A stretch of 64,000 nucleotides of DNA from Sphingorhabdus sp. SMR4y. GTDB taxonomy: Bacteria; Pseudomonadota; Alphaproteobacteria; Sphingomonadales; Sphingomonadaceae. Position 1 is the first letter of the stretch. Each line of letters starts with the position of its first letter. The notes under the pieces are model-generated. The model saw only the letters and a program-made list of their open reading frames with translations. It had not been told where the DNA came from and searched no databases. The stretch is from the NCBI RefSeq assembly GCF_002218195.1, contig NZ_CP022336.1, forward strand, positions 2,227,001 to 2,291,000. Reading direction: 5' to 3'. The position numbers were made by a program, and so were the translations under genes. Of the stretch, positions 1 to 64,000 are shown piece after piece.

Positions 1-21
1 ACCCCGGCCGAATGGCAATAT

Positions 22-41
22 GAACCCGATTGGGCGGGTTC
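22..41. promoter_or_regulatory. Perfect 7-bp hairpin upstream of the bufferin operon
   Basis: GAACCCG at 22-28 pairs exactly with CGGGTTC at 35-41 around a six-base loop. It lies 36 bases before the first gene of the operon. No T-run follows, so it is more likely a 5' leader stem or a protein-binding palindrome than a terminator. A CGAA at 9-12 resembles the -10 element I recall for Caulobacter SigF promoters, but the matching -35 would lie outside the window. Confidence 0.45.
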
Positions 42-76
42 AGCCTTGTTCCCCCTTTCCAAGAAGAGGAAAATCT

Positions 77-370
77 ATGTCTACTCTGGTCAAAACAACC
101 GCCGCAGCCGCCGCCCTCGCCGCCGCCGCCACCCTGTCCCTGTCCGCCACCGCCGCGCAGGCCGCCGGCGCGAAGGAAAAATGCTATGGCGTCGCACTCG
201 CCGGCAAGAATGACTGCGCGGCCGGTCCGGGCACGAGCTGCGCCGGCACTTCGACGGCCGACTATCAGGGCGATGCCTGGAAATATGTCGCCAAGGGCAG
301 CTGCGTCAAAATGGGCGGTACGCTGGCCGCGCACAAGGGCAATGCGAAACCGGTTCCCAAAAAGGGCTGA
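77..370 (+). CDS. bufA1: BufA1-type bufferin precursor peptide (DUF2282)
   Basis: This is a secreted 97-residue precursor of the DUF2282 family, the substrate of MNIO enzymes in bufferin operons. Residues 1-30 are an alanine-rich signal peptide ending near AQA-AGA. The mature part has four cysteines, C36, C47, C55 and C76, in the family pattern [17 protein letters not shown] and GSC. In studied family members cysteines are converted to metal-binding groups and the peptide buffers copper; that activity is inferred here. ATG 77 is chosen over an in-frame ATG at 20 because it has an AGAGGA ribosome-binding site and starts directly at the signal peptide. The modifying enzyme gene follows 18 bases later. 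Confidence 0.93.
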
Positions 371-388
371 ACCCGCTAAATTCCGTGG

Positions 389-1303
389 ATGGCCGCTATT
401 CCTGCCCCTCATGTTTCGTCGGTGACCCCGATGCCGAACTCCCTCCCCCCGTCGGGCGGCATTGGTCTCAAGTCGGTCCATTACAGCCATGTGCTGGACG
501 ATAAGACGCCAGCGAAACGCCCCTCCTGGGTGGAGGTCCATCCACAGAATTACTTCGGCGATGGCGGACCGGCGCACCGCTGGCTCACCGCCATCGCCGG
601 GGTCTATCCCCTGAGCTTTCACAGCGTCGGCCTGTCGCTCGGCAGCGCCGGCGGGCTGAACAGCGATGACCTGGAAAAGCTGGCCGCGCTCTGCGACCGC
701 TATCAGCCCGCCATGGTCTCCGACCACCTCAGCTGGAGCGGCAATGCCCATGACCGCTACCCCGACCTGCTCCCCATTCCCTATACGCGCGAAGCGCTCG
801 ATCATTTTGCCGGCGAGATCGGCAAGGTGCAGGACCGGCTGCAACGCCCGATCCTGATCGAAAATCCGTCGCGCTATCTGTCCTATCGCGATGACAGCAT
901 GAGCGAGACCGACTTCATCCACACGCTCTGCCGGCAAGCGGGCTGCGGGCTATTGTTCGACATCAACAATGTCGAGGTGACCGCAACCAATGTCGGGCTG
1001 GACATGACCGCCTATATCGACGCGATCGATCCGGCAATCGTCGGCGAAATCCACCTCGCCGGCCATGCCACGGAAAGTCATGACAGCGGACCGCTGCTGA
1101 TCGACGATCATGGATCGATCGTCAGCGATATCACCTGGGACCTCTACCGCCGCTTCATCTCCCGTGCCGGACCGAAGCCGACGCTGATCGAATGGGACAC
1201 GGACATTCCGGACTATGATGTGCTGATGGCAGAGGTCGCCAAGGCCGAAACCATATTGGCCGACCCCCTGCCGGAGGAGCCGCGCCATGCCCTCGCTCGC
1301 TGA
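389..1303 (+). CDS. bufB: MNIO-family peptide-modifying oxidase (DUF692)
   Basis: This is a multinuclear non-heme iron oxidative enzyme of the DUF692/MbnB family, with a TIM-barrel fold, that acts on cysteines of the adjacent DUF2282 peptide. Expected metal ligands are visible: His78 in SFHSVG, Asp112-His113 in SDHLSW, Glu158 in IENPSRY, Asp191 and Asn193 in DINNVE, Glu220 and His222 in GEIHLAG, His241 in DDHGS and Glu268 in IEWDTD. The 304-residue length uses ATG 389. ATG 431, which begins a few residues before GIGLK as in many relatives, is a real alternative, and neither has a strong ribosome-binding site. The end overlaps the next gene by 17 bases, which implies coupled translation. Product chemistry is inferred from the family. 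Confidence 0.93.
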   Translation: MAAIPAPHVSSVTPMPNSLPPSGGIGLKSVHYSHVLDDKTPAKRPSWVEVHPQNYFGDGGPAHRWLTAIAGVYPLSFHSVGLSLGSAGGLNSDDLEKLAALCDRYQPAMVSDHLSWSGNAHDRYPDLLPIPYTREALDHFAGEIGKVQDRLQRPILIENPSRYLSYRDDSMSETDFIHTLCRQAGCGLLFDINNVEVTATNVGLDMTAYIDAIDPAIVGEIHLAGHATESHDSGPLLIDDHGSIVSDITWDLYRRFISRAGPKPTLIEWDTDIPDYDVLMAEVAKAETILADPLPEEPRHALAR

Positions 1304-2018
1304 CAGCCAGTCGCGATTCATCGCCTGCCTGCAAAAAGGCCCGGCGCATTTTCCCGATGACCTGTTCGCCGAGGACAAGGCGCGCGCGCTGCTCGGTCTG
1401 AAGGCCCATGCCAACACCATCTCCCACGCCCGGCTGGTGGCGCTGGAAGATTGCTATCCCCGCTTGCACGAGCATATCGGCCATGAAGATTTTCTCGGCC
1501 TCTCGCGTGCCTATGTCGAGCAACAGACGGTCATGGCCAGCGATCTCAACCATATTGGCGCCGGCTTTCCCGAATTTCTAGAGGAGCGCGGATATCGCGG
1601 CGCGGAAACCGATCTTGCCCGGATCGAATGGGCCTGGCTGGAAAGCTATCGCAGCGCCGATACCCAGCCGCTGGCGCTGACCGATATCGCCACGCTCGGC
1701 GAAGCGGACCTGCTAGCCTTTCCCCTGGCCGCCCATCCGGCGATGCGGCTGATCGGACTGACCGCGCCGCTGTCGCCGGCACTGCCCGAACTGGCGGGCA
1801 TGGACCCCGATGCGCTGATGATCGCCCGGCCGGAAGCGCAGGTCCTGTTCCATCCGCTGACCGCGACCGAACGAGCGATTGCGGAAAAAATTCCCGCGTG
1901 CGCAAATATCGGTAACCTTTTGGCCTATGCGCTCGAACTGGGGGATGAAGCCACGGCGATGCAGCCCATTATCAAGCTGATCCAGGCCGGGGCGCTGACA
2001 CCAGTCGAGGGAATTTGA
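1287..2018 (+). CDS. bufC: BufC/HvfC-type MNIO partner protein (DUF2063)
   Basis: This 243-residue protein matches the DUF2063 partner always found beside DUF692 enzymes; it is thought to bring the precursor peptide to the oxidase. The N-terminal half carries the family helices (QSRFIACLQKGP, YPRLHEHIGHEDF, LSRAYVE). The C-terminal part is a more variable domain ending in a winged-helix-like segment (EKIPACANIGNLL, IQAGALTP). There is no signal peptide, so modification is expected in the cytoplasm before export. It starts inside bufB and ends one base before the DoxX gene, so the genes are tightly coupled. Confidence 0.88.
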   Translation: MPSLADSQSRFIACLQKGPAHFPDDLFAEDKARALLGLKAHANTISHARLVALEDCYPRLHEHIGHEDFLGLSRAYVEQQTVMASDLNHIGAGFPEFLEERGYRGAETDLARIEWAWLESYRSADTQPLALTDIATLGEADLLAFPLAAHPAMRLIGLTAPLSPALPELAGMDPDALMIARPEAQVLFHPLTATERAIAEKIPACANIGNLLAYALELGDEATAMQPIIKLIQAGALTPVEGI

Positions 2019-2019
2019 T

Positions 2020-2460
2020 ATGAAATCCATGGTCAGGAAGATGATCCGGCTGGTCAGCGGTTCGCTGCCGGAGGGCATCGCCCTGCTGTTCGTCCGCTTG
2101 GCGCTCGCCGGCATTTTCTGGCGCTCCGCCCGGACCAAGGTCGAGGAGGACAGCTGGCTGCAGGTGAGCGATACCACGGTTCTGCTGTTTCGCGAGGAAT
2201 ATGGCATGCCCTGGCCGGAAATCACCGGCCTGCTGGCGACCTATGCAGAGCATTTTCTGCCCATCCTGGTGGTGCTCGGCCTGTTTACCCGAATCGGCGC
2301 CGCCGGATTGCTGGTAATGACTCTGGTCATCCAGTTTTTCGTCTATCCCGAGCCCTGGTGGCAGGTGCATATTCTCTGGGTGGCGCTGGCCGGCATATTG
2401 ATCGTGCGGGGTGGCGGCCTGTTTTCGGTCGACCGGCTGACCGGTCACAAGTTCGGCTGA
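2020..2460 (+). CDS. DoxX-family integral membrane protein of the bufferin operon
   Basis: This is a 146-residue DoxX-like protein with about four membrane helices (ALLFVRLALAGIFW, ITGLLATYAEHFLPILVVLG, LLVMTLVIQFFVYP, ILWVALAGILIV). DoxX proteins are common fourth genes in DUF2282/DUF692 operons, where a redox or quinone-linked role has been suggested. No catalytic residues are recognisable. It begins one base after bufC and ends four bases before the sigma-factor gene, so it is clearly co-transcribed. Confidence 0.85.
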   Translation: MKSMVRKMIRLVSGSLPEGIALLFVRLALAGIFWRSARTKVEEDSWLQVSDTTVLLFREEYGMPWPEITGLLATYAEHFLPILVVLGLFTRIGAAGLLVMTLVIQFFVYPEPWWQVHILWVALAGILIVRGGGLFSVDRLTGHKFG

Positions 2461-2464
2461 ACCG

Positions 2465-2989
2465 ATGATCGCCAGCGAAGAAACATTCCGGCGTCTGATG
2501 ACCAAGGCCCAGGCTGGCGACAAGCTCTGCTATTCCAGCCTGCTGACCGAATGCGAAAAATGGCTGCGGCGCTATTATGCGCGCAAGATCAACCCGGCGG
2601 CGATCGATGATCTGGTTCAGGAAACGCTGATATCGCTGCACCGCAAGCGGGCGAGCTACGATCCGGCGAGGCCCTTTCTGCCATGGCTCGCCGCTATTGG
2701 CCGCTATCGCTGGATCGACAGCCTGCGCAAGATATACCGGCACGAACATGACCAGCTCTATGAAGATATGGTCGCCGATCCGCAGGACGAAACGGTTACC
2801 GCCAAGGTTAGCCTCGCGCGCCTGCTCGACATGCTCCCGCCGAAACAGGCCGAGGTGATCAGCCTGGTCAAGATCGAAGGGCTCAGCATCATCGAGGCTT
2901 CGGCCAGGACCGGCCAGTCGGAATCATTGGTCAAAGTGAATATCCATCGGGGACTGAAAAAGCTCTCCTCGATGGTCGAATCAGAATGA
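2465..2989 (+). CDS. sigF: ECF RNA polymerase sigma factor, SigF-like
   Basis: This is a 174-residue ECF sigma factor. Sigma region 2 covers about residues 15-90 with the typical AIDDLVQETLISLHRK and PFLPWLAAIGRYRWIDSLRK segments. Region 4 covers about 115-170 with LLDMLPPKQAEVISL, then a helix-turn-helix (SIIEASARTGQSESLVKVNIHRGLKKL). The following gene encodes a DUF1109/NrsF protein, the anti-sigma partner of Caulobacter SigF, which controls a bufferin-type gene set in response to copper and oxidative stress. It therefore probably drives this operon, including itself. The symbol is assigned by context and family, not by a phylogeny. Confidence 0.88.
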   Translation: MIASEETFRRLMTKAQAGDKLCYSSLLTECEKWLRRYYARKINPAAIDDLVQETLISLHRKRASYDPARPFLPWLAAIGRYRWIDSLRKIYRHEHDQLYEDMVADPQDETVTAKVSLARLLDMLPPKQAEVISLVKIEGLSIIEASARTGQSESLVKVNIHRGLKKLSSMVESE

Positions 2990-3008
2990 CAGTAGAAGAG
3001 TATATATA

Positions 3009-3644
3009 ATGTCGGACATGATGATAGATCGTCTCGTTGAAGATTTGACGCCCGTGAAACCATTGAAAAACCGCAACGGTTTTGCCCTTACACTGGCGAT
3101 GGCCGCGATCGTGGCGGCGCTGGTTGTCATGATCGCCGGAATTCGCGGGGATATTCTGATGGGCATGCCCCATCCGATGTTCTTTCTACGGGGCGGAGTG
3201 CTGCTGCTGCTGGGTCTGACCAGCAGCTATGCCGTCATCGCGATGAGCCAGCCGGCCGTCGGCAACAGCTTCAAGGGCTGGATCTGGGCTCTCGCCGCAG
3301 CCCTGCTCTTTCCGGCCACGGCAGCGGTCATGGCAGTGATCGCGAGGCCCGACGATATGGCGATACTGGTCCCGCGCTATGGCATGGAATGCCTGGGAGT
3401 CAGCATGCTGGCCGGTCTTGGCATCGCGGCGGCCCAGGTGCTCTGGCTGCGCCGCGGCGCGCCGGTGGCTCTGGAACGGGCGGGCTGGCTGGTCGGCATG
3501 TCGTCCGGCGCGCTCGGCGCCGCAGCCTACAGTCTGCACTGCCCGTTCAACAGCATATTCTATGTCGGCCTGTGGTATTCTCTGGCCGTGGCATTATGTG
3601 CAATTGGCGGGCGTTTGCTGGTGCCCCGGCTTATCCGCTGGTAA
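3009..3644 (+). CDS. nrsF: NrsF-type membrane anti-sigma factor (DUF1109)
   Basis: This 211-residue protein has a short cytoplasmic N-terminus followed by six hydrophobic segments, the DUF1109 layout. It would hold the upstream ECF sigma factor at the membrane until signalled. Two cysteines, C128 in YGMECLG and C178 in SLHCPFN, sit almost where I recall the sensory cysteines of Caulobacter NrsF (about 131 and 181); a third, C197, lies in the last helix. That supports thiol or metal sensing. The start is 19 bases after the sigma gene. Fifty bases separate it from sppA, so the operon probably ends here. Confidence 0.9.
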   Translation: MSDMMIDRLVEDLTPVKPLKNRNGFALTLAMAAIVAALVVMIAGIRGDILMGMPHPMFFLRGGVLLLLGLTSSYAVIAMSQPAVGNSFKGWIWALAAALLFPATAAVMAVIARPDDMAILVPRYGMECLGVSMLAGLGIAAAQVLWLRRGAPVALERAGWLVGMSSGALGAAAYSLHCPFNSIFYVGLWYSLAVALCAIGGRLLVPRLIRW

Positions 3645-3694
3645 TATCGGGCCGCGATCCCATATAGTGGGATGAATCCGGTCAAAACAGGGAT

Positions 3695-5587
3695 ATGAAT
3701 ATGCAATTTGCGCGAGCGGCGTGGAAATTTCTGGTCGCGATAAAGGACGCTATGGTCCTGATCGCCATGCTGCTGTTTTTCGGCGCGCTTTATGCCCTGC
3801 TGTCGGCCCAGCCCAATAGTGGCGCGATCCGCGACGGCGCCTTGCTGCTCGATCTGAATGGCGTGATTGTCGAAGAGCCGGCAGCGCCGACCTTCGAGGA
3901 TTTCCTGGCGGGCGCCGGCAACAGCCCGCGCGAATATCGCTTGCGCGATGTCGTCCGTGCGATTGATGCCAGCGCGGAGGATGACCGCGTCAAAGCCATT
4001 GTTCTGGACCTCAGCAGCTTCGCCGGCGGCGGCCAGACCAGTCTGACCGATATCGGCGAATCGCTCGCCCGCGCCAAAAAGGCGGGCAAGCCGGTCTACG
4101 CATTTGCCAATTTCTACAGCGATGACAGCTACCAGCTTGCAGCCCATGCCACGGAAATCTGGATGGATCCGATGGGCGGAATCATCTTTGCCGGCCCCGG
4201 CGGCAACCGGCTCTATTACAAAGGCCTGATCGACCGGCTCGGCGTGACCGCCAATATCTATCGCGTCGGCACCTACAAGAGCGCCGTCGAACCCTATATG
4301 CGCGCCGACCAGTCGCCCGCCTCCCGCGAGGCATCGCAGGCGCTTTACGACGTGCTTTGGCAGGGCTGGCTTGCCGACATCAGGAAATCGCGGCCCCAAG
4401 CCATGGTCAAAGGCTTTGCCGAAGATCCCGCGACGGTCATCGCTGCCGCCGGTGGCGACTATGCTGCGGTCGCCATGCAACAGAAACTGGTCGATAAACT
4501 GGGCGACAAGACCGCCTTTGACCGCTTTGTCGCCGAAAAGGTGGGGCTGGACGAAACGGCCACGCCGGACCGGTTCAACGCGATCGACTATGACGACTTT
4601 GTCGCCGCCCATCCGGTCGGGACGGACGGCTCCGCGATTGGCGTGATCACCGTTGCCGGAGAGATTGTCGGCGGCAAGACGGGTCCCGGCATGGCCGCCA
4701 GCGGCCGGATTGCCGAGCTCATCTACAGCGCCTTGGAAGAAGAAGACATCAAGGCGCTGGTGGTCCGTGTGGATTCACCCGGCGGCTCGGCCTTCGCCAG
4801 CGAAGAAATTCGTCTGGCCCTGCTGGAGGCAAAGAAGAAGAACCTGCCGGTCATCGTCTCGATGGGCGATGTCGCGGCCAGCGGCGGCTATTGGATCGCA
4901 ACCGCCGGCGACCATATTTTTGCCGAGCCCGACACGATCACGGGGTCCATCGGCGTGTTCGCGGTTCTGCCGAGCTTTGAAAAGGCGCTTGCGAAATGGG
5001 GGATCACGGCCGACGGCGTCCAGACCACGCCGCTGTCTGGCGAGCCCGATTTTGTCGGGGGATTCAGCGACGATCTTGATGTGATTCTGCAGGCCGGTGT
5101 CGAAGACAGCTATGGCGACTTCATCAAACTGGTCGCAGCAGCGCGCGGCAAGACAGCACAAGAGGTCGATACGATCGGACAGGGCCGCGTCTGGGACGGC
5201 GGCACCGCCCGGCAACTGGGCCTGGTCGACAGCTTTGGCGGCATGACCGAGGCACTGGCCGAGGCGGCCGAGCGCGCGGGCCTCGCTCAAGGCTCCTATC
5301 ACCCGCAATATCTCGATCCACAGAGCAGAATCTCCTGGCTGCCGTTTGAAGTCCTGCCCCTGGTCCGGCAGCAATCTGCGCCGGTCACTGGGGTCATCGG
5401 CTGGGCCGCGCAGCGCCAGAAGGCAATCGCCGGCGAAGCGCTGGCGACTGCGCAGGGCTTGCTGGCCCGCGAGGATGTCCAGGCATTGTGCCTCGAATGC
5501 GGAACCGGCGTGCACCGGAACGCCAGCGCGTCGGCCAGCTGGTTCGACCGGCTGCTGGGCTATTCCCTGTCTTCCGCTCCGCGATAG
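3695..5587 (+). CDS. sppA: Signal peptide peptidase SppA, 67-kDa long form
   Basis: This is a 630-residue double-domain SppA, an inner-membrane serine protease that cleaves remnant signal peptides. Residues 17-38 form the N-terminal membrane anchor (DAMVLIAMLLFFGALYALL). The catalytic Lys is K195 in VGTYKSAVEP, in the N-terminal S49 domain. The nucleophile is S396 in GDVAASGGYW, in the C-terminal domain after the SPGGS oxyanion motif. Length and Lys/Ser spacing match the E. coli type. Its 3' end overlaps the convergent UPF0126 gene by 28 bases, so the last nine codons are read on both strands. Confidence 0.95.
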   Translation: MNMQFARAAWKFLVAIKDAMVLIAMLLFFGALYALLSAQPNSGAIRDGALLLDLNGVIVEEPAAPTFEDFLAGAGNSPREYRLRDVVRAIDASAEDDRVKAIVLDLSSFAGGGQTSLTDIGESLARAKKAGKPVYAFANFYSDDSYQLAAHATEIWMDPMGGIIFAGPGGNRLYYKGLIDRLGVTANIYRVGTYKSAVEPYMRADQSPASREASQALYDVLWQGWLADIRKSRPQAMVKGFAEDPATVIAAAGGDYAAVAMQQKLVDKLGDKTAFDRFVAEKVGLDETATPDRFNAIDYDDFVAAHPVGTDGSAIGVITVAGEIVGGKTGPGMAASGRIAELIYSALEEEDIKALVVRVDSPGGSAFASEEIRLALLEAKKKNLPVIVSMGDVAASGGYWIATAGDHIFAEPDTITGSIGVFAVLPSFEKALAKWGITADGVQTTPLSGEPDFVGGFSDDLDVILQAGVEDSYGDFIKLVAAARGKTAQEVDTIGQGRVWDGGTARQLGLVDSFGGMTEALAEAAERAGLAQGSYHPQYLDPQSRISWLPFEVLPLVRQQSAPVTGVIGWAAQRQKAIAGEALATAQGLLAREDVQALCLECGTGVHRNASASASWFDRLLGYSLSSAPR

Positions 5588-6192
5588 GCCGGCAGCGACA
5601 GTCCCTTGACAATGGCCAGCGCGCGGAGGGAAAAACCTGCGGCAAAGGCGATCAGCGCGGCGATGAATCCCTGCACACCGATCTGGACCAGCAGCACGAA
5701 TACCGACGCCGCGAGCGCCCCGGCGGTCACATAAAGCTCGGGCCGGATGATGATCGAGGGCTCGCCGGCAATCAGATCGCGGATCACGCCGCCGACGCTG
5801 GCGGTGATAATGCCCATGATCGCGGCGGGGACGGGATCAATCCCCAGTTGCATCGCCTTGGCGGCTCCGAACACCGAATACGCCGCCAGACCGATCGCGT
5901 CGAACCAGTCGACCGCCGCCGGTCGCCAGAATTTGACCGGTGTTACCCATATCAGCAAGGCAATCCCCAGACATAATATCGGTACGCGGGCATCCTGCAC
6001 CCAGAAGACCGGCGCGCCGATCAGCAGATCACGCACGGTACCGCCGCCGACACCGGTAACCAGCGCAAAAAAGCCGAAAGTCACCAGCGTCTGCCGGTTG
6101 CGCGCCGCGACCAGCGCTCCGGATATGGCAAAGACCGCAATCCCGAACAGGTCGAGCCAGCCCAGCGCGCTGTAGAGAAAACCGGAATTCAT
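5560..6192 (-). CDS. TRIC/UPF0126 family membrane channel protein
   Basis: This is a 210-residue protein with two glycine-rich repeats of three helices, the UPF0126 (bacterial TRIC, YadS/YicG-like) pattern. The paired signatures are TGVGGGTVRDLLIG in the first repeat and ASVGGVIRDLIAG in the second. Family members act as trimeric cation channels or glycine carriers; the substrate here is unknown. The start at 6192 (MNSGFLYS) is preferred because it overlaps the upstream PepSY gene by ATGA; the reading frame extends further upstream but that part has no membrane character. The 3' end overlaps sppA. Confidence 0.88.
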   Translation of the reverse strand: MNSGFLYSALGWLDLFGIAVFAISGALVAARNRQTLVTFGFFALVTGVGGGTVRDLLIGAPVFWVQDARVPILCLGIALLIWVTPVKFWRPAAVDWFDAIGLAAYSVFGAAKAMQLGIDPVPAAIMGIITASVGGVIRDLIAGEPSIIIRPELYVTAGALAASVFVLLVQIGVQGFIAALIAFAAGFSLRALAIVKGLSLPAYRGAEDRE

Positions 6193-6863
6193 GCCCTTTT
6201 CCTTCGTCTGCGACGGGTGAACAGCAGGACAAATCCGAGAATCGATCCGAGCAGCGCCAGTACCGCCGAACCGATCAATATCGGGTGACTGGTGTCTTCG
6301 CGCGTCTGCAGGTCCATGATATGCAGGCCCCACATGAAATCGAAGGCCCGCCAGAACCGCGTCCTTACGGCCAGGGTCTCGCCCGTGTCCGCATCGATGT
6401 AAAAGCGCGCGTCATCGTCGAATACAACCTGCCACGAGGGCCGTCCGCTGCGTTGTTCCATCGGCGCCTGGTCGGCAGCAAACAGGGTAACCGACCGGAT
6501 CGCCGCTTCCCCGGCCCGGGCCGCGCTCGCTAGCCTGTTAGCTTCGGCACCCCATACCGGCGGCAGCAAGACGCCAGTTTCTGCGTCCGCCCGACGCCTG
6601 CCGCCGTCGGCATAGGCAATCACCCAAAAGGGACCGGCGCTGTTCTGCTGCAGGGTCAGGCTCTTCGCCTGCCGCCCGTCCAGCATCGGTGGCACCGGCC
6701 TGATGGCATCGAGCACCGGCGTCGCGCTGCGCAAATGGGTGCCGCGCACGGTCTCTATCGGTTGCACCACCATCAGCAAGCCGCTGGCGGTCCAGATGAT
6801 GATCGGCACCCCGATCAGCCAGCCCAGCCAGACATGCCAGCGCATGAGTTTATGATGTTTCAT
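6189..6863 (-). CDS. PepSY-domain membrane protein
   Basis: This is a 224-residue protein with a membrane helix near the N-terminus (WLIGVPIIIWTASGLLMVV), two PepSY-like stretches in the middle (one ending in FYIDADTGETLAVRTR), and a C-terminal helix (IGSAVLALLGSILGFVLLF) followed by a basic tail. The pattern RWHVWLGWLIGVP and WGLHIMD resembles PepSY-associated proteins linked to iron or redox transport, but the function is unknown. The start at 6863 is preferred over 6887 because a purine-rich segment precedes it. It is coupled by ATGA to the UPF0126 gene. Confidence 0.8.
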   Translation of the reverse strand: MKHHKLMRWHVWLGWLIGVPIIIWTASGLLMVVQPIETVRGTHLRSATPVLDAIRPVPPMLDGRQAKSLTLQQNSAGPFWVIAYADGGRRRADAETGVLLPPVWGAEANRLASAARAGEAAIRSVTLFAADQAPMEQRSGRPSWQVVFDDDARFYIDADTGETLAVRTRFWRAFDFMWGLHIMDLQTREDTSHPILIGSAVLALLGSILGFVLLFTRRRRRKRA

Positions 6864-6892
6864 ATCGTCGCCCCGGCCTTTCTGCAAAATGG

Positions 6893-8218
6893 CTAACTGG
6901 CCAATAGGGCCCCGATCTGTCGCGCACCATCGATTGTTTGATAGTCCTGAAACTTGTCACCGATCACCTGCATGCCGACGGGCAGGCCGTCGACGGTGCC
7001 AACAGGCAGCACGGTTGCCGGAAGGCCGGGGAAGGTCACCAGTCCCGCCCAGGCAAGCTGCGGGCTGGCGGGAAGATTTTCGCCGTCAATCGCAATATCC
7101 CCCTGGAAAATCTGCCCGTCATGATGCGGAAAGGCCGGGGTTGCGCTCACCGGAGCCAGCACAAAATCAAATGTGCCGAACAGGTCGCGCCATTGGCGAT
7201 AGACACGCGCCTGAATATCGCAAAGGTCAAACCAGTCGCGCACCGTGGCTTGCGTGCCATCGGGTGCCGGAAGGCCACCGGCCATCGCAATGTTGAGCAT
7301 CTTGAGATAGCCGTCATGGGCTGCCTCGAGATCGGGAATCAATGTGCACCGCCGCTCGACCTGGCCCCCGGCATCCTCGATCCGGCCGGCGACCCGGTCC
7401 AGTTCGGCGCGATAGCCGCGCGAACATCCGACCGTCGGCTGCTCATCGATCAGCAGAAAACGACCGCCCCTGATCGCGACATCCCGCCGCTGCAGCGGAT
7501 GGTCGAGCGTAACCTCCAGCAAGGTCGCCAGATCCTCCGCCGAGCGGGCCAGCGGACCGCACACTGACAGCGCCGGTCGCGCGGAGTCGGTACCGGGATA
7601 GCCATGACCCTCCAGGCTGATGACATCGAAGGTCGGCTTGTGCCCCCAGATGCCGCAATAATGCGCCGGCACGCGAATCGACCCGCCAATATCGGATCCG
7701 AATTCACAGGGCAGCATCCCCGCGCTGACCGCGGCCGCTGCGCCGCCGGAGGAGCCGCCCGGAGTGCGGTCGAGGTCATGCGGATTGTTGGTGCGGCCGT
7801 AGACCGGATTGTTCGACTGCCAGTCGGCAAGGTCTGGCGGGACATTGGTCTTGCCGACGATGACGGCGCCCGCCCGCTTGAGCCGCTGGACAACGGTCGC
7901 ATCGGATTGCGCGATATTGTCACGCGCATGCTCCAGACCCCAGGTCGAGGGATGGCCGGCGAGGTTGAAGCTTTCCTTGACCGTCATCGGCACGCCGAAA
8001 AGCGGCTGGCCCGCTTGTGGTCCTTCATTGTCCAGCCTTTTGGCGGCAGCACGCGCGGCATCAAAATCGCGCACAACCACCGCGTTGATCGGACCATCCA
8101 GTGCTTCAATACGGGCGATAGCCGCTTCCGTCGCCTCCAGCGCCGAAAGTTTGCCGCCAGCAATATCGGCCGCGATCTCCGTCGCTGTGGCTTCGGTGGT
8201 CAGTGATGCAATCGCCAT
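6893..8218 (-). CDS. Amidase signature family hydrolase
   Basis: This 441-residue enzyme has the complete Ser-cisSer-Lys triad of the amidase signature family: Lys81 in MTVKES, the serine pair 156-157 in PGGSSGGA and the nucleophile Ser180 in GSDIGGSIR. It should hydrolyse a carbon-nitrogen amide bond; the substrate is not visible. It stands alone rather than beside gatB or gatC, and the C-terminal half is not GatA-like, so it is probably not the tRNA amidotransferase subunit. It lies downstream of lpdA on the same strand with a 9-bp inverted repeat between them. Confidence 0.92.
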   Translation of the reverse strand: MAIASLTTEATATEIAADIAGGKLSALEATEAAIARIEALDGPINAVVVRDFDAARAAAKRLDNEGPQAGQPLFGVPMTVKESFNLAGHPSTWGLEHARDNIAQSDATVVQRLKRAGAVIVGKTNVPPDLADWQSNNPVYGRTNNPHDLDRTPGGSSGGAAAAVSAGMLPCEFGSDIGGSIRVPAHYCGIWGHKPTFDVISLEGHGYPGTDSARPALSVCGPLARSAEDLATLLEVTLDHPLQRRDVAIRGGRFLLIDEQPTVGCSRGYRAELDRVAGRIEDAGGQVERRCTLIPDLEAAHDGYLKMLNIAMAGGLPAPDGTQATVRDWFDLCDIQARVYRQWRDLFGTFDFVLAPVSATPAFPHHDGQIFQGDIAIDGENLPASPQLAWAGLVTFPGLPATVLPVGTVDGLPVGMQVIGDKFQDYQTIDGARQIGALLAS

Positions 8219-8220
8219 AG

Positions 8221-8269
8221 TCTCTCCCCCCGGGTTCCGGGCGGGAAGCCGTGACCCTTTGGGGAGAGA
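8221..8269. terminator. Inverted repeat between lpdA and the amidase gene
   Basis: TCTCTCCCC at 8221-8229 is complementary to GGGGAGAGA at 8261-8269, with a 31-base loop that is itself GC-rich. It sits directly before the amidase start and after lpdA on the minus strand. No T-run is present, so terminator function is only possible; an mRNA processing or regulatory stem is equally likely. Confidence 0.35.
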
Positions 8270-8313
8270 TGCTACTGCTGACCGGGTTCCACATCAAGTG
8301 CGGAGCGCGGACG

Positions 8314-9720
8314 CTACATATGGATCGGCTTGCCCTGCACCGCCATCGCCGCTTCCTTGATCGCCTCGCTGTGCGTCGGATGGGCGTGGCAGGTATAGGC
8401 GATATCCTCGCTGGTCGCGCCGAATTCCATCGCCTGCGTCACCTGCGCGATCATCGTGCCGGCGAGCGACGAGATGATGTGACAGCCCAGCACACGGTCG
8501 GTCTTCGCGTCCGCGATGACCTTCACATAGCCTTCGGTGTCGCGGTTGGTCTTGGCGCGGCTGTTGGCGGCGAAGATGAACTTGCCGACCTTATATTCGG
8601 TGCCGCTGTCCTTCACTTCTTCCTCGGTTTTGCCGATGCTGGCAATTTCGGGATAGGTGTAGACGACGCCGGGGATCAGGTCGTGATTGACGATACCCTG
8701 CTGTCCGGCGATAAATTCCGCCGCGGCAATGCCTTCGTCCTCGGCCTTGTGCGCGAGCATCGGGCCGGGCGTCACGTCGCCGATCGCATAGACGCCGGGA
8801 ACCTTGGTCTGGAAATCGTGACCGACCTCGATCTGGCCGCGGTCGTTGGTTTCGACGCCGCTATTTTCCAGCGCGAGCCCGTCGATATTCGGCTTGCGGC
8901 CAATCGCCACCAGCACGACATCGGCTTCCAGCGTCTCGCTGTCACCGCCCTTGGCCGGTTCCATGGTGAGCGTCGCCTTCTTGCCCTTGACCGAGCAGCC
9001 GGTGACCTTGGTGCCGGTCTTGATATCAAAGCCCTGTTTCTTGAAAATGCGTGCGGCATCCTTGCGGATGGCGCCATCCATGCCGGGCAGGATCTGGTCG
9101 AGATATTCCACCACCGTGACTTTCGCACCGAGCCGCAGCCATACGCTGCCCAGTTCCAGCCCGATCACGCCACCGCCGATCACGACCATATGGCCGGGTA
9201 CCTTGGGCAGATCGAGAGCGCCGGTCGAATCGACCACGACATGCTTGCCATTGTCGATCTCGACGCCCGGCAACGGGGTGACCGAAGAGCCGGTGGCGAT
9301 CAGGATATTTTTGGCGGTATAGCTTTTGTCACCGACCTTGACGGTATTGGCGTCTTCAAATGCGCCACGGCCCTTGATCCAGTCGACCTTGTTCTTCTTG
9401 AACAGCATCGCGATGCCGCCCGTCAGTTCCTTGACCGCCGTGGTTTTTTCGGCGTGCATCTGCTTGAGATCGAGCTTGGCGCCGGTCAGCTTGACGCCAA
9501 ATTTCTCCAGCGCGCCGCTATGGGCTTCGTGATAGAGTTCCGAGGCATGCAGCATCGCCTTGGACGGGATGCAGCCGACATTGAGGCAGGTGCCACCCAG
9601 TGTCTCGCGGCTCTCGATGCAACCGGTCTTCAGACCGAGCTGCGCGGCGCGGATCGCAGCAACATAGCCGCCGGGGCCGGAGCCGATTACCAGAAGATCA
9701 TAGTCGAAATTGTCGGTCAT
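8314..9720 (-). CDS. lpdA: Dihydrolipoyl dehydrogenase (E3)
   Basis: This is a 468-residue FAD-dependent disulfide oxidoreductase that reoxidises the lipoyl group of the E2 subunit in 2-oxoacid dehydrogenases. The N-terminal FAD site is GSGPGG (13-18). The redox disulfide is C45/C50 in GGTCLNVGCIPSK, the NAD site is VIGGGVIGLELG, and the catalytic pair His447-Glu452 is in AHPTHSE near the C-terminus. It is the last gene of the mdh-sucD-sucA-sucB-lpdA series and is probably the E3 of the oxoglutarate complex. Confidence 0.97.
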   Translation of the reverse strand: MTDNFDYDLLVIGSGPGGYVAAIRAAQLGLKTGCIESRETLGGTCLNVGCIPSKAMLHASELYHEAHSGALEKFGVKLTGAKLDLKQMHAEKTTAVKELTGGIAMLFKKNKVDWIKGRGAFEDANTVKVGDKSYTAKNILIATGSSVTPLPGVEIDNGKHVVVDSTGALDLPKVPGHMVVIGGGVIGLELGSVWLRLGAKVTVVEYLDQILPGMDGAIRKDAARIFKKQGFDIKTGTKVTGCSVKGKKATLTMEPAKGGDSETLEADVVLVAIGRKPNIDGLALENSGVETNDRGQIEVGHDFQTKVPGVYAIGDVTPGPMLAHKAEDEGIAAAEFIAGQQGIVNHDLIPGVVYTYPEIASIGKTEEEVKDSGTEYKVGKFIFAANSRAKTNRDTEGYVKVIADAKTDRVLGCHIISSLAGTMIAQVTQAMEFGATSEDIAYTCHAHPTHSEAIKEAAMAVQGKPIHM

Positions 9721-9735
9721 ATTCTGTCTCTCATT

Positions 9736-9795
9736 CCGTCATCCTGAACTTGTTTCAGGACCTCCCGAGATCCTGAAACAAGTTCAGGATGACGG
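9736..9795. repeat. 25-bp perfect palindromic intergenic repeat, copy 1
   Basis: Bases 9736-9760 are perfectly complementary to 9771-9795 around a ten-base loop (core CATCCTGAAC and GTTCAGGATG). A second copy with a 26-bp stem lies at 16294-16370. The core TCATCCTGAAC...TTTCAGGA recurs in both, so this is a dispersed palindromic repeat family. It fills the gap between sucB and lpdA and would form a strong hairpin in their mRNA. Confidence 0.9.
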
Positions 9796-9811
9796 GCAAT
9801 GGTTTACCTTT

Positions 9812-11032
9812 TTATAGATCAATCAAAAGCCGCGCCGGATCCTCGATCGCTTCCTTGATCCGCACCAGGAAAGTCACCGCTTCGCGCCCGTCGATCAGGC
9901 GATGGTCATAGCTGAGCGCCAGATACATCATAGGCCGCGCCTCGATCGAACCGTCCGGCATGACGACCGGACGCTGTTCGATCCGGTGCAGACCGAGTAC
10001 CGCGGACTGCGGCGGATTGATGATCGGCGTCGACATCAGCGAACCGAACACCCCGCCATTGGAAATGGTAAAGGTACCGCCCTGCATATCGGCCATGGTC
10101 AGGGTACCGTCCTTGGCCCGCTTGCCGAAGTCGCCGATCGTATTCTCGACATCGGCAAAGCTCATCGCTTCGGCGTTGCGGATGACCGGAACAACCAGCC
10201 CGTTGGGCGCGCTGACCGCGACCGAAATATCGGCATAGTCATGATAGACGATTTCCTCGCCGTCGATTTGCGCATTGACCGAGGGCACGTCCTTCAGCGC
10301 CATGCAGGCCGCCTTCACGAAAAAGCCCATGAAGCCGAGCTTCACGTCATGTTTCTTGGCAAACAGATCCTTGTACTTGCTGCGCGTCTCCATCACCGCG
10401 GTCATGTCGACATCGTTGAACGTAGTCAGCAAGGCCGCTGTATCCTGCGCCTCTTTCAGCCGCCGAGCCACGGTCTGGCGGAGCCGGGTCATGCGCACGC
10501 GTTCCTCGTTGCGGTTGCCGCCCTGCGATGGCGTTGCCGGAGCCTGACCCGCACTAGCGCTGCTGGTTTCGGCCTTCGGCGCCTGCTGTGCGCCGGATTT
10601 CACATATTGTTCGACATCCGCCTTGGTCAGCCGGCCGTCCTTGCCGGTGCCGGTGATCTGGCCGGGATCAACACCATGTTCGAGGACCAGCCGCCGGACC
10701 GACGGTGACAGGGTGATCGAAGCATCGGATTCCTCCGCCTTCGCCTCGCTCTTGGCCGGAGCCGGAGCGGCCTTCGCCGCCGTCGCAGCACCGCCGCCTG
10801 CCTCGATCGTCGCGATGACCGCGCCAACCTCGACCGTATCGCCGACTTCGACCTGGTGCGCGCCCATCACACCGGCTTCCGGCGCCGGGACTTCCAGCGC
10901 CACCTTGTCGGTTTCCAGACTGGCGATCGGCTCATCAGCCGCAACCGCATCGCCCGGCTGTTTCAACCATTCGCCCAGAGTGGCTTCGGTGATCGATTCG
11001 CCCAATACCGGGACTGTTACTTCTGTAGCCAT
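9812..11032 (-). CDS. sucB: 2-oxoglutarate dehydrogenase E2, dihydrolipoamide succinyltransferase
   Basis: This 406-residue E2 subunit has a lipoyl domain at residues 1-77 with the modified Lys43 in ETDKVALE. An alanine/proline linker follows, then a peripheral subunit-binding domain around residues 110-145 ([25 protein letters not shown]). The catalytic acyltransferase domain ends with [10 protein letters not shown], giving His377 and Asp381. ATG 11032 is chosen because it begins exactly at the lipoyl domain; an upstream in-frame extension to 11104 has no family similarity. It lies between sucA and lpdA on the same strand. Confidence 0.97.
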
Positions 11033-11119
11033 AATTTCTACTCTGCTTTCATCCTGCTTCTGCGAGGCCGGGAGCCCGTCCCCCGTCGCCGCGTCGTCTA
11101 TCAATCGGGACCGCGTCCC

Positions 11120-13903
11120 CTATTCGCCACCATGGCCCAGGGCTTCGGCAATCAGCCGCTCCTGCTGTTGCTTGTGCCGCGAGGCCAGGCCGGTTGCCGG
11201 CGAAGCCGAAGCGGAACGTCCGGCATAGACCGGTTTGACCGGGCCGACAGCAGCCTGCTCCAGACAGTCTTCCAGATAGGAGCGGACAAAATGCCAGCTG
11301 CCGTTATTCTTCGGCTCTTCCTGCGCCCAGACAAGGGTCTCGAGATTGGTCATCCGTTTCAGACGCACCACCAGCGGCTCACCGGGGAACGGATAAAGCT
11401 GCTCGATCCGGACGATCGCGGTATTCTTGTCGCCCGCTGCGTCGCGCGCCTCGATCAGGTCATAGGCAACCTTGCCCGAACATAATACCAGCCGCTTCAC
11501 GTCCTTGTCGGCCGGCGGATTGGTGTCGGACAATATCCGCATGAAATGATGGTCGCCCTGGAAATCTTCCGCCTTTGACACGGCCATCTTGTGCCGCAGC
11601 AGCGATTTCGGCGTCATGATGATCAAAGGCTTGCGGAAGCTACGCAGCATCTGGCGGCGCAGGACATGGAAATAATTGGCCGGCGTGGTGATATTCGCGA
11701 CCTGGATATTATCCTGCGCGCACAATTGCAGGAAGCGCTCGAGCCGCGCCGAACTATGTTCCGGACCCTGGCCTTCATAACCATGGGGCAGCAGCATCAC
11801 CAGACCGTTGGCCCGCAGCCATTTCGCTTCGCCCGAGGCGACGAACTGGTCAATCATGATCTGCGCGCCGTTGGCGAAATCGCCGAATTGCGCTTCCCAG
11901 AGCACCAGGGTTTTCGGATCGGCACCGGCATAGCCATATTCAAAGCCGAGCACGCCATATTCGCTCAAGGGGCTGTCGAGCACTTCGAAGCGGCCGTGCC
12001 GCACCGTGCTCAGCGGCACATATTTCTCTTCCGTCTTCTGGTCGACCCAGACCGCGTGACGCTGGGAAAAGGTCCCGCGCCCGCTGTCCTGTCCGGACAG
12101 GCGCACATTATAACCTTCCGCCACCAGAGACCCGTAAGCCAGCGCTTCGCCGGTCGCCCAGTCGAAATTTGCGCCGCTTTCGAACATCTTCGCCTTGGCG
12201 TCGAGAACCCGGCCCAGAGTCTTGTGAATCTGCAGCCCTTCGGGGACGGTGGTCAGCGTCCGGCCGAGGCTGTCGAACAGTTTCGGATCGATCGCCGTTT
12301 CCACGTTACGCCGCGCGGTTTCCGGATCGGCAGGAATATGCAGCCCCTGCCAGCGGCCGCCAAACCAGTCGGCCTTGTCGGCTTTATAATCAGCGGCGGC
12401 CTGGAATTCGGTTTCGAGATGGTCGGCAAAAGCCTTGCGGGTGGCATCGCCCCAGTCCGCGTCAATGATCCCTTCCTCGATCAGCCGCGCTTCGTACAGC
12501 TTGCTGACCTTGGGATGTTTCTTGATCGCGGCATACATGATCGGCTGGGTGAAACTCGGTTCGTCACCTTCATTATGGCCGAAGCGGCGATAGCACCACA
12601 TGTCGATGACAATATCCCGGCCAAAGCGCTGGCGGAATTCGATCGCAATCTTGCAGGCAAAGGTCACCGCCTCCGGATCGTCGCCGTTGACGTGGAAAAT
12701 CGGCGCCTGCACGCCCTTGGCCACATCCGACGGATAAGGCGAGGAGCGCGCGAATTGCGGGCTGGTGGTGAAGCCGATCTGGTTGTTGATCACGAAATGG
12801 ATGCAGCCGCCGGTATTATAGCCGCGGATGCCGGAGAAGCCGAGACACTCCCAGACAATGCCCTGACCGGCAAAGGCGGCATCGCCGTGGATCAGCACGG
12901 GAAGCACTTGGTCATGCTTTTCCAGATCGTCGCGCGCCACCTGCTGCGCCCGGACCTTGCCGAGCACCACCGGGTCCACCGCTTCGAGATGCGACGGATT
13001 GGGCACGAGGCTCATGTGCACGTTGATGCCGTCAAATTCGCGGTCGGTGCTGGTACCCAGATGATATTTCACATCGCCCGAACCGCCGACATCGTCCGGA
13101 TTGGCAGAGCCACCGTGAAATTCGTGGAAGATCACCTTGTACGGCTTGGCCATCACATTGGCGAGAATATTCAGGCGGCCGCGATGGGCCATGCCATAGA
13201 CAATGTCGCGCACGCCGGACTGGCCACCATATTTGATGACATTTTCCAGCGCCGGCAGCATCGATTCGCCGCCATCGAGACCGAAACGCTTGGTCCCGAC
13301 ATATTTCTTGCCGAGGAAATTTTCATATTCCTCGCCCTCGATCACCTTGTTGAGGATCGCCTTCTTGCCTTCCGGCGTGAAGTGGATTTCTGCATCCTTG
13401 CCTTCCATCCGTTGCTGCAGGAAACGGCGTTCCTCGATATCGGCGATATGCATATATTCCAGACCGACCGGTCCGCAATAATTGGCGCGCAGAACCGCTT
13501 CGATTTCGCGCACGGAGGCGGTTTCAAACCCCAATACCCCGCCCAGATAAATCGGCTTGTCCATTTCGTCTGCGGTAAAGCCGTGAAATTCGGGAGTCAG
13601 ATCGGCCGGCTCTTCCAGCTTGGAAAGGCCAAGCGGGTCCAGATTGGCGCCGAGATGACCGCGCACCCGATAGGTACGGATCAGCATCATCGCGCGAATC
13701 GATTTTTCGGCCGCTTCGGCGACCTCGGCGTCGGACATGGATTTGCCGGATTTTGCCGCCGCTGCCTTGATCTCGATGCCCATTTTCGTCGGATCGAGCG
13801 CGCTGTTCAGCTCGTCGGTGTCATCAATCGGCCAATGCTTGCGTTGCCAGCTTGGGCCTTGCTCTTTCTCAGAGCCGCTAAAATCCTGCTGTTCAAAACC
13901 CAT
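11120..13903 (-). CDS. sucA: 2-oxoglutarate dehydrogenase E1 component
   Basis: This is the 927-residue thiamine-diphosphate E1 that decarboxylates 2-oxoglutarate and transfers succinyl to E2. The short N-terminal E2-binding segment contains KHWPIDDTDELN, and GMAHRGRLNIL is the family signature. The cofactor region holds HGDAAFAGQG and NNQIGFTT. The C-terminal transketolase-like domain has LPHGYEGQGPEHSSAR and ends with VWAQEEPKNNGSW. Length is near the usual 930-950. The only dehydrogenase E1 in the window, it sits between sucD and sucB. Confidence 0.97.
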   Translation of the reverse strand: MGFEQQDFSGSEKEQGPSWQRKHWPIDDTDELNSALDPTKMGIEIKAAAAKSGKSMSDAEVAEAAEKSIRAMMLIRTYRVRGHLGANLDPLGLSKLEEPADLTPEFHGFTADEMDKPIYLGGVLGFETASVREIEAVLRANYCGPVGLEYMHIADIEERRFLQQRMEGKDAEIHFTPEGKKAILNKVIEGEEYENFLGKKYVGTKRFGLDGGESMLPALENVIKYGGQSGVRDIVYGMAHRGRLNILANVMAKPYKVIFHEFHGGSANPDDVGGSGDVKYHLGTSTDREFDGINVHMSLVPNPSHLEAVDPVVLGKVRAQQVARDDLEKHDQVLPVLIHGDAAFAGQGIVWECLGFSGIRGYNTGGCIHFVINNQIGFTTSPQFARSSPYPSDVAKGVQAPIFHVNGDDPEAVTFACKIAIEFRQRFGRDIVIDMWCYRRFGHNEGDEPSFTQPIMYAAIKKHPKVSKLYEARLIEEGIIDADWGDATRKAFADHLETEFQAAADYKADKADWFGGRWQGLHIPADPETARRNVETAIDPKLFDSLGRTLTTVPEGLQIHKTLGRVLDAKAKMFESGANFDWATGEALAYGSLVAEGYNVRLSGQDSGRGTFSQRHAVWVDQKTEEKYVPLSTVRHGRFEVLDSPLSEYGVLGFEYGYAGADPKTLVLWEAQFGDFANGAQIMIDQFVASGEAKWLRANGLVMLLPHGYEGQGPEHSSARLERFLQLCAQDNIQVANITTPANYFHVLRRQMLRSFRKPLIIMTPKSLLRHKMAVSKAEDFQGDHHFMRILSDTNPPADKDVKRLVLCSGKVAYDLIEARDAAGDKNTAIVRIEQLYPFPGEPLVVRLKRMTNLETLVWAQEEPKNNGSWHFVRSYLEDCLEQAAVGPVKPVYAGRSASASPATGLASRHKQQQERLIAEALGHGGE

Positions 13904-14150
13904 AATCTACTGCACTCCACTGCGCCATTGCCTGTCGCCCTGCGCTGGCATGAGCTCTGTTCACGCCCATCTGTCTACCGGTCAAATGCAATGCTGTTCC
14001 ATCAAAACATATGATGACCAGTAGTCAGTCGCTCCAAGTTTTCGGCTCGTCGCGAAACAGACAAAGCCGGATCTATTCATAGCGCGGTCTTTTTTACCGC
14101 CGGACGGCAAGAGGACTATCGTTTCCGGTTGCTCCTCGCCGGCCGTATCT

Positions 14151-14186
14151 GGACTGGCGCCCCTGCTCGCGCAGGGGCGCCAGTCC
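14151..14186. terminator. 16-bp perfect hairpin immediately after sucD
   Basis: Bases 14151-14166 pair perfectly with 14171-14186 around TCGC. The stem is very GC-rich and begins 12 bases after the sucD stop codon (minus strand). There is no T-run, so it may be an attenuating or mRNA-stabilising hairpin between sucD and sucA rather than a full terminator. The rest of 13904-14150 holds no gene I can support and probably contains the sucA leader and promoter. Confidence 0.7.
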
Positions 14187-14198
14187 ATATTATAAGCG

Positions 14199-15089
14199 TC
14201 AAACCGTCTCTTTCAGCAAAGCGTCGAGCGTGATGCCGAGTTCGCTCGGCGAAGGCGAAACCCGGATACCGGCGGCTTCCATCGCCGCGATCTTGTCTTC
14301 CGCGCCGCCCTGGCCGCCGGAGACAATCGCACCGGCATGGCCCATGCGGCGTCCCGGAGGTGCCGTGAGACCGGCAATGAAGCCGACCATCGGCTTACTG
14401 CGGCCCTTCTTGGCTTCGTCGGCAATGAACTGCGCCGCTTCTTCTTCCGCGCTGCCGCCGATTTCACCGATCATGATAATCGACTTGGTTTCGTCATCAG
14501 CCAGGAACAGTTCCAGCACGTCGATGAAGTTGGTGCCGTTGACCGGATCGCCGCCGATGCCGACCGCCGTGGTCTGGCCGAGGCCGACCGCCGTCGTCTG
14601 GTGCACCGCTTCATAGGTCAAAGTACCGGACCGCGAGACCACGCCGACCGAACCCTTTTTGAAGATGCTGCCGGGCATGATGCCGATCTTGCATTCGTCG
14701 GGGGTCAGAACGCCGGGGCAGTTCGGGCCGATCAGGCGCGACTTGCTGCCCTGCAGCGCGCGCTTGACGCGGACCATGTCGAGAACGGGAACGCCCTCGG
14801 TAATCGCAACGATCAGTTCGATCTCGGCGTCAATCGCTTCAAGGATCGAGTCCGCTGCAAATGGCGGTGGAACATACACAACCGAGGCCGTCGCGCCGGT
14901 GGCATCCTTGGCTTCCGCCACGGTGTTGTAGTTCGGCAGACCGATATGGGTCGTGCCACCCTTGCCCGGCGTAACGCCCGCAACCATCTGGGTGCCATAA
15001 GCCAGAGCCTGTTCCGTATGGAACGTGCCGGTATTGCCGGTCATGCCCTGGGTGATGACCTTGGTGTTCTTGTCGATCAAGATACTCAT
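14199..15089 (-). CDS. sucD: Succinyl-CoA ligase, ADP-forming, alpha subunit
   Basis: This 296-residue alpha subunit has an N-terminal CoA-binding domain ([23 protein letters not shown]) and a C-terminal ligase domain with the phosphorylated His251 in [10 protein letters not shown]. It performs substrate-level phosphorylation with the beta subunit SucC. Unusually for a sucD locus, sucC is not beside it: the next gene upstream is mdh and the next downstream is sucA. SucC must be elsewhere in the genome. Confidence 0.97.
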
Positions 15090-15186
15090 AAAATTGCTTC
15101 CTCTTCATTCCGGCATCTGCTGGAATTCTTCCAACGCGCCTTATTGTCGCGTGCCCTCCGGGATAATTCCGGAGCAACGAGCGGGC

Positions 15187-16206
<1,020 letters not shown>

Positions 16207-16293
16207 CTATTCGGACAAATTCAACCGCAGAAAGCACCATTTTGACCGCTATCTTTGCAATTGGTTCGCAGTAGCAATAACAGTGGCACAGCC

Positions 16294-16370
16294 TCGTCAT
16301 CCTGAACGTGTTTCAGGACCTCCAACGGCACTCCCTCTCCCGGCGTCCTGAAACACGTTCAGGATGACGA
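16294..16370. repeat. 26-bp perfect palindromic intergenic repeat, copy 2
   Basis: Bases 16294-16319 are exactly complementary to 16345-16370 with a 25-base loop. The arms share the TCATCCTGAAC/TTTCAGGA core with the copy at 9736-9795, differing at one position (CGTG against CTTG). It lies in the divergent region between mdh and the following plus-strand gene, so it is not needed as a terminator and looks like a dispersed repeat. Confidence 0.88.
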
Positions 16371-16460
16371 AACAGCAAAACATGCTTCCAAATCTTCCAA
16401 TCTTTTGCGTTGCAAAGTGAAATTCAAATGCCATGATGCAAAGAAAAAAGAGGATGCAAC

Positions 16461-17555
16461 ATGCTGACAAAAGGCGACGAATATCCGCTGCACCAGACGC
16501 CGGAACCGATGGCGCTGTCGGGCGGCAACCGCAATTTCTACGATCGCTATTTCTTCAACGGCTATTCGCCCGACGGCAGCATCTTCTTCGCCGCCGCGCT
16601 CGGCATCTATCCCCAGCTCGACATCATGGACGCCGCCTTTTGCGTCAGCATCGACGGCAAGCAGTATAATCTGCGCGCCTCCAAGAGAATGGCCAGCGAG
16701 CGGCTCGATCTGACCGTCGGCCCGATCACCGTCTCCATCGTCGAACCGCTGCAGCAGCTCCGCCTGACGGTCGCCGCAAACGACAGTCCTGTCGCCGCCG
16801 ACATCCTGTTTTCCGCCCGCCACCATCCGATCGAGGAGCCCCGCTTCATCCGCCGCGAGGGGCCCCGGCTGATGATGGACTATACCAGAATGACGCAGAA
16901 CGGCGACTGGTCGGGCACGGTCAGCGTCGAGGGTCAGGATATCGATATCGGCCATTGCCGTGGCACCCGCGACCGCAGCTGGGGCATAAGACAGGTCGGA
17001 GCATCCGAATCGCAGCCACCACCGGCAGGAGAATTCCCGCAATTCTGGTGGCTCTGGACGCCGCTCAATTTCGATGACCATGCCTGTTTCTTCCACAGCA
17101 ATGACGATGGCGAGGGCTTGCCGTGGAACCGGCGCGGGGTGGTTGATGCTATTGCCGGGACGGCGGTGGAGTTTGACCCGCAAACCATTGATCTCACCTA
17201 TCATTCCGGCTCCCGCCGCATCAGGACGGTGCAGACCGAAACCGCCAGTGGCTCGCTGTCGATCACGCCGCGCACAGGCGACGCGGCACGGACATTCTAT
17301 ATGTCCGGCCTCGGCTATCTCCACCCGGTCTGGGGCCATGGCATGGACCACGGCGATCTCGAGGTCGCGCATGATGTCATCACCCTTGACCCCGCTCCAA
17401 CCATCGACATGACTACCATCCATATCCAGGCGCTCAGCGATGCCGTGCTCACCATCGACGGCCATGAGCATCACGGCATTGGCGTGGTCGAGCAATTGTT
17501 CATCGGCCCCCACGCCAGCAGCGGCCTGACCGGTCTCATGGATCCGGCCGCATGA
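16461..17555 (+). CDS. Uncharacterised 364-residue protein coupled to an APH-type kinase
   Basis: I do not recognise this family with certainty. The protein has no signal peptide or membrane helix and is rich in beta-strand-like segments, with aromatic motifs such as RNFYDRYFFNGY, RDRSWGIRQVG and FPQFWWLWTPLNFDDHACF. The shape recalls lipocalin-like hydroxyneurosporene synthase/AttH proteins, which act on hydrophobic substrates, but that is only an impression. Its stop codon overlaps the start of a phosphotransferase-type kinase by ATGA, so the two are made together and probably act on the same compound. ATG 16461 starts where family-like sequence begins. Confidence 0.8.
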   Translation: MLTKGDEYPLHQTPEPMALSGGNRNFYDRYFFNGYSPDGSIFFAAALGIYPQLDIMDAAFCVSIDGKQYNLRASKRMASERLDLTVGPITVSIVEPLQQLRLTVAANDSPVAADILFSARHHPIEEPRFIRREGPRLMMDYTRMTQNGDWSGTVSVEGQDIDIGHCRGTRDRSWGIRQVGASESQPPPAGEFPQFWWLWTPLNFDDHACFFHSNDDGEGLPWNRRGVVDAIAGTAVEFDPQTIDLTYHSGSRRIRTVQTETASGSLSITPRTGDAARTFYMSGLGYLHPVWGHGMDHGDLEVAHDVITLDPAPTIDMTTIHIQALSDAVLTIDGHEHHGIGVVEQLFIGPHASSGLTGLMDPAA

Positions 17556-18592
17556 GCGCCCGCTTTCCGCTGCGCCCCGAAGAGTTCGAACCCGCATTCA
17601 TCGAGCAGGCTTTTGACGCCTCTCCCGGCTCGCTCAAATCGCTGGCCCATGAACCGGTCGGCACCGGGCAGGTCTGCGACAGCTACCGCTTCATCTGCGA
17701 CTGGGCGGAAGAAGGCCATCCGGAAGCCTTCATCGCCAAATGCCCGAGCGCCGATCCGGTCAGCCGGGGCGCCGCCGCGATCTTTCATCTCTACGATATG
17801 GAAGTGGGCTGGTATCGCGATATCGCCAAAGATTGCGCCGCGCTCTGCCCCAAATCCTACCATGCCGATATCGCGGAAAACGAGCAGGAATTTGTTCTGC
17901 TTCTGGAAGACATGGCACCCGCTTCGCAAGGTGACCAGCTGGCCGGCGCGTCCTTGCTTCAGGTGGAGACAACATTGGCGGAGGCCGCCGCGCTGCATAA
18001 TTTTAAACCGGCCAGCGGGTTCGACAATCTGGAATGGCTGGATCATGGCACCGGCAACAGCCAGTTTCTCGAGTCCAGCCTGCCCACCGGCTATCCCGTC
18101 TTTCGCGAGCGATTCTCGGGCCTGCTCTCGCCGGAAATACTGGACTTAGGACAGGAGCTGGTTGACCGCATCGGCTCCTATATTGCGCATGAACCGCCGG
18201 AACTGACCGTCACCCATGGCGATATGCGGCTCGACAATATCCTGTTCCATGCCGATGGGCGGATCGCAGCGCTGGTCGACTGGCAGACCTGCTCTCTCGG
18301 CAATCCGGCCAATGATGTGGCTTATCTGATCGGGACCAGCTTCGCCGATCCGGCGGAGCGGCGGGATCAGGAACAAAGACTGGTCAGAGACTATCTGTTG
18401 AGACGGTCGAATGCACCGGCTTACGAGATTTTCTGGGACGAATATCGCCGCCACGCCTTTTCCGGCTTCCTGATGGCGATCAACGCCTCGCTGCACGTCG
18501 AGCAGACCGAGCGCGGCGACCGGATGTTTGCGGCGATGGCGGAACGACCGGCGCAAATGGCGCTCGATCTGGACAGCCTCAGCCTGCTCTAG
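17552..18592 (+). CDS. Phosphotransferase (APH/choline-kinase-like) family protein
   Basis: This 346-residue kinase-like protein has the APH catalytic motif THGDMRLDN (about residues 220-228) and the metal-binding segment VDWQTCSLGNPAND (about 242-255). The N-terminal lobe contains GTGQVCDSYRF, in the position of the nucleotide loop. Such proteins phosphorylate small hydroxylated molecules or acyl compounds; the substrate is unknown. Coupling by ATGA to the upstream uncharacterised protein is the best clue. Its TAG stop shares CTAG with the stop of the convergent zapE gene. Confidence 0.88.
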   Translation: MSARFPLRPEEFEPAFIEQAFDASPGSLKSLAHEPVGTGQVCDSYRFICDWAEEGHPEAFIAKCPSADPVSRGAAAIFHLYDMEVGWYRDIAKDCAALCPKSYHADIAENEQEFVLLLEDMAPASQGDQLAGASLLQVETTLAEAAALHNFKPASGFDNLEWLDHGTGNSQFLESSLPTGYPVFRERFSGLLSPEILDLGQELVDRIGSYIAHEPPELTVTHGDMRLDNILFHADGRIAALVDWQTCSLGNPANDVAYLIGTSFADPAERRDQEQRLVRDYLLRRSNAPAYEIFWDEYRRHAFSGFLMAINASLHVEQTERGDRMFAAMAERPAQMALDLDSLSLL

Positions 18593-19704
18593 GAGGCGGC
18601 CCCGTGGCCCAGAGCCAGATAATCATCGGACTGCATCTCGAGCAGCCGCGACGCGGTGCGCTCGAACTCGAAAGCCCCGTCCCCTTCCGGATAGAGAGCA
18701 TCCGGCTCGGCGTCCGCACTGGCCAAGAGCTTGACCCGATATTCGTAGAGCGCGTCGATCAGCGTGACAAAGCGCGCCGCCTCGTTGCGATTCTCCTTGG
18801 AGAGTACCGGTATGCCGACAATGATCACGCTGTGATAATGGCGCGCAATCGCCAGATAATCCTGCGCGCCCCGGGCTTCTGCACAAAGACGTTTGAACGA
18901 GAAGACACCGACACCCTTCAGCGATTTCGGGACGGTCAGCATCCGCCCGCCCTGCACCTCTATCTCGGCCGAAGGCACATGGGCGCGATCCTCGGGCGGA
19001 TAGTCGGTCAGGCGGAAAAAGGCTTCGCTCAACGCCCGGGTTGCCGCCTCGCCATTGGGCACATGCCACAGGTCCACATCGCCCAGCCGCTCGCGCCGGT
19101 AATCGGTCGGCCCGTTAAGCGAAATGACATCGAGCCTGGTCTTGAGCAATTCTATGAAGGGCAGAAAATGCTCGCGGTTGAGTCCATTCTTGTAAAGATC
19201 ATCGGGCGGGCGGTTGGAGGTGGTCACAATCGTCACCCCGGCCTCGACGAGTCCGGTGAACAGGCGCGACATGATCATCGCATCGGCGCTGTTGTTGACC
19301 ACCATTTCGTCAAAGGCGAGAAAGCGCGCTTCGCTGGCCAAAGCGGCAGCAACCGGCAATATCGGATCGCCCAGTTCCTTTTTACGCTCCTCACGAATGC
19401 GGGCGTGCACATCGAGCATGAATTCGTGGAAATGCGCCCGCTTTTTCCGCTGAATGTCGAGACCATTGTAGAAAAGGTCCATCAGCATCGACTTGCCGCG
19501 CCCGACCCCGCCCCACATGTAAATGCCTTCCGGCGCCTGCGGTTTCTTGCCAAAGGCCCGCCACAATATGCTGCCCCTCGGCGGGACGGCTTCGAGTTCC
19601 TCCTGCAGTCGGGCAAGCCGTTTGGCGCAGGCTTCCTGATCGGGATCGGGTTTCAGTTCCCCTTGCGCGATCAGATTCAGATAGCGCTGGTAGAAGCTGC
19701 TCAT
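18589..19704 (-). CDS. zapE: Cell division ATPase ZapE (AFG1-like)
   Basis: This 371-residue P-loop ATPase of the AFG1/ZapE family has its Walker A at GGVGRGKS with Lys71 and its Walker B-like segment LAFDEMVVNN. ZapE associates with the division ring in other proteobacteria. It shares a four-base overlap with the upstream thioesterase (ATGA) and ends on the same CTAG as the convergent kinase gene. The gene order thioesterase-zapE behind sdhB suggests a small operon. Confidence 0.94.
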   Translation of the reverse strand: MSSFYQRYLNLIAQGELKPDPDQEACAKRLARLQEELEAVPPRGSILWRAFGKKPQAPEGIYMWGGVGRGKSMLMDLFYNGLDIQRKKRAHFHEFMLDVHARIREERKKELGDPILPVAAALASEARFLAFDEMVVNNSADAMIMSRLFTGLVEAGVTIVTTSNRPPDDLYKNGLNREHFLPFIELLKTRLDVISLNGPTDYRRERLGDVDLWHVPNGEAATRALSEAFFRLTDYPPEDRAHVPSAEIEVQGGRMLTVPKSLKGVGVFSFKRLCAEARGAQDYLAIARHYHSVIIVGIPVLSKENRNEAARFVTLIDALYEYRVKLLASADAEPDALYPEGDGAFEFERTASRLLEMQSDDYLALGHGAAS

Positions 19705-20195
19705 CGGATATCGGATTTCTGGCGCGGGGCCTTTTTCACAATGGCAGTGAAAGAGGCCATATTGTCCCGCCCGTCTTCGCCCTGCACCACCAGTCCGCGC
19801 ATGAACAGGAAGCGGCCCGTTTCGCGCGTAATCTCGACTTGCGCCTCAAGCGGTTCATCCATTCGGGCAGAACCGAGAAAATGCGTCTGCAATTCGAGCG
19901 TGACCGCATAGCCGGACGGGCCGAGATCGAGCACCTGCATGGCGGCGAACAACGAACAGTCGATGAAGCCCATCATCGTTCCGCCATGGACCGCGTCGCC
20001 GAGATTGCGGTGCTTGCGTTCCGGAAACATCCGGACCCGGGCGATAGTCTCGTCGAGCCCGTCACCGCCGCGCCGAACGATCATCTTCCCCAGAAAACTG
20101 TTATAGCAATCGGGATCGTTCAGCTGCCAGATCTTCCAGTCCGGATTGTCCGGATCGGGATCGGTAATAACAAAATCACGCTCTGCTTCAGACAT
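19701..20195 (-). CDS. PaaI-family hotdog thioesterase
   Basis: This 164-residue protein has the hotdog-fold signature HGGTMMGFIDCSLFAA in its middle, typical of PaaI-like acyl-CoA thioesterases, followed by strands such as YAVTLELQTHFLGSA. It would hydrolyse an acyl-CoA; the acyl group cannot be deduced. The start lies 21 bases after the sdhB stop and the end overlaps zapE by four bases, so it is the middle gene of an sdhB-thioesterase-zapE set. Confidence 0.9.
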   Translation of the reverse strand: MSEAERDFVITDPDPDNPDWKIWQLNDPDCYNSFLGKMIVRRGGDGLDETIARVRMFPERKHRNLGDAVHGGTMMGFIDCSLFAAMQVLDLGPSGYAVTLELQTHFLGSARMDEPLEAQVEITRETGRFLFMRGLVVQGEDGRDNMASFTAIVKKAPRQKSDIR

Positions 20196-20216
20196 GAATG
20201 GGCGCCGGCGTCCGAA

Positions 20217-20999
20217 TCAGACTTCGCGCGAAGCGGTCATCTTCTTGATTTCGGCAATAGCCTTGGCTGGCGACAGGCCCTTGGGACAGGCATTGGCGCA
20301 GTTCATGATCGTGTGACAGCGATAGAGCCGGAATGGATCTTCCAGTTCGTCGAGCCGTTCGCCGGTCATTTCGTCGCGGCTGTCGGCGAGCCAGCGATAG
20401 GCCTGCAACAGAATCGCAGGTCCGAGGAATTTGTCGCTGTTCCACCAGTAGCTCGGGCAACTGGTTTGGCAGCAGGCGCATAATATACACTCGTACAGGC
20501 CGTCCAGTTTGCTGCGATCTTCCGGCGACTGCAGGCGTTCCTTGCCCGATGGCGTCGGCGTGACCGTTTTCAGCCACGGCTGGATCGACGCATATTGCGC
20601 GTAGAAATGGGTGAAATCCGGAACCAGATCCTTGATGACTTCCATATGCGGCAGTGGCGTGATGGTAACCTTGCTCCCGCAATCTTCGATCGCTGTAGTG
20701 CAGGCCAGACCATTTTTGCCATTGATGTTCATCGCGCAGGAACCGCAGATGCCTTCGCGGCAGGACCGGCGGAAGGTCAGCGTGGCGTCCTGCTCCGACT
20801 TCATCTTGATCAGCGCATCGAGCACCATCGGTCCGCAATCATCGGTGTCGATCTCAAACGTGTCATAACGCGGATTTTCGCCCTTGTCGGGATCATAGCG
20901 ATAGACTTTGAAAGGTCGCTTTTTGCCGTTGGTCAACGCCTGGTGCAATTCGCCCGTCTTGCGGATCTTGCTATTCTTGGGGAGCGTGAAAGTAGCCAT
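20217..20999 (-). CDS. sdhB: Succinate dehydrogenase iron-sulfur subunit
   Basis: This 260-residue subunit carries electrons from the flavoprotein to quinone in complex II. The N-terminal [2Fe-2S] cysteines are in [13 protein letters not shown] and NGLACTTA. The C-terminal ferredoxin-like domain has [13 protein letters not shown] and [15 protein letters not shown] for the [4Fe-4S] and [3Fe-4S] clusters. SdhC, SdhD and SdhA are not adjacent: the upstream neighbour is an esterase. The gene is nevertheless near the other TCA genes of the window. Confidence 0.97.
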
Positions 21000-21103
21000 G
21001 TCTGTCGGATTCCCTTGTTCTGCGGATCGGCATAACCAAGAAGTGTCGCTATCTCAACAGTTTTGCACTGCAAAAAAGACTAGGGGGCTTCCAATTCCTG
21101 CAA

Positions 21104-21988
21104 TCACCGGTGGCGGTCGAAAAAGGCGACCATGTCATCGAGCACCGGGGCTTTGTGACGAAACGGCTTGGCCAGGGCCATCATGATCTCGAGATGGTCG
21201 ATATCGGGATATTCGACATATTCAGCATCGCCGCCCGCAGCGAGAATCTTGTCGCGCAGAATCTTGCTATTCCGGGGCCTCACCTGGGTGTCATTGCTGC
21301 CACTGGAAAGCCACAGGGGCGGGGCATCGGGCCGCACGAAATTGACCGGCTGAGTCATTTCCGGCGCCGGATACTGACCAAAGCTCTGCTTCGTGGTTTC
21401 GGAATCAAACGGATAGAAATCATAGGGGCCAGCCAGCGCCGCCACGCCCTGTATCAGGTCCGGTGACTTGCCGTGCCGGCCCAGCCACTGGCGGTCCAGC
21501 GCGAGCATGATGGCATTATAGGCGCCGGCGGATTGGCCGGACAGAAATATCCGCTCCGGGTCACCGCCGTATGGCTCGATATTGTCGTGCACCCAGGCCA
21601 GCGCCTTGGCGCTGTCTTCCAGAAAGCCTGGAAAGCGGGTGTCAGGGAAGAGCCGGTAGTCGGGTAGCACGACCATATAGCCGCGATTGGCCAGCGCCCG
21701 TCCGGTAAAAGCATATTGATCCTTCGCGCCGGCGCGCCAACCGCCTCCATAAATGAAAAACACGACCGGCAGCGGTTTCTGCGCAACAGTTTTCGGGGCC
21801 CAGATGTTGAGCGCCAGCCCCAGGTTTTCGTCATAGATCTGGTCTTGTACCAGCAACCTGGCGTCGCTGTCGCCCGGCATGACATTATTGACCATATCCA
21901 GCTGCTTCGGTCCCGGCTGCGCGAAGAACCACCAGGCAAATCCCCCGCAGACGAGGATCAGCGCCAGAATCGTGAACAGCCATTTCAT
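21104..21988 (-). CDS. Alpha/beta hydrolase, carboxylesterase-like
   Basis: This 294-residue hydrolase has an N-terminal membrane anchor or uncleaved signal (LFTILALILVCGGFAWWFF). The oxyanion motif is FIYGGGWRAG, the nucleophile is the serine of SGQSAGAYN, and acid/base residues are likely in the C-terminal DIDHLEIM. It belongs to the hormone-sensitive-lipase/BD-FAE-like esterases. ATG 21988, directly before the hydrophobic anchor, is chosen over a start 36 bases upstream. It is separated from sdhB by 104 bases. Confidence 0.87.
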   Translation of the reverse strand: MKWLFTILALILVCGGFAWWFFAQPGPKQLDMVNNVMPGDSDARLLVQDQIYDENLGLALNIWAPKTVAQKPLPVVFFIYGGGWRAGAKDQYAFTGRALANRGYMVVLPDYRLFPDTRFPGFLEDSAKALAWVHDNIEPYGGDPERIFLSGQSAGAYNAIMLALDRQWLGRHGKSPDLIQGVAALAGPYDFYPFDSETTKQSFGQYPAPEMTQPVNFVRPDAPPLWLSSGSNDTQVRPRNSKILRDKILAAGGDAEYVEYPDIDHLEIMMALAKPFRHKAPVLDDMVAFFDRHR

Positions 21989-22224
21989 ATAAATGGCCTT
22001 AGCCAGACGTTCGGGCGCTTGCAATGGCGCTCAGACCGCGCGGCTGTTAGGGATATGGAAGTGCCGTGACTATGCAGGACAGAGGTTTGATCCGCCTGCT
22101 CATTGCCCGGGGCCGAACGATATGCGAAACGATGACGCAAAGCTGCGCATGACAATCGAGAGATAGAAAAAGCCGAATTTTGCGATAAAGAGAGGCTCAA
22201 CCGTCTGATGATGAATAGGAAAAG

Positions 22225-23583
22225 TTGAGATCCGTGTCAGAAAATAGGCTTTTCAGATGGTTCAGCAGCGAAGATTCGCTGGTCCGCGTGTTCCGGAACA
22301 GTAGCTGGCTGTTCTCCGCCAAGGGTGTCGGTGCGGTCCTGAGCATCTTCTATCTTGCGATATTGACCCGTACGCTCGGGGTTGCCGGCTTTGGTGAATT
22401 CATGGTCATCGTCGGAGCGATCCAGGTACTGGCAGCGGTCCTGAAACTCCAGACCTGGCAGGCAGTGGTACAATTTGGCGTGCCCTATCTGCTTGCCGGA
22501 CAGCAGCTGGCCTTTCGAAAATTGTCGGCTCAAAGCTTCTGGATCGAACTGACCGGTGGCCTGGTTGCCTGCGCGGCCCTGTGGCTGATGCTGCCGTACG
22601 GTGCGGACCAATTTGGCTGGAGCGAACCGGTAGAACAGGCGATTCTGGGCTATGGCGTGATCGTATTCCTGTCGGTCCGGTCGACACCTACCGGCATATT
22701 GCGGGCACAGGACCGCTTTGGCGGCAATGCCTTTGGCGATGCCATCATTCCGATCATCCGTTTCGCCGGATCTCTGGCGCTGTTCCTGACCCTGCCGTCG
22801 ATGACCGGTTTCCTGATTGTCTGGGGCCTTTCGGAATTTGTCAGTTTCCTGGTCATGTGGCTGATGGTCTGGCGCCGGCACGAGCAAAACCATCCGCTTC
22901 GCAGCACCACGACCCGGCCGGCAGTCTCGCCCGGTCTCAAGGAATTTGCCGCCTTTCTGCTGTTCACCAATCTCGTCTTTCTGATCAGTGTGATCCGCGA
23001 ACGGCTGGTGGTCGTCATCGTCGGTTTCTTTGTCGGTCCCGCGGCAGCCGGACTGTTTCGTCTGGCCGACCAGATCGCCAACAGTCTCAACCGGCTTGCA
23101 GAGGTGTTTGCCCGCCCGCTTTTTTCCGAGTTGTCCCGCCTGTTCGCCATCGGTCAGTCCCGCAAATCCAGGGCTCTTTTCTGGCGATCCCTTAAGGTTT
23201 CGGCGCTGAGCGGCGGTGTCCTGTTCCTCTGCCTGCTGCTGTTCGGTGAAAATATCATCAGCCTGATTTCCGGCCCGGAATATCTTGCCGCCTTCCCGCT
23301 GCTGCTGTTGCTGGGGGCCGCGACCATCATCAGCCTGGCCGGGCTGGGCCTGGAACCTTTGCTTCAAGCCGCCGGAAGAGCCAGGAATGCGCTGCTGGTC
23401 CGGCTGGCCGGCCTGATCGCGCTCGGGCTTCTTATGGCCTTCCTGCTGCCAAATTTCGGCACGATTGGCGCAGCCTGGGCGATGCTGATATCTGCAGTAG
23501 TGACCAGCATCATCCTGCTCGTTTCAAGCAGGGCCGTGATCAGCAAACCCCGGCAACCCGTTCCGAAATTGCACCGGCCATAA
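22225..23583 (+). CDS. Oligosaccharide flippase family membrane protein
   Basis: This 452-residue protein has about 12-14 membrane helices and the layout of Wzx-like flippases in the MATE/MVF superfamily (KGVGAVLSIFYLAILTRTLGVAGFGEFM at the N-terminus, VGFFVGPAAAGLFRLADQIA in the middle). It probably moves lipid-linked sugars across the inner membrane. No glycosyltransferase genes adjoin it. The start is uncertain: TTG 22225 has AGGA four bases upstream, while GTG 22234 is a less well-spaced alternative. Its stop codon lies inside a bidirectional terminator hairpin. Confidence 0.85.
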   Translation: MRSVSENRLFRWFSSEDSLVRVFRNSSWLFSAKGVGAVLSIFYLAILTRTLGVAGFGEFMVIVGAIQVLAAVLKLQTWQAVVQFGVPYLLAGQQLAFRKLSAQSFWIELTGGLVACAALWLMLPYGADQFGWSEPVEQAILGYGVIVFLSVRSTPTGILRAQDRFGGNAFGDAIIPIIRFAGSLALFLTLPSMTGFLIVWGLSEFVSFLVMWLMVWRRHEQNHPLRSTTTRPAVSPGLKEFAAFLLFTNLVFLISVIRERLVVVIVGFFVGPAAAGLFRLADQIANSLNRLAEVFARPLFSELSRLFAIGQSRKSRALFWRSLKVSALSGGVLFLCLLLFGENIISLISGPEYLAAFPLLLLLGAATIISLAGLGLEPLLQAAGRARNALLVRLAGLIALGLLMAFLLPNFGTIGAAWAMLISAVVTSIILLVSSRAVISKPRQPVPKLHRP

Positions 23584-23610
23584 AAAAGGCGACCCGCAGG
23601 CCGCCTTTTT
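23583..23610. terminator. Bidirectional terminator between flippase and rpsI
   Basis: AAAAAGGCG at 23583-23591 pairs with CGCCTTTTT at 23602-23610, giving a GC-rich stem with A-tract and T-tract on either side. It can stop transcription of the plus-strand flippase and of the minus-strand rplM-rpsI operon. The left arm begins at the last base of the flippase stop codon. Confidence 0.85.
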
Positions 23611-23631
23611 CGCAATTCGGTTCCGGTTGGC

Positions 23632-24171
23632 TTAACGCTTGGAGAACTGGAAGCTCTTACGCGCTTTTGCCTTACCATATTTCTTACGCTCAACCTTACG
23701 GCTGTCACGGGTAAGAAAGCCTTCTGCCTTCACGGCGGAACGCAAAGCCGGTTCGTATTTTGTCAGGGCTTGCGAGATACCGTGCTTGACGGCACCAGCC
23801 TGTCCCGAAAGACCGCCGCCTTTGACCGTGGCGTCAACATCATATTGACCTTCACGCTCGGTGATTGCGAAGACCTGATTGAGAACCAGACGCAAAGTCG
23901 GGCGGGCGAAATAGGTTTCCTGATCACGGCCATTGATCGTGATCTTGCCCTTGCCGGGTTTCAGCCATACGCGCGCAATCGCGTCTTTCCGGCGACCGGT
24001 TGCATAGGCACGTCCGAATTTGTCCAGCTCCTGCTCGCGCAAAGGCATGGTGGATACGGGCGGCTCGGAAGTTCCAACTTCGGCATCCGCATCGGCGCTA
24101 GCCGGCGCATCGACCACAGCGGGGCCAGCGATATCTTTAAGATCAGCGAGATCGTTTTTTACGTCAGACAT
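23632..24171 (-). CDS. rpsI: 30S ribosomal protein S9 with N-terminal extension
   Basis: This is ribosomal protein S9, recognised by [34 protein letters not shown] and the C-terminal [17 protein letters not shown] tail that reaches the P site. At 179 residues it is longer than the usual 130 because of an acidic, alanine-rich N-terminal extension of about 48 residues, common in alphaproteobacteria. It begins on the last base of the rplM stop codon (TAATG), which shows coupled translation. Confidence 0.97.
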
Positions 24172-24650
24172 TATGCGCCCACCTTGTTCTTACGGTTCAT
24201 CGAAGCGACGTCGAGCGCCACGGGGTTCTGGCCAGCATAAGGATGCTCGGTGCCGGCAAATACGTGCAGTGCACGCATCTGGGCGAAGCCAAGAGGGCCT
24301 TTGGGGATCATCCGTTCGACAGCTTTTTCCATGACGCGCTCGGGGAAACGGCCTTCGAGGACCTTTTCTGCAGTCGTACCGCTTATACCGCCGGGATGGC
24401 CGGAGTGCTTGTAATAGGTCTTCTGCTTGGTCTTGTTGCCGGTGAACTTCACCTTCTCGGCATTGATCACGATGACATGGTCGCCGCAATCTACGTGAGG
24501 AGTGTAGCTTGGCTTGTGCTTGCCGCGCAGAATATTGGCAATAATCGATGCAACCCGGCCAACGACCAGATCTTCGGCATCAATGATATGCCACTTCTTT
24601 TCGACATCAGCAGGCTTGGCCGACTGTGTCTGTTTCGTGATACCCTTCAT
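24171..24650 (-). CDS. rplM: 50S ribosomal protein L13
   Basis: This 159-residue protein is ribosomal protein L13, shown by [38 protein letters not shown] and [20 protein letters not shown]. It precedes rpsI in the usual two-gene operon. AAGGAG lies upstream of the start at a good distance. The promoter should be in 24651-24691, before the terminator of the upstream ctaA gene. Confidence 0.97.
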
Positions 24651-24691
24651 GGGGTGGCTCCTTCTTGGAGATGGATAGATTCAGAAATAAC

Positions 24692-24715
24692 AAAAGCCGG
24701 ACACGAAGTTCCGGC
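24692..24715 (-). terminator. Terminator downstream of ctaA
   Basis: On the minus strand GCCGGA (24710-24715 region) pairs with TCCGGC (24696-24701) around eight bases, followed by TTTTG. It lies 155 bases after the ctaA stop and just before the rplM leader. The stem is short, so strength is uncertain. The rest of 24716-24870 shows no gene. Confidence 0.5.
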
Positions 24716-24870
24716 CGGCTGCGGCGCTATTGGCGGTGTTTTTCCCGCAAGTCAAGCGAAAGCGGGGCTTTGCTGGCGGGTATAATATTACCAACAGCAA
24801 TTTCCTGCCCGTCGGCTGGCTAGAGCAAAACCCGACCGGGCGCCCCTTGATGATCAGCAATCTACCGGAG

Positions 24871-25944
24871 TCAGGACCGGGATTTCGCTTGTCGTGGCGT
24901 ACGACCAATCAAATGCACGCCCCAGGCCGTCGATGCCACGACCAGCGCCCCCACCGCCTGGTGCAATACTGCCAGATGAATATTGATCCCGGTCATAACC
25001 GTCGCAATTCCGAGCAATATCTGGCTGCCAAAGGCAATATGGATCGCGATAGATGCCCTGCGGTCGATGGTTCGAACATTTCGGGCTAGAACGACGAGAA
25101 AACCCACCGCGACCCATGCCCACCAGCGGTGTATGAAATGGATCAGATAGGGGTCGTTATTGAGCGCATTCCAGATTCCCGCGCCCCAGTCGATCCCGCC
25201 CGGGACAAAATAATCGTTCATGAGCGGCCAGCTGCTCGATACATAGCCAGCGTCCAGACCAGCGGTATAGGCGCCGAACAGCAACTGCACAAACAGCACA
25301 GCAATGGTTGCCAGACCAAATCCCGTCAGCCGCGACGGCTTTATGTTGCCGACCGCCAACTGCCGCAGGTCAAGCGCTGTCCAGACGAGGCCGCCCAATA
25401 TGAAAAGCGCCGTCAGCAAATGGACAGCCAGCCGGAAATGGCTGACATCGGTCCGTTCGCTGAGGCCGGAACTCACCATCCACCAGCCGATCGTCCCCTG
25501 CAAACCGCCGAGGGCCAGCAAAGCCACGAGCCGCCAGCCATAGCCCGAGGGGATCATCCGTTTTGCGGCGAACCAGAGCAGCGGCAAGGCAAAGGCGACG
25601 CCGATCACACGCCCGAGCAGGCGGTGGACCCACTCCCAGAAATAGATGAATTTGAAATCCGCCAGCGTCATGCCCGCCGGCCCATTAATTTCCAGATACT
25701 CGGGGATTTGCTTGTATTTTTCGAACTCTGACAGCCAGTCTGCTTCACTCAGCGGCGGCAGCGCGCCGGTTACCGGTTTCCACTCCGTTATCGAAAGGCC
25801 CGATTCCGTCAGCCGGGTAATACCGCCAACCACCACCATGATGAATACCAGGAAGGCAACGGAGTAGAGCCAGTTGGATATGGCAACGGGGCGAAAGGAA
25901 GTGGCCATGCTTTCTAGCTGCTCTGCGGGGATAGGCTGCATCAT
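24871..25944 (-). CDS. ctaA: Heme A synthase (COX15/CtaA)
   Basis: This 357-residue membrane enzyme oxidises heme O to heme A for aa3-type cytochrome oxidase. It has eight hydrophobic helices and the conserved motifs GGITRLTESGLSITEWKPVTG, FWEWVHRLLGR, HFRLAVHLLTAL, FIHRWWAWV and LHQAVGALV, which supply the heme-binding histidines. It is the long alphaproteobacterial form. It is transcribed away from the MerC/Zur pair, leaving a 139-base divergent promoter region. Confidence 0.95.
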   Translation of the reverse strand: MMQPIPAEQLESMATSFRPVAISNWLYSVAFLVFIMVVVGGITRLTESGLSITEWKPVTGALPPLSEADWLSEFEKYKQIPEYLEINGPAGMTLADFKFIYFWEWVHRLLGRVIGVAFALPLLWFAAKRMIPSGYGWRLVALLALGGLQGTIGWWMVSSGLSERTDVSHFRLAVHLLTALFILGGLVWTALDLRQLAVGNIKPSRLTGFGLATIAVLFVQLLFGAYTAGLDAGYVSSSWPLMNDYFVPGGIDWGAGIWNALNNDPYLIHFIHRWWAWVAVGFLVVLARNVRTIDRRASIAIHIAFGSQILLGIATVMTGINIHLAVLHQAVGALVVASTAWGVHLIGRTPRQAKSRS

Positions 25945-26010
25945 CCCATGCTATTTGGAATCAAATCAGCGGCCTGACAACCAGATTCGCGGAACCATCC
26001 CATAATTTAG

Positions 26011-26033
26011 AAATGATATGTTGTATCTTAACA
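26011..26033. promoter_or_regulatory. Candidate Zur operator before the MerC-like gene
   Basis: An imperfect palindrome, GATA-TGTTG-TATC at 26015-26027 with AT-rich flanks, lies about 55 bases before the MerC-like gene, which is followed by a Zur-type regulator. It loosely resembles the AT-rich Zur boxes of alphaproteobacteria. The region 25945-26083 is also the ctaA promoter region. The assignment rests on position and partial symmetry only. Confidence 0.35.
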
Positions 26034-26083
26034 AGCTTTTTCCTATATCCGGCACACGCAACAAACAAGTGAGACAGTGAGTC

Positions 26084-26491
26084 GTGTTCACGACAGCGAA
26101 ATTCTGGGACAGAGATGGTCTGATGGTCAGGGATGGCCTTTGGGACCGTATCGCAGTGCTTGTTTCCGGCCTGTGCCTTGCGCATTGTGTCGCAACCATC
26201 GCCTTTGTAGCGCTTCTCTCATCGGCAGGCGGCATGTTCCTCAATCCGCTGGTCCATGAAATTGGTCTGGGAATCGCTATTGCCCTTGGTTTCTTTGCTC
26301 TGGGTCGCGGCGTGCTGGATCATGGCTATATCATGCCGGTTGCGGTCGGCAGCCTGGGACTGGGAATGATGATGGGCGCAATCACGCTCGGACATGAAAG
26401 CGGACATGATGGTCGCGAGGTCCTGTATACCATGTTGGGCGTCGGTTTGCTGGCTTTGGCCCATGACCTGAATTACCGCGCCACCCATTAA
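26084..26491 (+). CDS. MerC-domain membrane protein
   Basis: This is a 135-residue protein with four hydrophobic helices and the MerC-like GLCLAHCVAT motif, in which the cysteine pair lies in the first helix. MerC proteins carry mercury in resistance operons; chromosomal MerC-like proteins beside Zur regulators are more likely part of zinc or general metal homeostasis. No mer genes are near. A histidine-rich loop (GHESGHDGRE) could bind metal. GTG 26084 is used here; ATG 26123 (122 residues, directly before the first helix) is equally plausible. Confidence 0.8.
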   Translation: MFTTAKFWDRDGLMVRDGLWDRIAVLVSGLCLAHCVATIAFVALLSSAGGMFLNPLVHEIGLGIAIALGFFALGRGVLDHGYIMPVAVGSLGLGMMMGAITLGHESGHDGREVLYTMLGVGLLALAHDLNYRATH

Positions 26492-26537
26492 GTTTCTGCC
26501 CATTGCCCTTGCGGCGAAACATCCCTAAATTGCCCTT

Positions 26538-26996
26538 ATGGGAAAACATGATCATCATGAGCATCACGGCGAATCCTTGGCCGACGCAGCGCGCGCCAAT
26601 CTGGAGAAATCCGGTGAGAAGTGGACGGATACCAGAGCCGCAATCTTTGAAGCGCTGGCCGGGTTCTCCCGTCCGGCATCGGCCTATGACATTGCCGAGC
26701 TGGTTTCTGCCGCGCGCGGCAAGCGCGTCGCACCGAACAGCGTCTACCGGATACTCGATCTGTTTGTAGCGAATAATCTCGCGATGCGGATCGAAAGCGC
26801 CAACGCCTATCTCGCAAACAGCCATCCCGGTTGCGAGCATGATTGCATTTTTCTGGTCTGCGACAGCTGCGGTGAGGCCACCCACATCGATGACGACCCA
26901 CTGTCCCAGCAAGTGCGCAAAGTGGCAAAGAATCAAGGCTTCAATTCCATCCGACCGGTGATCGAGGTACGCGGCATCTGCCAGAAATGCAGTTGA
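26538..26996 (+). CDS. zur: Fur-family metal-responsive repressor, Zur-like
   Basis: This 152-residue Fur-family regulator has a histidine-rich N-terminus ([10 protein letters not shown]), a winged helix ([36 protein letters not shown]) and a metal-binding dimer domain with CDSCGE and CQKC, the structural zinc cysteines. [13 protein letters not shown] fits the Zur branch better than Fur. Location 46 bases after a MerC-like gene suggests autoregulation of the pair by zinc. The Zur assignment over Fur or Mur is by inspection only. Confidence 0.85.
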
Positions 26997-27093
26997 TCCG
27001 GTCCACTCGTCAGCAAATGTTAACACGCAGCCTGCTGAAAGTTCGACAGAGCATGGCAATGCCGTTAGAACTGGAATCAAACAGGGAGTAAAT

Positions 27094-29022
27094 ATGCCAG
27101 TTTCGAATACACCATTGCTGGATAATGTCTCCTTTCCAGCCGATCTGCGCAAATTGAAGCCCACGCAACTCCGCCAGTTTGCCGACGAGCTGCGCACGGA
27201 AGTGATCGACACCGTATCCACCACCGGTGGTCATCTGGGTGCCGGTCTGGGCGTTGTCGAACTGACCACAGCCATCCACTATGTCTTCAATACTCCTGAT
27301 GATCGCCTGATCTGGGATGTCGGCCACCAATGCTATCCGCACAAGATCATCACCGGACGTCGCGACCGGATCCGGACCCTTCGTCAGGGTGGCGGTCTCT
27401 CCGGTTTCACCAAGCGCTCGGAAAGCGAATATGATCCTTTCGGCGCCGCGCACAGCTCGACCTCGATCAGTGCGGCCCTCGGCTTTGCCATTGCCAACAA
27501 ACTGAACGACAAGCCGGGCCGCGGTATCGCCGTGATCGGCGACGGCGCGATGAGCGCCGGCATGGCCTATGAAGCGATGAACAACGCGGAAGCAGCCGGC
27601 AACCGGCTGGTCGTCATTCTCAATGACAATGACATGTCGATTGCCCCGCCGGTCGGCGGCCTGTCCGCCTATCTCGCCCGGATCGTATCCTCGCGCGAAT
27701 TTCTTGGCGTGCGGCAGCTTGCCCGGCGCATCGCGCGCAAGCTGCCGAAACCGCTGCACGACGCCGCCCGCAAGACCGACGAATTCGCCCGCGGCATGAC
27801 CATGGGCGGCACCCTGTTTGAAGAGCTGGGCTTCTATTACGTCGGCCCGATTGACGGGCATAATCTGGAGCATCTGATTCCGGTGCTGGAAAATGTCCGC
27901 GACGCGGCTGAGGGGCCCTGCCTGGTCCATGTCGTCACCGAAAAGGGCAAAGGCTATAAATTCGCCGAGGAAGCCGCCGACAAATATCACGGCGTTGCCC
28001 AGTTTGATGTGGTGTCCGGCAAGCAGAACAAGGGCCCGGGTGGCGGACCGCCGGCCTACCAGAATGTCTTCGGCGAAACGCTGGCCAAGCTTGCCGACAG
28101 CGACTCCCGCATCTGCGCGATTACCGCAGCCATGCCATCGGGCACCGGCGTTGACAGATTTGCCAAGGCGCATCCCGACAAGGCCTTTGATGTCGGCATT
28201 GCCGAACAACACGGCGTGACCTTCGCCGCCGGCCTCGCGGCGCAAGGCATGCGGCCGTTTTGCGCTATCTATTCGACATTTCTCCAGCGCGCCTATGATC
28301 AGGTCGTCCATGATGTGGCGATCCAGAATCTGCCGGTCCGCTTTGCTATCGATCGCGCCGGCCTGGTCGGTGCGGATGGCAGCACCCACGCCGGATCTTT
28401 CGACATCACCTATCTGGCCACATTGCCCAATATGGTAGTGATGGCGGCAGCGGACGAGGCCGAACTGGCGCATATGACCTACACGGCGTCCTTGCATGAC
28501 AGCGGCCCGATTGCCTTTCGCTATCCGCGCGGCAATGGCACCGGCGTCCCGATCCCCGAAAAGCTGGAACAGCTGGAAATCGGCAAGGGCCGGATCGTCA
28601 AGCAAGGGAGCAAGGTGGCAATCCTGTCGCTCGGCGCCCGGCTGGAAGAAGCCAAAAAGGCGGCAGAACGACTGGAAGCGCGCGGCCTGAGCACAACCGT
28701 TGCGGACCTCCGCTTCGCCAAACCGCTCGACGAAGAATTGATTCGCAAATTGCTGACCAGCCATGAAGTCGCGGTCACGATAGAGGAAGCGGCCGTTGGC
28801 GGCCTCGGCGCGCATGTGCTTACCTATGCGTCAGACAATGGCCTGACCGACGCCGGCCTGAAAATTCGCACCATGCGTTTACCCGATATATTCCAGGAGC
28901 AGGACAAGCCGGACCTGCAATATGCCGAAGCCGGACTGGATGCCGATGGCATTGTCGATACTGTGCTCAAGGCGCTCCGTCACAATAGTGCCAGCGTTGA
29001 GGATGCAGGAGCGCGCGCCTAG
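27094..29022 (+). CDS. dxs: 1-deoxy-D-xylulose-5-phosphate synthase
   Basis: This 642-residue thiamine-diphosphate enzyme makes DXP from pyruvate and glyceraldehyde-3-phosphate, the first step of the MEP isoprenoid pathway. Key features are [14 protein letters not shown] near residue 50, the cofactor motif [28 protein letters not shown], and the transketolase-like pyrimidine domain [15 protein letters not shown] with its catalytic glutamate. Length is normal. The following genes (HAD, dapD, carotenoid oxygenase) lie on the same strand. Confidence 0.97.
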
Positions 29023-29071
29023 GCTATATTGCTGCTTGTGATTGCTGGAAACGGTCTTTAGGCGGTTCGCC

Positions 29072-29755
29072 ATGCCACCCGAACTCTCCCATATCGATCA
29101 CTGGATTTTTGATCTCGATAATGTGCTCTATCCGGTCGAGTGTGATCTGTTCGCGCTGATCGACGTCAAGATGGGCGAATATATCGCCCAGACCCTGGAA
29201 TGTGATCTGGTTGAGGCGCGCAAAATCCAGAAGGCTTTTTTCCATGACCATGGCACCACGCTTGCCGGCCTGATGCACCATCACGGTACCGATCCGGCAG
29301 ACTTTCTGGAATTTGTCCACGATATCGACATGGATCGTCTGGCGCCGGCTCCGCTGGTTCGCGATGCCATTGCCGCTCTGCCGGGCGAGAAGCTGGTTTT
29401 CACCAATGCTGACCGGCCATACGCCCTCAAAGTGCTGGAAAGACGCGGACTGGATGGCCTGTTTCACCAGATGCACGATATATTGGACACCGGTCTCGTG
29501 CCAAAACCACAAACAGCCGCTTACGAGAGTCTGATCGCCGCCACCGGCATCGACCCGACCCGTGCGCTGTTCGTCGAGGATATGGCACGCAATTTGCGCC
29601 CGGCGAAAGATTTGGGCATGACCACTGTGTGGATCAACACTGGCGCAGAATGGGCTGGTCGCGAGCATGATCCCGCCTATATTGACCACGAAATTACAGA
29701 TCTGGAAAGCTGGGTCACCGGCCTCCACAAAGAGAAGGAAGAAACACCGACATGA
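29072..29755 (+). CDS. HAD-family pyrimidine 5'-nucleotidase-like phosphatase
   Basis: This 227-residue HAD hydrolase has motif [10 protein letters not shown] near residue 15, motif II in LVFTNAD, motif III lysine in GLVPKPQ and motif IV in [19 protein letters not shown] is typical of the SDT1/pyrimidine 5'-nucleotidase branch. ATG 29072 is preferred to an upstream TTG at 29042. The end overlaps dapD by ATGA, so the two are co-translated; why a nucleotidase should go with lysine biosynthesis is not known. Confidence 0.88.
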
Positions 29756-30588
29756 CCGCAGCATTGCAGACCATCATCGACGACGCCTGGGACAAACGGG
29801 AATCCCTCGGCCTGACAACGCAGGGCGAGATCCGCGATGCCGTGGATTCCGCGCTGGCCATGCTCGACAATGGCAGCGGCAGGGTCGCCGAGAAAAAGGA
29901 CGGCCAGTGGGTGGTCAACCAGTGGCTGAAAAAAGCGGTGCTGCTCTCCTTTCGCCTGAACGACAACAAGGTCATCGAAGGCCCCGGCGGCGCCAATCAC
30001 TGGGACAAGGTACCGAGCAAATTTGCCGGCTGGGGTGAAAACCGGTTCCGCGAGGCCGGCTTCCGTTCGGTGCCCGGTTCGATCGTCCGTCAGGGCGCGC
30101 ATATCGGCCGCGGTGTCGTGCTGATGCCCAGCTTTGTCAATATTGGCGCCTTTGTCGACGAAGGCACGATGGTCGATGGCTGGGCGACAGTCGGCAGCTG
30201 CGCGCAGATCGGCAAGAATGTCCATATCTCAGGCGGTGCCGGTATCGGCGGCGTGCTGGAACCGCTGCAGGCCGATCCGGTGATCATCGAAGATGGCGCC
30301 TTCATCGGCGCCCGGGCGGAAGTCGCCGAGGGTGTTCGCGTTGGCGAGGGCGCGGTGCTCTCCATGGGCGTCTATCTCGGTGCGTCGACCAAGATCGTCG
30401 ACCGGGACACCGGCAAGATCTGGATGGGCGAAGTTCCGCCTTATTCGGTCGTTGTGCCCGGCACATTGCCGCCAAAAGTCGCTGTCGATGGCGCGCCGCA
30501 GCCCTCGCTCTACTGCGCCGTGATCGTCAAGACCGTCGACGCGCAGACCCGGTCCAAGACCGGTATAAACGAATTGCTGCGCGACTGA
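29752..30588 (+). CDS. dapD: Tetrahydrodipicolinate N-succinyltransferase
   Basis: This 278-residue enzyme catalyses the succinyl-CoA-dependent step of lysine and diaminopimelate synthesis. The left-handed beta-helix of hexapeptide repeats is clear from about residue 105 to 230 ([53 protein letters not shown]). ATG overlaps the HAD stop codon, and its own stop overlaps the start of the carotenoid oxygenase by one base (TGATG), making a three-gene coupled chain. Confidence 0.97.
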
Positions 30589-32045
30589 TGGCAACGGGGG
30601 TGGACCAGGTGAAGGTGACGCTGGAGCCCAATGACCACCCCTATCGCAACGGGGCCTGGACCCCGGTTTTCGAAGAACTGAATACGGACGATCTCGAAAT
30701 AATCGGCACGATTCCGGCCGACATCGACGGCCTGTACATCCGCAACACGGAAAATCCGGTGCACGACAGCATCGGCCGCTACCACCCGTTCGATGGCGAC
30801 GGCATGATCCACGCGTTGCGGATCCGGGACGGCAAGGCCAGCTATCGCAACCGCTTTGTCCGGACCGAAGGCTTCGAGGCCGAGCAGCAGGAAGGCGGCC
30901 CCTTGTGGGTCGGAATCATGGGCAAGCCCGATGACTCCAGACGCCCGGGCTGGGGCGCGCATGGCAGCGTCAAGGACAGCAGCTCGACCGATGTCGTGGT
31001 CCATGCCGGCGCGATCCTCTCGACATTCTATCAATGTGGCGAAGGCTATCGGCTCGATCCGGAGACGCTGGAAACACTGGGCACGGCGGACTGGGTGCCG
31101 GAGGACGGCATTTCGGCCCACCCGAAGGTCGACGAAGCCACCGGCGAACTGCTGTTCTTCAACTATTCCACCAAGCCGCCCTATCTCCATTATGGTGTGG
31201 TCGGCGCGGACAATCAGCTCAAGCATTGCATACCCGTCGAGCTGCCCGGCGCGCGCTTGCCGCATGATATGGCGTTCACCGAGAATTTTGCCATTTTCAA
31301 CGACTGCCCGCTCTACTGGAAGCCGGAACTGATCGAACGGAATCTCTATATTCCCGCTTATCATCCGGACGAACCGACCCGCTTCGGCATCATCCCGCGC
31401 AGGGGCCAGCCGGAGGACATCAAATGGTTCGATGCCAGTCCGACCTACGTGCTGCACTGGACCAATGCCTATGAAGATGGCGATGAAATCGTCCTCGACG
31501 GCTATTTCCAGAACGAGCCGGTGCCGCCACCGCTGACGGATTTCCCGGCAGGCTATGAAAGCATGGGCGCGAGCATCGACCTGCACAGTTTCAAGCCCGA
31601 ACTGCACCGCTGGCGCTTCAATATGAAGACCGGCGAAACCAGCGAAGAGACTTTGTTCAACGACTATCCCGTCGAATTCGGGATGACCAACCAGCAATAT
31701 GCCGGCCGGCCCTACCGCTATGTCTATAGCGTCACTGGCGAGCCGGGCTGGTTCCTGTTCAACGGCTTGACCAAACATGATCTCGAGACCGGCGAAGCGG
31801 AGCATATTTCCTTTGGCGAGCAACGCTTCGGTTCGGAAGCGCCCTTCATTCCGCGTCCCAGTGCCACGTCCGAGGATGACGGCTATCTGATCAGCTTCAT
31901 CACCGACATGAAGCAGAACCGGTCGGAATGTGTCATCCTCGATGCGCAGAATATTTCGGCCGGTCCGGTTTGTACGATCATTTTGCCGCACCGGATATCG
32001 AGTGGCACCCACGCGACCTGGGCTTCGGCGGAGCAGTTGGGTTAA
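30588..32045 (+). CDS. Carotenoid oxygenase (RPE65/CCD family)
   Basis: This 485-residue non-heme iron dioxygenase is of the carotenoid or stilbene cleavage family. Likely iron ligands are histidines in SAHPKVDEATGEL, RLPHDMAFTENF, YVLHWTNAYED and the C-terminal GTHATWAS. Other family motifs are HPFDGDGMIHALRI and GRPYRYVYS. It has no signal peptide. Lignostilbene dioxygenases of sphingomonads belong to the same family, so the substrate may be a carotenoid or a stilbene. It is translationally coupled to dapD. Confidence 0.9.
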   Translation: MATGVDQVKVTLEPNDHPYRNGAWTPVFEELNTDDLEIIGTIPADIDGLYIRNTENPVHDSIGRYHPFDGDGMIHALRIRDGKASYRNRFVRTEGFEAEQQEGGPLWVGIMGKPDDSRRPGWGAHGSVKDSSSTDVVVHAGAILSTFYQCGEGYRLDPETLETLGTADWVPEDGISAHPKVDEATGELLFFNYSTKPPYLHYGVVGADNQLKHCIPVELPGARLPHDMAFTENFAIFNDCPLYWKPELIERNLYIPAYHPDEPTRFGIIPRRGQPEDIKWFDASPTYVLHWTNAYEDGDEIVLDGYFQNEPVPPPLTDFPAGYESMGASIDLHSFKPELHRWRFNMKTGETSEETLFNDYPVEFGMTNQQYAGRPYRYVYSVTGEPGWFLFNGLTKHDLETGEAEHISFGEQRFGSEAPFIPRPSATSEDDGYLISFITDMKQNRSECVILDAQNISAGPVCTIILPHRISSGTHATWASAEQLG

Positions 32046-32055
32046 GCAACTTCAT

Positions 32056-32208
32056 CCTCTCCCTAAGGGAGAGGCAAGTGGAACTTATCGGCTTGCTGAT
32101 TAGTGGAACTCGGTGAGGGGTTGTGAACCTCTGAAAAGTGCAACCCCTCACCGACTGCGACTAAGCTGCTAAAGCAGCAAGTCTTGTTGCCTCTCCCTGT
32201 GGGAGAGG
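32056..32208. repeat. 153-bp nested palindromic element
   Basis: Each end carries a small hairpin, CCTCTCCC/GGGAGAGG, at 32056-32074 and 32190-32208, and the two ends are inverted copies of each other over about 22 bases. Inside, 32111-32123 pairs perfectly with 32141-32153 (13 bp), and a GCTGCT/AGCAGC stem lies near 32166. It fills the gap between the convergent carotenoid oxygenase and ruvB genes and has no coding capacity. It looks like a miniature inverted-repeat element or a dispersed palindromic repeat. Confidence 0.8.
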
Positions 32209-32215
32209 AAAGGTT

Positions 32216-33241
32216 TTAGTCAAACAACTCCCCGTCCACCTCTTTGCCGGCAGGCGGCGTCAGGCCGAGATGCTTCCACCCGCGATCATTGAGCGTCCGG
32301 CCGCGCGCGGTCCTGGCAATCAGGCCGAGCTGGATCAGATAGGGCTCTATCACTTCCTCCACCGTATCCCGCGGTTCCGAAAGACCCGCCGCCAGTGTCT
32401 CCACACCGACCGGACCGCCCTTGTAGACGTCCGCAATCATGTAAAGATAGCGCCGGTCCATCGCGTCGAGACCGATGCTGTCGACTTCGAGACGGACGAG
32501 CGATTCATCAGCGATTTTGCGGTCGACCAGTCTCGTGCCCGCGACATTGGCAAAATCCCGCACCCGGCGGAGCAGGCGACCGGCAATCCGCGGCGTACCC
32601 CGCGCACGGCGCGCCACTTCGGTGGCCCCATCCGGCGCAATATCGAGATCAAGCAGGCGCGCAGCACGGTGGACGACTTTCTCCAGCTCTTCGGTGGTAT
32701 AGAAATTGAGCCGCACCGGAATGCCGAACCGGTCGCGCAAAGGCGTGGTCAGCAACCCTTGGCGCGTGGTCGCGCCGATCAGGGTGAATTGCGGCAGGTC
32801 GATCCGCACGCTGCGCGCCGACGGGCCTTCGCCGATGATCAGATCGAGCGCGCGGTCTTCCATCGCCGGATAGAGCACTTCCTCGACCACCGGATTGAGC
32901 CGGTGAATTTCGTCGATAAACAGGACATCGCCTTCTTCGAGATTGGTCAGCAGCGCCGCCAGATCGCCCGATTTGGCAATGACCGGCCCGGAAGTCGCGC
33001 GAAAGCCGACCCCCAGTTCCCGCGCAATGATCTGCGCCAGCGTGGTCTTGCCCAGACCGGGAGGGCCAAAGAACAGCACATGATCCAGCGCCTCGCTGCG
33101 CCCCTTGGCCGCTTCGATAAACACCCGGAGATTGCCGCGCGCCGCCTCCTGCCCGATAAACTCGTCGAGCGTTTTCGGCCGCAGCGCGGCGTCTATATCT
33201 TCAACTTTGCGTTCGGGGGATTGGAGGCGGTCTTCAGTCAT
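32216..33241 (-). CDS. ruvB: Holliday junction branch-migration ATPase RuvB
   Basis: This 341-residue AAA+ motor drives branch migration with RuvA. It contains [12 protein letters not shown], the Walker [12 protein letters not shown], Walker [11 protein letters not shown], sensor 1 [10 protein letters not shown] and the C-terminal winged helix ending in [17 protein letters not shown]. The start is set at 33241 (MTEDRLQSP). The frame stays open upstream, but that extension is the translation of an intergenic repeat and should not be included. Confidence 0.97.
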
Positions 33242-33261
33242 GATGAGGTGCCTAGGCCATC

Positions 33262-33290
33262 CGTCATTCCCGCGAAAGCGGGAAGCCGGT
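33262..33290. repeat. Short dispersed repeat with TTCCCGC/GCGGGAA hairpin
   Basis: TTCCCGC at 33267-33273 pairs with GCGGGAA at 33278-33284 around GAAA. The sequence CGTCATTCCCGCGAAAGCGG is a common dispersed repeat of sphingomonads. It lies directly upstream of ruvB and generates the false N-terminal extension of that gene. Confidence 0.75.
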
Positions 33291-33317
33291 TTCTGGCATA
33301 ACCAATGGATATTTTTC

Positions 33318-33389
33318 CACGCGAAGCCGCAAAGGCGCAAAGATAGTGCGGCAAGTCCTGCCCCCTTTGCGCCGTCGCGGCTTCGCGTG
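33318..33389. repeat. Palindromic repeat between ruvA and ruvB
   Basis: Bases 33318-33342 pair with 33365-33389 with two mismatches in 25. The arms read CACGCGAAGCCGC... and are related to the element at 34149-34221, which shares the CGAAG...AAGGCGC core. It would form a strong hairpin within the ruvCAB transcript. Confidence 0.75.
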
Positions 33390-33452
33390 ATCCTGTAGAG
33401 CCGAAAAAATTATATGCGCTCGGCTGCCAATGTCCGTGTTCCCTCATTTGAA

Positions 33453-34058
33453 TCACTTCGCCGCCTTCTTCAGCGCCAGCCGCACCAGCGCATCCAGAGT
33501 CGCGCCATCGCCTATCTCGGCATCGGCCGCTGCCACCGCTGCGCTCGCGTCCGCCGGTTTGAAACCCAGATTCTGCAACGCGCTGACCGCGTCGGCGCTG
33601 TTGTCCGAAGGGGCATGCACCGCCCCGCCAGCGCCAGCCACCGGATCGGTCGCAATGCCGCCGACCTTGTCCTTCAGTTCGTTGACGATCCGCAGCGCCA
33701 GTTTCGGTCCAACCCCGTTGGCGCGGCTGACCATTGCCTTGTCGCCGGTCGCCACGGCGCGGGAAATCTCGCCCGGTTCGAGCGCCGACAGGATCGCCAG
33801 CGCGACCTTGCCGCCGACGCCCTGCACCGAGATCAGCAAGCGGAACCAGTCGCGCTCCGAGCCGCTGGCAAAGCCCATCAGCCGCATGTCGGTCTCGCTG
33901 ACCTGCATTTCGGTATAGATGGTCGCGCCATCGCCCTTGCCGCCAATCGTGCTGATGGTGCGGGAGGAACAGAAGACCAGATAGCCGACGCCATTTACGT
34001 CGAGCACGATAGTGTCCGTGCCGATTTCGTCGATGGTGCCGGTCAGTTTTGCGATCAT
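33453..34058 (-). CDS. ruvA: Holliday junction DNA-binding protein RuvA
   Basis: This 201-residue protein binds four-way junctions and loads RuvB. It has an N-terminal OB fold ([28 protein letters not shown]), two helix-hairpin-helix motifs ([34 protein letters not shown]) and a C-terminal RuvB-binding domain ([20 protein letters not shown]). Length and domain order are typical. It lies between ruvC and ruvB but is separated from both by repeat-filled gaps. Confidence 0.96.
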
Positions 34059-34148
34059 ATTGTCGTTTTAGCGCAGCAGGCGAATCTGTCGAGTTTTTGT
34101 TTTGTTCTTTTGACCAATGCCGCGCCAGCGGGCGGTAATGAAAGGGAC

Positions 34149-34221
34149 TCGCACGAAGACACGAAGGCGCCAGGTTTATGGTGTCAAAGACCTGTCCTGG
34201 TGCCTTTGCGTCTTCGTGCGA
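34149..34221. repeat. Palindromic repeat between ruvC and ruvA, part 1
   Basis: Bases 34149-34174 pair with 34196-34221 with a few mismatches over 26 positions (TCGCACGAAGAC against GTCTTCGTGCGA). It resembles the element at 33318-33389. The ruvC-ruvA gap of 251 bases is largely made of this and the next repeat. Confidence 0.72.
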
Positions 34222-34227
34222 ATTTCC

Positions 34228-34295
34228 GTTCGCACTGAGCTTGTCGAAGTGCACCTATCCGCCAGAGGCTGTCCTTCGGCAGGCTCAGGACGAAC
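34228..34295. repeat. Palindromic repeat between ruvC and ruvA, part 2
   Basis: Bases 34228-34252 and 34271-34295 are imperfect inverted copies of the motif GTTCGTCCTGAGC...GAAGGAC, a dispersed repeat that also occurs at 43161-43230 and 46807-46878. It lies directly downstream of ruvC on the minus strand. Confidence 0.72.
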
Positions 34296-34309
34296 GGTGC
34301 CTTGCCGAT

Positions 34310-34780
34310 CTATCTCTTCCTGTGATGCGCGTGGGTGATAGCCACCGCCAGCGCATCGGCGGCATCGGCGCCGGCCAGTTTTACGCCGGGCAGCAGGATC
34401 TTGATCATCGCCTGCACCTGGTCCTTGTCCGCCTTGCCGACACCGACCACCGATTTCTTGACCGTTTTCGCCGAATATTCGCCGACTTCGATTCCTGTGC
34501 GCGAAGCGCCGAGCAGCACGACGCCGCGCGCCTGCCCGAGCTTCAATGTGCTCTGCGGATTGCTGTTGACGAACACTTCCTCGACCGCTGCCGCATCCGG
34601 CTTATATTCCAGCAGCAGGTCGGTCAGCTCAAGATCGAGCTTCAGCAACCGGCTGGCCAGCGCCATCTTGCTGTCGGTCTTGATCTGGCCATTGGCGATG
34701 TGGGACAGGCGATTGCCGTCCGCGACGATCACCCCCCAGCCGGTGGTGCCAAGACCCGGGTCGAGACCGAGGATGATCAT
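34310..34780 (-). CDS. ruvC: Holliday junction resolvase RuvC
   Basis: This 156-residue endonuclease cuts Holliday junctions symmetrically. The four acidic catalytic residues are present: Asp7 in LGLDPG, Glu67 in AAVEEVFV, and Asp139 and Asp142 in [10 protein letters not shown]. The start at 34780 (MIILGLD) gives the normal length; an upstream in-frame ATG would add 11 residues and overlap the preceding gene. It starts one base from the end of the upstream DUF3147 gene. Confidence 0.96.
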
Positions 34781-34781
34781 G

Positions 34782-35132
34782 TCAGAGGGGCAGCCCGATA
34801 CGGCGCCCGACAAAGGCCATGATCAGATAGAGGCTGATCGTCAGCGCGGATCCGGCCGCCAGTGACAGAAAAAAGCCGATGCCATTGCGCAGCATCGCCG
34901 GGATCAGCAGGAACATTGGAAGAGATGGAAGCACATACCAGAAGGTCGCCTCGGCGTGCAGCGCCATGTTTTCCGCGTCAGGGCGCGCATACCAGAGAAA
35001 GATCATGCCCAGTATCGAGATCAGGGGCAGCGAGGCGACAAGCGCCCCGAAGCTGGGCTGGCGCTGGGCGATGGTTGCCACCAGAGCCACGATCACTCCA
35101 GCGAGTGCGGCCTTGGCGGCAAATTCCCACAT
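34782..35132 (-). CDS. DUF3147-family small membrane protein
   Basis: This 116-residue protein has four hydrophobic segments ([70 protein letters not shown]), the DUF3147 pattern. No function is known. It is inserted in the yebC-ruvC operon, starts on the last base of the yebC stop (TGATG-type overlap) and ends one base before ruvC. Confidence 0.82.
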
Positions 35133-35881
35133 CAGCCGGCGTTCAGCTTTTCCATGATCTCGTCGGACACGTCATAATTGCCCCAGACGGTCTGGACGTC
35201 ATCATCATCTTCCAGCAGATCGATCAGGTTGAGCAGGGTCTCGGCCTGCTCCTGGTCGACTTCGACCTGGACCGTCGGACGCCAAGCCAGTTTCACGCTG
35301 GCCGCTTCGCCCAATGTCTTTTCCAGCGCACCGGAAACCTCGTGCAGGTCTTCCATCGCGGTCCAGATTTCATGGCCGTCCTCATCGGAAGAAATATCCT
35401 CCGCGCCCGCTTCCATCGCCGCTTCGAGAACCTTTTCCTCGTCACCGACGCTGGTCGGATACTGGATATAGCCAACCCGGTCAAAACCGTGTGAAACCGA
35501 GCCGCTTTCACCCAGATTGCCACCATTTCGCGACATGATTGTGCGAACATTGGTAAAAGTGCGGTTATTATTGTCGGTCAGCGTTTCGATGATCAGCGAC
35601 ACGCCACCGGGGCCGAAGCCTTCGTAGCGGATCTCGCTATAGTCATCGCCTTCGTTGGCCGAGGCTTTTTCGATCGCCCGCTGGATATTGTCCTTCGGCA
35701 TCGACACCGCCTTGGCGCTGTTGACCGCCAGCCGCAGCCGCGGATTGAAATCCGGGTCCGGCATGCCCGACTTGGCCGCCACGGTGATCTCGCGCGAGAG
35801 CTTGGAAAATTGCGCCGCACGCTTCTTGTCCTGCGCGCCCTTGCGATGCTTGATATTGTTAAATTTACTATGGCCTGCCAT
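35132..35881 (-). CDS. yebC: YebC/PmpR family protein
   Basis: This 249-residue protein belongs to the YebC/TACO1 family, with the signature [20 protein letters not shown] at the start, then [21 protein letters not shown] and a C-terminal [14 protein letters not shown]. Family members act as transcription regulators or help translation of proline-rich stretches. It heads the yebC-DUF3147-ruvC-ruvA-ruvB series, the usual order in alphaproteobacteria. Confidence 0.96.
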
Positions 35882-35929
35882 ACGATTCGTCCGTTGCTGG
35901 TTTATACTTTTATCGAGGCTCTTTGGCGC

Positions 35930-36697
35930 ATGTTTGACCCCAACTCAACCATTGGATGGCCAATGGGTCGATTGCGGTCCACCGCTGCTGATCTGATCGC
36001 TTTCATTCGCGCTCCGACAACTATCGCACATATGTCTGGGCAGCACCGGCGGCTTGCAGATATCGGCTGGCTGTTTCTGCTGAATTGCCTGATCGTTCTG
36101 GCCATCGCGATGGTGCTGTTCCCGATGATGGCGGTTTTTGGTGTCGAGATGTCGGGCGGCATGGCGGACCTGTTCAATCTTCCGCTGCCGCAAATCCTGT
36201 TGCTGGTGGTAATCGTGGGGCCGATCACCGAAGAATTGATTTTTCGAACCTGGATCAGTGGCCAACCGCGATTGCTGATCATTTTTCTCGCGATCATCGC
36301 GTGGTTTGCCGGATCCTATTATATCCCGACCCTCGCCCCTGCCGGATCGTTACAAACCGCGACCATCGCGCTGGTCGCTGTCATTGCGGTCGCGATGCTC
36401 GTCGGCGTGATATGCTTCTGGAAATCGCCGGTGCCCCGGTGGTACCGGCGGATCTTTCCGCTGGTGTTCTGGAGCCAGGCGCTGCTCTTTGGCTTTGTGC
36501 ATGTGTTCAACTATGCCGGCGACAATCCCGTCGCACTGCTGCCATTCGTGCTGCCGCAACTGGTCGGCGGCCTGATCTGGGGCTATGCCAGAGTCCAATA
36601 TGGCTGGTGGTCCAGCATCGTCATGCACATGGCCTATAATCTTATCGTCACCAGCGGACTGGTCTATGTCCTGCTGACGCAGCCGGCGCTGGTCTAA
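35930..36697 (+). CDS. CPBP-family intramembrane metalloprotease
   Basis: This protein of about 255 residues has several membrane helices and the CPBP (Abi/CAAX-like) motifs: EELIFR near residues 101-106, FGFVHVFNY near 185 and MHMAYN near the end. Such proteins cleave or process membrane-associated substrates. The open frame extends upstream into the yebC start; ATG 35930 is chosen because it avoids that overlap and has GAGG upstream. It ends on CTAA shared with the convergent YbjQ gene. Confidence 0.83.
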
Positions 36698-37017
36698 CCG
36701 ACCACCACAGCAGTCCCCGATGCCGATACCATCAGCATCGACCCCTTATCGCCAACGACCTCATAGTCGAGATCGACACCGACCACAGCATTGCCGCCAG
36801 CCTTGGCCGCCTCGGCCTCCATCTCCGCCAGCGCTTCGTCGCGCGCGCGTTTCAACACATTTTCATATTTGCCCGAGCGGCCACCGACAATGTCGGTAAT
36901 GCTGGCAAACAGATCGCGAAACAGGTTTGCGCCAACGATGACCTCGCCAATCACGATCCCGCGATAATCGCGGATCGCACGACCTTCGACAGTGGGTGTG
37001 GTGGTAACGATCATCAT
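36694..37017 (-). CDS. YbjQ family heavy-metal-binding-like protein (UPF0145)
   Basis: This 107-residue protein matches the DUF74/YbjQ family: [40 protein letters not shown] and [16 protein letters not shown] are its typical blocks. Its biochemical role is unknown, although the fold suggests a pentameric ring. GGGAG precedes the start. The stop overlaps that of the convergent CPBP gene by four bases. Confidence 0.92.
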
Positions 37018-37056
37018 TGCTCTCCCGCCGCTAAAGACTGGCTATTAGCCTATTGC

Positions 37057-37299
37057 TCAGGCGAGGCCAAGCGCCGCCTTATAGGTGTCAAGAATGGCTT
37101 CCATTTCCTGACGGTCATGGGTTTCCATCTTCCGCAGACGAACGATCTGGCGCATGATCTTGGCATCATAGCCCTGCGATTTCGCTTCGGAATAAACGTC
37201 GCGGATATCATCCGCCATGCCCTTTTTCTCTTCTTCCAGCCGTTCGATACGCTCGATAAACAGACGCAGCTGGTCTGCGGCAACATTGCCTTCGCTCAT
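37057..37299 (-). CDS. gapR: Nucleoid-associated protein GapR (DUF2312)
   Basis: This 80-residue coiled-coil protein belongs to the DUF2312/UPF0335 family, whose Caulobacter member GapR binds overtwisted DNA ahead of forks and polymerases. The conserved blocks are [28 protein letters not shown] and [25 protein letters not shown]. It lies next to a DUF1244 gene, the usual neighbour in alphaproteobacteria. It lacks the short N-terminal extension of the Caulobacter protein. Confidence 0.93.
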
Positions 37300-37342
37300 G
37301 CTTTCATTCCTTTAAATCTATATTCGGATTCGGAGCCTGCCT

Positions 37343-37651
37343 TTAAGACGCATCAGCGTTTTTGGCCACGCTTTCCTTCATCTTTTTGAGCCGCTCCGGC
37401 GTCGCCTCGGTCTGGTATTTCTGCTTCCATTCGCTCGCCGGCATGCCGTGAATGGCCTCGCGGGCTTCCTCCTTGGTCATTGAACCACCAGCCTCGACGG
37501 TCGCCTCCATCACCCAGTCGGCCAGACAATTGCGGCAAAAACCGGCGAGGCCCATCAGATCGATATTTTCCGCATCATGGCGATGCTGAAGATGGGTGAC
37601 CAGACGGCGAAAGGCTGCAGCGGCAGCGGCATCGGTTATTTGATCGGTCAT
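37343..37651 (-). CDS. DUF1244 protein
   Basis: This 102-residue protein matches DUF1244: AFRRLVTHLQHRHDAENIDLM, LAGFCRNCLADW and EAREAIHGMPASEWK. The two cysteines in FCRNC are conserved and may bind metal. No function is established. ATG 37651 is preferred to an ATG 12 bases upstream on family grounds. It is transcribed with gapR and divergently from pyk. Confidence 0.9.
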   Translation of the reverse strand: MTDQITDAAAAAAFRRLVTHLQHRHDAENIDLMGLAGFCRNCLADWVMEATVEAGGSMTKEEAREAIHGMPASEWKQKYQTEATPERLKKMKESVAKNADAS

Positions 37652-37737
37652 ATTTGTTTCCATTGTTATTTGTTATTATCCTGTCATGAATTAGAAACAG
37701 GAAACGCGCAGGTAAAGCGCCACTAAGGATTTTTTGC

Positions 37738-39189
37738 ATGGCATCGCCAATTTTCTCCCGAAATCGCAAAGTGAAAGTGCTGGCAACGCTCGGCCCGTCC
37801 AGTGGCAGCCCCGACATGATCGAGCAGATGTACCGCGCCGGCGTCGATGCCTTTCGGATGAACATGAGTCATGGCGAACACAAGGCCCATGCCGCCAATG
37901 TCAAATCGATCCGGGCACTGGAAAAGAAGGTCGGACGCCCGATCACCATATTGGCCGATCTGCAGGGGCCAAAACTGCGTATCGGCACCTTTGCCAAGCC
38001 ACCGGTGATGCTGAAGGAAGGCGCACGCTTCACGCTCGACATGCGCAAGGAGGCGGGGGACGCAAAGCGCGTCACGCTACCGCACAAGGAAATTCTGGGG
38101 ACTCTACAGCCAGGTCACACGTTACTGCTTGATGACGGAAAAATCCGGCTCGAGGTGACCAAGGCCGATGGCAAGAGCGTCGAGACCAAGGTGATCGTCG
38201 GCGGCGAAATTTCCGATCGCAAGGGCGTCAATGTGCCGGAAGTCGTGCTGCCGGTCAGTTCGCTCACCGACAAGGATCGCAAGGACCTGACCTTTGCGCT
38301 GGAGCAGGATGTCGACTGGATTGCGCTGAGCTTTGTCCAGCGTCCGGAAGATGTCGCAGAAGCACGGCGGCTGATTCGCGGCAAGGCAGCCTTGCTGGCC
38401 AAGATCGAAAAGCCCGCGGCGATCGACCGGCTCGACGAGATACTGGAACTGTCCGATGCGGTGATGGTGGCGCGCGGTGACCTTGGTGTGGAACTGTTGC
38501 CCGAGCAGGTTCCGCCGCTGCAGAAAAAGATCGTCGCCGCAGCGCGCAAGCTGGGCCGGCCGGTGGTCGTCGCCACGCAGATGCTCGAATCGATGATCAA
38601 GTCGCCCACCCCGACCCGCGCCGAAGTGTCCGATGTCGCAACCGCGATTTACGATGGTGCGGATGCGATCATGCTGTCCGCCGAATCGGCTGTCGGCGAC
38701 TGGCCGATCGAAGCGGCAACGATGATGGACCGTATCGCCGCACAGGTCGAAAATGACCCTTCCTACGCCGACCGGGTGCATTTTACCGAAACCGTGCCCG
38801 ACGAAACCACCGCAGACGCGCTGGCGGCAGCAAGCTACAATATCGCTCGCACGATCGAGACCTCGGCCATTGTCTGTTATACATCTTCCGGTTCGACCGC
38901 CCGGCGCATGGCGCGCGAACGTCCCGCCGTGCCGCTTCTGGTACTCACCCCCAATCGGCGCACGGCAAGACGGGTCGGCTTGCTGTGGGGCGCCTATGCG
39001 GTGGTCACCCGCGATGTGAAGGATTTCGAGGAAATGATCGCCAAGGCCAAACGCATGGCGCTGCGGCACAAGCTGGGCGACGCCGGTTCAAGGCTGATCG
39101 TCTGCGCGGGCGTGCCTTTCGGAACGCCGGGCTCGACCAATTTGCTGCATATCGTGCGTCTGAGCGGCGATGAACTGAAAAGCGGCTAG
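37738..39189 (+). CDS. pyk: Pyruvate kinase
   Basis: This 483-residue glycolytic enzyme makes pyruvate and ATP from phosphoenolpyruvate. It shows the N-terminal KVLATLGPSS, the substrate region FRMNMSHGEH, LADLQGPKLRIG, the active-site LLAKIEKPAAIDRLDEI with its catalytic Lys, MVARGDLGVEL and VATQMLESMI, then the regulatory C-terminal domain. It is the usual neighbour of DUF1244/gapR. Its TAG stop shares CTAG with the stop of the convergent HAD gene. Confidence 0.97.
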   Translation: MASPIFSRNRKVKVLATLGPSSGSPDMIEQMYRAGVDAFRMNMSHGEHKAHAANVKSIRALEKKVGRPITILADLQGPKLRIGTFAKPPVMLKEGARFTLDMRKEAGDAKRVTLPHKEILGTLQPGHTLLLDDGKIRLEVTKADGKSVETKVIVGGEISDRKGVNVPEVVLPVSSLTDKDRKDLTFALEQDVDWIALSFVQRPEDVAEARRLIRGKAALLAKIEKPAAIDRLDEILELSDAVMVARGDLGVELLPEQVPPLQKKIVAAARKLGRPVVVATQMLESMIKSPTPTRAEVSDVATAIYDGADAIMLSAESAVGDWPIEAATMMDRIAAQVENDPSYADRVHFTETVPDETTADALAAASYNIARTIETSAIVCYTSSGSTARRMARERPAVPLLVLTPNRRTARRVGLLWGAYAVVTRDVKDFEEMIAKAKRMALRHKLGDAGSRLIVCAGVPFGTPGSTNLLHIVRLSGDELKSG

Positions 39190-39794
39190 AGCAGGCCGTA
39201 GGCCTTCAGCGCCCGCTCGAAGGTTGCGACATCGCTGAAATGGTGGCCGGCAATTCCCAGCGCCTCGCCGGCGGCAATATTGTCCGTCCGGTCGTCGATG
39301 AACAGGCATTGACCGGCGCGCCGGTCAAAGCGCTGCAGCGCCAGATCGAATATGGCCGGGTCCGGCTTGATCAGCTTTTCTTCGCCGGAAATGACGATAT
39401 CGGTGAATATGTCGAATATCGGGGCCGAGGGCCGGAACTGGGCCCAGGATTCGGCGCCGAAATTGCTGATCGCGAAAAGCGGTACGCCACGCTCCGCCAA
39501 GGCCCGGACGATATCCAGCATGCCTTCGACCGGTCCGGGAATGGTTTCCGGAAAGCGCTCGGAATAGGCAATGATATGATCGCGATAGGCGGGAAATTCG
39601 CGGCTGCGTTCGGCAACCATGTCGGCGAAGGGTCTTCCGGCGTCATGCTGGAAATGCCATTCCGGCGTGACAACATGAGTCAGAAACCAGTCCAGCTCTA
39701 TCGGATCGTCAATCAGTTTTTCAAACAGACAGCGCAAGTCCCAGCGATACAGGACATTGCCTATATCGAAGATGACCGTGTCAATTTTTGTGAT
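39186..39794 (-). CDS. HAD-family phosphatase lacking a canonical start codon
   Basis: This is a HAD hydrolase close to the YihX glucose-1-phosphatase type, with motif I FDIGNVLYRWD, FAISNFGAESW (motif II), EKLIKPDP (motif III) and LFIDDRTDNI (motif IV). In frame between the rpmJ stop at 39822-39824 and motif I there is no ATG, GTG or TTG. The first TTG (39737) would delete motif I. I set the start at ATC 39794 because GGGAG precedes it at a normal distance; ATT 39785 is the alternative. Either a non-canonical start or a sequence error is involved. The 202-residue length is normal. It follows rpmJ by 27 bases. Confidence 0.75.
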   Translation of the reverse strand: MTKIDTVIFDIGNVLYRWDLRCLFEKLIDDPIELDWFLTHVVTPEWHFQHDAGRPFADMVAERSREFPAYRDHIIAYSERFPETIPGPVEGMLDIVRALAERGVPLFAISNFGAESWAQFRPSAPIFDIFTDIVISGEEKLIKPDPAIFDLALQRFDRRAGQCLFIDDRTDNIAAGEALGIAGHHFSDVATFERALKAYGLL

Positions 39795-39821
39795 GGCAGA
39801 ACTCCCGCCAAAGACAGGCGT

Positions 39822-39947
39822 TTAGCCCTGGCGAGCCTTGAACCGGCGATTCGTCTTGTTGATCACATAGGTGCGACCACGGCGACGGATGACGCGGCAG
39901 TCCCGGTGACGGTTTTTAAGCGACTTCAAAGAGTTGCGGACTTTCAT
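39822..39947 (-). CDS. rpmJ: 50S ribosomal protein L36
   Basis: This 41-residue protein reads [19 protein letters not shown] at its start and RRFKARQG at its end, which is ribosomal protein L36. The longer form with only one of the usual zinc ligands (one Cys, in RDCR) is the zinc-independent type found in many proteobacteria. It is too short for ordinary open-frame listings. It lies just upstream of the HAD phosphatase on the same strand. Confidence 0.96.
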
Positions 39948-40048
39948 TTTGGTACCACGCCTTGATTATCTGAATTTCTTGAAAGCAGCCTAGCTGCGTT
40001 GAAGCAGGGCAATTAAGGTCGGCAGCCCCCAAAGTCAAGCGAACAGCT

Positions 40049-41053
40049 TTATTCTCCGCGAATTTCGATGAGTTTGCGTTCCCACGCCAGTGCATGGGCG
40101 ACAATTTCATCGAGATCGGCATGTTTCGGCTGCCAGGGAAAGCGGTCCATGATCGCCCGGTTATCAGAAATCAGCGAATCGGGGTCGCCCGCACGCCGCC
40201 CTTCCATAATCCGCTTGATTCGCATGTTGGTGACCCGGTCGACCGCATCGAGCACCTCGAGCACCGAAAAGCCTCGGCCATACCCGCAATTGAGCAAATG
40301 ATTCTCTTCCGGCTCCGCGATCAGCGCCTCCAGCGCCAGCACATGGGCAGCCGCCAGGTCCGATACATGGATATAGTCACGCACGCCGGTGCCGTCGGGC
40401 GTATCATAGTCGGAACCGAAGACGGCAACGCTGTCCCGTTTGCCCAGTGCCGCTTCGACCGCCACCTTGATCAGATGCGTGGCACCAGCGGTCGACTGGC
40501 CGGTTCGGGCCTGCGGATCGGCGCCAGCGACATTGAAATAACGCAGCGCGCAAAAATTCAAGTCATGGGCAGCCGACACGTCGCGGAGCATATGCTCGGT
40601 CATCAGCTTCGACATGCCGTAGGGATTGATTGGCAATTGCGGCGTCGCTTCGCTGACCGGACTCTCCTCCGGAATACCATAGGTTGCAGCGGTCGAGGAA
40701 AAGATGAAATGATGGACGCCGCCGGTGACCGCCGATTCGATCAGGCTGCGGCTCTTGGCGCTGTTGTTGTGATAATATTTCAGCGGGTTCTCGACCGATT
40801 CCGGCACGATGATCGATCCGGCAAAATGCATGATCGCGCCAATATTCTCGTCTCTGATGATCCGCGCGAGCAGGGTGCTATCCTCGATATCGCCTTCATG
40901 GAAAGCAACGCCCTCCGGCACCGCCCAGCGAAACCCGGTGGTCAGATTGTCGATCACCGCTACCGGCCAGCCGGCGTCCTGCAAGGCCAGCACTGCGTGG
41001 CTGCCGATATATCCGGCCCCGCCGGTTACCAATATGGTGAAGGGTTTCGCCAT
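40049..41053 (-). CDS. galE: UDP-glucose 4-epimerase
   Basis: This 334-residue SDR-type epimerase converts UDP-glucose and UDP-galactose. It has the NAD motif GGAGYIGSH (about residues 11-19), the catalytic SSTAATYG serine/threonine segment and PYGMSKLMTEHML with the Tyr-x-x-x-Lys pair, and LRYFNVAGA. Length is normal. It stands alone between rpmJ and a divergently transcribed lipoprotein; no galactose catabolic genes are near, so it probably supplies sugars for surface polysaccharides. Confidence 0.95.
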   Translation of the reverse strand: MAKPFTILVTGGAGYIGSHAVLALQDAGWPVAVIDNLTTGFRWAVPEGVAFHEGDIEDSTLLARIIRDENIGAIMHFAGSIIVPESVENPLKYYHNNSAKSRSLIESAVTGGVHHFIFSSTAATYGIPEESPVSEATPQLPINPYGMSKLMTEHMLRDVSAAHDLNFCALRYFNVAGADPQARTGQSTAGATHLIKVAVEAALGKRDSVAVFGSDYDTPDGTGVRDYIHVSDLAAAHVLALEALIAEPEENHLLNCGYGRGFSVLEVLDAVDRVTNMRIKRIMEGRRAGDPDSLISDNRAIMDRFPWQPKHADLDEIVAHALAWERKLIEIRGE

Positions 41054-41205
41054 GATTTCATAATCCCCTGTTGTGCATTACCGGCCATTTAACGCGGCAA
41101 TATCTCCATCCGGTTAAGCACCACCGGCCGAGCGCGCATTTTTTTGCCACGGTCACGCGAATTATGCGCTAATATGCGACGGGGGCAAGTTCAGGAGTAT
41201 ATTTT

Positions 41206-41808
41206 ATGGCCGCTTTTCAATCATTTGGGATTTTGCTTTTGGTAGGCTCCCTTGTGTCGGGTTGCGTGGCGATGACCCCGCCGGTCGATGTCACCCGTTT
41301 CCACAACGCCCAGATCGCGCCGATAGTCCCGGGTAGCGTCACGATCAAAGCCAATATTACCGATGACGGCCGCAGCATTGAATATGCCAGCTACAATGCG
41401 GCATTGCTGCGCGAATTGCAGCGCATCGGCTTTACCGAAGCACGGGTAGATGCCGGAGACAGCGACTATGTCGCGCGCTATACGCTCGAACGGGCGGTGT
41501 TGAGTGCCGGCGGCGACCGTTCACCCGTTTCGGTCGGGGTCGGCGGCAGCACCGGCAGCTATGGCTCCGGCGTTGGCCTGGGCATCGGTATCGACCTTAG
41601 CGGTCCGCCAAAAGACAAGATTGTTACCGATCTGTCTGTCCGGATCGCCAATCGGCTGGACGGCAATGTCGTCTGGGAAGGCCGCGCCTCGATAGAGGCG
41701 AAGGAAGGCTCTCCGGCCTCCCAGCCCGGGCTGGCGGCATCGAAACTGGCAGAGGCCCTATTCAGGGACTTTCCCGGCGAGTCCGGAACCACTATCAGGG
41801 TGAAATGA
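41206..41808 (+). CDS. DUF4136 lipoprotein
   Basis: This 200-residue protein has a signal peptide ending in a lipobox, LVSGC, with lipidated Cys20. The mature part fits DUF4136: a strand-rich domain with [19 protein letters not shown] and [12 protein letters not shown], a glycine/serine loop ([17 protein letters not shown]) and a C-terminal [15 protein letters not shown]. It should be anchored in the outer membrane. Function is unknown. It is coupled to the following carboxypeptidase gene by ATGA. Confidence 0.87.
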
Positions 41809-42929
41809 CCATGTATATCAGCAGCGCATTCGATAGTGGCAATATCGAAGTCCGTTCCATCGCCGGCACCTCTGCGAAACTGTCGATCCGCAAGGACAAG
41901 GACAGCGAGTTTTTCCAGTGGTTCCATTTCCGGGTGACCTGCGAAATTGGCGACGAGCTGGAACTGGCCATCACCGGCCTGAAAGAATCGGCCTATCCGC
42001 AAGGCTGGCCCGATTATGACGCCTGCGTCAGCGAGGACCGCGACTATTGGGGCCGCGCGCCAAGCAGCTATGACGAGGCCAGCGGCACCCTGACGATCCG
42101 CTACACCGCCAGCAGCAATATCGTCTGGTTCGCCTATTTCGCGCCCTACAGCATCGAGCGCCATCACGATCTGGTCGCGGAAACGGCGGGAATCGACGGC
42201 GTCACTGCCCGCGCGCTGGGCCACAGCCTGGAAGGCCAGCCGATCGACTGTCTCGAGATGGGGAGCGGCGACAAGCACGTCTGGCTCTATGCCCGCCAGC
42301 ATCCCGGCGAAAGCATGGCCGAATGGTGGATGGAAGGGGCGCTGGAAATGCTCACCGATTCCGCAGATCCGCATGCACGGCTGCTGCTGGAGAAATGCCG
42401 CTTCCATATCGTTCCCAATATGAACCCGGACGGTTCGTCACGGGGGCATCTACGAACCAATTTTGCCGGAACCAACCTCAATCGCGAGTGGCATGAACCA
42501 ACGCCGGAGAAATCTCCGGAAGTCCTGTGCGTCCGCAACGCGATGGACGAGAGCGGCGTCGATTTTGCCATGGATGTCCACGGCGACGAAGCCATTCCGG
42601 CGGTGTTTATTGCCGGTTTTGAAGGCATCCCTTCGATCACCGGTGCACAGCTCGAGAAATATCACGGTTTCCGCAACCGACTCGCTCAGCGTACCCCGGA
42701 TTTCCAGACAACGCTCGGCTATCCGACCGCAGCCGAGGGCAAGGCCAATCTGTCGATGTCGACCAACCAGCTGGCCGAACGCTTCGGCGCGGTGGCCATG
42801 ACTCTGGAAATGCCGTTCAAGGACAATCGCGACTTGCCGGATGCCGAGCAAGGCTGGTCCCCGGAGCGCTGCATATTGCTCGCGCGCGAATGCCTGGCGA
42901 CGCTGGCTGAGATGATCGACGATATCTAG
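41805..42929 (+). CDS. M14-family zinc carboxypeptidase
   Basis: This 374-residue enzyme has an N-terminal M14-associated beta domain (to about residue 125) and a carboxypeptidase domain. The zinc ligands are His166 and Glu169 in ARQHPGES and His259 in DVHGDE; the catalytic Glu335 is in [18 protein letters not shown] and GTNLNREW mark the substrate pocket of cytosolic carboxypeptidase-like members. No signal peptide is present, so it probably acts in the cytoplasm. The start overlaps the lipoprotein gene by four bases. Confidence 0.92.
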
Positions 42930-42942
42930 ATTGTCCGGATGA

Positions 42943-43030
42943 TGGCGGAGCCGGAGGGATTCGAACCCTCGATAGGTTGCCCTATACACGCTTTCCAAGC
43001 GTGCGCGATCGACCACTCTGCCACGGCTCC
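42943..43030 (-). tRNA. tRNA-Ser (GGA anticodon)
   Basis: The minus strand folds as an 88-base class II tRNA with encoded CCA. The acceptor is GGAGCCG/CGGCTCC, the anticodon stem is CACGC/GCGTG with the loop TTGGAAA (anticodon GGA), the long variable arm contains TATAGGGCAACCTATC, and the T arm is GAGGG-TTCGAAT-CCCTC. It lies just after the carboxypeptidase gene and reads the UCC and UCU serine codons. Confidence 0.95.
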
Positions 43031-43160
43031 GCAAATACTGTCTGATCCGTGAATCCGGTCGAATATCAGACAGCGAGGCTTCCCTAATGGGGGATTCGCG
43101 CTTTCGCAAGCGATAGTGTGCGGTTAGGGTGGCAGAGAACGGATTGTCGGAAATGAAACC

Positions 43161-43230
43161 CGTTAGGGGTGAGCCTGCCGAACCCCGCCTCAAGACCCGA
43201 GGCGTCCTTCGACAGGCTCAGGACTATCGG
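43161..43230. repeat. Dispersed palindromic repeat before the first cyclophilin gene
   Basis: GTGAGCCTGCCGAA on the left and CCTTCGACAGGCTCAGGAC on the right are inverted copies of the same repeat seen at 34228-34295 and 46807-46878. The frame that runs through it upstream of the cyclophilin gene is therefore not real coding sequence, which fixes the gene start downstream. Confidence 0.78.
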
Positions 43231-43249
43231 CATGAGGCGGGGCCCCACG

Positions 43250-44239
43250 ATGAACAGAATAATCGCAATAGCATTGCTCGCAGCCTTTGCAGCCACGACG
43301 CCCGTCCTCGCCCAGGACAACGAAAAACCGGACTATCCCAGCCCCAATGCCATCGTCGATACCGCCCCGGCCAGTGAGTGGCTGACCATCGCGCCGAGCG
43401 ACCTGCTGGTCATGGATCTCGCCCCCGATGCGCAAGGCGACGCGCGCCGCGTGGTCATCCAGCTGATGCCCGAACCTTTCTCGCAGGGCTGGATCCGCAA
43501 TATCCGCAAGCTTGCCGCGGCGCACTGGTGGGACGGCACCAGCATCAACCGGGTGCAGGACAATTATGTCGTGCAATGGGGCGACGCCGGTTACGACAAT
43601 CCGGAATCGGGTGAAACGGAGCAGAAGGCCTTGCTGGAGGGGTTGGAGACGGTACCGGAGAGTGGCTATGAGACAGAGGCAACGGCAGGAAAACAAGGGA
43701 ACATAGTTTTATGGCATCCCAAAAATCAACTTACGGATTCTTATTCAGATTGGACTTGGTTCGAATCTGGTTGGCCATTGGCCCAAGAAATTGGGGATGA
43801 CACACGTACACTCAGCCGGTGGCCCGTCCACTGCTACGGCGCGGTCGGCGTCGGCCGCAACTATTCCCCGGACACCGGCAGCGGCGCCGAACTTTACACC
43901 GTCATCGGCCACGCGCCGCGCCATCTCGATCGCAATATTGCCGTGGTCGGGCGGGTCATCGAGGGTATCGAACATCTCTCCAGCCTGCCGCGCGGCAAGG
44001 GGCAATTGGGATTTTACGAGGATGCGAGCAAGCGCGTGCCGATCACGTCCATCCGCCTGGGTAATGCGCTGGCCGAAGACCCGTCTCCCGCGTTCGAATA
44101 TCTCGATACCGAAAGCGAGGTCTTCGCCCAATATGCCGACGCCCGCGCCAATCGCCGCGATCCGTTTTTCATCAAGCCTGCTGGTGGTGCGGATATCTGC
44201 AATATCCCGGTGCCGGTGCGACGGGTGACGGAAGAGTGA
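43250..44239 (+). CDS. Periplasmic cyclophilin-type peptidyl-prolyl isomerase, copy 1
   Basis: This 329-residue protein has a signal peptide (MNRIIAIALLAAFAA, cleavage near VLA-QDN). A cyclophilin-like domain follows with VVIQLMPEPFSQGWIRNIRKLA, WWDGTSINRVQDNYVVQWGD and GVGRNYSPDTGSGAEL. It would catalyse proline isomerisation in the periplasm. It is a paralogue of the next gene. The segment 43682-43800 is AT-rich compared with the rest and its protein (for example SDWTWFESGWP) has no close counterpart in the paralogue. ATG 43250 is used because the frame upstream is repeat sequence. Confidence 0.83.
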   Translation: MNRIIAIALLAAFAATTPVLAQDNEKPDYPSPNAIVDTAPASEWLTIAPSDLLVMDLAPDAQGDARRVVIQLMPEPFSQGWIRNIRKLAAAHWWDGTSINRVQDNYVVQWGDAGYDNPESGETEQKALLEGLETVPESGYETEATAGKQGNIVLWHPKNQLTDSYSDWTWFESGWPLAQEIGDDTRTLSRWPVHCYGAVGVGRNYSPDTGSGAELYTVIGHAPRHLDRNIAVVGRVIEGIEHLSSLPRGKGQLGFYEDASKRVPITSIRLGNALAEDPSPAFEYLDTESEVFAQYADARANRRDPFFIKPAGGADICNIPVPVRRVTEE

Positions 44240-44580
44240 GGAGTGCAGTGCACCTGCGGAGGCAGGTGCCCATCTCCAGTCATGGCGTCCAGCCGCTTGC
44301 CCGGGAGAAGGATCCCCGCCTTCACGGGGACAGAATTGGCGAATTGCCGCTTTCCTACATCACGCTACATCGGCTAGTTTGGCCGCATGATCCAATCCCT
44401 GCCCTCGTCCAGCCATCGGCGGTTTTCGGCAAGTTGCGCCCGTAAGATATCCTTCGCCACAGGGGGTGTGACCCTGTGTGACCCGAGAGCATTTCTCGCC
44501 AAATGGCACTGCACAGGGACAGAAAGCTTTCTTTTTCTTAACAGTGTAAAGTTTGTAAAGTTCAGCAAGGAAAGAATCGC
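44240..44580. other. Intergenic region between the two cyclophilin genes
   Basis: This 341-base gap contains a perfect 8-bp hairpin with a four-base loop at 44250-44269 (GCACCTGC/GCAGGTGC), possibly a terminator-like repeat for copy 1. From about 44500 the sequence becomes AT-rich before copy 2 and has AAGGAAAG as ribosome-binding site at 44569-44576, so a promoter is likely there. A minus-strand frame around 44380-44460 reads LAENRRWLDEGRDWIM and might be a gene remnant, but I cannot support it. Confidence 0.4.
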
Positions 44581-45573
44581 ATGAAAAACTATTTTCGATC
44601 CGCGCATATCGCCTTTTGGGCCCTGGCCGCAGCGTGTTTTTCATTCTCCTCTCCGGTCCTGGCGCAAGAAGAAGAAGAAGCTGAACAAAGCCCCTCCGAA
44701 ATCCTCGCTGCTGCCCCGGCCGAACACTGGCTGCCCATCCCCCTCACCGACCTGATGGTCCTCACCCTGCCCGATGCGGCGGACGGCACGAATCGCCAGA
44801 CAGTAATCCAGCTGCTCCCGACGAACCTGTCCGGCGGGCATGTCCGTAATGTGCGGACATTGGCCCGTACACGCTGGTGGGACGGCACCAAGATTTATCG
44901 CGTCGCCAAGGATTTCGTCACCCAGTTCGGCGGCAATCCCGATGCCAAGATACTGCCCAAAGGGCTCGAGACCGTGCCGGAGAGCGAATATTTCAACCAG
45001 GCGCTCGGGGCGAAACGCGACACCGATATGGCGGCACTGAAGGCAGCGGTGGATTACAGCAACCAATATCAGGGTACGAAAATCGAGCCGCTCACGAAGA
45101 TGATTTACGAGAATATGGGCGCGCAGACAGTAGGCTTTGGCGGCGGCTGGCCGATCGGCAGCCAGACCATCGACGGCGAGACGAAATATTATCCTCTGAC
45201 CTGTCGCGGATCATTGTCCCCTGCCCATTATGATCCGCCGGACACCGGCAGCGGCGCGGAAATGTCGGTGATCACCGGCGAAGCAGCGCGCAGCCTCGAC
45301 ACGACCTTTGGCATGGTCGGACGAGTGATCGAGGGACTGGAGCATTTACAGAATCTGCCGCTTGGCACCGATCCGGGCGGTTTTTATGCCGACAAGTCGG
45401 ACTATATCCGGATAAAGTCGATTCGGTTGGCCAGCGAGCTGCCACTGGCAGAACAGCCGTCTTATGAATATCTCGCCAGCTACAGCCCGGCGCTGCTGCA
45501 ATATATCGAGGCCCATGGTGGCTATGGCAATATCTGCACCGTACCGGTGCCAATTAGGAAAGTTTCACAATAG
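44581..45573 (+). CDS. Periplasmic cyclophilin-type peptidyl-prolyl isomerase, copy 2
   Basis: This 330-residue protein is homologous to the preceding cyclophilin-like protein and shares TVIQLLPTNLSGGHVRNVRTLA, WWDGTKIYRVAKDFVTQFGG, PDTGSGAEMSVI and GMVGRVIEGLEHL. The signal peptide ends near SSPVLA-QEEEE, followed by an acidic stretch. Unlike copy 1 it has a loop VGFGGGWPIGSQTIDGE typical of the family. It is a tandem duplicate that has diverged, and probably exported. Confidence 0.83.
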   Translation: MKNYFRSAHIAFWALAAACFSFSSPVLAQEEEEAEQSPSEILAAAPAEHWLPIPLTDLMVLTLPDAADGTNRQTVIQLLPTNLSGGHVRNVRTLARTRWWDGTKIYRVAKDFVTQFGGNPDAKILPKGLETVPESEYFNQALGAKRDTDMAALKAAVDYSNQYQGTKIEPLTKMIYENMGAQTVGFGGGWPIGSQTIDGETKYYPLTCRGSLSPAHYDPPDTGSGAEMSVITGEAARSLDTTFGMVGRVIEGLEHLQNLPLGTDPGGFYADKSDYIRIKSIRLASELPLAEQPSYEYLASYSPALLQYIEAHGGYGNICTVPVPIRKVSQ

Positions 45574-45574
45574 G

Positions 45575-45587
45575 GTAATAATATTAC
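45575..45587. promoter_or_regulatory. Perfect AT-rich palindrome before ald
   Basis: GTAATA-A-TATTAC lies two bases after the cyclophilin stop codon and about 73 bases before the alanine dehydrogenase start. Its symmetry and AT content in a GC-rich background suggest an operator, perhaps for an Lrp/AsnC regulator of ald, but no regulator gene is adjacent. Confidence 0.4.
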
Positions 45588-45659
45588 AAAGCGTCTCGCG
45601 CGGAGCGTCATTTGCTGGTAATGCAACAGGGTTAGACTCGATAGAACAGGAGCTCCTCC

Positions 45660-46781
45660 ATGCGCGTTGGTACCCCCAGAGAAATCAAGAATCACGAATA
45701 TCGGGTCGGCCTGACCCCCGAATCGGTTCGCGAGTTGACCGCCAGCGGCCATGATGTGCTGGTCGAGACCGGCGCCGGCCTTGGCATCGGCGCCGAGGAT
45801 TCCGAATATGTCGCCGCAGGCGCCACCATTGCCACGACCGCTGCCGAAATCTTCGAGAAATGCGAGATGGTGGTCAAGGTCAAGGAACCGCAGGCCGTCG
45901 AACGGGCGATGCTGCGCGAAGGCCAGATCTTGTTCACTTATCTGCATCTCGCGCCCGATCCGGAGCAGACCACCGATCTGGTCCAGTCCAAATCGATCTG
46001 TATTGCTTATGAAACGGTCACCGGCACCGGCGGACTGCCGCTGCTCAAGCCGATGAGCCAGGTCGCCGGACGCATGTCGATCCAGGCCGGCGCCACCGCG
46101 CTGGAAAAAGCCCATGGTGGCCGCGGCATTTTGCTCGGCGGGGTCCCCGGTGTTGCCCCCGGCAAGGTGACGATCATCGGCGGCGGCGTGGTCGGCTTCA
46201 ATGCCGCACAAATGGCGGCCGGGCTCGGTGCGGATGTCACCATTCTGGATCGCGATCCGGACGTGCTGGAATCGGTCGGCACCCATTTTGAATCGCGGGC
46301 CAAGACACGTTTTTCCAACAAGGCCAATCTGGCCGAATGCGTCGCCGAGGCGGATCTGGTGATCGGTGCGGTGCTGATCCCGGGCGCAGAAGCCCCAAAG
46401 CTCGTCTCCCGCGAGATGCTCTCGACCATGCGTCCCGGCTCGGTTCTTTGCGATGTCGCAATCGATCAGGGCGGCTGTTTTGAAACCTCGAAACCGACCA
46501 CCCACGAAGATCCGACCTATGTGGTCGACGATATCGTCCATTATTGCGTCGCCAATATGCCGGGTGCGGTTTCGCGCACCTCGACCTATGCGCTCAACAA
46601 TGTCACCCTGCCCCACACGCTGGCAATCGCCAACAAGGGCTGGAAACAGGCGCTGCGCGATGACCGGCATCTCGCCGAGGGACTGAACGTGTGGAATGGT
46701 CATGTGACCTACAAGGCGGTCGCCGAGGATCTGGGCTATGATTATATGCCGGTGTCGGAGATTGTGGGATTGAAGGCATAA
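45660..46781 (+). CDS. ald: Alanine dehydrogenase
   Basis: This 373-residue NAD-dependent enzyme interconverts L-alanine and pyruvate plus ammonia. Substrate and catalytic residues match the family: Arg15 in HEYRVGL, Lys75 in VVKVKEPQ and His96 in YLHLAPD. The nucleotide fold is [13 protein letters not shown], and the C-terminal lobe contains [18 protein letters not shown]. It is 86 bases from the upstream cyclophilin gene and probably has its own promoter. Confidence 0.96.
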
Positions 46782-46806
46782 TCTGGTTGTAGGACAGTTG
46801 CTTGAT

Positions 46807-46878
46807 CCGTTCGTGGTGAGCTTGTGGAACCACATCTCTCGAACGAAACATGTCCTTCGACAAGCTCAGGACGAACGG
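46807..46878. repeat. Dispersed palindromic repeat downstream of ald
   Basis: CCGTTCGTGGTGAGCTTG on the left is inverted against CAAGCTCAGGACGAACGG on the right. It is a copy of the GTTCGTCCTGAGCTTGTCGA repeat family also present at 34228-34295 and 43161-43230. It fills the gap between ald and the SDR gene. Confidence 0.8.
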
Positions 46879-46901
46879 CATAACAAGAAGGACGAACCTA
46901 C

Positions 46902-47873
46902 ATGGCAGCAGCAGACCAGAAACCGCTAGGATCGGGTTTCCACGCCAAGAGCGAACCGCACGAGATACTCGCCGATATCGATCTGACCGGCAAGACCGCG
47001 ATCATCACCGGCGGATATTCGGGGATCGGTCTGGAAACCACCCGGGCGCTGACAGAGGCCGGCGCCACGGTGATCGTACCGGTCCGCGATCCGGCCAAGG
47101 CAGAGGAAAATCTGTCGACCATCGAGGGCGATATATCCTCGGCAAAAATGGACCTCGCCGATCTCGATTCGGTGCGTGGCTTTGCCTCTTCGGTCTATGA
47201 CAGCATCGAGTCTCTGGATCTGCTGATCAACAATGCCGGTATCATGGCCTGCCCGCTGGAACGGGTGCGGCCTGGCTGGGAAAGCCAGTTTGGCGTCAAC
47301 CATATGGGCCATTTCGCGCTGACCAAGGCCTTGCTGCCCCTGCTCGAAAAGGCCAGCGCGCCGCGCGTCGTTGCGCTCTCGTCGGTTGCCCACAAGCGCA
47401 ACGGCATATTGTGGGATGATATCCAGTTCGAAAAGACCGACTATAATAAATGGGTCGCCTATGCCCAGGCAAAGAGTGCCAACGCCCTGTTCGCCAATGC
47501 GCTCAGCCGGCGGATGCAGGCTTTTGGAGGCCGCGCCTTCTCGGTCCATCCGGGCGGTATTTTCACGCCCTTGCAGCGCCACCTGCCGGTCGAAGAGCAG
47601 GTCGAACTGGGCTGGCTGAACAAGGACGGCAGCGTGCCACCGGCGGTCGCCGAAATCTTCAAGACGCCGGCACAGGGCTGCACCACCAGCCTGTGGGCGG
47701 CGACGTCACCGCTGCTGAATGACATGCCGGGGGTCTATTGCGAGGATTGCGACGTCGCGCAGCTGATGGGCGAGGATAGCCTGCCCTATCAGCATTGCGC
47801 ACCGCATATCACGGTGAATGATGATGCCGAACGCCTGTGGGAGATCAGCGAAGAATTACTCACCTCTGCATGA
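46902..47873 (+). CDS. Short-chain dehydrogenase/reductase
   Basis: This 323-residue SDR enzyme has the cofactor motif TGGYSGIGLE (around residue 33), NNAGIMACPL, the catalytic serine in ALSSVAHKRN and YAQAKSANALF with the Tyr-x-x-x-Lys pair. It resembles the retinol-dehydrogenase/WWOX-like branch and probably uses NADP. The substrate is unknown. The stop codon overlaps the next small gene by ATGA, so it belongs to a three-gene coupled set. Confidence 0.92.
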   Translation: MAAADQKPLGSGFHAKSEPHEILADIDLTGKTAIITGGYSGIGLETTRALTEAGATVIVPVRDPAKAEENLSTIEGDISSAKMDLADLDSVRGFASSVYDSIESLDLLINNAGIMACPLERVRPGWESQFGVNHMGHFALTKALLPLLEKASAPRVVALSSVAHKRNGILWDDIQFEKTDYNKWVAYAQAKSANALFANALSRRMQAFGGRAFSVHPGGIFTPLQRHLPVEEQVELGWLNKDGSVPPAVAEIFKTPAQGCTTSLWAATSPLLNDMPGVYCEDCDVAQLMGEDSLPYQHCAPHITVNDDAERLWEISEELLTSA

Positions 47874-48079
47874 TGGTGACCAATGAGCAGGAATCCACGG
47901 AATTTGCCGGTCTGCTGCAACGCGATGCGGCCGGCTTTCTGTTGCTATGCGATGATGGCCAGCGTTACCGGCTCGAACTGCTGCGCACGCCGATCGACGG
48001 GGTCGAAAAGCGGGTGGTGGTAACCGGGCGGATTGGTGATAGTTCGGTTCTGGAAGCGGACGGGATAAGGCTGGCATGA
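47870..48079 (+). CDS. Small DUF5818-like protein
   Basis: This 69-residue protein (FAGLLQRDAAGFLLLCDDGQRYRLEL, then a C-terminal GRIGDSSVLEADGIRLA) has the look of the small all-beta DUF5818-type proteins of sphingomonads; I am not certain of the family. It is flanked by ATGA overlaps on both sides, with the SDR before and the GNAT after, which is strong evidence that it is translated. Function unknown. Confidence 0.72.
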   Translation: MMVTNEQESTEFAGLLQRDAAGFLLLCDDGQRYRLELLRTPIDGVEKRVVVTGRIGDSSVLEADGIRLA

Positions 48080-48594
48080 ATTTTGACCGCGCCGAGACAA
48101 GCGATATCCCCGCGCTGCATGCGCTGGTCGAAAGGGCCTATCGCGGGGAAAGCGCCAGGCGCGGCTGGACCCATGAAGCAGACCTGCTCGACGGACAACG
48201 GACCGATGTCGAGGCGCTGCGAGAGATCATTGCATCGGACGATCAGGTGATCCTGCTCGCCAGGGACGGGAATGCAATCTCCGGATGCGTACAACTCTCC
48301 CATATCCGGGAAGGACTGGCCTATCTCGGGCTGCTGACCGTCGACCCGGCTTTGCAGGCGGCCGGACTAGGCAAACAGTTGCTTGTGGCATCAGAGCAAT
48401 TTGTCCGCGAACAATGGCAGGCCGGAGCGATCGAGATGACCGTCATCCGGCAGCGCGAAGACCTGATCGCTTATTATGAACGGCGCGGCTATGCGCGGAC
48501 CGGCGAGCATAGGCCCTTCCCGCACGGGAACCCGCGGTTCGGTCTGCCCAAGACTTCAGCACTGGAGTTTGCGGTGCTACGCAAGCCGATCTAG
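48076..48594 (+). CDS. GNAT-family N-acetyltransferase
   Basis: This 172-residue acetyltransferase has the acetyl-CoA-binding block LGLLTVDPALQAAGLGKQLL in the middle and a C-terminal YYERRGYARTGEHRPFP, both typical of GNAT. The substrate cannot be inferred. It begins within the stop codon of the preceding small gene (ATGA) and its TAG stop is shared as CTAG with the convergent rpoN gene. Confidence 0.9.
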   Translation: MNFDRAETSDIPALHALVERAYRGESARRGWTHEADLLDGQRTDVEALREIIASDDQVILLARDGNAISGCVQLSHIREGLAYLGLLTVDPALQAAGLGKQLLVASEQFVREQWQAGAIEMTVIRQREDLIAYYERRGYARTGEHRPFPHGNPRFGLPKTSALEFAVLRKPI

Positions 48595-50096
48595 GCGGCC
48601 TTGCCTTCGAGCGCCTTCTGGCGGCGGCGCTGCACCGAACTGCCGAGGCCCAGCGCCTCGCGATATTTCGCCACCGTACGGCGGGCAATATCGAAGCCCT
48701 GATCCTTGAGCAGGGCCACGAGCTTGTCATCGGACAGGATCTTCTTGGGGTCCTCATTGTCGATCAGGGACTTGATATGACTTTTCACCGCCTCCGCCGA
48801 AGCCGCCTCGCCACCGGTCGAAGACTGGATCCCGCTGGTGAAGAAATATTTGAGCTCGAATGTCCCGCGGGAGCAGGAGAGATATTTGTTGGAGGTCACC
48901 CGGCTGACCGTCGATTCGTGCATCTCGATCTGCTCGGCGACATTCTTCAGCGTCAGCGGTCGCAGATGCGCGACGCCCTTGCGGAAGAATTCTTCCTGCT
49001 GCTTGACGATCTCGGTCGCGACCTTGACGATCGTCCGCTGTCTCTGATCGAGCGCCTTGACCAGCCAGTTGGCGTCGGCGAGACATTCGTTCAGCCATTC
49101 CTTCGACTGCTTGTCCTGCGCACCGTCTTTCAGTTCGGAATAATAGCTGCGGTTGACCAGTACTTTCGGCAAGGTGGCGCTATTCACTTCGATAAGCCAG
49201 CGGTTCGCCCGTTCCGCCACAAAGACATCCGGCACCACCGACTCGACCGCCCCGCCACCAATCTTGCAACCCGGCTTCGGATCATAGTTGCGCAGTTCGC
49301 TGATCATATCCATCAGGTCTTCGTCATCGACGCCGCATATCCGCTTGAGTTGCGGCAATGCGCCTTTGGCCAGCAGATCGAGATTGTCGATCAGCCGGGC
49401 CATGGCGGGATCATAACGGTCGGCATCCTTGGCTTGCAGCGCGAGACATTCTGCCAGATCGCGCGCGCCAATGCCGACCGGGTCGAGTGTCTGAACGACA
49501 CCCAATATTCGCTTAACGTCGACCATTCCGACGTTCAGCCGCTGGCCCAGTTCCAGCAATTCGGCCTGCAAATAGCCACACTCGTCAATCTGGTCGATAA
49601 TATGCTGCGCCACAAACAGGTCCATGCCGGAAAGAATGGCCCCCGCCTGGTCCATCAGATGCTCTGTGAGCGTGATTTCAGCGACCAGCATATTCTCGAA
49701 ATCCGGTGCTTCGCCCCCGGCCATCGCGTTTGAGCTGGCGCCATTCAAACCGAGCTGCCCATCCAGTGCTCCGTCACTGTCGGAAAGACTATTATTGGAG
49801 AAACTGTCCGTATCACCATGCATATGGAGAGGTGCTTCAGCGTCCGACGGACCAGATGACAATATCTCGTCACTGCCCTGAGCAGCCGGCTCGCCACCAA
49901 TTTCGCCATCGCTTCCTTCCCCGCTCTCGGTGGAAATTTCCCCCGTGTCGAGAAGCGGGTTTTTCTCAATCTCGTCGGAAATAAAGGTTTCGAGCTCGAG
50001 ATTGGACAATGTCAGCAGTTTTATCGCCTGCTGCAGTTGCGGCGTCATCACCAGCGACTGGCTCTGCCGCAAATCGAGGCGAGGCGCGAGTGCCAT
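48591..50096 (-). CDS. rpoN: RNA polymerase sigma-54 factor
   Basis: This 501-residue sigma-54 has the glutamine-rich activator-interacting region at the N-terminus (LRQSQSLVMTPQLQQAIKLL), an acidic variable region, core-binding and DNA-binding domains (MHESTVSRVTSNKYLSCSRG) and the RpoN box ARRTVAKYREALG at the C-terminus. It follows lptC-lptA-lptB on the minus strand, the common alphaproteobacterial order. No hpf or ptsN follows it; the gene ends against the convergent GNAT on CTAG. Confidence 0.97.
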   Translation of the reverse strand: MALAPRLDLRQSQSLVMTPQLQQAIKLLTLSNLELETFISDEIEKNPLLDTGEISTESGEGSDGEIGGEPAAQGSDEILSSGPSDAEAPLHMHGDTDSFSNNSLSDSDGALDGQLGLNGASSNAMAGGEAPDFENMLVAEITLTEHLMDQAGAILSGMDLFVAQHIIDQIDECGYLQAELLELGQRLNVGMVDVKRILGVVQTLDPVGIGARDLAECLALQAKDADRYDPAMARLIDNLDLLAKGALPQLKRICGVDDEDLMDMISELRNYDPKPGCKIGGGAVESVVPDVFVAERANRWLIEVNSATLPKVLVNRSYYSELKDGAQDKQSKEWLNECLADANWLVKALDQRQRTIVKVATEIVKQQEEFFRKGVAHLRPLTLKNVAEQIEMHESTVSRVTSNKYLSCSRGTFELKYFFTSGIQSSTGGEAASAEAVKSHIKSLIDNEDPKKILSDDKLVALLKDQGFDIARRTVAKYREALGLGSSVQRRRQKALEGKAA

Positions 50097-50098
50097 AG

Positions 50099-50896
50099 CT
50101 AGAGCGCAAACCCCTCACCCAGATAGAGTCTGCGAACGTTGGCATCCGCGACAAGGTCTTCAGGACTGCCGGCGAAGAGGACTTGTCCGTCATAAATGAT
50201 ACAGGCGCGGTCTACGATATCGAGTGTCTCGCGGACATTGTGATCCGTGATCAATACGCCGATGCCCCGCTCGCGCAGCTGGCAGACCAGATCGCGAATA
50301 TCCGCGATCGACAGCGGGTCGATACCGGCAAAGGGTTCGTCAAGCAACACGATGGAAGGGCTGGCCGCAAGCGCACGGGCAATTTCGCATCGCCGCCGTT
50401 CACCGCCCGACAGCGCCATTGCCGGGGAACTGCGCAATTTCATCAGTCCGAATTCGTCGAGCAGCCGATCGAGCGTCTCCGCGCGCACGCTGGAATCAGG
50501 CTCAACCATTTCGAGCACCGCCATGATATTCTGCTCGACAGTCATGCCGCGAAAAATCGAAGTCTCTTGTGGGAGGTAGCCAATACCAAGGATCGCCCGT
50601 CGATACATGGGGAGAGGGGTAATATCCTCGCCGTCGAGCATGATCCGTCCGGCGTCCGGCCGGACCAGACCCATGACCGAATAGAAACAGGTGGTTTTCC
50701 CGGCCCCGTTCGGACCCAGTAATCCGACGACCTCGCCGCGACCAACCGATAGCGATACATCTGACAGAACCGAGCGCTTGTCATAGCTTTTGGCTATCGA
50801 GACCACCGCCAGGCCGTGCTCCATTGCATCACTGGCCATGGCGGCACCGGGATCGGCCATCGTCGTCGCTTCACTCGCGGCTACATCATTCATCAC
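50099..50896 (-). CDS. lptB: LPS export ABC transporter ATPase LptB
   Basis: This 265-residue ABC ATPase powers lipopolysaccharide transport with LptF/LptG. Motifs are the Walker A GPNGAGKTT (Lys67), the Q-loop in GYLPQETSIFRGM, the signature LSGGERRR, and the Walker B IVLLDEPFAGID followed by the switch His in VLITDHNVRE. The N-terminal 24 residues are not family-like, so the true start may be the ATG encoding MEHGLAVV. It ends two bases from the rpoN start. Confidence 0.95.
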   Translation of the reverse strand: MMNDVAASEATTMADPGAAMASDAMEHGLAVVSIAKSYDKRSVLSDVSLSVGRGEVVGLLGPNGAGKTTCFYSVMGLVRPDAGRIMLDGEDITPLPMYRRAILGIGYLPQETSIFRGMTVEQNIMAVLEMVEPDSSVRAETLDRLLDEFGLMKLRSSPAMALSGGERRRCEIARALAASPSIVLLDEPFAGIDPLSIADIRDLVCQLRERGIGVLITDHNVRETLDIVDRACIIYDGQVLFAGSPEDLVADANVRRLYLGEGFAL

Positions 50897-51092
50897 TGGT
50901 CCTCATTAGCATTGGCGGGCTCGCCTGTCGGCGGGCAACATGCCCCATTCTTGTCGGAATTGGCAAGCTTTGTGCATGGAAGATTGAGATGCCCCGATAG
51001 CGGTTGAAAATCCAGTGGCATTTTGTGCCAAACCGGCCAGGCGCTCGCGCAGCTGCAATCGACCGGACTATCCGGGAACACCGGTCGGGGTG

Positions 51093-51641
51093 TCAGTTTT
51101 CCCGTTGCGGGACCGTGAAGGTGCCGGAGACCCGGCCACTGGAGTCTTGCGAGCCGACGGAAGAACCGCCGGTGGAACGCCCGTCTATCGTTGACCGGCC
51201 CGATTCAAGATCGATGATGACGCGACCTCCGGACAGACGATTTGTCCCCTGGGTAAGCGTTACATTCCCGATCAGGGTGATGAGCCGCCGGTTGAGATCA
51301 TAAATCGCGACATCGCCTGAAGCGGTATCACCGGCCTTGCGAATGGTGACACCGCCGGATGCGTCAATCCGGTCGATTTCGATCCCCCCGGTGCTGCGAT
51401 AGGCTACGGTCATGCGCGCGGAATTGAGCGTCAATCCGGCCTGTTCGACTCGGACCGCACCCGACAGGACCACACGGTCGGCCCGATCCTGAACCTCGAT
51501 CCGGCCGGCGTTGAAATTGACCGGTGCATTGCTGTCATGGCTTCCGAACACCTGCGCCGGAGCTGCACCCGCGAACAACAGAAAAGCCGAAGCAAGAACA
51601 AAACTGCCAGCCGAGAGGGAAAGGAAGGAATATGATTTCAT
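51093..51641 (-). CDS. lptA: Lipopolysaccharide transport periplasmic protein LptA
   Basis: This 182-residue protein has a signal peptide (SFVLASAFLLFAGAAPAQV) and an OstA-like beta-jellyroll domain with DRVVLSGAVRVEQAGLTLNSARM and GGVTIRKAGDTASGDVAIYD. It bridges the periplasm for lipopolysaccharide export. The lptC gene ends at the adjacent base, and the lptB gene starts 196 bases later; the intervening 50897-51092 contains no gene I can support. Confidence 0.93.
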   Translation of the reverse strand: MKSYSFLSLSAGSFVLASAFLLFAGAAPAQVFGSHDSNAPVNFNAGRIEVQDRADRVVLSGAVRVEQAGLTLNSARMTVAYRSTGGIEIDRIDASGGVTIRKAGDTASGDVAIYDLNRRLITLIGNVTLTQGTNRLSGGRVIIDLESGRSTIDGRSTGGSSVGSQDSSGRVSGTFTVPQREN

Positions 51642-52286
51642 CTAGGGTCTTCTTAATCCATTTTGTTCGATCCGCAAACGCGCATTACCGTCCAGACTTA
51701 CCGTTCGCTCAGCCAGATCCGCCTCGAGACGGTCCGCACCAAATGTTCCGATATTAGTCCGCCCTTCGACCGAGCCGGCACTTTGCAAAGTGCGTTGTTT
51801 GAGATCGACCGTGACATTGCTGGTCGAGAGGCGATAACCGCTGGCCGCTTCGACCTGAACCGGGCCTGGTACCCGGACATTTTCCTGGTCCATGTCATAG
51901 CGGCCTTCGCTGGCGCGAATCTGGGCTGGCCCTTCCTTCAGCAATATCCGGGCGGACAGATCCTGCAAATCGACAATCGCTTCGCTCGAGCTTTTCTGTA
52001 CCGCCGATCCGGCCTTCAGGGAGAAGGGCCGGCCCTGGCTATCTTCACCCCGGTACAATGCTTCGGTAACGCGCATCCGTTCCTTGGCAACATCAACGCT
52101 ATTCTTGTCCAGAACGAAACTCAGTTCGCCGCTGGTCGTGAAGGGTGCCAGAGCGAGCATTGCGCCCAATAGGCCTACTCCCACAGGCAATATGAAGCGC
52201 AGCAATTTTATGTTGCGGTCATGCGCGCTATTGGGAGCGGCAAACTCCTGACGCTTGGTTCGGACAGGATTGACGGTGGCCGGCAT
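51642..52286 (-). CDS. lptC: LPS export system protein LptC
   Basis: This 214-residue protein has a single N-terminal membrane helix (LLRFILPVGVGLLGAMLALAP) and a periplasmic LptC domain with repeated beta-strands (SVDVAKERMRVTEALY, YDMDQENVRVPGPVQVEAASGYRLSTSNVTVDL). It passes lipopolysaccharide from LptB/F/G to LptA. It directly abuts lptA and follows the nrnC gene by 57 bases. Confidence 0.93.
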   Translation of the reverse strand: MPATVNPVRTKRQEFAAPNSAHDRNIKLLRFILPVGVGLLGAMLALAPFTTSGELSFVLDKNSVDVAKERMRVTEALYRGEDSQGRPFSLKAGSAVQKSSSEAIVDLQDLSARILLKEGPAQIRASEGRYDMDQENVRVPGPVQVEAASGYRLSTSNVTVDLKQRTLQSAGSVEGRTNIGTFGADRLEADLAERTVSLDGNARLRIEQNGLRRP

Positions 52287-52343
52287 AGCTAGGCCTCACT
52301 CCCGCGGTCGTTATCGCAGCGACCGGGCAGGATTGTTTTCCGT

Positions 52344-52961
52344 TCAGGCATGCGCAAAAATATCGGTTTCCGGCCAGCCGGCCAGATCCAGCCGCGCCCG
52401 GTCCGGCAAAAAGTCGAAACAGGCCTGGGCGAGAGCTGTTCTCCCCTCCCGCTCCAGCCGGGTGTCCAGCTCATCCTTCAACCGGTGCAGGAAACGAACA
52501 TCCGATGCGGCATATTCCTGCTGGGCATCGCTCAACACGGGATTCCCCCAGTCGCTCGATTGCTGCTGCTTCGAAATATCCTGGCCGAGAAGTTCGCGGA
52601 CCAACTCCTTCAACCCGTGTCGATCGGTATAGGTCCGGATGAGTCGCGAAGCGATCTTCGTACAGAAGACAGGCTCTGCCATCACGCCCATATAATGTTC
52701 AATGGCAGCGAGATCAAAACGGGCGAAATGATAAAGCTTCAATCGGTCGGGGTCCGACAGAATCGCCCGGAGATTGGGTGCCGAATAGTCACTATCGGGC
52801 CCAAAGCGAACAAGATGTTCGTCATCTCCGCCATCGGATATCTGGAGCAGGCACAAACGGTCGCGCGGGGTCTGGAGCCCCATGGTTTCCGTGTCCACAG
52901 CGACGGCTCCGTCAGCCAGAACGCCTGCCGGAATATCTTCTTCGTGAAAAAAAACTGCCAT
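52344..52961 (-). CDS. nrnC: NrnC-type RNase D family ribonuclease
   Basis: This 205-residue DEDDy exonuclease is shorter than RNase D because it lacks HRDC domains, which is the NrnC type of alphaproteobacteria that degrades dinucleotides. The catalytic residues are Asp23 and Glu25 in DTETMGL, Asp83 in ARFDLAA, and Tyr150/Asp154 in YAASDVRFL. It precedes lptC, so it may be the first gene of the nrnC-lptC-lptA-lptB-rpoN series. Confidence 0.93.
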   Translation of the reverse strand: MAVFFHEEDIPAGVLADGAVAVDTETMGLQTPRDRLCLLQISDGGDDEHLVRFGPDSDYSAPNLRAILSDPDRLKLYHFARFDLAAIEHYMGVMAEPVFCTKIASRLIRTYTDRHGLKELVRELLGQDISKQQQSSDWGNPVLSDAQQEYAASDVRFLHRLKDELDTRLEREGRTALAQACFDFLPDRARLDLAGWPETDIFAHA

Positions 52962-53195
52962 CTATTTTTGCCTGTCTATCTTTGCTCTGGGCCACCTTCT
53001 TTGTCGCGGCCGAGGCGTCGCGTTGACACCTTGTCCGGCCTCGGGTTTCGAACCTCGGCCAGATCTCCGGCTGCGAAAATTGACAGCAGCGCATCATTGA
53101 ATATGCTATGTGCCGCAGGCCGGTTCAAACAGCAAGTTTAGTTTGCGCTGCGAAAGGCACAGGAATTGCGGGATGCAACGGAGGGGTTGGACAAA

Positions 53196-53558
53196 ATGAC
53201 AGAGAAATCACCAGAGCCGGTCGCCCCCGGCTTCGATCTCAACAAGGCCACCATAGTCTCGCTTCTCTATATAGCCGGATTTGCAGTTGGTGTCACCGGC
53301 CTCGTGGGCTTTGTACTCGCCCTGATCTGGAAAGACGAAGTCGCCGGCACCTGGGAAGAAAGCCATCTGCAATTTCATGTCAGAACATTTGTCATCGGAT
53401 TCGCGGTCGGGATAGCGGGGACACTTCTTGCGTTCATATTGATCGGGATTCCGATTCTTCTGGCGCTCGCGGTCTGGATATTGGTTCGCTCGGTGGTTGC
53501 GTTGCTGAAAGCGCAAAAACATGAAGCCATTGCCGATCCGGAAACCTGGTTGTTCTAA
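53196..53558 (+). CDS. DUF4870-like small membrane protein
   Basis: This protein of about 120 residues has two or three membrane helices with ASLLYIAGF-like, VVSLLYI and GIPILLALAVWILVRSVVALL segments and a short N-terminal tail, compatible with the DUF4870/Tim44-like small membrane families. ATG 53196 is chosen because GGAGGGG precedes it by nine bases; an in-frame TTG lies 30 bases upstream. The upstream region 52962-53195 holds no other gene. Function unknown. Confidence 0.78.
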   Translation: MTEKSPEPVAPGFDLNKATIVSLLYIAGFAVGVTGLVGFVLALIWKDEVAGTWEESHLQFHVRTFVIGFAVGIAGTLLAFILIGIPILLALAVWILVRSVVALLKAQKHEAIADPETWLF

Positions 53559-53746
53559 AGCGCTCCGCTCGAATATCAGATTTGTACGACCTGCTGGCAA
53601 AACACCGAATTCATTCGCTTAATCCACGATTTTTCTATATAGTAGGGGAGCGCGGTAATAGGATTCGCGCAAAACAATGGTCCGGAGATCGTCCGCTGTG
53701 TCATTGAAATTATTTGGTAGGGCGAATTGAAAGTGACGATTTAAGA

Positions 53747-54412
53747 ATGGGTTTTGACAGAAACCGGCGAGGTAGAGGCCGGGACAAGCGCGACGGCTTC
53801 GGTGACGAAAACTTCGATGGATATCAAGGTGACAGCGGTCCACCCGTAGAGAGATATACGCGGCCGGACAGCGATTCCGGCGGCAGAAGAGGCGGCGGAA
53901 TGCCGGATCAGGTTGTCGGCGAAAGCAGCGGCACCGTAAAATTTTTCAATGCGCAAAAAGGTTTTGGCTTCATCGTGCAAGATGGTGGCGGCGAAGATGT
54001 TTTTGTTCATATCAGCCAGGTTGAACGTGCTGGCCTCAAGGGCCTCGCTGAAGGCCAGAAGCTGCGCTTCTCGCTGGTCGATCGCGGCGGAAAAGTTTCC
54101 GCTTCGGACATCCAGATCGAAGGTGATCTTATCGAGGTGCCGGTTGGCGGAGGCTCTTCTCGCGATGATCGCGGTGGCCCTCCCCGCAGGGAACTGACGG
54201 GAGAAAAGGCTTCAGGTACCGTAAAATTTTTCAACGGCACCAAGGGCTTTGGTTTCATCCAGCGTGATGACGGACAACCCGATGCATTCGTCCATATTTC
54301 AGCCGTAGAACGCGCCGGCATGCGCGGACTGGAAGAAGGCGACAAGCTGGAGTTCGAACTGGAAGTGGATCAGCGCGGCAAGACGGCTGCGGTCAATCTG
54401 GTTGCCAGATAA
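53747..54412 (+). CDS. Two-domain cold-shock protein
   Basis: This 221-residue protein has an N-terminal arginine/glycine-rich tail followed by two cold-shock domains, each with GTVKFFN, KGFGF and FVHIS nucleic-acid-binding motifs (about residues 60-125 and 155-221). The double arrangement is typical of the CspA-like proteins of sphingomonads and other alphaproteobacteria. It likely binds single-stranded RNA or DNA. A 188-base untranslated region precedes it and a strong terminator follows. Confidence 0.92.
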   Translation: MGFDRNRRGRGRDKRDGFGDENFDGYQGDSGPPVERYTRPDSDSGGRRGGGMPDQVVGESSGTVKFFNAQKGFGFIVQDGGGEDVFVHISQVERAGLKGLAEGQKLRFSLVDRGGKVSASDIQIEGDLIEVPVGGGSSRDDRGGPPRRELTGEKASGTVKFFNGTKGFGFIQRDDGQPDAFVHISAVERAGMRGLEEGDKLEFELEVDQRGKTAAVNLVAR

Positions 54413-54438
54413 CGATTCTTGCTTCCCAGGATATTCTG

Positions 54439-54469
54439 AAAATGGCGGGCCTTGTCCCGCCATTTTTTT
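54439..54469 (+). terminator. Rho-independent terminator after the cold-shock gene
   Basis: AAAATGGCGGG at 54439-54449 pairs with CCCGCCATTTT at 54456-54466 around six bases, followed by a run of seven T. It lies 27 bases after the stop codon on the plus strand and is one of the clearest terminators in the window. Confidence 0.92.
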
Positions 54470-54514
54470 GCGCCACGCGGATCGCTCCAGTGCTGCAACG
54501 GAAGTCGGACACAA

Positions 54515-54546
54515 AAAAGCCCGCCGGATTTCGCCGGCGGGCTTTT
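54515..54546 (-). terminator. Terminator of the autotransporter gene
   Basis: AAAAGCCCGCCGG at 54515-54527 pairs perfectly with 54534-54546, and the minus strand continues in a T-run. It lies 16 bases after the autotransporter stop codon. Together with the preceding terminator it isolates the two convergent genes. Confidence 0.92.
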
Positions 54547-54561
54547 AAAAACTTTCAATCG

Positions 54562-57500
54562 CTAGAAGCGGAAGCTGATCGCACCCGAATAGACCTGGCT
54601 GGACACATCCGAACGGCCGACCGTTGAATCAGCGGAAAGGTCAATCGAGACATTGCCCATATTGTAACGCAAGCCGATGCCGACTTCGCCCCAGTCCTTG
54701 TCGCGTCCAGCCAGCGCGAATGGTGCTACTGCACCATTGCCACCGACGAAATTCGCACCGAAGCTGTTCGGGTTATCCTCGAATTCATGAACATAATTCA
54801 TGGATGCGCGCATCTGCAGTTTACGGCCCGGCTTGGACTTGAACTCGATACCGGCCAGACCCTGAATGCTGCTGTAGTCGGGACGAATGATCGTCAAAGC
54901 CGGTCCACCGCCCTGCTCATCCACATTGCTGAAGTTGATCTTGGCTGCACGGGCCCGAATGCCGGGTGCCGCGATCACATCGTTCAGTTCCATCTCTTTC
55001 GACAGACCAACTTCAGCGGCATATACCATGCTGTCGTCATCGGTTGTCAGGCTGAAGGATTGCGTACCAAGCGACACGTTCCGCAGCGTTTCGGCATTAT
55101 AGGTACCCAGTGTAGCGCGGCCATCTAGAACCAGACCACCCGACATTGCTTTCCTGCCGTAGATCGACCCCATGATGGTTTTGGATTGCGCCGAATTACC
55201 GAGAGCAGCCGTCGCATCGACATCCGAATAATAGGCGGAAATCCCGAGGAAAGAGCCTTCATCGAAATAATATTCGAGGCCACCGGCGATGAAGAAACCG
55301 TCAAACTCGTCTTCTCCGTCAGAGCCCGCCGCAGGATTGGTCAATGGCATGGAACCGCCATCACCATTCACAAAACCACCGGCGAGATAAACAGCCATGT
55401 CCTCGTTGACGCCACCGGAGCGGACTTCGGTATCATCTGCATTCGCAGCAGCATCACTCAGAGCATTTGCACCGTTCATAGCAATCCCGCCCAGCGACGT
55501 TGCCGCCAGCTGCATCGGGCGACCAATCACAGCAATGGTGCCGCCGTTCGAGGACCGGTCGGCGAGACTGATCCTGTTCTGGTAGAAATCGGAAACATTG
55601 CCGAGAAATGCTTGCCCCATGGCCTGAACAGTGGATTCCGTTGTGGGCGCCCAGCTGTCAAAGGTAGCCTGAATGGTACCGGCATCGGTAAAGTCCAGGA
55701 AGGAGAAAAGGCCAGCGACCGTTGCATTGCCACGGTTGTTGTCCATCAGGTCGGCAAAGCTGGTTTGGACCGGGTTGCCCGAGTCGACAACGTTCCGATA
55801 GCTTTGCGCACTGATGGTGACATCAACGGCATTCGCACTATAGCTGAATTCGGAAAGCAGGATCGCCGAAATCTGTGCTGCGCTATCGAACTGATCGGTC
55901 ACACCGCCAGCCGCTGTTAGAATGCGGTAGGTGCTCGGAGTCGCCGTCTGGAAGCCGTCAACCGGCGAAAACATCACCGTGCCGCCTATATTGGCTTCTT
56001 CGCTGACGGCCAGAAGATCGGAATCCCCGGATGCGCCAATGTCAATCATCAAGGTCGAACCGGACGACAGAATTGCGTTTCCGTTCACGGTCAATGTTCC
56101 GATCGTACCAATCGAACCGGGGGCGATACCGCCCGCGATATTGGTCAGGAACGGAGCGTTGATCGTGCCAGTACCCGAAAGCAATCCGGAAAACAGGGAA
56201 TAATCACCTACGCTGTTCAGCGTCCCGTTGACTGCGACGCGACCGGCGGTCTGGTTAACGTCGATCAATGCCGAAAGGCTTGCCCCACCATTGATCAACA
56301 ATCCAGCAGCGCCGCCAACATTGAGTCGGTCAATCGTGACATCGCTGTTCAACGACGTGGTACCCGCCTGACTGAGCGTCACTTCGAAATAGCGAGCTTT
56401 AATGCCATTTGCGACATCGGCATCTATATTATCCGGCACAAAATCGGTTGCTCCGGCAAGTCCATTATCCAGAGTGGGTTCCGGAAGCGGATCGCCTTCT
56501 GCCTGAGGGGCTTCCTCCGCGCCCTCCGGACCGCCATTAGCGGTAATGGCAACGGGCGTGGCACCGCCACTGATGGCAAGCTCGCCAACTGGGGTCGCGC
56601 CGCCGCTGATTGCAATATCCTCGACGATCGATGCGCCACCGCTGATTGCAATATTTTCAACGATCATGCCCTCGCCGCGAATGGCCGCACTGGCAAGCAA
56701 CTGGGGCGAGCCAGCCGGTTGTACGGCAGTTGCCGCAACCTGAGTTTCGCCGGTAGGCGAGACAGCTTCCGCGTTCGGGATTTGCGCCACACCGATGGAT
56801 GAGGCTGGCGTTGCCGTAGGCGCAGGCGTTGGTGTGGGCGCGGGACGTGCTGGCGGCGTGCTAGTACCGGTCGCCAAATCGTAGCATTCGTCTCCGGGAT
56901 TATCGCCCTCAAGATCGAAACAGACCTCACCGAATTGCGGCGTAGACTGCTCGACGCCGCCGGACTGGGTATCGGGGAATCCATTTACCACATTACCGTT
57001 TTCATCGATGATGCGATAGGCCGGATCAAGATCGGTCTGCCAGTGGGTGGCATCCTCCCAGTCGCCGTCACCCGCTTTCGCGCTGACATAGCGATAGGGA
57101 TTCACAGCCGCGATATATTCAGCAAACAGGAACAGCGGCTGGTAAAAGCTTTCCGTGCCGTAAGAGCTGAAGACCTGAGCTCCAAAAAAGCGCGAACCGC
57201 CGGACAGCACGCCGATCTGCAAATCTTCCGTCGACAGGCTGTTATTTGCGGCGTCAAGGATCAACGGGCCACCGGAATCTCCGCCTGCGGTTGTGCCTTC
57301 GACTTCCCGAGGCTCATCTTTGTAAAGGTTAAAATCAAAAGGGCTGGTTTTGTTCGGATCGTCAAAATCAAGCCGGTACAAAACCTGTGGCAAATCCCCG
57401 AAAGGGTCACCAAACAGGAAGGTGTTTCTGTCATCAAATGTGGTAAGCGCACCCAGCATATTTTCGGCAGATTTCCGCCGCCAGTCGATACCCACCGACG

Positions 57501-58116
57501 CCCCTGTCGTACCACTGCCGCTACGACCATAGCCGGAAATTTTCACATGATAGCCGGTACCGTCGACATCATCAATTTCGCCGGGATCGGGAAGCGGGGA
57601 AAACAGCAACGCCCAGGTTGGGATATTGGCGGCCGGATCAGAAAGAGTGGCTACGGCAATATCGGCTTCGAGAAAACCAAAAGCGTTAGGATCGACCAGG
57701 GAATCGGGGTGGTAAGCGATCTGGCTGATATTGTAGACAAACAGGTCCGGGTTGGATGCAAATCCGTTGTTGATCCAGTCGACGAACCCCGGAAGCGCAT
57801 TGCCATTGAATGAGAATGCGGACGAGATTACGCCATTGGTTTCATAATCCGTTTCCGGGCGGTCGTTGACGCAGTGTGCTGCAAACAGGACGGCACGCGG
57901 ATTGATCAGGGTACCCGTACAAACAAAGCCGTCATTCCGGAAAAACTGGCCGATACCGTTTACGCTATCTTCCGGATCGCTGATATCGCCTGGCGTATAA
58001 TTATCATTCGGCACAATGGCCTGTGCCGGAGTAGCCAGTGCGAGCGTGGCAATTGCCCCTGCCGCAGCTGTCCGCAATAGTACCGATCTTTTGGAATGTC
58101 CGAAATTCTTGTTCAT
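54562..58116 (-). CDS. Trypsin-like serine protease autotransporter
   Basis: This 1184-residue protein has a signal peptide cleaved near residue 33 (AQA-IVP). A trypsin-like S1 domain follows with the catalytic triad His81 (FAAHC), Asp152 (ADIAV) and Ser281 (GGDSGGP), and then a proline/threonine-rich linker near residues 420-440. A tandem-repeat region covers about residues 485-528, followed by a passenger stretch typical of autotransporters, and a C-terminal beta-barrel of about 280 residues ending in Phe. It is probably exposed on or released from the cell surface. The locus is isolated by a terminator and a 304-base upstream region. Confidence 0.92.
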   Translation of the reverse strand: MNKNFGHSKRSVLLRTAAAGAIATLALATPAQAIVPNDNYTPGDISDPEDSVNGIGQFFRNDGFVCTGTLINPRAVLFAAHCVNDRPETDYETNGVISSAFSFNGNALPGFVDWINNGFASNPDLFVYNISQIAYHPDSLVDPNAFGFLEADIAVATLSDPAANIPTWALLFSPLPDPGEIDDVDGTGYHVKISGYGRSGSGTTGASVGIDWRRKSAENMLGALTTFDDRNTFLFGDPFGDLPQVLYRLDFDDPNKTSPFDFNLYKDEPREVEGTTAGGDSGGPLILDAANNSLSTEDLQIGVLSGGSRFFGAQVFSSYGTESFYQPLFLFAEYIAAVNPYRYVSAKAGDGDWEDATHWQTDLDPAYRIIDENGNVVNGFPDTQSGGVEQSTPQFGEVCFDLEGDNPGDECYDLATGTSTPPARPAPTPTPAPTATPASSIGVAQIPNAEAVSPTGETQVAATAVQPAGSPQLLASAAIRGEGMIVENIAISGGASIVEDIAISGGATPVGELAISGGATPVAITANGGPEGAEEAPQAEGDPLPEPTLDNGLAGATDFVPDNIDADVANGIKARYFEVTLSQAGTTSLNSDVTIDRLNVGGAAGLLINGGASLSALIDVNQTAGRVAVNGTLNSVGDYSLFSGLLSGTGTINAPFLTNIAGGIAPGSIGTIGTLTVNGNAILSSGSTLMIDIGASGDSDLLAVSEEANIGGTVMFSPVDGFQTATPSTYRILTAAGGVTDQFDSAAQISAILLSEFSYSANAVDVTISAQSYRNVVDSGNPVQTSFADLMDNNRGNATVAGLFSFLDFTDAGTIQATFDSWAPTTESTVQAMGQAFLGNVSDFYQNRISLADRSSNGGTIAVIGRPMQLAATSLGGIAMNGANALSDAAANADDTEVRSGGVNEDMAVYLAGGFVNGDGGSMPLTNPAAGSDGEDEFDGFFIAGGLEYYFDEGSFLGISAYYSDVDATAALGNSAQSKTIMGSIYGRKAMSGGLVLDGRATLGTYNAETLRNVSLGTQSFSLTTDDDSMVYAAEVGLSKEMELNDVIAAPGIRARAAKINFSNVDEQGGGPALTIIRPDYSSIQGLAGIEFKSKPGRKLQMRASMNYVHEFEDNPNSFGANFVGGNGAVAPFALAGRDKDWGEVGIGLRYNMGNVSIDLSADSTVGRSDVSSQVYSGAISFRF
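56533..56664 (-). repeat. Coding tandem repeat of 12-residue units in the autotransporter
   Basis: The region encodes about three and a half copies of a 12-residue unit of the type IVENIAISGGAS / IVEDIAISGGAT / PVGELAISGGAT. The copies differ by a few bases. It lies after the proline-rich linker and may alter length between strains by slippage or recombination. Confidence 0.85.
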
Positions 58117-58420
58117 CGAAGAATGCCCCTTGAAATATTGAATTAGAATAGACCCCTTTCGTTACTGTGCTTGCTTTTGCGACATGAATCAAAGCGAAAT
58201 TTACCAAATCGCCGTCTGTCACAGCGAAATCGACGATTTTAAGGGGCTTTCGGGCGACAGACACGAAAATTTTGGTTACATCTGTGATGATTTGGCAACA
58301 GAAATGTCCGGATCCGGACCGGAAAAGACTTCGCCGCCCGCCTACCTAAGCAAACGAGCGGCGAAAATGTGGTCTGACAAGCGCCTTCAATCCGGTCCGG
58401 CGCTAAGCGAGTCGCATTGC
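58117..58420. other. Upstream region of the autotransporter gene
   Basis: This 304-base region lies between the autotransporter start and the dps stop, both on the minus strand. It is AT-richer than average near 58117-58310 and probably contains the autotransporter promoter. Frames that run through it on the plus strand extend over dps in antisense and are not supported. I see no clear terminator for dps. Confidence 0.5.
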
Positions 58421-58885
58421 CTAGTCTTTCTGCGCGATCTCGAGCAGGAACCATGCCCGCTCTTCCGCCTGATCGGTCCAGTCGTCGAGCATACCATCGG
58501 TAGCATTGTCGCCGGCTTCTCCTGCCAGCTCCTTCGCTTCGCGCAACCTCTCAACCAGCTTCAGATTGTCAGAGCGCAGCTCTTCCAGCATATCCGGTGC
58601 TTTCACCTTCGCGTCATCATTGTCGGAAATGCTCTGCCGGTTGGCGATATCACCGATCGAGGTGAGAGTCCGGTGCCCGTTCTTGCGGACGCGTTCGGCA
58701 ATCAGGTCAGTGGTAGCGAGTATTTGCGCCGCATGCTCGTCGAACATCAGATGATAGTCACGAAAATGGGGGCCGGAAACATGCCAGTGAAAATTTTTGG
58801 TCTTGAGATAGAGGGCAAAGCTGTCTGCCAATATTCCATTGAGTGCTTCGGCTACGGCCTTTTTTGCATTGTCGCCCGTGGTCAT
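58421..58885 (-). CDS. dps: Dps family DNA-binding ferritin-like protein
   Basis: This 154-residue protein forms a ferritin-like dodecamer that oxidises iron with peroxide and protects DNA. Residues for the inter-subunit ferroxidase site are in TKNFHWHVSGPHFRDYHLMFDEH, the standard Dps signature. ATG 58885 with GAGGAG upstream is used rather than an in-frame TTG two codons earlier. It is monocistronic as far as can be seen. Confidence 0.95.
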   Translation of the reverse strand: MTTGDNAKKAVAEALNGILADSFALYLKTKNFHWHVSGPHFRDYHLMFDEHAAQILATTDLIAERVRKNGHRTLTSIGDIANRQSISDNDDAKVKAPDMLEELRSDNLKLVERLREAKELAGEAGDNATDGMLDDWTDQAEERAWFLLEIAQKD

Positions 58886-59000
58886 TTTCAATCTCCTCTT
58901 TCGAAATCATCATGTTATGCAATGATCATTACGACAGATCGATAAATCGATAAAACAGGAAGATTTTCTATCTAAGATTGATAATATCGATCTTGGATCG

Positions 59001-59567
59001 TCAGAATATGCCCCATGCGCCGAGCGCCAGAATCGCGCCGACAACCAGAAAACCCGCACCGCCAGCATAGCGGATGGACGCCATGGGCACATGTTCGGCC
59101 AGTTGCCGACGGAACAATATCGCGGGCAGGCAGGCAATCATCACCCCGATCCATCCTCCGGCCGCTGCAAAAGCGGCCATGTCGGTCCGCGCAGCGGTGG
59201 CCATCAGAATAAACTGGCCCTTGTCCCCCAATTGCAAGATGAACAGTCCCAGAAATGAGGTCCAGAATGGTGCCAATCGCCAATTTTGCAGCAAGTCGAC
59301 CGGGCGCCGCCATGCCACCATGCCGAGGCCGGCAAATATCAGCGATAGCGCATAGAAAAGCTGAAGGGCATCCTCGCTGATCCACCGGTGGACCGCCGAT
59401 CCGGCAAAGGCGGAAATCGCGCAATTGCAGAGCGTGGCCAGACCGAGGCCCCAGAGGACAGGAGAGACACGGCCATACCGTATCGCCAGCGCGGCGCACA
59501 ATATCTGTGGCCGGTCGCCAAATTCCGCGACAGCCAGGGCAAAAAGCGAAGTTAGAAATGCATCCAC
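59001..59567 (-). CDS. GDT1/TMEM165 (UPF0016) family cation transporter
   Basis: This 188-residue membrane protein has about six helices and the two family motifs EFGDR (residues 15-19) and QLGDKGQ in the second half. Family members move Mn2+ or Ca2+ out of the cytoplasm. It is preceded by a small gene on the same strand (11-base gap), so the two probably form an operon. Confidence 0.9.
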   Translation of the reverse strand: MDAFLTSLFALAVAEFGDRPQILCAALAIRYGRVSPVLWGLGLATLCNCAISAFAGSAVHRWISEDALQLFYALSLIFAGLGMVAWRRPVDLLQNWRLAPFWTSFLGLFILQLGDKGQFILMATAARTDMAAFAAAGGWIGVMIACLPAILFRRQLAEHVPMASIRYAGGAGFLVVGAILALGAWGIF

Positions 59568-59578
59568 TTTGGCCGACG

Positions 59579-59914
59579 TCAGGCCTGGCCGCCGAGGCGA
59601 AGCGCGACATTGGCCAACAGCGCTTCGGTCATCGCCGGGTCGATCTCGCCCATGTCAAGCGTCGCACGCATGGCTTCGAGATAGGAGAGCGCGATAGTTC
59701 TTGCGCCACCATGGTGCATGGCCGGTTGCAATGCACTCTCCAGTGCACAGCTGAGGTCGCGAAGGGCAGACAGCCTGTGTTCCGTCGCTTTCTGGCGAAC
59801 ATGATCAAGATGCATCAGAAATTGCAGCGGATGATGGACGGCCAGATCTGCCGACATTTCATCAAGCAGGTTCAGCATTTCGGTCTGCACGAACGGATTT
59901 TGATCATGATTCAT
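59579..59914 (-). CDS. Uncharacterised 111-residue protein
   Basis: I do not recognise this protein. It is helical, rich in Leu, Ala and His, with no membrane segment or cysteine motif (EMLNLLDEMSADLAVHHPLQFLMHLDHVRQ). It lies 11 bases before the GDT1-family transporter gene on the same strand and has normal codon use, so it is probably real and linked to that transporter. Confidence 0.6.
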   Translation of the reverse strand: MNHDQNPFVQTEMLNLLDEMSADLAVHHPLQFLMHLDHVRQKATEHRLSALRDLSCALESALQPAMHHGGARTIALSYLEAMRATLDMGEIDPAMTEALLANVALRLGGQA

Positions 59915-60110
59915 TACAATGGCCCCTGATTACGCCTGAACATGGTCAAACATGGTTAAATAGTCGTAAATGGCACTGGCTTTGCCACCGTCAGAACCGC
60001 GAAGGCTTTTTCTTGACATTGATCGGTCTTTTCACCATTAGCGCGGGAACGAATGCGGCGCCCGATAGCGTCGCTGTTTTTATTTCAGCTTCTGCCTTAA
60101 GGAATGCACC

Positions 60111-60278
60111 ATGGCGAAACCAGCCAATGTAAAGATCAAACTCGTCAGCACGGCGGACACAGGCTTTTTCTACGTAACCCGCAAGAACCCGCGGAATCTT
60201 ACCGAAAAGATGGTGCAGCGCAAATATGATCCGGTTGTCCGGAAGCATGTCGAGTTCAAAGAAGCCAAAATCAAATAA
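60111..60278 (+). CDS. rpmG: 50S ribosomal protein L33
   Basis: This 55-residue protein starts [20 protein letters not shown] and contains YVTRKNPRN and [18 protein letters not shown], which is ribosomal protein L33. The zinc-binding cysteine pairs are absent, so it is the zinc-independent type. AAGGA precedes the ATG. The stop is 18 bases from the end of the convergent divK gene. Confidence 0.96.
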
Positions 60279-60296
60279 TCAGGCTTTGGCCAGTCT

Positions 60297-60665
60297 TTAG
60301 CGGTGCAGAACTTTCTGCACCGATTCGATGAATTTCGCGACCGAAATCGGCTTTGAGACATAAGCCTCTGCCCCGGCACTCAATATCCGGTCCTCGTCAC
60401 CCTTGCCTGCATAAGCGGTCACGGCCATGATCGGTATGATCTTGAGCTGACCGTCCTTCTTGATCTGCTCGATCAGCTCCAGGCCACTGACATGCGGCAA
60501 CTGGATATCCATGACAATCAGATTGGGTACGAAGCTGCGCGCCTTTTCGAGCACTTCCCGGCCATCGCTGACCGGCTCGACAACAAAGCCATGAGCCCGC
60601 AGCAGGTCGCAGAACAGCTTGAGGTTCAATTCATTGTCCTCAACCACCAATACTCTTTTTGCCAC
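60297..60665 (-). CDS. divK: Single-domain response regulator DivK
   Basis: This 122-residue receiver-only protein has Asp10 and the phospho-acceptor Asp53 (VMDIQLP), Thr83 in AVTAY and Lys105 in VSKPIS. The sequence RVLVVEDNELNLKLF and the adjacency to a DUF3572 gene match DivK of alphaproteobacteria, which relays cell-cycle phosphorylation. It is transcribed divergently from the DUF3572 gene, with 52 bases between starts. Confidence 0.92.
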   Translation of the reverse strand: MAKRVLVVEDNELNLKLFCDLLRAHGFVVEPVSDGREVLEKARSFVPNLIVMDIQLPHVSGLELIEQIKKDGQLKIIPIMAVTAYAGKGDEDRILSAGAEAYVSKPISVAKFIESVQKVLHR

Positions 60666-60717
60666 TGCCGGATTTGCCCTTTCAAACTTGCTGCCAAACC
60701 ATTAGGCGAAAGCGGCA

Positions 60718-61023
60718 ATGGAAACAAATCCCAATCTCGGGCCGGATAGCGAAATCCCAGATAGTGAAATCATCGCCTTGCGGGCGCTCGGATGGGTGCT
60801 GCAGGATCAGGATCGCGCGGAACGTCTGCTGGCCCTGACCGGGCTGGATCCCCGCGAATTGCGGTCGGGTCTCGAAGACCCAGCGATGCTCTCGTCACTG
60901 CTCGGTTTTCTCGCCAATCACGAACCCGATCTGATCGCCTGTGCCGAAGCGATCGGCATCGCCCCCGCAAAGCTCGCTGCAGCAGCGCAGCGTTTAAACT
61001 CTCCCGGAGACTTTTATGAGTAA
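60718..61023 (+). CDS. DUF3572 protein
   Basis: This 101-residue protein matches DUF3572: ALRALGWVLQDQDRAERLLALTG and LRSGLEDPAMLSSLLGFLANHEPDLIACAEAIG are typical. It is the usual neighbour of divK in sphingomonads and other alphaproteobacteria, and its function is unknown. It overlaps the following HAD gene by eight bases. Confidence 0.9.
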   Translation: METNPNLGPDSEIPDSEIIALRALGWVLQDQDRAERLLALTGLDPRELRSGLEDPAMLSSLLGFLANHEPDLIACAEAIGIAPAKLAAAAQRLNSPGDFYE

Positions 61024-61693
61024 CAAGCCGCTTCTGATCAGCGACTGCGATGAAGTCCTGCTGCATATGGTCGTCCCTTTCCAGCAATGGTTGGACAGCG
61101 ACAAGCATATCCATTTCGATCTGGAAAACGGCAATAATTTTGCCAATGCGCTGCGCCACAAACACGACGGAACACAGGTGTTGCCGGAACAGATCTGGCC
61201 GATGCTGAAGGAGTTTTTTGACAATGAAATGCACCGGCAGGGTGCGATCGAGGGCGCCGTCGAATCGATCAACAGGCTCGCTGAAATGGCCGATGTCGTA
61301 ATCCTGACCAACCTGCTCGATGATCGTCGCGAAGCGCGCGCCGAACAGCTCAAGGCCGTGGGCATCGATTTTCCCGTCTATACCAATCAGGGCGGCAAGG
61401 GTGAACTTCTGACTAGCATCCTCGCCGAGTATCAACCCAGCGTCACCGTGTTTGTCGATGATCTGGGCCACCAGCATGGCAGCGTCGCCAAACATGCCCC
61501 CGATGTCTGGCGTCTGCAGATGGTTGGCGAACCGATCATGGCGAAACATGTCACGACCAACCCCGCCGCCCACGCCCGCATTGATCTCTGGAACGAGGCT
61601 ACGGCGTGGATATTGGACAAATTTGAAAATGCCTTACCCGCTCCGGCGATGGACTTGCCGTCGCAGGAGCTTGACCCTGCCAACCATGCGTGA
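61016..61693 (+). CDS. HAD-family hydrolase
   Basis: This 225-residue protein has the HAD motif I SDCDEV with Asp10 and Asp12, motif II in VILTNLLDD and motif IV in VFVDDLGHQHG. It is a phosphatase-like protein of unknown substrate with a helical cap domain in the first half. It overlaps DUF3572 by eight bases and is followed by ridA after 12 bases, so a DUF3572-HAD-RidA-GDPD operon is likely. Confidence 0.88.
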   Translation: MSNKPLLISDCDEVLLHMVVPFQQWLDSDKHIHFDLENGNNFANALRHKHDGTQVLPEQIWPMLKEFFDNEMHRQGAIEGAVESINRLAEMADVVILTNLLDDRREARAEQLKAVGIDFPVYTNQGGKGELLTSILAEYQPSVTVFVDDLGHQHGSVAKHAPDVWRLQMVGEPIMAKHVTTNPAAHARIDLWNEATAWILDKFENALPAPAMDLPSQELDPANHA

Positions 61694-61705
61694 GAATTCT
61701 GCCTT

Positions 61706-62173
61706 ATGACCGATAATATTGAACAAGCCCTGACAGCCAAGGGCATAGAATTACCCACGGCCGCAGCTCCGGTCGCTTCCTATGTTCCGGCCGTGGAAGT
61801 GAATGGATTGCTCCATATCAGCGGACAGGTCTCGATGCAGGATGGCAAGCTGATCACGGGACGGCTGGGCGACACTATGTCGCTGGAAGATGGGCAGCAG
61901 GCCGCCAAGGCCTGTGCCCTGATGATCGCAGCGCAAATCAAGAAAGCAGCCGGATCACTCGACCGGGTGGACCGGATCGTCAAGCTAGGCGTTTTCGTCA
62001 ACAGCATCCCCGACTATACCGATCACCCCAAGGTCGCCAACGGCTGTTCGGACATGATGGAAGTGATTTTCGGTGCCGCCGGACAGCATGCAAGAAGCGC
62101 TGTTGGCGTGGCTTCGCTCCCGCTTGGCGTAGCGGTTGAGGTTGACGCCATCATTGCCCTGAAGCCCGAGTGA
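61706..62173 (+). CDS. RidA family deaminase-like protein
   Basis: This 155-residue protein belongs to the RidA/YjgF family, shown by YVPAVEVNGLLHISGQV, KLITGRLGDTMSLEDGQQAAKACALM and SAVGVASLPLGVAVEVDAI. Family members deaminate reactive enamine or imine intermediates. Its length is greater than that of E. coli RidA and corresponds to the branch with an N-terminal extension. Its stop overlaps the start of the GDPD gene (GTGA). Confidence 0.9.
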   Translation: MTDNIEQALTAKGIELPTAAAPVASYVPAVEVNGLLHISGQVSMQDGKLITGRLGDTMSLEDGQQAAKACALMIAAQIKKAAGSLDRVDRIVKLGVFVNSIPDYTDHPKVANGCSDMMEVIFGAAGQHARSAVGVASLPLGVAVEVDAIIALKPE

Positions 62174-62928
62174 TCGGGACGCTGCTAGACAATATGCTTG
62201 CGCCGGCTCCGGCCGCCGGCCGTGTCGCATTTCTGAAAGGCCAGCCGTATGCCCATCGGGGACTGCACGGCCGGAGTGTGCTGGAAAATAGTCCCGCCGC
62301 CTTCGAGGCAGCGATCAAACTGGGCCACGGGATCGAATGCGACGTCCAGGCCGCGGAAGATGGTCGCGCCTTTGTATTCCATGATTACGAGCTGGACCGG
62401 TTGACGGACCAGAGTGGTCCGATCGGGACATTGCGGGCGGACGATATCGACCGGATTCAATTGAATGACGGTCATGGCAAGATTCCGCGCCTGCGGGAAA
62501 CGCTGGCACAGGTGGCCGGCCAGGTGCCGATCCTGATCGAGATCAAGTCGCGCAACTTGCGGGTCGGCCCGCTCTGCCTCTCGGTCCGCCGGGCTCTGGA
62601 AGGCTATGGCGGAAAGGCTGCGATCATGTCATTCAATCCGCTGGTCGGCGCCTGGTTTCGCAAAAATGCCGATCATGTCGTCCGCGGTCTGGTGGTCACA
62701 GAAGAGGGCAGCAGGAACTGGCGGGGCCGGATCGCACGCCACCGCAATCTCTGGACAGCAAAGCCTGATTTTCTGGCTTATGATATCCGCGACCTCCCAT
62801 CGCGCTTTGCCGCCGCCCAGCGGGCACGGGGTCTGCCAGTCGTGACCTGGACGGTGCGGTCCGCCGAGCAGGAAAAAACCGCATCCCGATATGCGGACGA
62901 ACCGGTTTACGAGATACCGGACACCTGA
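62170..62928 (+). CDS. Glycerophosphodiester phosphodiesterase
   Basis: This 252-residue GDPD has the catalytic motifs YAHRGLHG and ENSPAAF near the N-terminus, IECDVQAAEDGRAFVFHDYELDRLT (Glu and Asp metal ligands and the second His), and IEIKSRN. It cleaves glycerophosphodiesters to glycerol-3-phosphate and alcohol. No signal peptide is visible, so it is probably cytosolic. The start is a GTG that overlaps the ridA stop. Confidence 0.92.
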   Translation: MIGTLLDNMLAPAPAAGRVAFLKGQPYAHRGLHGRSVLENSPAAFEAAIKLGHGIECDVQAAEDGRAFVFHDYELDRLTDQSGPIGTLRADDIDRIQLNDGHGKIPRLRETLAQVAGQVPILIEIKSRNLRVGPLCLSVRRALEGYGGKAAIMSFNPLVGAWFRKNADHVVRGLVVTEEGSRNWRGRIARHRNLWTAKPDFLAYDIRDLPSRFAAAQRARGLPVVTWTVRSAEQEKTASRYADEPVYEIPDT

Positions 62929-62933
62929 TCAGC

Positions 62934-64000
62934 ATGCCCGCCACGCCACCCTCCTCCAGCGGAATAGTCGCACGCGTCGCCGATGATATCGCCAGCCTTC
63001 CGGCAGCCCAGTGGGACGCCTGTGCAGGATCTGCCAATCCCTTTGTCTCGCACGCCTTTCTTTCCGCGATGGAGGAATCGGGGAGCGTCGGCCCGGGTAC
63101 CGGCTGGAAGTCGCTGCCCATCATCATCGAGGATGCTGCAGGTGAAATCGCCGCGTGCCTGCCCAGCTATCTCAAGTCGCACAGTCAGGGCGAGTATATA
63201 TTCGATCAGCAATGGGCCCATGCCTATGAAAATGCCGGCGGCCAATATTATCCCAAGATCCAGATCGCCGCGCCTTTCTCACCGGTGCCCGGGCCTCGCC
63301 TGCTGCTGCGAGAAAAATCTCTGGCGGGACCAGTGTTGAAGGCGGCTGAGCAACTGGCCGAGAACAACGGAATCTCGTCTGTTCATGCGACCTTTGTCAG
63401 CGACGACCAGCTCGACCATTTTCGAGAAGCAGGCTGGATGATCCGCACAGACAGCCAGTTCCACTGGCGCAATGACGGCTACGACAGCTTCGACGATTTT
63501 CTCGCCGCTCTGTCCTCCCGCAAGCGAAAGGCGATCCGGAAAGAACGCGCCAAAGCGCAGGAAGAAGTGGATATCATTCACTTGTCCGGAGACGAGATTC
63601 TGCCACTCCACTGGGATTATTTCTGGGAATTTTATCAGGACACCGGGATGCGCAAATGGGGACAGCCCTATCTGACTCGCGATGCCTTTGATCTGCTGCA
63701 TCAGAAGATGGGCGACAGGCTGCTGCTGATATTTGCGATGCAGGAGGGCGTTCCGGTCGCGGGGGCCCTCAATGTCATCGGCGAAGACACGCTTTACGGA
63801 CGCTATTGGGGCTGCACACGCAATATCCCGTTCCTGCATTTCGAGATTTGCTATTATCAGGCAATCGACGCGGCTATCGCGCGCGGATTGCGGACGGTCG
63901 AGGCCGGAGCACAAGGCAGCCACAAGCTGGCCCGAGGCTATCAGCCAGTGCCGACCTGGTCAGCGCATTTTATCGTCGATCCGGGGTTCCGCACGGCCAT
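62934..64000 (+). CDS. DUF482/GNAT peptidoglycan-related acyltransferase-like protein (partial)
   Basis: The gene begins at ATG 62934, five bases after the GDPD gene, and runs off the window with about 355 residues visible. It resembles the DUF482/FemAB-like GNAT family: NPFVSHAFLSAMEESGSVG, QWAHAYENAGGQYYPKIQ, SSRKRKAIRKERAKA, YWEFYQDTGMRKWGQPYLT-like and GAQGSHKLARGYQP. The middle part fits a double GNAT fold. The end of the protein and any later genes are outside the window. It is the last gene of the GDPD operon. Confidence 0.85.
   Translation, partial: MPATPPSSSGIVARVADDIASLPAAQWDACAGSANPFVSHAFLSAMEESGSVGPGTGWKSLPIIIEDAAGEIAACLPSYLKSHSQGEYIFDQQWAHAYENAGGQYYPKIQIAAPFSPVPGPRLLLREKSLAGPVLKAAEQLAENNGISSVHATFVSDDQLDHFREAGWMIRTDSQFHWRNDGYDSFDDFLAALSSRKRKAIRKERAKAQEEVDIIHLSGDEILPLHWDYFWEFYQDTGMRKWGQPYLTRDAFDLLHQKMGDRLLLIFAMQEGVPVAGALNVIGEDTLYGRYWGCTRNIPFLHFEICYYQAIDAAIARGLRTVEAGAQGSHKLARGYQPVPTWSAHFIVDPGFRTA

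Follow-up and report, generated by a model that had tools for sequence, protein, structure and literature searches.

A Buf1-type bufferin operon of Sphingorhabdus sp. SMR4y in a predicted sigma-F/NrsF regulon, with a presumed promoter inside bufC

The locus described here raises the question of how a bufferin operon that carries its own sigma factor and anti-sigma factor genes is controlled, whether it is read as one transcript, and which genes elsewhere in the genome are controlled with it. The window, meaning the whole 64,000-nucleotide stretch of DNA that was analysed (NZ_CP022336.1, positions 2,227,001 to 2,291,000), very probably holds a Buf1-type bufferin operon within a sigma-F (ECF16)/NrsF envelope-stress regulon, a reading built on computed genes, families and motifs.

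Results

Operon layout

The open-reading-frame list contained six frames on the same (+) strand at window positions 77-3644, encoding in order a Buf1-type (DUF2282) peptide, an MNIO, a DUF2063 partner, a DoxX protein, an ECF sigma factor and NrsF. From the coordinates, the successive spacings were an 18-base gap, a 17-base overlap, and gaps of 1, 4 and 19 bases. The features were as follows.

1..12, + strand: P1, presumed operon promoter GTAACC-N16-CGAA, 3' end (perfect motif match)
77..370, + strand: bufA, Buf1 (DUF2282) precursor, 97 aa (Pfam DUF2282, signal-like N-terminus)
389..1303, + strand: bufB, MNIO enzyme of the MbnB_TglH_ChrH family, BufB type (Pfam and NCBIfam)
1287..2018, + strand: bufC, DUF2063 partner protein (Pfam, AlphaFold model)
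1912..1937, + strand: P2, presumed promoter, perfect GTAACC-N16-CGAA inside the bufC coding sequence (motif and conservation)
2020..2460, + strand: doxX, DoxX-family membrane protein (Pfam DoxX)
2465..2989, + strand: ECF sigma factor, SigF-like (Pfam Sigma70 domains)
3009..3644, + strand: nrsF, NrsF-family anti-sigma factor (Pfam, model, conserved Cys128/Cys178)
3695..5587, + strand: sppA, signal peptide peptidase (next gene, 50 bases past nrsF; probably outside the operon)

The initial annotation had named six packed same-strand genes and their families, which was borne out by the coordinates and by Pfam scores above the gathering cut-offs. Among the matches listed, at most 30 places per search and covering some of the genomes, 17 of the 91 loci of the taxonomic family (own locus counted) and 38 of the 76 named loci of the MNIO-protein search had the identical six genes in this order. 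After removal of the six loci common to both sets, 49 distinct loci remained, so the arrangement is not due to chance. The nearest relatives of the operon belonged to Sphingorhabdus/Parasphingorhabdus.

The sppA gene adjoins nrsF in many relatives and was considered as a seventh operon gene, but CCATATA was present in 9 of 10 printed sequences of the gap between them. This box was read as a probable promoter, and sppA was therefore left out of the operon. Scans for sigma-70-type promoters and for terminators gave chance-level results only.

Precursor peptide and modification proteins

BufA scored 85.6 bits against Pfam DUF2282 (gathering cut-off 22.4). Its start was set at 77, which gives a signal-like N-terminus; the frame itself continues without a stop on the 5' side and includes an ATG at 20. 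The N-terminus was Ala-rich, ended in AQA and was judged signal-like by eye. Exactly four cysteines (36, 47, 55 and 76), all past the Ala-rich N-terminus, were counted from the ATG at 77, in agreement with the four-cysteine peptide first proposed. They showed the Buf1 four-Cys pattern, without an EGKCG repeat. In Buf1 relatives, the inner cysteines are modified to thiooxazoles and the outer pair forms a disulphide, and the Caulobacter Buf1 chelates copper through thiooxazoles and improves growth in copper excess (PMC12452194). By analogy with these characterised relatives, BufA would be expected to bind copper and to carry thiol-derived heterocycles.

The MNIO enzyme scored 314.8 bits against Pfam MbnB_TglH_ChrH (cut-off 25) and 342 bits against NCBIfam MNIO_BufB (NF050167; cut-off 310), which makes it a BufB equivalog, the class being assigned by NCBIfam profile cut-offs in place of a tree. 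It fell below the equivalog cut-offs of HvfB (208 vs 360), ApyH (75 vs 400), MbnB (52 vs 325) and ChrH (33 vs 600). Thus, the bufferin type given in the initial annotation was upheld. The sequence relatives of BufB in the PDB were 3bww, 8hci and MbnB (7dz9/7tcr), and its His/Glu/Asp/Asn set was kept in an alignment of 128 relatives.

BufC scored 46.4 bits against Pfam DUF2063 (cut-off 27.2), and a PDB sequence search with it was empty at E 0.1. Its AlphaFold model (mean pLDDT 93) matched NGO1945 (3dee; Foldseek E 1.3e-5, TM (query) 0.61) and also chain A of the TglHI complex (8hci_A; Foldseek). These matches point to a DUF2063 partner (PME-type 1) with a predicted NGO1945 fold. The DoxX protein scored 62 bits against Pfam DoxX (cut-off 23.6) and was HvfX-like, yet below the cut-off of the HvfX model NF050144 (50.5 vs 80 bits).

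Sigma factor and NrsF

The sigma factor matched Sigma70_r4_2 (49.4 bits, cut-off 25.7) and Sigma70_r2 (45.5 bits, cut-off 24), and its ECF16 group was judged from the NrsF partner and the promoter motif. NrsF scored 156.6 bits against Pfam NrsF (PF06532; cut-off 26.8) and was below the cut-off of the NCBIfam equivalog AntiSigF_NrsF (NF042994; 71.4 vs 300 bits). Cys128 and Cys178 were invariant in all 53 family sequences aligned, which were ORFs of 190-330 aa with E below 1e-20. The predicted structure contained six long helices after an N-terminal one, which suggests a six-helix inner-membrane protein; a Foldseek search with this model returned nothing under E 0.001. A sigma gene followed by an NrsF gene with two conserved cysteines is consistent with an ECF16 sigma/NrsF pair. 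The claim that the operon has its own sigma/anti-sigma pair was sustained by the Pfam families, the two invariant NrsF cysteines and a perfect sigma-F motif.

The presumed operon promoter P1

The motif GTAACC-N16-CGAA was mapped by 5'RACE in Caulobacter (PMC3511200). P1 begins 14 bases ahead of window base 1, with its -35 GTAACC before the window (G000:C1:2226987-2226992) and its -10 CGAA at window 9-12. Its placement is much like that of Caulobacter CC3254, which has its start site at -61, and by motif presence it also fits the ECF16 target form (T/C)GTAAC-N17-CGAA. With a spacer of 16 and at most one mismatch, the motif was present upstream of 68 of the 91 DUF2282 ORFs of the family. The other spacers gave 0/91 each at 14, 15, 17 and 18 and 1-3/91 at 12, 13, 19 and 20, and a shuffled-motif control upstream of bufA ORFs gave 13/1820. 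This count dropped 24 of 115 bufA-profile ORFs without the four-Cys core (Buf2-type, shadow or variant ORFs).

Across the whole genome, the motif was not enriched (25 matches at spacers 15-17 vs 33 for the reversed pattern). The genome had 12 spacer-16 matches, of which two were in the operon and six ahead of coherent genes; the remaining four (L020-L023) look like chance. Likely sites are told from chance only by their position upstream of genes and their conservation in relatives.

A presumed promoter inside bufC

P2 is separated from the doxX start codon by 82 bases. Of 56 distinct bufC ORFs, 53 carry the motif in frame at the corresponding position, 51 of them without a mismatch, and all 17 six-gene loci of the family have it. 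In this count of distinct genes, six bufC fetched twice were entered once, a chance out-of-place match in L324 was not scored as the site, and the bufC of 22 divergent loci were left out. The three ORFs without the site were L317, where bufC is cut by the contig end, the second bufC-like ORF of L321, and L324. We found no published account of an internal promoter in bufC in one open-access library, in which intragenic promoters were not a specific query.

P2 could instead be no promoter but a by-product of selection on the BufC protein, which has a Gly-Asn-Leu-Leu...Glu helix there, with a single transcript from P1. The motif's Asn and Glu residues are indeed kept (59/60 each, duplicates included), the gene spacing is compatible with one operon, and P2 is retained at two bufABC-doxX loci without an adjacent sigF (L093 and L105), in genomes that have NrsF elsewhere. 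However, the residues vary while the codons keep spelling the motif. Over the 53 distinct genes, the first residue was G in 41, R in 5, C in 4 and S in 3, always with an xGT codon, and the residue before Glu had nine identities, always with a codon ending in C. Given the peptide, a perfect motif would arise by chance at about 0.025 per locus (median), against 51 perfect ones observed in loci that are related and not independent. Furthermore, the best match in ten bufC of other clades without adjacent sigF had 2-4 mismatches, and L324, whose contig has no sigF, had no site in place. We therefore regard the by-product explanation as improbable.

The single transcript assumed in the initial annotation is doubtful, because the conserved sigma-F motif inside bufC predicts a second, nested transcript. 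The single-transcript account is therefore probably incomplete.

Predicted regulon outside the operon

The motif was also located ahead of a stand-alone lipoprotein bufferin, msrA, msrB, a DUF1223 gene, a TlpA-like lipoprotein gene and, probably, gor. Among genus orthologs, with at most one mismatch and the own genome counted, it was present at 23/24 msrB, 22/23 msrA, 19/21 TlpA-like and 19/21 gor genes and at all 19 DUF1223 genes having upstream DNA. Not included in the msrB, msrA, TlpA-like and DUF1223 counts were L193, which lacks its start, L171, with 23 bases of upstream DNA, L231 and L233, for which tblastn gave no match, and the genus paralogs L230 and L262. The gor site is weaker because it falls within the coding sequence of an upstream gene and because its spacer, too, is conserved.

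In other families of the order, the motif was found at 0 of 36 homologs having usable upstream DNA, and NrsF had no match in the 16 genomes searched. The genus-mate G215 (97% complete) had no NrsF or DUF2282 match, and the motif was absent at its msrB, msrA and gor. Another genus genome, G212 (87% complete), had no NrsF match, yet kept the motif at msrB, msrA, TlpA and gor; this counter-case may reflect assembly incompleteness.

The motif preceded 7 of 20 stand-alone lipoprotein bufferin ORFs in the family and 8 of 12 among the genus loci listed. In the own genome, the unlinked lipid-anchored Buf1 is at G000:C1, about 1932602-1932961. Lipidated bufferins are already in print (PMC12452194 for Buf2, PMC12636315 for bufferins), and lipidation is therefore not claimed as new.

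Discussion

Proposed mechanism

We propose that in unstressed cells NrsF, as a six-helix inner-membrane protein, would keep the sigma factor bound. It would be released when an excess of copper in the periplasm, or the oxidation of thiols, acts on Cys128/178, as derived from Caulobacter NrsF and Bradyrhizobium OsrA. Once released, sigma-F would read P1, giving BufA, BufB, BufC, DoxX and more sigma-F/NrsF, and would read P2 for an extra doxX-sigF-nrsF transcript, an autoregulatory loop. BufB-BufC would turn the two inner BufA cysteines into 5-thiooxazoles before Sec export, and exported BufA would bind copper in the periplasm. In parallel, sigma-F would turn on the lipoprotein bufferin, MsrA, MsrB, the DUF1223 protein, the TlpA-like lipoprotein and probably glutathione reductase, thereby raising metal capture jointly with the repair of envelope proteins that have been oxidised. 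Promoter activity, the inducer, the thiooxazole and copper binding at this locus we infer by analogy. Oxidants could also be the inducer, since the ECF16 group answers H2O2, HOCl and Cr/Cd in other bacteria.

More tentatively, one BufB-BufC pair might serve two bufferins, the exported BufA and the unlinked lipid-anchored Buf1, with one sigma factor activating both of them along with the repair of Met-sulfoxide in the periplasm. The autoregulatory promoter of the sigma factor would have been preserved inside the RiPP partner gene, in DNA selected twice over, for the protein it encodes and for the promoter.

A different function would be mainly an oxidant (peroxide/hypochlorite) response, with the bufferin as a sacrificial thiol or redox buffer and copper as a secondary trigger. 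Among ECF16/NrsF systems, that of Bradyrhizobium responds to H2O2 and that of Brucella to HOCl, both with Msr genes in their regulons (PMC3420878, PMC8315932), and the predicted non-bufferin regulon is mostly redox repair (MsrA, MsrB, TlpA-like, gor). Nevertheless, the Caulobacter Buf1 is described as chelating copper via thiooxazoles (PMC12452194), and in Caulobacter the targets of sigma-F respond to copper (PMC8224329) but not to ROS-making agents (PMC3511200), which makes this function rather unlikely. It is more doubtful still, and in our view quite improbable, that the MNIO installs another modification, such as the oxazolone-thioamide of oxazolins and methanobactins, or that the peptide binds another metal. 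MNIO chemistry does differ between families (PMC12636315), and a similar Cupriavidus gene set is induced by gold and silver besides copper (PMC8224329), but the profile scores of the MNIO against BufB, HvfB and MbnB and the Buf1-type cysteine pattern of the precursor argue against it. The copper-binding bufferin operon remains the preferred reading.

The operon repeats a known design, and the surrounding regulon is what could matter: envelope-repair genes are predicted, from sequence alone, to rise with a copper-binding peptide. The analysis also points to a genus-mate in which the set was seemingly lost, and to a coding gene with a candidate promoter in it. The NrsF signal and the modification in trans of the lipoprotein bufferin thereby become testable in cultured relatives (e.g. 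Parasphingorhabdus).

Comparison with known systems

The novelty that the initial annotation had implied for the gene combination did not hold, as the combination is already in print (PMC12452194, PMC3511200, PMC8224329; similar set in PMC10304878). Sigma/NrsF genes are named within the Buf1 clusters of the MNIO survey, which likewise contain precursor, MNIO, DUF2063, DoxX, sigma and NrsF genes; that survey differs in being without promoter analysis, the word 'promoter' occurring 0 times in its main text (PMC12452194).

In Caulobacter crescentus/vibrioides, CC3254-CC3257 (and CC2907-2905) similarly encode DUF2282, DUF692, DUF2063 and DoxX proteins, and SigF, NrsF with two conserved cysteines and GTAACC-N16-CGAA promoters are also shared. 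There, sigF/NrsF control such operons and the system answers Cr/Cd (PMC3511200), the regulon is copper-induced, and cells with a disrupted sigF are sensitive to copper (PMC8224329); deletion of the MNIO genes left Cr or Cd sensitivity unchanged. The Caulobacter sigF-nrsF genes (CC3253-3252) form their own operon with its own promoter, whereas here they follow doxX in the same orientation, with the presumed promoter inside bufC. The Caulobacter regulon is alike in containing a repair gene, for sulfite oxidase/sulfoxide reductase (YedY), in contrast to MsrA/MsrB here.

Cupriavidus metallidurans gigPABT is copper-induced and also has a small periplasmic four-Cys leader protein and an adjoining ECF sigma/anti-sigma pair, but rpoQ-rsqA is divergent from gigPABT (PMC10304878). 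Bradyrhizobium EcfF-OsrA and Brucella BcrS-AbcS (ECF16) share the sigma/DUF1109 pair, Cys129/Cys179 and Msr targets, and EcfF-OsrA is autoregulated (PMC3420878, PMC8315932). The word DUF2282 is absent from both of these papers and DUF692 from the Brucella one. The gene combination is known, and what the analysis adds is the wiring: the presumed promoters P1 and, inside bufC, P2, and the motif-marked genes outside the operon.

Operon genes and their products

All six genes named in the initial annotation were found at window 77-3644 on the + strand, each above the cut-off of its curated Pfam family profile: bufA (DUF2282/Buf1), bufB (MNIO), bufC (DUF2063), doxX, the ECF sigma factor gene sigF and nrsF. 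The peptide, translated from the ATG at 77, carries its four cysteines in the Buf1 pattern. The assignment of the MNIO to the bufferin type was confirmed, with 342 bits against the NCBIfam MNIO_BufB cut-off of 310 and scores under the HvfB, MbnB, ApyH and ChrH cut-offs. Its solved-structure relatives by sequence were the DUF692 protein 3bww, the DUF692 chain of the TglHI complex and MbnB. An alignment of 128 relatives showed a near-invariant group of His, Glu, Asp and Asn residues, as expected for a metal-dependent enzyme. The DUF2063 protein, as modelled (mean pLDDT 93), has the known partner-protein fold, with structural matches to chain A of the TglHI complex and to NGO1945 (3dee).

Presumed promoters of the operon

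Kohler et al. (PMC3511200) report the Caulobacter sigma-F motif as GTAACC-N16-CGAA. Two perfect copies were located by the operon, as presumed promoters P1 and P2.

P1: from 14 bases ahead of the window to base 12; the bufA start codon follows after 64 bases
P2: window 1912-1937, + strand, from the motif scan; within bufC; doxX follows after 82 bases

The family loci analyzed numbered 91, consisting of 89 fetched loci and two from the own genome. In the family, 68 of 91 bufA ORFs were preceded by the motif at spacer 16 when up to one mismatch was allowed. Control spacers of 14, 15, 17 and 18 gave 0/91 each, and spacers of 12, 13, 19 and 20 gave 3, 3, 2 and 1 of 91. The reversed motif was found once (1/91) and 20 shuffled motifs 13 times in 1820.

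Every one of the 17 family loci with the six-gene order has P2, as a perfect copy in 15 and with a single mismatch in 2. When the family and named sets were pooled, and duplicate fetches and one chance match left out, P2 was found in 53 of 56 distinct bufC ORFs, in the same frame and close to the 3' end; 51 of these copies are perfect and 2 have one mismatch. At two constrained codons the encoded residues vary and the constrained bases are fixed: the first codon is GGT, CGT, TGT or AGT in 53/53, and the codon preceding GAA has C as its third base in 53/53, across nine different residues. For each encoded peptide, pooled codon usage gives a probability of 0.010-0.045 per locus (median 0.025) that P2 would be perfect; because the loci are related, these figures cannot be freely multiplied.

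Two loci, L093 and L105, count against a sigF-linked P2, since they keep it without an adjacent sigF; both genomes encode NrsF elsewhere, and P2 could serve doxX there. Among bufC ORFs of other clades without adjacent sigF, a P2-like site was found in 0/10, the best having 2-4 mismatches.

Predicted regulon beyond the operon

The own genome, a single contig of 3.48 Mb, contains 12 matches to the N16 motif including P1 and P2, and six further ones precede the following genes.

Stand-alone DUF2282 lipoprotein gene: L015:3102-3461, equal to about 1932602-1932961 of the own contig (G000:C1); perfect motif starting 85 bases before the start codon
msrB and msrA: motif upstream; N-terminal extensions that by eye resemble export signals
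DUF1223 protein gene: motif upstream
AhpC/TSA (TlpA-like) lipoprotein gene: motif upstream
Glutathione-reductase-like gene (gor): motif upstream

The stand-alone DUF2282 protein has the lipobox LSA-C and five cysteines, four of them in the Buf1 pattern. Its gene adjoins what we take to be a tgt-like gene, and no MNIO gene lies beside it at this locus. A single MNIO gene was detected in the genome; the lipoprotein bufferin, if modified, is therefore modified in trans. Separately, stand-alone DUF2282 lipoprotein-like genes at L142:6468-6803 and L143:2330-2665 keep the outer two cysteines and lack the inner two, those bearing the modification in Buf1, which suggests a degenerate or repurposed bufferin.

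Among genus orthologs, own genome included, and with up to one mismatch allowed, the motif was upstream of msrB in 23/24, msrA in 22/23, the TlpA-like gene and gor in 19/21 each, and DUF1223 in all 19 having upstream DNA. Homologs with usable upstream DNA from other families of the order, some of them distant homologs and not orthologs, had the motif in 0/36, and the 16 other-family genomes gave no NrsF hit.

Within the genus, G215 (97% complete; loci L162, L256, L419) had no NrsF, DUF2282 or DUF1223 match and no motif upstream of msrB, msrA or gor, and its sole match to the TlpA-like protein was a distant paralog; this is an apparent co-loss of the regulon. G212 (87% complete) is a counter-case: it has no NrsF match, yet four motifs are kept, and that of the lipoprotein bufferin is degraded.

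Genomic setting and distribution

The nearest named strains by MNIO are Sphingorhabdus sp. 109 (92%) and Parasphingorhabdus flavimaris (84%). Upstream of the operon lies a divergent, presumably groES/groEL-like sequence, and downstream lies sppA (profile match). A CCATATA box between nrsF and sppA (window 3645-3694; L287-L298), present in 9/10 gap sequences compared, is probably the promoter of sppA itself. In one genome, an extra DUF2282-type gene without the sigma-F motif lies immediately upstream of a bufferin operon (L086:1549-2283).

DUF2282 occurred in 66 of 199 family genomes. The identical six-gene order was found in 17/91 family loci and in 38/76 loci fetched by the MNIO protein; the sets overlap by six loci, giving 49 distinct six-gene loci. 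In 22/91 family loci bufB-bufC diverge from bufA-doxX-sigF-nrsF. In nine others (L067, L071, L098, L102, L110, L117, L120, L122, L127) a second, Buf2-type precursor and bufB come after sigF-nrsF in the same orientation, with a Buf1 gene and doxX divergent; all three precursors tested (3/3) pass NF050166.

NrsF and the proposed inducing signal

Cys128 and Cys178 of NrsF were invariant in 53/53 aligned family sequences, and the third cysteine, Cys197, was not conserved in that alignment. In a wider set with more distant sequences, C128 remained invariant and C178 was kept in at least 90%. The AlphaFold model (mean pLDDT 84) shows six long helices; assuming a cytoplasmic N-terminus, Cys178 would lie in a loop on the periplasmic side and Cys128 close to the periplasmic end of a helix. 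This placement agrees with the OsrA topology in PMC3420878. By order and approximate position only, the two cysteines correspond to C131/C181 in the Caulobacter NrsF and to C129/C179 in OsrA.

In the proposed mechanism, NrsF would sense envelope stress, and sigma-F would drive P1, P2 and the outside regulon genes. The copper link of the operon is drawn by analogy with Caulobacter, where the SigF regulon is induced by copper and cells with a disrupted sigF become copper-sensitive (PMC8224329), and where Buf1 is stated in PMC12452194 to carry thiooxazoles chelating Cu(I)/Cu(II). The main rival to copper is oxidant sensing, because other ECF16 systems respond to H2O2 or HOCl. Msr genes are common to several ECF16 regulons, and their presence here is therefore expected in kind.

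Comparison with known systems

The gene combination pointed out in the initial annotation is already published, since PMC12452194 places sigma-factor and NrsF genes in Buf1 clusters. For the presumed intragenic promoter, and for the regulon in sphingomonads, no report was found with limited terms in one open-access literature collection. The regulatory layout of the operon is unusual and worth a test. In a Rhizobium locus (L341), as in Caulobacter, the motif lies ahead of a separate sigF-nrsF pair, at L341 with one mismatch; at a Caulobacteraceae locus (L349) no motif with fewer than four mismatches was found. PMC12452194 reports sigma-factor/NrsF genes in Buf1 and not Buf2 clusters; in the nine family loci sigF-nrsF stands before a Buf2-type precursor.
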